From: an uncultured Azospirillum sp.
GTDB lineage: Bacteria; Pseudomonadota; Alphaproteobacteria; Azospirillales; Azospirillaceae
Assembly (NCBI RefSeq): GCF_946480385.1
Contig: NZ_CAMLJP010000110.1
Coordinates: 1-20,371 of the forward strand
Reading direction: 5' to 3'
Length of the DNA: 20,371 nucleotides
The notes beneath the pieces were generated by a model. It saw only the letters and a list, made by a program, of their open reading frames with translations. It had not been told where the DNA came from and made no database searches. The position numbers were made by a program, and so were the translations under genes. Positions 1-20,371 of this stretch are shown here, piece by piece; the stretch's first letter is position 1; every line of letters begins with the position of its first letter.

Positions 1-752
1 CGGCCATGTCCCAGGTCCATCTCGGCGAGGTCTTCGACATCCATGGCGGCGGGCTGGACCTGATCTTCCCGCACCATGAGAACGAGATCGCGCAGAGCTG
101 CTGCGCCAACGGCACCGACCGGCTGGCCCGCACCTGGGTTCACAACGGCTTCGTGACGGTCGAAGGCGAGAAGATGTCGAAATCGCTCGGCAACTTCTTC
201 ACCGTCCACGACCTGCTGGACGAGTTCCCCGGCGAGGCGATCCGCCTGACCCTGCTGAGCGCACACTACCGTCAGCCGCTGGACTTCACCCGCGAGGGCA
301 TCCGGCAGGCCAAGGGCGCGCTCGACCGTTGGTATCAGGCGTTGCGCGGCGAGCCGGTTCCCGCGGCGGGCGAACTGCCCTTCGACGTGCTGGCGGCGCT
401 GGAGGACGACCTGAACAGCCCGCTCGCCATCGCGCATCTGCACGAGCTGGCGACCGCGGTGAACAAGGCAAAGAGCGATGCCGAGAAGGCCGCCGCCAAA
501 GGTGCGCTGCTGGCGGCCGGGCAGCAACTCGGCTTGCTGCAGCAGGACCCGGAGGCGTGGTTCCGCTGGGCGCCGGCCGGCGGCGGTGCCGAGGGGCTGA
601 GCGACGCCGACGTCGAGCAGCTGATCGCCGACCGCAAGGCCGCCCGCGCGGGGAAGAACTTCGCTGAGGCCGACCGCATCCGCAAGGAACTGGCCGACAA
701 GGGAATCGTCCTGGAGGACGGCCCGCAGGGCACGACCTGGAAGCGGGGGTGA
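1..752 (+). CDS. cysS: Cysteinyl-tRNA synthetase, C-terminal part (5' end outside window)
   Basis: Class I aminoacyl-tRNA synthetase that charges tRNA-Cys in the cytoplasm. The frame is open from the left edge, so the start and the HIGH half of the active site lie outside. About 249 residues are visible. Seen: the HHENE segment (in the family this supplies His and Glu ligands of the active-site zinc), then the KMSKS loop as [12 protein letters not shown] about 55 residues further on, then a helical DALR-type anticodon-binding region and a C-terminal domain ending ...GTTWKRG. The C-terminal pattern ([20 protein letters not shown]) is typical of bacterial CysS. The TGA at 750-752 is followed at once by a 12-bp hairpin. 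The family assignment is essentially certain. Confidence 0.97.
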
Positions 753-761
753 GGCGCTGAC

Positions 762-790
762 GCTCCCTCTCCCGGGGTGGGAGAGGGAGC
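762..790. terminator. Perfect 12-bp hairpin after cysS
   Basis: The arms 762-773 and 779-790 are perfectly complementary (gctccctctccc / gggagagggagc) with the 5-nt loop ggggt. It starts 10 nt after the cysS stop. There is no clean T-run after it, so it may be a transcript-end stabiliser or a REP-like palindrome rather than a classical intrinsic terminator. The CCCTCTCCC/GGGAGAGGG theme recurs at 14025-14052. Confidence 0.6.
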
Positions 791-938
791 AGCCCGCCAC
801 TTTGTCCCTCTTTCCACAACAAACCTTCGCCGACTCCGCTGATTATCGCGCAGGCCGATCTGGCTAATCTCCTCCTCAGACAAAACGCGGCCCACCCAGG
901 GATTTGGGGCGGCCACCCTGAATGAGGAGACCCTGACC

Positions 939-1370
939 ATGATCGACAATCGCACCGCCCCCTATGCCGCCTTCCTGCTGCGCGTCGGCCTCGGCCTGCT
1001 GTTCCTGGCCCATGGCCTGGTGCTGAAGGTGCTGACCTTCACCATTCCCGGCACCGTCGGTTATTTCGAGAGCATCGGTTACCCCGGCGTCTTCGCTTAC
1101 CTCGTGATCCTCGGCGAGATCGGCGGCGGGCTGCTGCTGATCGCCGGTGTCTACACCCGCTGGATCGCGCTGGCCCTGCTGCCGATCATGATCGGCGCCA
1201 CGCTGCAGCATGTCGGCAATGGCTGGGTGTTCAATTCGCAGGGCGGTGGTTGGGAGTTCCCGGCCTTCTGGACGGTCCTGCTGGTGGTGCAGTCGCTGTT
1301 GGGTGAGGGGGCCTTCGCCTTGAAGGTTCCGGCGCTGGGCACCCCGGCCGCCCGTCGCGAACTGGCCTGA
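939..1370 (+). CDS. DoxX family membrane protein
   Basis: A 143-residue protein with about four hydrophobic segments: residues ~10-30 (FLLRVGLGLLFLAHGLVLK), ~50-70 (VFAYLVILGEIGGGLLLIAG), ~75-90 (WIALALLPIMIGATLQH) and ~108-120 (FWTVLLVVQSLL). The N-terminal R-x-x-L-G-L-L-F-L-x-H-G pattern and the GYPGVFAYLVILGEIGGG segment are characteristic of the DoxX/SURF4-like family of inner-membrane proteins. Some members have been linked to redox stress or quinone-dependent oxidation, but the substrate here cannot be told. The start ATG has a good Shine-Dalgarno sequence (gaggaga at 924-930, spacer 8). It appears to be a single-gene unit: hairpins lie before it (762-790) and after it (1404-1442). Confidence 0.85.
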   Translation: MIDNRTAPYAAFLLRVGLGLLFLAHGLVLKVLTFTIPGTVGYFESIGYPGVFAYLVILGEIGGGLLLIAGVYTRWIALALLPIMIGATLQHVGNGWVFNSQGGGWEFPAFWTVLLVVQSLLGEGAFALKVPALGTPAARRELA

Positions 1371-1403
1371 ACCGCAACCGGAAAGCGGCATTCCATGACG
1401 ACC

Positions 1404-1442
1404 CGGAGCGGGGAGGGGGCAATTTGCCTCTTCCCCGTTCCG
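1404..1442. terminator. Long hairpin after the DoxX gene
   Basis: Arms 1404-1422 and 1424-1442 pair over 19 positions (16 Watson-Crick and 3 G-U in the + strand transcript). The innermost pairs (aa/tt) will open to form the loop. It sits between the doxX-like stop (1370) and the pmbA-like start (1492). No T-run follows, so termination strength is uncertain. Confidence 0.55.
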
Positions 1443-1491
1443 CGTCGCCGTCCCATTTGGTAGATAGGACGGAGACCAACCGGAGAGCCTG

Positions 1492-2862
1492 ATGACCGTT
1501 TCGCCGAACGACCAGCAAAAGACGGATTCGTCCGGGGTCCTGAATCTGCTGGACGACCTGATCGCCAAGGCGCGCGCCGCCGGTGCGGATGCCGCCGATG
1601 CCGTGCTGTTCGACAGCGCGTCCGTGTCCCTGTCCCATCGGCTGGGCCAGACCGAGAAGCTGGAGCGCTCCGAATCCGGCGATCTCGGCCTGCGGGTGTT
1701 CGTCGGCAAGCGGCAGGCCATCGTCTCCTCGACCGACCGCAGCGGCAAGGCGCTGGACGAGCTGGTCGAACGCGCCATCGCCATGGCCCGCGTGGTGCCG
1801 GAGGACGGCTTCGCCGGCATCGCCGATCCGGAGCAGCTGGCCCGCAGCTGGCCCGACCTCGACATCTGCGACAGCGAAGAGCCTTCGGCGGAAACGCTGA
1901 TCGAGCGCGCCCGCATCGCCGAAGAGGCGGCGCTGGCGGTCCAGGGCGTCACCAACTCCGAAGGGGGCGATGCCGGCTGGAGCCGCTCGACCATCGCGAT
2001 CGCTGCTTCCAATGGCTTCGCCGGCAGCTACGGCGTGTCGCGCCAGTCCTTGTCGGCGTCCGTCCTGGCCGGGACCGGCACGGGAATGGAGCGCGACTAC
2101 GACTATGACAGCAAGGTCTATGGCGCCGACCTGCGCGATCCGGCCGAGATCGGCCGCGAGGCCGGCGAGCGCGCCGTCCGCCGCCTGAACCCGCGCCGGG
2201 TGAAGAGCTGCAAGGTGCCGGTGTTCTTCGACCCGCGGGTATCGCGCGGCCTGCTTGGCCATCTGACCGGCGCCATCAGCGGACCCAGCATCGCCCGCGG
2301 CACCAGCTTCCTGAAAGACAAGATGGGGCAGCGCATCTTCGCGCCCTCCATCACCATCGTCGACGACCCGCATGTGAAGCGCGGCCTGCGCTCCCGCCCC
2401 TTCGATGCGGAGGGCGTCGAAGTGTCGCGCCGCACGATCATCGAGGACGGCATGCTGACGACCTGGCTGCTCGACCTGCGCTCCGCCCGGCAACTCGGCC
2501 TGCAGACCACCGGCCATGCCGCCCGCGGCACCTCCGGCCCGCCCGGCCCGGCGCCGGCCAACGTCTATATGGCCGCCGGCAAGCGCAGCCGCGCCGACAT
2601 GCTGGCGGAGATCAAGGACGGCTTCTACGTCACCGACCTGATGGGCATGGGCGTCAACGGCGTTACCGGCGATTACAGCCGCGGCGCCGGCGGTTTCTGG
2701 ATCGAGAACGGCCAGATCACCTATCCCGTCAACGAGATCACCATTGCCGGCAACCTCAAGGACATGTTCCTGAACATGGAGGCCGCCGACGACCTGGAGC
2801 TGCGCTTCGGCATGGATGCGCCGACCGTGCGCATCGACGGCATGACCATCGCCGGCATGTAA
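1492..2862 (+). CDS. pmbA: PmbA/TldE-like protein of the TldD/PmbA protease family
   Basis: A 456-residue cytoplasmic protein. In this family TldD and PmbA (TldE) form a heteromeric metalloprotease. It processes peptide antibiotics such as microcin B17 and degrades the CcdA antitoxin in E. coli. The PmbA partner lacks the HExxxH zinc site, and no such site is seen here, which together with the C-terminal GxNxVTGDYSRGAGGFWIENG motif (residues ~385-405, seen as GVNGVTGDYSRGAGGFWIEN) favours PmbA over TldD. Other family hallmarks: N-terminal GADAADAVL, RVFVGKRQAIVSSTD, central GLLGHLTGAISGPSIARG and ...DGMLTTWLLD. SD ggagag at 1482-1487, spacer 4. No tldD is in the window. A hairpin/terminator region follows (2879-2966). 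Confidence 0.93.
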   Translation: MTVSPNDQQKTDSSGVLNLLDDLIAKARAAGADAADAVLFDSASVSLSHRLGQTEKLERSESGDLGLRVFVGKRQAIVSSTDRSGKALDELVERAIAMARVVPEDGFAGIADPEQLARSWPDLDICDSEEPSAETLIERARIAEEAALAVQGVTNSEGGDAGWSRSTIAIAASNGFAGSYGVSRQSLSASVLAGTGTGMERDYDYDSKVYGADLRDPAEIGREAGERAVRRLNPRRVKSCKVPVFFDPRVSRGLLGHLTGAISGPSIARGTSFLKDKMGQRIFAPSITIVDDPHVKRGLRSRPFDAEGVEVSRRTIIEDGMLTTWLLDLRSARQLGLQTTGHAARGTSGPPGPAPANVYMAAGKRSRADMLAEIKDGFYVTDLMGMGVNGVTGDYSRGAGGFWIENGQITYPVNEITIAGNLKDMFLNMEAADDLELRFGMDAPTVRIDGMTIAGM

Positions 2863-2912
2863 CGGCCGGCGGGATTTGGGGCGGAGGCGTCTCCGCCCGT
2901 CTCTTCATCACT

Positions 2913-2928
2913 TGGCATCGTTCTTGCG
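2913..2928 (+). promoter_or_regulatory. Putative sigma-54 (-24/-12) promoter for amtB
   Basis: TGGCATCGTTCTTGCG matches the sigma-54 consensus TGGCACG-N4-TTGCW closely: TGGCA at -24, TTGC at -12, and exact GG-N10-GC spacing (GG 2914-2915, GC 2926-2927). Start of transcription would fall near 2938-2939, inside the 5' arm of the terminator hairpin at 2934-2966. Amt genes in proteobacteria are commonly NtrC/sigma-54 dependent, which fits. No convincing NtrC site (GCACC-N5-GGTGC) was found upstream. Confidence 0.65.
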
Positions 2929-2933
2929 CAGAC

Positions 2934-2966
2934 AGCGGGCAACCCAAAGCGGGTTCGCCCGCTTTT
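2934..2966 (+). terminator. Intrinsic terminator after pmbA
   Basis: Stem agcgggc-aaccc (2934-2945) pairs with gggtt-c-gcccgct (2951-2963; one bulged c at 2956). The loop is about 5 nt, and a run of five T follows from 2962. A second GC-rich hairpin, gggcggag-gcgt-ctccgccc, lies just upstream (2879-2898). Together they should end pmbA transcription. Confidence 0.75.
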
Positions 2967-3082
2967 TGTGCTGCATTTCCGCCACTCTGCCTGTCCAAAC
3001 GTCAGCTAGGCCCTTGCGCATATTTGCCTGATCTGTTAGCAATCTGCCGCTTTTTTGGGCGAAATGCTGAAGGTTTGTGCAA

Positions 3083-4309
3083 ATGGATGCGGCAAAGACG
3101 GGTGGCGACGTCCTTTTCGTGCTGATGGGCGCGGTGATGGTGCTGGCGATGCATTGCGGCTTCGCCCTGCTGGAGGTCGGGACGGTCCGGCGCAAGAATC
3201 AGGTCAACGCGCTGGTGAAGATCCTGTCGGACTTCGCCATGTCGACCATCGCCTATTTCTTCGTCGGCTATGCGGTGGCGTATGGCGTCGATTTCTTCGC
3301 CGACGCCCACACGCTGGTCGGCAAGGGCGCCGGCGGCTTCGCGGCCTACGGCTACGATCTCGTGAAGTTCTTCTTCCTGGCGACCTTCGCCGCCGCGGTG
3401 CCGGCCATCGTGTCGGGCGGCATCGCCGAGCGCGCCAAGTTCTGGCCGCAAGCCGGCGCCACGCTTGCCCTGATCGCGCTGTTCTACCCGCTGCTGGAAG
3501 GCACGGTCTGGGGCACCCGCTTCGGGCTGCAGAACTGGATGGCCGCGACCTTCGGTCAGCCCTTCCACGACTTCGCCGGGTCGGTGGTGGTGCATGCCTT
3601 CGGCGGCTGGGTGGCGCTGGGCGCCGTGCTGAACCTGGGCAACCGACGCGGCCGCTATCGTCCCAACGGATCGCTGATCGCCATTCCGCCGTCGAACATC
3701 CCCTTCCTGGCGCTGGGCGCCTGGGTGCTGTGTGTCGGCTGGTTCGGCTTCAACGTGATGAGCGCGCAGGTGCTGGACGGCGTGACCGGCCTGGTCGCGC
3801 TGAACTCGCTGATGGCGATGGTCGGCGGCATCGTCACCTCACTGGTCATCAGCCGCACCGACCCCGGCTTCGTCCACAACGGCGCGCTGGCCGGTCTGGT
3901 GGCGGTCTGCGCCGGCTCCGACGTGATGCACCCGCTGGGCGCGCTGCTCACCGGCGGCATCGCCGGCCTGCTGTTCGTCTGGGCCTTCAACAAGTGCCAG
4001 ATCGACTGGAAGATCGACGACGTGCTGGGCGTGTGGCCGCTGCATGGGCTGTGCGGCCTGACCGGTGGCCTGCTGGCCGGCGCCTTCGGGCAGGAGGCGC
4101 TGGGCGGCCTGGGCGGCGTGTCGATCCTCAGCCAGATCGTCGGCACGCTGGGTGGTGCCGGCTTTGGCTTCGCCGCAGGTCTGGCGGTCTACGGCCTGCT
4201 GCGCGTCACCGTCGGTATCCGCCTGGACCCCGAGCAGGAGTACAAGGGCGCCGACCTGTCGTTGCACCACATCACCGCGTACCCGGAAGAGGACGCGCCC
4301 GGCATGTAA
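3083..4309 (+). CDS. amtB: Amt/Mep/Rh family ammonium transporter
   Basis: A 408-residue integral membrane channel for ammonium/ammonia, predicted with 11 membrane segments as in the family. The pore histidine pair is visible: H171 in DFAGSVVVH (with D163, the equivalent of E. coli D160) and H321 in [10 protein letters not shown]. The N-terminal [15 protein letters not shown] motif (residues 25-39) resembles the Amt subgroup that lacks a cleaved signal peptide. The ATG at 3083 is preferred over the in-frame GTG at 3077 because SD gaagg (3069-3073) gives spacers of 9 and 3 nt respectively. No glnK/PII gene is adjacent, unlike the usual glnK-amtB pair, so this may be a second amt copy. Expression is probably nitrogen-controlled, given the sigma-54 element at 2913. 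Confidence 0.95.
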
Positions 4310-4325
4310 TGCGCCGCGCACAACT

Positions 4326-4370
4326 CCGCCGCCCCTTGGCCAACTCTTGCTTTGCCGGGGCGGCGGCTTT
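4326..4370 (+). terminator. Hairpin between amtB and purQ
   Basis: Arms ccgccgcccc (4326-4335) and ggggcggcgg (4357-4366) are perfectly complementary. The loop is 21 nt, and ctttag follows. It is probably a terminator for amtB, which would separate it from purQL. The short T-run and long loop make it only moderate. Confidence 0.5.
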
Positions 4371-4421
4371 AGTGTCCGGCGCGAACTCCTCCCCCTCACG
4401 ACGCCGGATTTTGACCGCCCC

Positions 4422-5107
4422 ATGAAGGCCGCCATCGTCGTTTTCCCCGGCTCCAACCGCGAACGCGACGCCGTCGCCGCGCTGGAGGCCGTCAGCGGGA
4501 CCAAGCCGCATCTGGTCTGGCACCGCGACACCGAACTGCCCAAGGTCGACCTGATCGTCGTGCCCGGCGGCTTCTCCTATGGCGATTACCTGCGCTCCGG
4601 CGCCATGGCGGCGCATTCGCCGATCATGCGCGAGGTGAAGGCGCGGGCCGATCAGGGCGTCCGGGTTCTCGGCGTCTGCAACGGCTTCCAGATCATCACC
4701 GAGGCCGGGCTGCTGCCCGGCGCGCTGATGCGCAACGGCGCGCTGAAGTTCGTCTGCCGCGTCCAGCATCTGCGGGTGGAGAACACCGACAGCCCCTTCA
4801 CGAAGAAATACGCGAAGGGCCAGATCGTCCGCTTCCCCGTGGCCCATGGCGACGGCAACTACTGGACCGACGCGGAGACGGTGAAGCGGCTGGACGGCGA
4901 AGGCCAGGTCGCCTTCCGCTATGTCGGTGACGAAGCGCGCAGCGATCCGCGCGGCAACCCGAACGGCTCGGTGTCCGACATCGCCGGCATCTTCAACGCC
5001 AAGCGCACCGTGCTGGGCCTGATGCCGCACCCCGAGGACGCGGTGGAGGCCCTGCACGGCAACACCGACGGCAAGCCCATGTTCGAAGGTCTGGTGGAGG
5101 CCCTGTC

Positions 5108-5111
<4 letters not shown>
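4422..5111 (+). CDS. purQ: Phosphoribosylformylglycinamidine synthase, glutaminase subunit PurQ
   Basis: A 229-residue class I glutamine amidotransferase that supplies ammonia to PurL for step 4 of purine synthesis (FGAR to FGAM), working in a PurL-PurQ-PurS complex. Seen: N-terminal [12 protein letters not shown], the oxyanion region [16 protein letters not shown], nucleophile Cys86 in GVCNGFQ, and the C-terminal His/Glu of the triad in [11 protein letters not shown]. The ATG at 4422 gives the normal N-terminus, although no clear SD precedes it. The stop overlaps the purL start (GTGA, 5108-5111), so translation is coupled. In many alphaproteobacteria purS lies just before purQ; here the gap to amtB is only 112 nt and holds no purS. 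Confidence 0.97.
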
Positions 5112-7333
<2,222 letters not shown>

Positions 7334-7359
7334 GACGGCCGAGCGGTAGAATGATTGGC

Positions 7360-7395
7360 GGGGCCGCTTCCGGTGAAGCGGCCCCGTCCGTTTTT
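7360..7395 (+). terminator. Intrinsic terminator after purL
   Basis: Perfect 10-bp stem ggggccgctt (7360-7369) / aagcggcccc (7376-7385), loop ccggtg, then gtccg and TTTTT at 7391-7395. It is 26 nt after the purL stop and ends the purQL unit. Confidence 0.88.
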
Positions 7396-7508
7396 CGGCG
7401 ATCATTCCTTGCCGAACGTCCGCCATCGTGTACATACCGAAGGATCGCGCTAAACTCGCCGTCCAAAAGGGGTTGGATCGGCGTATCAACGCGCCTGGAG
7501 GCGGGGGA

Positions 7509-8333
7509 ATGGGGTTTTCAGTCACCTTCTGGGGCGTGCGCGGCACGATTCCCTGCCCGATGGCCTCGCATCTGGGATTCGGCGGCAACACCGCTTGCGT
7601 CGAAGTGCAGGCGGGAAAGCAGCGAATCATCATCGACGCCGGCACCGGACTGCGGATGCTGGGCCGCAAGTTGCTGGCCGAGGGGGTGACCAGCGCCACG
7701 TTGCTGCTGAGCCATACCCATCTCGACCACATCAGCGGCTTTCCCTTCTTCGCACCGGCCTACACAAAGGGCTTCAGCCTCCGCGTCATCTCCGGTCATC
7801 TCACAGGCAGCCCGGACATCGAATCGGTAATGGCGCGCCAGATGGAACGGCCGCTGTTCCCGGTGCCGTTGCGCACCATGGGCGGCGACCTGAGCTTTCT
7901 TGAGGTGCCGCCCGGCCACAGCTTCAAGCTGGAGGGCGGGGTGCGCATCCACACCGCGGCGCTGAACCACCCGGATGGCGCCACCGGCTACCGGATCGAA
8001 TATCAGGGCCGGTCGGTGGCCTATGTCACCGATACCGAACATGTGCCTGACCATCCCGACCGCAACATCCTGAACCTTGTCGATGGCGTCGATCTGCTGC
8101 TCTACGACTCGACCTATACGGACGAGGAATGGGCGCAGCGCGTCGGCTGGGGCCATTCGACCTGGATGGAGGCGGTGCGGATCGCCCGTGCTGCCCATGT
8201 GAAGACGCTGGGCCTGTTCCATCACGATCCCGACCACGACGATGCCACCATGGAGCGGATCGAGGCCGCGGCGAAGGCGGAGTTCCCGAACTGCTTCGCC
8301 GCGCGCGAGGGAACCACCATCTCCCTCGACTGA
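7509..8333 (+). CDS. MBL-fold metal-dependent hydrolase
   Basis: A 274-residue cytoplasmic metallo-beta-lactamase-fold protein. The metal site is visible: HTHLDH at residues 69-74, then H154 (ALNHPDG), D175 (YVTDTEH) and H238/H239 (LGLFHHDPDH). The N-terminal FWGVRGTIPCP...GGNTACVEV block and IIDAGTGLR mark the branch related to RNase Z/PhnP and cyclic-nucleotide phosphodiesterase-like enzymes (Lactamase_B_2 type). The substrate cannot be told from sequence; a phosphodiester is the best guess from the family. The ATG at 7509 is chosen because SD ggagg at 7497-7501 lies 7 nt before it and the protein then begins at the conserved block. An in-frame ATG at 7428 would add 27 atypical residues. 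The permease gene starts 22 nt downstream, so the two are likely co-transcribed. Confidence 0.9.
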   Translation: MGFSVTFWGVRGTIPCPMASHLGFGGNTACVEVQAGKQRIIIDAGTGLRMLGRKLLAEGVTSATLLLSHTHLDHISGFPFFAPAYTKGFSLRVISGHLTGSPDIESVMARQMERPLFPVPLRTMGGDLSFLEVPPGHSFKLEGGVRIHTAALNHPDGATGYRIEYQGRSVAYVTDTEHVPDHPDRNILNLVDGVDLLLYDSTYTDEEWAQRVGWGHSTWMEAVRIARAAHVKTLGLFHHDPDHDDATMERIEAAAKAEFPNCFAAREGTTISLD

Positions 8334-8355
8334 CCTTCCCTGCGCATTGGGCATT

Positions 8356-9591
8356 ATGACCGCCACCATCCTGATTCTGTTCACCGCCACCTATCTGGGC
8401 ATGGCGCTGGGGCGCTTTCCCGGTCTCAGCATCGACCGCACCGGCATCGCGTTGGTCGCGGCGATCCTGCTTCTGGCGGCCGGTGCGCTCGACACCACGC
8501 AGTTGGTCGCGGCGGTCGATTTCCCGACGATCTTCATCCTGCTGGGGTTGATGATTCTGTCGGCGCAATATGCCGGCAGCGGCTTCTACGACTGGTGCGC
8601 GCTCCGGGTCGCGTGGGCGGCGCGGTCTCCGGCCCGGCTGCTGGCGGTGATCGTGCTGGTCGCCGGAGGCTTGTCGGCGGTTCTGGCAAACGACGTGGTC
8701 GTCTTCGCGATGACGCCGATGCTGTGCCTGGGCTTGCAGGCCCGCAAGCTGGACCCGCGGCCCTACCTGATCGCGCTTGCGGGGGCGGCCAATGCCGGAT
8801 CGGCGGCCACGCTGATCGGCAATCCGCAGAACATTCTGATCGGGCAGATCGGGCATCTCGATTTCTGGCGTTTCTTGGCGGTCTGCGGTGGGCCGGCGCT
8901 TGCCGCCATGGCCATCGTCTACGTCACCGTCTGGCTCGTCTGGCGCGGCCGCTTCGGTATCCCGCAGGACATTGACGGACAGGGGCAGGTGGCGCCGGTG
9001 GCGCTCGACCGCTGGCAGTTGGGCAAGGCCGTGGCGGCGACGCTGGTGCTGCTGGTGCTGTTCACCCGCGATATCCCGCAGGAGCATGCGGTGCTGCTGG
9101 TCGCCGGCGTGATGATGATCAGCCGGCGCATGGCCAGCCGCGACATGCTGGGGATGGTGGACTGGCATCTGCTGGTGCTGTTCGCCGCACTCTTCGCCAT
9201 CAACCACGCGCTGGGGCTGACCGGCATCCCGGCTGCCCTGGTCGGCGACCTGCAGGCAGCAGGATGGCTGCCCGACCGGCTGGCGGTGATGCTGCCGCTG
9301 TCGCTGGCCGGCAGCAACAGCATCGGCAACGTCCCGGCGGTGATCCTGTTGCTGGCGGCCTGGCCGTCGCCACCGGAGGGGGCACTCTACGGTCTGGCGC
9401 TGCTGTCGACCCTGGCCGGCAACCTGCTGCTGCCGGGCAGCCTTGCCAACATCATCGTGGCGGAGCGGGCGGCGGCGGCCGGTGTCCGGCTGGGCTTCGT
9501 CGAGCATGCCCGCTGCGGCGTGCCGATGGCGCTGCTGTCGATGGCGCTGGCGGCGGTCTGGCTGTGGGCCGGCGGCTGGATGGGGCTTTGA
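8356..9591 (+). CDS. Ion-transporter superfamily permease (SLC13/ArsB/CitMHS-like)
   Basis: A 411-residue polytopic membrane protein with about 10-11 hydrophobic segments. The ion-transporter superfamily signatures are present: NDVVVFAMTPMLCLG in the first half followed by the hairpin GNPQNILIGQ (residues ~155-164), and the pseudo-symmetric second-half SLAGSNSIGNVPAVILL and LLPGSLANIIVAERA. These asparagine-containing loops are where related DASS, ArsB and NhaD proteins bind substrate. The substrate (dicarboxylate, sulfate, arsenite or Na+/H+) cannot be assigned. The start at 8356 has no evident SD, but the N-terminus MTATILILFTATYLGMALG makes a proper first membrane segment. It follows the MBL gene by 22 nt. 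Confidence 0.85.
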   Translation: MTATILILFTATYLGMALGRFPGLSIDRTGIALVAAILLLAAGALDTTQLVAAVDFPTIFILLGLMILSAQYAGSGFYDWCALRVAWAARSPARLLAVIVLVAGGLSAVLANDVVVFAMTPMLCLGLQARKLDPRPYLIALAGAANAGSAATLIGNPQNILIGQIGHLDFWRFLAVCGGPALAAMAIVYVTVWLVWRGRFGIPQDIDGQGQVAPVALDRWQLGKAVAATLVLLVLFTRDIPQEHAVLLVAGVMMISRRMASRDMLGMVDWHLLVLFAALFAINHALGLTGIPAALVGDLQAAGWLPDRLAVMLPLSLAGSNSIGNVPAVILLLAAWPSPPEGALYGLALLSTLAGNLLLPGSLANIIVAERAAAAGVRLGFVEHARCGVPMALLSMALAAVWLWAGGWMGL

Positions 9592-9664
9592 CGCGGGCTC
9601 TGTGACTTGTGATCAGCGCGTGACTTTCGGGACTTCAAGCCCCTTCTGCCGGGTGCGACAAATG

Positions 9665-9680
9665 GGGTACTCTGTTTGCG
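9665..9680 (+). promoter_or_regulatory. Possible sigma-54 element before the HD-GYP gene
   Basis: GGGTACTCTGTTTGCG has GG (9666-9667), N10, GC (9678-9679) with TTTGC at -12 and AC after the -24 region. A start near 9690 would leave about 25 nt to the GTG at 9715, with the SD at 9705. The match is weaker than at amtB (no T/C around GG), so this is tentative. Confidence 0.35.
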
Positions 9681-9714
9681 CACCTTTGTAAATGCGCCTG
9701 GGTGGGGGAGCGCT

Positions 9715-10935
9715 GTGGGTCTGGTCGGCCAATTCCTTGAATTTATCGAAAGTGCGCCGAACCAGTCGCTGCGATCGCTCAGCGATCGGGTGCTGCGCAA
9801 ATGTCGCGACCTGACGGGAGCGGAGGCCGGCACGATCTTCATGCTGCGCGGGCAGGGGCGACACCGGCATCTGGAGGCGGTCAGCGCCCAGAACGACGTG
9901 ATCCGCACGAAACCGACGCTGTTCTCCGTGCCGGTAAGCCAAGCCTCCATCGTCGGCTATGTCGCGGCGACCGGCGAGACTCTGCTGCTGGAGGATGCCT
10001 ACGCCATCGCGGAGGATCGCCCTTACAGCTTCAACCCCGCCTTCGACCAGCGCACCGGTTTCCGTACCCGTTCCATTATGGCGTTCGCGCTGAAAGGCTT
10101 CCGCGACCGGCCGATCGGGGTGGTGCAACTGATCAACCGCCGCCCTGTGGAGGGGCCGCCCACCTTCCTGCCCGAACATGAGCAGATGATTGCCCCGGTC
10201 AACCACATCGTCGGCCGGGCGCTGGAGCGGGCAGCGACGCTGGAGCGCCTGACCGAGCGCAACCGCGCCCTGACCCGGGAGCGCCGGCGCGTCGCCGAAC
10301 TTCAGGCGGAGACGGAGCGCGCCTTCATGGTGTCCGTCAATCTGCTGGCCCGCGCCGCCGAGGTGCATGACGAGGACACCGGCAATCACATCCTGCGCGT
10401 CAACGAATACTCCCACGCGCTGGCGAGCTGGGCCGGCTGCAGCCGCGCCTTCTGCAACGAAATCCGCTTTTCCGCCGCCCTGCACGATGTCGGCAAGATG
10501 AGCGTCGATCAGGCGGTGCTGCACAAGAAGGGCCGGCTCGACGACCGTGAACTGGCGGAGATGCGGCGCCATCCGGTGTATGGCCACGATATTCTGGTCG
10601 CGTCGGATCGGCTGAAGATGGCCGCAGAGATCGCGCTGTACCACCACGAACAGTGGGCCGGCACCGGCTATCCGCGTGGCCTGAAAGGGGAGGAAATCCC
10701 GCTGGCCGCCCGCATCGTCGCCATCGCCGACTGCTACGACGCCCTGCGCAGTGCCCGTCCCTACAAGCCGTCATTCAGCCATGAAAAGGCGGTCGACATC
10801 CTGCTGAACGGTGACGACCGCCTGGATCCCAGGGTCCATTTCGATCCGCGCCTGCTCTCGCTGTTCGCCGGCCGCCACGCGGAGTTCGATGCGATCTGGG
10901 AGCGGCTGAAGGATCAGGAGACTCTTGCGGTCTGA
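9715..10935 (+). CDS. GAF domain / HD-GYP cyclic-di-GMP phosphodiesterase-like protein
   Basis: A 406-residue cytoplasmic signalling protein. Residues ~15-170 form a GAF sensor domain (LSDRVLRKCRDLTGAEAGTIFML... GYVAATGETLLLEDAY... GVVQLINRR). Residues ~170-205 are a charged coiled-coil linker, and residues ~208-370 an HD-GYP domain. Its key residues are intact: H225, H257-D258 in LHDVGK, H286 and H291 (HPVYGH), H310-H311-E312, and the GTGYPRG signature at 316-322, so c-di-GMP (or cGAMP-type) hydrolysis is expected. The GAF ligand is unknown. The GTG at 9715 is chosen because of the GGGGAG SD at 9705-9710 (short 4-nt spacer); an in-frame TTG at 9676 would add 13 residues. It converges on the dedA-like gene, sharing the hairpin at 10956-10975. 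Confidence 0.92.
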   Translation: MGLVGQFLEFIESAPNQSLRSLSDRVLRKCRDLTGAEAGTIFMLRGQGRHRHLEAVSAQNDVIRTKPTLFSVPVSQASIVGYVAATGETLLLEDAYAIAEDRPYSFNPAFDQRTGFRTRSIMAFALKGFRDRPIGVVQLINRRPVEGPPTFLPEHEQMIAPVNHIVGRALERAATLERLTERNRALTRERRRVAELQAETERAFMVSVNLLARAAEVHDEDTGNHILRVNEYSHALASWAGCSRAFCNEIRFSAALHDVGKMSVDQAVLHKKGRLDDRELAEMRRHPVYGHDILVASDRLKMAAEIALYHHEQWAGTGYPRGLKGEEIPLAARIVAIADCYDALRSARPYKPSFSHEKAVDILLNGDDRLDPRVHFDPRLLSLFAGRHAEFDAIWERLKDQETLAV

Positions 10936-10955
10936 GACTGGCGCGGTCTGAGAAG

Positions 10956-10975
10956 CCGGCGGATCACTCCGCCGG
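10956..10975. terminator. Bidirectional hairpin between convergent genes
   Basis: Perfect 8-bp stem ccggcgga (10956-10963) / tccgccgg (10968-10975) with loop tcac. The loop contains the stop codon of the minus-strand DedA gene, 20 nt after the HD-GYP stop. It serves the very short (28 nt) convergent gap. There is no T-run on either side. Confidence 0.5.
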
Positions 10976-11551
10976 GTTGGTCGCGGCGAGCGCACGGCGG
11001 CGGACCCAGCGGAAGCTCTTGATGCCCAGCCACAGGCCGCCGATGGCGAGGCCGGTCAGCAGCAGGATCTTCGGCCCATCCTCGCCGATGGCGGCGGCGG
11101 CTTCACCGAACAGGTAACCGGCACCGGCAAAGCTCCAGGCCCAGATGCCGGCGGCGATGAAGTTCCAGAACAGGAAACGGGACCACGGCATGCCGGAGGT
11201 GCCGATGGCGACGGACGCGATGTTGCGCACGCCATAGAGGAAGCGGAACACCAGAATGAAGGCGACGCCGTATCTCTCCAGCCAGCTCAGAACCCGGCAT
11301 GCATGGGCATCGGCGGATGGAAAGCGGGCCAGTGCCCTTTTGCCCCAGCGACGGCCCAGCCAGAACCACACCTGATCGCCCATGAAGCTGCCGATCCACA
11401 CCGAGCCGACCAGCCAATACAGATTGACGATGCCAAGTTTGGCGCCCATCCCGCCGAAGATTACAAATGTTTCACCTTCAAAAAAGGCCCAGATAAAGGC
11501 CATCGGGTAAAAGGCATTCCCCCATTCCTGCAACCAAGTGATCCAGTCCAA
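10964..11551 (-). CDS. DedA family (SNARE-associated/VTT domain) membrane protein
   Basis: A 195-residue inner-membrane protein. DedA/VTT proteins act in lipid (e.g. undecaprenyl-phosphate) flipping and membrane homeostasis. Seen: the N-terminal FxEGETFVIFGG block (FFEGETFVIFGGMGA, residues ~23-37), GSFMGDQVWFWLGRRWGK (~53-70), and the family arginine motif FRFLYGVRNIASVAIGTSGMPWSRFLFWN (~101-129), followed by two hydrophobic segments and a basic tail. The frame begins with TTG at 11551, directly preceded by a strong GGAGGGGG Shine-Dalgarno sequence (11554-11561), so a TTG start is likely real. No ATG lies close by except an internal one at residue 17, which would cut into the first conserved region. 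Confidence 0.92.
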   Translation of the reverse strand: MDWITWLQEWGNAFYPMAFIWAFFEGETFVIFGGMGAKLGIVNLYWLVGSVWIGSFMGDQVWFWLGRRWGKRALARFPSADAHACRVLSWLERYGVAFILVFRFLYGVRNIASVAIGTSGMPWSRFLFWNFIAAGIWAWSFAGAGYLFGEAAAAIGEDGPKILLLTGLAIGGLWLGIKSFRWVRRRALAATNPAE

Positions 11552-11726
11552 AGCCCCCTCCGGGAGACGTCTCTTGTGGGTTCGGCGGGCCCGGCGGCGC
11601 TTTATAACCGCTTTATTGTGCGATGCGGCATGCAGAGCGTGGGCTGGAACAGATCATGACATAAAGCCCCGCCGTTTGTCTCGGAAACTTTATTGACTAA
11701 GGGGTCGTCCCAGTGGTGGGGATGGA

Positions 11727-12185
11727 TCAGAAATCGTCGCCGGACAATTCGCCGACGGCCTGCCGCGCGGCGCGTAGAAGGGCGGGGTTGGGCTCCATCG
11801 CGGCCTCCCCATCCTCGCCGTCGGCATCGCTGTGATCTGGGGCGGCGCGGCGTTTCAGCTCGCGGGCCGCCTCGATCAGCAGATGGGCCAGACGCTGGTC
11901 GGGCAGCGCCTGCACCAATGCCCGAAGCTCGGGATTGGACAACGCGGCCGGATCGAAGGCCGGCGGAGGCGGTGGCGGGGCTGGCGGAGCGAGCGGCAGT
12001 GTCGCGACAGTCGCCGCCATTGCCGCCGCCCTCGGCAGAGGGGCGGCCTCCCGCACCACATCGACCGCGACCTGGGCGGCCATCGTCGAAGACGTGGCAG
12101 CCGTCGCGGTAGCCCGCACCCGGCGCGGCTTGCGCGCCGGTTCGGTCTCCGGCAGATCGTCGAACAGAAGCCGTTGGACGCTCAT
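11727..12185 (-). CDS. Hypothetical protein, possibly damage-inducible
   Basis: Not recognised. A 152-residue protein with the N-terminus MSVQRLLFDDLPETEPARKPRR, a low-complexity Ala/Val/Pro middle with a run of prolines (about residues 70-76), and a more structured C-terminal helix region LSNPELRALVQALPDQRLAHLLIEAARELKRR, ending in an acidic tail LSGDDF. No signal peptide or membrane segment. The start at 12185 is chosen over an in-frame ATG at 12263 because the promoter and operator-like array at 12258-12318 would otherwise overlap coding sequence, and because MSVQRLLFDD looks like a native start; the SD is weak. The coding call rests on amino-acid composition and the open frame. Other frames here give Arg/Gly-rich nonsense. 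Confidence 0.65.
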   Translation of the reverse strand: MSVQRLLFDDLPETEPARKPRRVRATATAATSSTMAAQVAVDVVREAAPLPRAAAMAATVATLPLAPPAPPPPPPAFDPAALSNPELRALVQALPDQRLAHLLIEAARELKRRAAPDHSDADGEDGEAAMEPNPALLRAARQAVGELSGDDF

Positions 12186-12257
12186 CGCTGCGGTTGCCCC
12201 CTGCGCTCCACCAATACCCACCCACACCGGCGGCGCTTCCCGCACCGGCCATTCGCT

Positions 12258-12318
12258 GTTCACCCGCAGTTTGCGGTGTGTTCTCTTTTCATTCTAGGAA
12301 GAGTGCCGGGTTTGTCGA
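12258..12318 (-). promoter_or_regulatory. Sigma-70-type promoter with LexA-like half-site array
   Basis: On the minus strand TCGACA (12313-12318), a 16-nt spacer and TAGAAT (12291-12296) form a good -35/-10 pair (5 of 6 each), with a start near 12284. Overlapping the -10 and start are four half-sites spaced exactly 11 bp apart: GAAT (12291-12294), GAAC (12280-12283), AAAC (12269-12272) and GAAC (12258-12261). Alphaproteobacterial LexA recognises GAAC-N7-GAAC direct repeats. Each adjacent pair here differs from that by one base. The position is right for repression of the gene ending at 11727. Confidence 0.5.
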
Positions 12319-12332
12319 GCGGATTCTGGCGG

Positions 12333-12794
12333 CTATGCCCGACAGCCGTCCCCGGAAGCATGCTGGAGAGCCGTCGCCTCCAGGAAGCGTTCCGGTCGCA
12401 GCACCCGCGTTTCACCGGCCCGACGCACCGACAGGAGCTGCCGGTCGACCGTCACCAGCCAGGGCACCGATCCACCGACCGCCGCGGCCAGGAACATGTC
12501 ATCCTCCGGATCGCGGCACAGGCGTCCGACCGCGGCGGGGGCGACCAGCGTCGTCTCCTCCCGGATGCGATCCAGGAAGGCGCGGCGATCCGCCGCGGGG
12601 GTATAGCGGTCGAAGGTCGGCCGCATCAGCACCTCTTCCAACTCCGCCAGCGTCTCGGTGCTGCCGACCAGGCCCCGCTCGGCGCGCACCCGCTCCACGC
12701 AGCGGCGGATCGCGTCATGCCGGCGTGCCGCGGCATCACCCAGCAGCGCATAGGCAACCAGGATGTTGGTGTCGAGCACGGCCCGGATCGGCAT
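12333..12794 (-). CDS. PIN-domain protein (PIN_3, putative toxin component)
   Basis: A 153-residue PIN-fold putative ribonuclease of the COG1569/PIN_3 type. Seen: the N-terminal RAVLDTNILVAYALLG with the first catalytic Asp (residue 7), STETLAELEEVLMRPTFDRY with the conserved Glu, and CRDPEDDMFLAAAVGGSVPWLVTVDRQLLSV with the later Asp cluster, so the acidic metal site looks complete. The ATG at 12794 gives the usual N-terminus directly before the first beta strand, although it lacks a good SD; upstream in-frame ATGs at 12845 and 12938 would add unrelated residues. No antitoxin gene is adjacent: the upstream 179 nt are a divergent promoter region shared with the response regulator. It may be a stand-alone RNase. 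Confidence 0.85.
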   Translation of the reverse strand: MPIRAVLDTNILVAYALLGDAAARRHDAIRRCVERVRAERGLVGSTETLAELEEVLMRPTFDRYTPAADRRAFLDRIREETTLVAPAAVGRLCRDPEDDMFLAAAVGGSVPWLVTVDRQLLSVRRAGETRVLRPERFLEATALQHASGDGCRA

Positions 12795-12973
12795 GGGAGC
12801 CGAAGGGCGAACCGTGTCGGGGGCGGCAGTGTTGCGGCTGAGCATTGATATATTGCTGGACCATTGCGGTTGAAGTTGTCGGGGCCGATGCGAAGCGTCT
12901 GTTGTGGGCAGGGGCGCTTTGCGGTAAGAAGCCCGCAAGGTGTGAACGGAACCTTTAGGACGGAAATATCGGC

Positions 12974-13333
12974 ATGACCAGCATCCTCGTCGTCGACGAC
13001 AGCCGACTGGCGCGCAACATGGTCTCCAGCGTCATCGCCTCTCTGCGGCCTGACTGGACCATCGTCACCGCAGCCAGCGGCGAAGAGGGGCTGGAGATCG
13101 TCGGCGAGGTGCCGCCGGTCGCCGCCATCGTCGATTACAACATGCCGGGCATGGACGGGCTGCAGCTGGCCGAGCGGCTGAAGGAGCGCTTCGTCGGCCT
13201 GCCCATCGGCCTGCTGACCGCCAACGTTCAGGACGCGCTGAAGCGCAAGGCCGAGGCGCTGGGCGTCCGTTTCATCGCCAAGCCGATCACCTCGGACAAG
13301 ATCCGCGACTTCCTCGCCGCGGCCGGGCAGTGA
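12974..13333 (+). CDS. Single-domain response regulator (CheY-like)
   Basis: A 119-residue receiver domain with no output domain. The acidic pocket (DD at residues 8-9), phospho-acceptor Asp54 (AIVDYNMPGMDG), Thr82 (LLTAN) and Lys103 (IAKP) are all present, so it should be phosphorylated. It ends with a GTGA overlap with the CheC gene, so the pair is co-translated. This means a phosphorylated receiver next to its likely phosphatase. No histidine kinase is in the window, so the input is unknown. The start ATG at 12974 is preceded by a weak purine-rich aggacgga at 12957-12964. Confidence 0.93.
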   Translation: MTSILVVDDSRLARNMVSSVIASLRPDWTIVTAASGEEGLEIVGEVPPVAAIVDYNMPGMDGLQLAERLKERFVGLPIGLLTANVQDALKRKAEALGVRFIAKPITSDKIRDFLAAAGQ

Positions 13334-13980
13334 CGCCGATGGCCGACTCCACATCCGCCGGACCGGCATCGGAAGACCCGCTTCGTCTCGACGCCGACGA
13401 GGCCGACGCCATTGCCGAGCTGTTCAACATCGGCATGGGCGAACCGGCCGCCGCGCTCAGCTCCATGCTGGGCGAGGAGGTGCATCTGTCGGTGCCGTCC
13501 TTCGCGGTGTCGACCCGCGCCCGCATCACCAGCGAGGTGGGCGGCGAACTGGAGGGCGATCAGCCGGTCTGCGCCGTGCGTGGCGCCTTCACCGGCCCCT
13601 TCACCGGCGAAGCGATGCTGATCTTCCCGGAACGCGGCACGCTGGCCCTGGTCGGCCGGCTCGTTCCCGTCGATCCCGCCGTCGAGGCGCCGGGCGAGAT
13701 GGAGCAGGATGCGCTGACCGAGATCGGCAACATCATCCTGAACGGCTGCCTCGCCAGCCTGTCCAACCTGATCGGCGGCGAGTTGTCGGGCGCGGTTCCG
13801 GGCTATGGCACCGGCGCGCCGGCGGCGGTCATCGGGTCCGCCACCGACCCGGTGCTGTTCGTGCGCATCGACATGGCGCTGGCCGCCGGCGATGCCAGCG
13901 GTCACGCGCTGTTCCTGCTGGACATCGCCTCGCTGGACGCCTTCCGCGAGGCGATCCGGCGGGCTTTGGCGGGGCTCTGA
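13330..13980 (+). CDS. cheC: CheC family chemotaxis-type phosphatase
   Basis: A 216-residue protein of the CheC/CheX/FliY family, which dephosphorylates CheY-P. Two copies of the catalytic pattern [DS]-x3-E-x2-N-x22-P are seen: D26/E30/N33...P56 and D127/E131/N134...P157. That makes it CheC-type with both sites intact. The GTG at 13330 overlaps the preceding stop (GTGA) and suits translational coupling; an ATG at 13339, three codons in, is equally possible. It lies outside any visible che operon. Together with the response regulator it forms a compact two-gene signalling unit, perhaps buffering phosphate flow for an unlinked kinase. Confidence 0.92.
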   Translation: MTPMADSTSAGPASEDPLRLDADEADAIAELFNIGMGEPAAALSSMLGEEVHLSVPSFAVSTRARITSEVGGELEGDQPVCAVRGAFTGPFTGEAMLIFPERGTLALVGRLVPVDPAVEAPGEMEQDALTEIGNIILNGCLASLSNLIGGELSGAVPGYGTGAPAAVIGSATDPVLFVRIDMALAAGDASGHALFLLDIASLDAFREAIRRALAGL

Positions 13981-13994
13981 TAGAGAGGTTGAGG

Positions 13995-14137
13995 GGAGGG
14001 GGAGGCTTTTGCCCCCTCCCCACCCCTCCCCCACCTTCGGTGGGAGAGGGAACTCCGCCGCTTCACGATTAAATTACGTTGCAAGCGTCCCACCCCTCCC
14101 CCGCCAAAGGCGGGGGAGGGGTGGGGAGGGGGCAAAA
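13995..14137. repeat. Nested palindromic C/G-rich repeat between cheC and glyS
   Basis: A 26-nt perfect inverted repeat has arms 14007-14032 and 14112-14137. Each half also folds on itself. The left half pairs 14025-14036 with 14040-14051 around a ttc loop (one mismatch). The right half has a perfect 17-bp stem (14089-14105 / 14109-14125) with loop aaa. The two hairpins are thus inverted copies of one motif, about 50 nt apart around an AT-richer centre (cgattaaattacgtt). It lies between convergent cheC and glyS and probably ends transcription from both sides. The purine/pyrimidine theme is shared with the hairpin at 762-790, suggesting a dispersed REP-like element. Confidence 0.8.
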
Positions 14138-14141
14138 ACCT

Positions 14142-16229
14142 TTACCCCTCGATCTTCGAGAAGTCGGCCACCGCGTTCAGCGTCGTCCGGATCTGCGTCA
14201 GCAAGCGCAGGCGGTTGGCGCGCAGGTCCTTGTCCTCCGCATTCACCGTCACCTCGTCGAAGAAGGCGTCCACCGGGCCGCGCAGCTTTGCGAGCGCCGC
14301 CATGGTGCCGGTGAAGTCCTCTTTGGCAATATAAGGTTCTGCAACATCGTTGACTTCTCCCAGCGCACTGTAAAGAGCCTGCTCTTCGGCAGTGACGAGC
14401 TGAGAAATGTCAATTTGACCTTCGTAGCTGCGACCGTCCTTCTTCTCCTCGATGCGGACGATGTTGGAGGCACGCTTATAGGCCGCCAGCAGATTGGCGC
14501 CCTCATCGGACCCGACGAAGTCCTGCAGAGCCTTCACTCGTGCCAGCAGCCGCACCAGATCGTCCTCGCCGCCGAGGGCGAACACGGCATCGACCAGATC
14601 GTGACGGACGCCCTGCTCGCGCAGCACCACCTTCAGGCGGTCGGCGACGAAGGACATCAGGTCGCCGCCGACGCTGCCGGCCGGGGCGAAGCCGCTGACC
14701 GTATAAGCACCGTGGGCGGCGGTGAAGACCTCGGACAGCTTCACCCGCAGCCCGTTCTCCAGCACCAGCCGGATCACGCCCAGCGCGGCACGGCGCAGCG
14801 CGTAGGGGTCCTTCGAACCCGTCGGCTTTTCGTCGATGGCGAAGAAGCCGACCAGCGTGTCGATCTTGTCGGCCAGCGCCACCGCCACCGAAACCGGCGC
14901 AGTCGGGCAGGAATCCGACGGACCCAGCGGCTTGTAGTGGTCGGCGATGGCGTTGGCGACGTCGGCGCTCTCGCCCTGGCCCAGCGCATAGTAGCGGCCC
15001 ATGATCCCCTGAACCTCGGGGAACTCGCCGACCACCTCGGTCACCAGATCGGCCTTGCACAGCAGGGCGGCGCGGCTGGCGGCATCGCTGTCGGCGCCGA
15101 TGGCGCGGGCGATCTCGGCGGCCAGCAGCTGCACGCGGGTGACCTTCTCGGCCACCGTGCCCAGCTTGGCATGGAAGGTGATCTTCTCCAGCGCCGGGAC
15201 GCGGGCTTCCAGCTTGGTCTTGCGGTCCTGGTCCCAGAAGAACTTGGCGTCGGACAGGCGGGCGCGAAGAACGCGCTCGTTGCCGGCGACCACGGCCTTG
15301 CCGCCGTCCAGCGTCTCGGTGTTCGCCACGACGATGAAGCGCGGGGCCATCCGGCCCTCGGCGTCCAGCACGGCGAAATACTTCTGGTGGGTGCGCATCG
15401 AGGTGATGAGCACCTCCGACGGCACGTCCATGAAGCTCTCGTCGATGTTGCCCATCAGCACGACCGGCCATTCGACGAGGCCGGCGACCTCCTCCAGCAG
15501 CGCGTCATCGGGCGACAGGGTTAGGCCCTGGGCCTTGGCCAGAGCCTCGGCGTCGGCCTTGATCTTGGCCTTGCGCTCCTCGCGGTCGAGCACGACCTTG
15601 GCGGCGCGCAGCTTCTCCTTGTAGTCGGCGAAGCTTTCCACCGTGAAGGCGTCGGGCGCCAGGAAGCGGTGGCCGCGGGTGCCGTTGCCGAAAGCGATGC
15701 GGCCCTGGGTGCCGCCGATGTCATAGCCGCCGTCGAGAACGCGCCCGCCGAACAGAGCGATGATCGAGTGCAGCGGACGGACCCAGCGCACGGTGCCGGT
15801 GCCCCAGCGCATCGACTTCGGCCAGGGCAGCTCCGCCATGGCGGCGGGGATGATCTCCGCCAGCACTTCGGCGGTTTCGCGCCCCTTTTTCTCGGTCACC
15901 GCGAAGTAGAAGACGCCCTTGCCGGTGTCGCGCTGCTCGCACTGGTCGAGGCTGTCGAGGCCGGCCGACTTCAGGAAGCCGGCGACCGCCTGCTCCGGTG
16001 AGCCGACGCGCGGACCCTTCTTCTCCTCGCGCACGTCGGCGGTGCGCTCCGGCAGACCGTCGACCACCAGCGCCAGACGGCGCGGGGTGGAGTGGGCTTC
16101 GGCCGTGGCGAAGGTCAGGCCGTTCGCCGCCAGCTTGTCGGTAACGAGGCGCTTCAGGTCGTCGGCGGCCCGCGCCTGCATGCGGGCGGGGATTTCTTCG
16201 GAGAAGAATTCGATCAGGAGTTCGGTCAT
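14142..16229 (-). CDS. glyS: Glycyl-tRNA synthetase beta subunit
   Basis: A 695-residue tRNA-binding subunit of the bacterial alpha2-beta2 glycyl-tRNA synthetase (E. coli 689). Seen: the N-terminal [17 protein letters not shown] block, [85 protein letters not shown], and the HD-type [10 protein letters not shown]...[15 protein letters not shown] region, with a C-terminal DALR-type anticodon-binding part. The ATG at 16229 lies 4 nt after the glyQ stop, so expression is coupled; an open frame continuing further upstream overlaps glyQ and is not needed. It ends just before the palindromic repeat. Confidence 0.97.
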
Positions 16230-16233
16230 TGGA

Positions 16234-17130
16234 TTACTTCGCCCCCGTCCAGACTTCGCAGCAGGCCTTGGCCAGCGCGCGCACGCGGCCGATATAGGCG
16301 GCGCGCTCGACAACGCTGATCACGCCGCGGGCGTCCAGCAGGTTGAACAGATGCGACGCCTTGATGCACTGGTCATAGGCGGGCAGCGCAAGGTTCTGCG
16401 CCACCAGCGCCTGGCACTCGGCCTCGGCGTCTTTGAAATGCTGGAGCAGCATGTCGGTGTTGGCGAACTCGAAGTTATGCTTCGAGTATTCGACCTCGGC
16501 GCGCTTGAACACGTCGCCGTACTTCACACCCTGGCCGTTGAAGTCCAGGTCATAGACATTCTCGACGCCCTGCACATACATGGCGAGGCGTTCCAGCCCA
16601 TAGGTCAGCTCGACCGCGACCGGATCGCATTCGATGCCGCCGACCTGCTGAAAATAGGTGTACTGCGTCACTTCCATGCCGTCGCACCACACTTCCCAGC
16701 CCAGGCCCCAGGCGCCCAGAGTCGGGCTTTCCCAGTCGTCCTCGACGAAGCGGATGTCATGCAGCGCCGGGTCGATGCCGATGGCGCGCAGGCTGTCCAG
16801 GTAAAGCTCCTGCGCGTTGGCCGGCGAGGGCTTCATGATGACCTGGTACTGGTAATAGTGCTGCAGGCGGTTCGGGTTCTCGCCATAGCGGCCGTCCTTC
16901 GGCCGGCGCGACGGCTGGACATAGGCCGCCTTCCAGGCATCGGGACCCAGCGCGCGCAGCGTGGTCGCCGGGTGGAAGGTGCCGGCGCCGACCTCCATGT
17001 CGTAGGGCTGCAGGATGACGCAACCCTGCTCCGACCAGAACTGGTGGAGCTTGAGGATCAGGGCCTGGAACGACAGGCCGCGGCGGTCGGCGGAGTTTCC
17101 GCCGTCGGAAGTCCCGATCTGGGAGGCCAT
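16234..17130 (-). CDS. glyQ: Glycyl-tRNA synthetase alpha subunit
   Basis: A 298-residue class II catalytic subunit (E. coli 303) that forms glycyl-adenylate and charges tRNA-Gly with GlyS. The very conserved stretches [94 protein letters not shown] and [15 protein letters not shown] are all intact. The ATG at 17130 gives a 17-residue lead before the conserved [14 protein letters not shown]; the SD is weak. A sigma-70-type promoter is seen at 17167-17195. glyS follows after 4 nt. Confidence 0.98.
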
Positions 17131-17166
17131 GGACGGTCCACAATAGAAATGTTGAAAACGCGCCGC

Positions 17167-17195
17167 ACGATAGGCGGGTGCCACCGCCAAATCAA
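17167..17195 (-). promoter_or_regulatory. Putative sigma-70 promoter for glyQS
   Basis: On the minus strand TTGATT (17190-17195), a 17-nt spacer and TATCGT (17167-17172) match the -35/-10 consensus at 4 of 6 each. The start would be near 17160, about 30 nt before the glyQ ATG. It lies in the 94-nt gap after the zinc-ribbon gene. Confidence 0.45.
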
Positions 17196-17224
17196 GCCGC
17201 AGCGCGGAAAGGCCGCTCCCGCGG

Positions 17225-17518
17225 TCAGCGGCCGTAGGGGCAGGCGGGACGGCCGCAGGACACGGCGGAGCGGGGGGCGACATAGGCGCCGCATTCCGGA
17301 CATTTCTCCATGTCCTCCGCCTCCACGGCGTAGGAGCCGGCGTCGCGCGACGAGGCGCCGGGTGCGGCATCGCGCCGTCCGGATTGATTGGGGCCGTCCT
17401 GGCGGCGGGCGGCGCTGCGGGCGCGGCCGATCTCCTGCACGCGGTTGACCCAGCGCCAGCCGTACCAGACCGCGCCGATCACCAGCGCAAGGAGAATTAT
17501 CTTGGACAAGGATATCAT
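17225..17518 (-). CDS. PP0621-like small membrane protein with C-terminal zinc ribbon
   Basis: A 97-residue protein. Residues ~3-20 ([19 protein letters not shown]) form one membrane anchor, followed by a basic, low-complexity linker. A C-terminal cysteine motif ([11 protein letters not shown]...[11 protein letters not shown]) offers four or five cysteines for zinc. An N-terminal helix plus a CxxC-G-x-x-V/L tail matches the PP0621-type family found in many proteobacteria; function unknown. Several in-frame starts exist. The ATG at 17518 is preferred because it begins directly at the membrane helix, while one at 17548 adds ten residues. It lies upstream of glyQS on the same strand. Confidence 0.75.
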
Positions 17519-17600
17519 CGCCGGCAGCCCGTCTGATCTCCCGGGCATTCAGCCCGCGGGCGACGGGAAGTCAAGAGAATAGGGCGGAAACGGAAAGGGC

Positions 17601-17630
17601 GGGACCGCCGCAAGGGGAGGCGGCGGTCCC
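17601..17630 (-). terminator. Hairpin after the exported-protein gene
   Basis: Perfect 11-bp stem gggaccgccgc (17601-17611) / gcggcggtccc (17620-17630) with an 8-nt loop. It begins 12 nt after the minus-strand stop at 17642. Downstream on the minus strand is cgccctttccgttt, a weak pyrimidine tract rather than a pure T-run. Confidence 0.65.
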
Positions 17631-17641
17631 ATCCGGCCGCT

Positions 17642-18091
17642 TTACTTGGCGGCGACGGCCGGTTGCCAGCTGTATACCGGAACGACACCGTAGGTGCGGG
17701 TCATGTCGGCCTGCCGCACGCTGCGCACCAGCACCTCCGTACCAGTGGCGACGCGGATGTCGGTGCCGAGCAAGCCGCAATCCTCCGGCACGATGTTGAT
17801 GCACTGGGTGGCGTCGACCCGGGTCAGCACGATGTCGAAGGGCAGGCCGTTGCGGGCATAGACGCCGAGCAGGCCGGGGGCGGAGGTCGCCGTACGCAGC
17901 GTCACCACCCCGGCCGGCAGCGCGCGGTCGCTGGGCGCGGTCGGACGCTGGTTGTGGCTTTCGTCCCAAATGGGCTGGCCCGAGGAATCCAGCTTGGACT
18001 GGGCTGCGGCACCGCCGCTGAAGCCGGTGAGGGCCAGGGTCGCGCCGCTCATTGCCGTCAGGGCCAGAACCGCCATCCGAAACCGCGACAT
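17642..18091 (-). CDS. Hypothetical exported protein
   Basis: A 149-residue protein of unrecognised family. The N-terminus MSRFRMAVLALTAMSGATLALTG is a typical Sec signal peptide (basic n-region, hydrophobic core), with a likely signal peptidase site near FSGGAAAQ-S (residues ~25-31), so the mature part is periplasmic or secreted. The mature protein has two cysteines (CINIVPEDC), which could form a disulfide, and an alternating pattern compatible with beta strands. The ATG at 18091 has SD GGAG at 18099-18102 (spacer 7). An open frame extends further upstream but has no support. A possible -10 (TATAGT, 18156-18161) and an inverted repeat at 18182-18207 lie upstream. The function cannot be inferred. 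Confidence 0.8.
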   Translation of the reverse strand: MSRFRMAVLALTAMSGATLALTGFSGGAAAQSKLDSSGQPIWDESHNQRPTAPSDRALPAGVVTLRTATSAPGLLGVYARNGLPFDIVLTRVDATQCINIVPEDCGLLGTDIRVATGTEVLVRSVRQADMTRTYGVVPVYSWQPAVAAK

Positions 18092-18417
18092 CGTCGTACT
18101 CCGTTCTTGTGTCCGTTCTTCTTGTCCCCACGGTCGCGGGACCGGGAGGCGCGCTACTATATGGGATGCCGGGCGCGCCGCCACCCTAGCCCAGAACGCC
18201 TAGGGTGTTCCGCTTAGATGAAGGGGTAGTACCGACAGTTCGCTCTGGACGGACGGCTGATGCCTGTGAATGATGATTCGTCCATGCGTTGTTTACCACG
18301 GGGCCGCTATGTGTCTTCGGTTGTCGATTGTCCTCGATCTGCGCGCGACGCCAAGGGGCCTCGCAAAGGATATTCCCGGCTTGGGTTTGCCGTTTTTCCG
18401 GGGTTTTCTGGTCGGCG
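18092..18417. other. Divergent intergenic region (326 nt)
   Basis: This lies between the divergent exported-protein gene (-) and the GNAT gene (+). The left third holds the candidate promoter and palindrome (18156-18207). In the rest I see no tRNA, no strong hairpin, and no convincing promoter for the GNAT gene. An open frame runs in from 18289 in phase with the GNAT gene, but its sequence is Cys/Arg-rich and unlike the family. Confidence 0.5.
18156..18207 (-). promoter_or_regulatory. Possible promoter with operator-like palindrome for the exported-protein gene
   Basis: On the minus strand TATAGT (18156-18161) is a good -10; the -35 at 17-nt spacing (GTGGCG, 18179-18184) is poor, 3 of 6. Directly at the -35 edge lies a perfect 8-bp inverted repeat, CACCCTAG-N10-CTAGGGTG (18182-18207), the size and spacing of a dimeric regulator site. 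A weak -35 next to a palindrome is typical of an activator-dependent promoter, but no regulator is identified. Confidence 0.35.
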
Positions 18418-18999
18418 ATGGTGGCATCCATGGGTGAACCGGTGCTGGAAACCGCGCGTCTGATCCTTCGGCCTACGCATGCGGAGGATTTCGACTCCTG
18501 GGCTGCGATGATGACCGATCCCCAGGCGACCGTCTTCATCGGCGGCCTGCAATCGCGTTCCGTGGCATGGCGGGGGTTCGTCGGCATGGCCGGTGCCTGG
18601 GCGATCCAGGGCTTCGGCATGTTTTCGGTGATCGAGAAGGACAGCGGCCGGTGGGTTGGGCGGGTCGGCCCATGGGTGCCCGAAGGCTGGCCGGTGACGG
18701 AGGTTGGCTGGGTTCTTCCACGCGAATGCTGGGGGCGCGGCTATGCGATGGAGAGTGCCGTCGCGGCCATCGACTGGGTGTTCGAGCATCTCGGCTGGAC
18801 CGAGGTCGTCCACTCGATCCACCCGGACAATGCGGCCTCGCAGGCCGTGGCGCGCCGTCTTGGTTCCCGAATCCGCGGGTCGGGTCTTCTGCCTGAACCG
18901 ATGGTCCCGGCCGAGGCCGATTTCTGGCGCCAGACCCGGGAGGAGTGGTTCGGCGGCGGCCGCACTCAAGCAGTCCGGTCGTTGCAGAGTCGGGCCTGA
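18418..18999 (+). CDS. GNAT family N-acetyltransferase (RimJ/RimL-like)
   Basis: A 193-residue cytoplasmic acetyl-CoA-dependent transferase. Seen: LETARLILRPTHAEDFDSWAAMMTDP at the N-terminus (the classical RimJ/RimL opening), the GFGMFSVIEKDSGRWVGRVGPW strand region, EVGWVLPRECWGRGYAMESAVAAIDWVFEHLGW containing the acetyl-CoA loop motif RECWGRGYA, and HPDNAASQAVARRLG near residues ~134-148. The acceptor may be a ribosomal protein N-terminus or a small amine; it cannot be resolved. Start: ATG 18418 or 18430 (MGEPVLETARL), both with weak ribosome-binding sites; an in-frame ATG at 18289 is unlikely. A sigma-54-like element for the next gene begins 9 nt after its stop. Confidence 0.9.
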   Translation: MVASMGEPVLETARLILRPTHAEDFDSWAAMMTDPQATVFIGGLQSRSVAWRGFVGMAGAWAIQGFGMFSVIEKDSGRWVGRVGPWVPEGWPVTEVGWVLPRECWGRGYAMESAVAAIDWVFEHLGWTEVVHSIHPDNAASQAVARRLGSRIRGSGLLPEPMVPAEADFWRQTREEWFGGGRTQAVRSLQSRA

Positions 19000-19007
19000 T
19001 GATTCGA

Positions 19008-19023
19008 TGGCTTGACGGTAGCA
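19008..19023 (+). promoter_or_regulatory. Possible sigma-54 element before the first Nif11-like gene
   Basis: TGGCTTGACGGTAGCA has TGGC at -24 and GC at -12 with exact GG-N10-GC spacing (19009-19010, 19021-19022), but -12 reads TAGCA instead of TTGCA. Start near 19034 would give a leader of about 95 nt. No NifA-type TGT-N10-ACA site was found upstream. Confidence 0.3.
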
Positions 19024-19129
19024 ATATTCCCATCGAGCGCAACTTTATAACTTGTTCGAGGCTGAGGCTTCACAGTACCGTCGTCATGTCCGCTGGAACT
19101 GGCCGGCATGAATGATGGAGGCGATGAAC

Positions 19130-19594
19130 ATGGCCGACTCGACGGCTCTCGATCTCTTGAAGTCCCTCGCTACCGACCATGGCTTTCGCAGCCAGTTGCG
19201 ATCCCTCGACGCACGGGGAAAGCGCGATCTTCTCCAGCGTTGCGGCTTCGGAACGCTGACGGCGTCCGACATGCGCACGGCTGCTGCAAACGTCTTCGGC
19301 ACGCAAGCCGAGGCTGCTCCGGCCGTTGCTTCCAACCTCGCTTCGAGCGCAGGCATGATTGCCGAAGTTGCCGCGAGCGCGTCTGCGATCGAGACGACTG
19401 ATGGCCGTGCGCTGACTCCGCGGCTTGTCGCTGCCAGTGCGTCGCTGATCGAGACGGTCGACGGTCGTGCGCTGGTGCCGCGGCATGTCGCCGCCAGCGC
19501 GTCGGCGATTGAAACGGTCGATGCCCATATGATGGCGTCGTTCACCGCAAATTTCAGCCGTGCGTCTGCCTCTGCTTACCAGAAGGCCGCCTGA
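19130..19594 (+). CDS. Nif11-like leader peptide protein with 20-residue repeats (putative RiPP precursor)
   Basis: A 154-residue protein. Residues 1-57 resemble the Nif11 leader domain: ALDLLKSLATDHGFRSQL, then RDLLQRCGF, then LTASDMRTAA (helical, L..D..F...L...GF..LT..D pattern). Residues 58-81 are an Ala/Ser spacer. Residues 82-134 hold two full copies and one partial copy of a 20-residue repeat built on ASAS-x-IET-x-DGRAL-x-PR-x-VA. A final ASASAY lies near the C-terminus. The only Cys is in the leader (residue 38), so thioether-type modification of the core is unlikely; the repeats are rich in Ser, Thr, Asp and Glu. Start 19130 has SD ggagg at 19117-19121 (spacer 8). The next gene is a paralogue in the leader only. 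Nif11-type leaders are known from proteobacterial RiPP precursors; the maturation enzyme is not visible, so a RiPP role is inference. Confidence 0.8.
   Translation: MADSTALDLLKSLATDHGFRSQLRSLDARGKRDLLQRCGFGTLTASDMRTAAANVFGTQAEAAPAVASNLASSAGMIAEVAASASAIETTDGRALTPRLVAASASLIETVDGRALVPRHVAASASAIETVDAHMMASFTANFSRASASAYQKAA
19373..19528 (+). repeat. 60-bp tandem coding repeat in the first Nif11-like gene
   Basis: Units at 19373-19432 and 19433-19492, then a partial one from 19493 to about 19528, have an exact 60-bp period. Units 1 and 2 share 45 of 60 bases and 16 of 20 residues. Conserved across units are ASAS, IET, D and, in the first two, GRAL and PR. Several base differences are silent, so the protein repeat is probably under selection rather than a fresh slippage product. 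Confidence 0.9.
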
Positions 19595-19630
19595 ATCCAG
19601 GAGCGGAAATGCGAGGCTGACTGGAGCAAT

Positions 19631-19662
19631 GCCGAGTCGCTCCACTCGGCCCGCCGCTTTTG
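19631..19662 (+). terminator. Terminator-like hairpin after the first Nif11-like gene
   Basis: Perfect 7-bp stem gccgagt (19631-19637) / actcggc (19644-19650), loop cgctcc, then ccgccgctttt. It lies 36 nt after the stop and suggests the two Nif11-like genes are separate transcription units. Confidence 0.55.
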
Positions 19663-19884
19663 GCTTTGTTCATTGCGGCTACCGATTCGTCTTTGCATGG
19701 TGCAATTGATATCCGACGCAGTCTGATTGATTCGCCGTGTTTTCTTTGTGAGTCGATACCATTTTCGGCGCCGTTTCGATGCCGGGGCGTCACCTGACAC
19801 GCCAGCGCCCCAACATTAAATTCACGCGCGAATCATCGGAAGCCGTCGGATTTTGGTAGAAACTGACTCGATTGCCTATGCTAT

Positions 19885-19900
19885 TGGTTTAGCTGTTGCT
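19885..19900 (+). promoter_or_regulatory. Putative sigma-54 element before the second Nif11-like gene
   Basis: TGGTTTAGCTGTTGCT has GG (19886-19887), N10, GC (19898-19899), with a perfect TTGCT at -12. The -24 is TGGT rather than TGGC. A start near 19911 would leave about 38 nt to the ATG. A competing sigma-70-like pair lies just upstream (19853-19882). Confidence 0.4.
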
Positions 19901-19948
19901 CAACGATAGTAACAATCGAATTGGCAGTCCCGTTGCAGGAGGGGCCAA

Positions 19949-20371
19949 ATGGCCAGCGAACAGGCTCTTGACCTTATAAAGCGTCTCGCCACTGATGGCG
20001 GATTTAGGGATCAGTTGAACACGTCGGATATTGCCGGCAAGCAAGCGCTTCTTGCGCAGGGCGGTTTCGCCGGAATAACGGCGGAGGATGTGCGGTCTGC
20101 TGCGGCCGAGGCATTCGGCAGCCTGTCAGACGAGACGGGTGTCGCAACCGTCGCTGAATCGATCGCGAATGCGGCGTCGGCTGTTTCGCTGGCCGGCGTT
20201 GCGCTTCCGTCCTTTGCCGGCGCGGGCATGGCCGGCCACGCCGCCGCAGGTGCTGCCGGTACGGCCGGGTTCGCCGCCGCCGGCGCTCCGTCGCCCGCGG
20301 CCAGTGCCGCCGGTATGGCCGGGTTTGCTGCGGCCGGCGCTCCGTCTCCTGCGGCCAGTGCCGCCGGTATG
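19949..20371 (+). CDS. Second Nif11-like leader protein with Ala/Gly/Pro/Ser repeats (partial, runs off window)
   Basis: 141 codons are open to the window edge with no stop. The ATG has a strong SD (aggagggg, 19937-19944). Residues 1-57 match the leader of the preceding gene at 32 of 57 positions (ALDLIKRLATDGGFRDQL, GGFAGITAEDVRSAAAEAFG). Residues 58-100 form a spacer, and from residue 102 an 18-residue repeat, AAG-x-AGFAAAGAPSPAAS, occurs twice with a third copy beginning at the edge. There is no cysteine in the visible part. The C-terminal region is unlike that of the first gene. It could be a multi-core peptide precursor, or a repetitive structural or surface peptide that only shares the leader for export or processing. 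The end and any enzyme genes lie beyond the window. Confidence 0.8.
   Translation, partial: MASEQALDLIKRLATDGGFRDQLNTSDIAGKQALLAQGGFAGITAEDVRSAAAEAFGSLSDETGVATVAESIANAASAVSLAGVALPSFAGAGMAGHAAAGAAGTAGFAAAGAPSPAASAAGMAGFAAAGAPSPAASAAGM
20252..20371 (+). repeat. 54-bp tandem coding repeat in the second Nif11-like gene
   Basis: Units at 20252-20305 and 20306-20359, with a third starting at 20360 and cut by the window edge. Units 1 and 2 share 47 of 54 bases and 17 of 18 residues. A degenerate earlier copy (AGMAGHAAAGA) precedes them from about 20225. The copy number beyond the edge is unknown. Confidence 0.9.

Follow-up and report, generated by a model that had tools for sequence, protein, structure and literature searches.

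Two adjacent genes at the end of a 20,371-nucleotide stretch of DNA from an uncultured Azospirillum sp. (the whole of this stretch is here called the window) are probably multi-core precursors of a family of peptides thioamidated by YcaO and TfuA, as judged by comparison with the same locus in relatives; the thioamide, its positions and its function are what we infer. The original prediction, made from the window alone, that these genes encode RiPP precursors in which a conserved leader is followed by repeated cores, is well supported, in that ycaO, tfuA, thiS and moeB follow in relatives, and the tails change whilst the leader and the enzymes stay. The suggestion that cores free of Cys might define a new class has fared less well: Cys is indeed absent from 34 of 39 tails, but the enzymes put the peptides with the known YcaO-TfuA thioamidated kind. 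One enzyme set, conserved within a clade of Azospirillum, appears to accept at least eight repeat cores, two at once in 14/24 genomes, which would make it a natural test bed for YcaO-TfuA site choice and would provide multi-copy thioamide peptides, mostly free of Cys, from outside Actinobacteria. The available text of PMC8120280 assigns to Actinobacteria every YcaO-TfuA product known by 2021.

The two precursor genes of the window

The features of the two genes, all on the plus strand, are the following:

19117-19121, plus strand: GGAGG, ribosome-binding-site-like, ahead of gene 1
19130-19594, plus strand: gene 1, with ATG at 19130 and stop codon at 19592-19594, 154 aa
19130-19300, plus strand: leader-like region of gene 1, 57 residues, from identity to the gene 2 leader and included in alignment A1
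19301-19591, plus strand: tail of gene 1, 20-residue repeats of the IET-x-DGRAL type, with the repeat array at 19370-19521
19938-19942, plus strand: GGAGG, ribosome-binding-site-like, ahead of gene 2
19949 to beyond 20371, plus strand: gene 2, with ATG at 19949, 141 aa in the window, frame open at the window end
19949-20119, plus strand: leader-like region of gene 2, 57 residues, predicted helical (BLASTP, alignment A1, orthologue model)
20156-20179, plus strand: conserved ESIANAAS box of gene 2, residues 70-77, before the repeats (pattern search)
20250-20371, plus strand: start of the 18-residue repeat array of gene 2 (AGF-AAAGAPSPAAS type), truncated at the end of the window

Gene 1 has a second in-frame ATG at 19112. 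The two proteins are identical at 32 of the first 57 residues and thereafter match at 8 of 84 in register, and BLASTP of one against the other aligned the leader alone (32/58, E 1e-18). Tandem Repeats Finder reported a 60-base unit in gene 1 (2.5 copies, 78% matches, 19370-19521) and a 54-base unit in gene 2 (2.3 copies, 89% matches, 20250-20371), so that each array is represented in the window by two to three copies only, with gene 2 cut by the window end. Positions, BLASTP and repeat finding thus confirm what had been noticed at the outset, namely two adjacent genes with a common leader and unrelated repeated tails. The gene 1 tail resembles tails in four other loci (L001, L002, L052 and L053). 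That this combination of leader and repeats goes beyond chance is argued by the presence of the leader profile in 24 of 45 Azospirillum genomes, and by the finding that repeat copies differ mostly at the third codon position.

The leader had been assigned to the Nif11 type, and this assignment holds as a likeness but not as a membership. In searches with PF07862 and TIGR03798, gene 1 of the window gave no match to either model and the gene 2 leader gave matches below the cut-offs (14.1 of 23.8 bits and 16.2 of 32.3 bits, respectively). The complete lack of a Nif11 hit, which would have told against the original prediction, is confined to gene 1. Amongst 29 leaders searched at E <= 1, 25 match PF07862 and 22 match TIGR03798, whilst none passes the curated cut-off of PF07862, TIGR03798 or TIGR04509; the best scores are 23.5 of 23.8 bits, and hence within 0.3 bits, for PF07862 (L054), 22.3 of 32.3 for TIGR03798 (L047) and 22.1 of 34 for TIGR04509. 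Alignment with hhalign to 19 Nif11-type leaders, comprising one from Rhizobium leguminosarum (L040) and 18 of 26 TIGR03798 matches (16 of them over the cut-off; eight opposite-strand loci were omitted), gave a probability of 50% and an E of 1.6e-4, collinear over 51 columns. A GG cleavage site of the ELSDxxLDxVxGG type is found in 0/39 precursors by a pattern that was verified on one true Nif11 leader. A fair wording on these sequence tests is therefore that the leader is Nif11-like without belonging to the family as the curated cut-offs define it. One genome has a tandem row of five Nif11 leader genes that do score over the TIGR03798 cut-off (G013:C4:543172-545050; L081, L090, L094, L097 and L100), on another contig than its YcaO-TfuA cassette.

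The probable thioamidation cassette in relatives

The maturation enzymes were read from relatives, the window itself being without them. The locus of A. oryzae A2P (L001) agrees with the window at 93% across some 5 kb and continues past the window end, with the gene order precursor, precursor, ycaO, tfuA, thiS and a rhodanese-ThiF (moeB) gene. The orthologue of gene 2 is here 459 aa long, and the YcaO gene starts about 140 bases after it; YcaO (454 aa, 11524-12888 of the locus) and TfuA (473 aa, 12885-14306) are encoded by overlapping genes and score 249 bits on Pfam PF02624 and 140 bits on PF07812, respectively. The ThiS-like protein has 92 aa, a Gly-Gly C-terminal end and a Pfam score of 24.7 bits, and the rhodanese-ThiF protein (385 aa) exceeds the cut-off of the NCBIfam MoeB model (582 vs 449 bits). 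For both YcaO and TfuA the best NCBIfam model is one for McrA thioamidation, at scores below the equivalog cut-offs: TIGR03266 for YcaO (210.8 bits, cut-off 365), with the SagD model at 119.8, and NF033432 for TfuA (185.5 bits, cut-off 235.2). When compared with solved structures, TfuA has 6xp8 as its sole match, and YcaO matches 6pe3 (MJ1094) at 95.3 bits, almost tied with TruD at 94.2 and with MusD and LynD near. We take TruD, MusD and LynD to be azoline-forming cyanobactin enzymes, and because of this near tie the thioamide assignment rests on TfuA and ThiS together with the NCBIfam ranking. YcaO and TfuA frames are found together in 24/24 cassette loci. By homology, then, ycaO, tfuA, the ThiS sulfur carrier and the rhodanese-MoeB protein are a complete set for backbone thioamidation.

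The surroundings of the cassette were scanned with Pfam. Upstream lie genes for an acetyltransferase, glycyl-tRNA synthetase subunits, CheX- and response-regulator-like proteins, and PIN, VTT membrane and HD-domain proteins; downstream lie two-component proteins, usually on the opposite strand; and two small neighbour proteins are without a Pfam match. Amongst the neighbours scanned none matched a peptidase, an ABC exporter, a dehydrogenase, a Lan domain, or an ATP-grasp, amidinotransferase or heme-oxygenase-like protein, and no cyclisation genes were matched. The expectation that maturation and export genes would lie nearby was borne out for maturation, by YcaO, TfuA, ThiS and MoeB in relatives, and not for a peptidase or ABC exporter. 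In A2P the cassette faces, tail-to-tail, a group of minus-strand genes (15772-19615 of the locus) that encode a response regulator, a PAS histidine kinase and a hybrid of response regulator, PAS and kinase. The PAS histidine kinase gene is present in the same 24/45 Azospirillum genomes as the leader, and since it is confined to them, this two-component system may control the cassette or respond to its product.

Distribution and co-occurrence

The leader profile built from alignment A1 has 38 matches in 24 of 45 Azospirillum genomes, 14 of which carry two and 10 carry one. The cassette-type YcaO (E below 1e-200, 72-100% identity) is found in the same 24/45 genomes; weaker matches at 40-43% identity represent a different YcaO of the genus, and of the 82 genomes searched in the family, the 37 outside Azospirillum yielded no match to the cassette-type YcaO at 1e-80. 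In 15/24 genomes ycaO is preceded on its contig by a leader gene, and in the other nine a contig end or gap falls inside the repeat array. A protein search of a database recovered two relatives, both under the name 'hypothetical protein, partial', and genome mining would tend to miss such precursors on account of both the broken arrays and these names. The cassette MoeB is present in 22/24 genomes, the housekeeping MoeB in 45/45. The kinase side is common to 22 of the 24 loci: in G014 the kinase is on another contig, and the contig fetched for G030 ends before the kinase side. G029 and G044 keep the kinase side, but upstream of the cassette they have frames that the other loci do not share.

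In a tree of the housekeeping MoeB, a single gene tree, 23 of the positive genomes fall into one group and G029 lies elsewhere. The co-occurrence therefore counts as about two independent events, and the distribution is that of a clade trait with one probable transfer, not of 24 independent events. In a sample drawn evenly from the class, the leader profile matched 2 of 385 genomes, both of them in Azospirillum, with nothing outside the genus; in the order it matched 25/82 genomes at E <= 0.001, these being the 24 already known and one weak match. The latter is a 78-aa frame outside the genus but in the same order (G050:C54:19372-19509, 21.9 bits).

Anatomy of the precursors

Leader and enzymes are conserved across the 24 genomes, and in alignment A1, which comprises 29 leaders, 11 columns are invariant, amongst them A6, L9, A14-T15-D16, F19-R20, L23, L35 and G39. 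A second box resembling ESIATAAS, at residues 70-80 just before the repeats, was found by pattern in 24 of 39 precursors, the remaining 15 being without it; the same pattern picks out exactly one box-bearing precursor per genome in 23 genomes, and exactly one in the window. In one further genome (G026, locus L070) the box has the variant form ESVAFAAS; this precursor was missed by the leader pattern, was read separately and stands outside the 39. Where two precursors and ycaO lie on one contig, the box-bearing precursor is the nearer to ycaO, gene 2 type being assigned by the box pattern itself. A structural model of the gene 2 orthologue in L053 predicts helices at residues 2-15, 17-25, 28-37, 45-57 and 65-83, with pLDDT of 76-86 over residues 1-50 and 62 over 51-60, and no structure beyond the last helix (pLDDT about 30). 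The model of TfuA was of poor quality, and no leader-binding domain was identified from it.

The 39 precursors are 89 to 505 aa long, several of them cut by contig ends, the longest relative being that of 505 aa; their tails reach about 425 residues. The tails contain Ser or Thr, and median Ala content is 45% in box-bearing (gene 2) tails and 32% in the others, in counts that retain what follows the assembly gaps in L074 and L075. Sorted by keyword, the box-bearing tails make up seven types (9, 6, 3, 2, 2, 1 and 1 precursors), and the G026 type brings the number to at least eight different Ala-rich repeat units, as told apart by eye and keyword from the units; the keyword placed L045 in the PATAN type although its unit differs. 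In 14/24 genomes there is a second precursor, the repeat of which is a different one. Repeat periods are often multiples of five residues (5, 10, 15, 20 and 25), with 9, 18, 29 and 44 as exceptions. The lowest Ala share, 17%, is that of a gene 2 homologue in L047 (9740-11119, minus strand), whose tail is Arg/Leu-rich with a pN/pS of 6.1, as if frame shifted early in the array; this looks like either a real frame shift or a sequencing error.

Selection on the repeat copies

Successive repeat copies in 38 precursors differ at 145, 138 and 866 sites in codon positions 1, 2 and 3, respectively, counts that are not independent, as arrays of related species share history. The L047 homologue was left out of the pN/pS count as its tail looks frame-shifted, and a few of the 38 tails are short or hardly repeated and may contribute nothing. 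With windows chosen by DNA identity and all six frames counted, pN/pS between copies was 0.128 when read in the coding frame, against 3.87 and 3.40 for the two remaining forward frames; in the antisense frames it was 1.89, 3.57 and 0.17 (0.173), the low last value probably arising because synonymous positions there fall on wobble positions of the true frame. A first run, in which windows were picked by amino-acid likeness, was replaced as its selection was biased. The excess of third-position differences indicates that the repeat copies are held to the same peptide and, as far as sequence can tell, that this peptide is under selection. It also bears on the idea that the repeats arose as satellite expansions at the level of the DNA and have no function as peptides. 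Tandem arrays that vary in copy number and repeat units swapped between species are what such expansions would give, but the strong third-position excess in the coding frame largely refutes them, and the frames stay open over hundreds of codons; this is the least probable of the explanations considered here, and hardly credible.

Proposed mechanism and alternative explanations

It has been shown that YcaO enzymes activate a backbone amide with ATP and that for thioamides external sulfide is the nucleophile (PMC5589413, available text), and thioamide-forming YcaOs are described as tending to use a thiocarboxylated ThiS homologue together with the hydrolase TfuA (PMC13063428; PMC8939145, available text). 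In the thiostreptamide core, according to the available text of PMC8153245, thioamidation is iterative, needs both proteins and takes place at Val-Met and Ala-Ile sites. The Azospirillum cassette contains each of these parts. In the proposed pathway, the MoeB-rhodanese protein would load sulfur on the Gly-Gly end of the ThiS protein as a thiocarboxylate, which TfuA would hydrolyse, passing the sulfide to YcaO; leader-guided YcaO, using ATP, would then convert backbone amides in each repeat to thioamides. Since the scan of the neighbourhood matched neither a dedicated protease nor an exporter, the cores are proposed to be freed by general cell proteases. One precursor would in this way give many copies of a short thioamidated peptide, and with a single enzyme set the proteins of genes 1 and 2 would yield two distinct products.

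The whole array might instead be thioamidated and left uncut, as a single poly-thioamide polypeptide of up to about 425 residues, acting as a material or as a soft-metal (copper) binding polymer whose sequence is free to vary between species if Ala-rich and repetitive; this would explain the absent nearby protease, exporter and cleavage site as well as clade-wide retention with core replacement, and we regard it as unlikely, if worth keeping in mind. Lengths of up to 505 aa, the absent GG site, the lack of a matched exporter and a median of 45% Ala in gene 2 tails would suit unmodified Ala-rich low-complexity structural or surface proteins, with the adjacent YcaO-TfuA modifying something else. 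The gene order and the identical genome set for leader and YcaO speak against such proteins, as do the attachment of one leader type to two different tails within one genome and a tail that is modelled without a fold, and we consider that they offer a rather improbable account of the locus.

The chemistry could also differ, with YcaO forming azolines or azoles from core Ser/Thr to give a linear azol(in)e peptide. Ser or Thr is available in the tails, and TruD, MusD and LynD score close to the archaeal YcaO amongst solved structures; set against this are the preference of YcaO for the thioamidation model over that for SagD (210.8 vs 119.8 bits), the presence of TfuA and a sulfur-carrier system, and the lack of a matched dehydrogenase amongst the neighbours scanned, all of which leave azol(in)e formation very improbable.

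Comparison with known systems

The closest parallels to multi-core precursors with thioamidated repeats are found in systems that share parts of the cassette. Thiovarsolins likewise combine YcaO-TfuA with an imperfect-repeat precursor (VarA), the repeat number of which varies amongst family members (PMC6511847, available text). That family has none to five repeats, whereas Azospirillum tails reach about 425 residues, and even the thiovarsolin precursor with five repeats is much shorter than the Azospirillum precursors; the producing cluster adds ATP-grasp, amidinotransferase, heme-oxygenase-like and MFS genes (PMC6511847, available text). The Azospirillum loci differ in turn by the second precursor in 14/24 genomes and by built-in ThiS/MoeB genes. 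Nif11-like precursors in TfuA clusters have been described before, in part with MoeB amongst the added genes of a figure (PMC8120280, available text). The R. leguminosarum locus (L040) likewise has a Nif11-like precursor with YcaO, TfuA, MoaD/ThiS and MoeB, but that precursor is 77 aa long (65.8 bits on TIGR03798), too short for such arrays, and the cluster has an extra second YcaO, a methyltransferase and LanM. Thioamitides such as thiostreptamide S4 also undergo iterative YcaO/TfuA thioamidation, in a core with Ala, Ile, Val and Met amongst its residues (PMC8153245, available text); they have a single short core and a Cys-derived macrocycle, whereas the Azospirillum tails are mostly Cys-free. 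In the archaeal McrA system ycaO and tfuA overlap too and are sometimes near thiF, moaD or moeB, but what is modified in that system is a glycine within a folded enzyme (PMC5589413, available text).

A literature search of partial coverage found no description of the Azospirillum family, and the papers retrieved for Azospirillum together with YcaO carry neither word in title or abstract. Set against this partially covered literature, the very long arrays, the two precursors with different repeats and one leader type, the conserved box and the core replacement within one clade are apparently new, in that we have not seen them described.

TfuA is not confined to the present cassette, a TfuA match of some kind being found in 44/45 Azospirillum genomes, including 20 of the 21 without it. 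In most Azospirillum genomes the best TfuA match is a short-TfuA pair of the type seen in L038, where a different YcaO-TfuA pair (7652-9991) has a short TfuA, ribbon-helix-helix genes nearby and, upstream, a 65-aa ORF (P0009) without a Pfam match. Two genomes carry third TfuA/YcaO loci (L063 in G022 and L065 in G004) that are only distantly related to the others.
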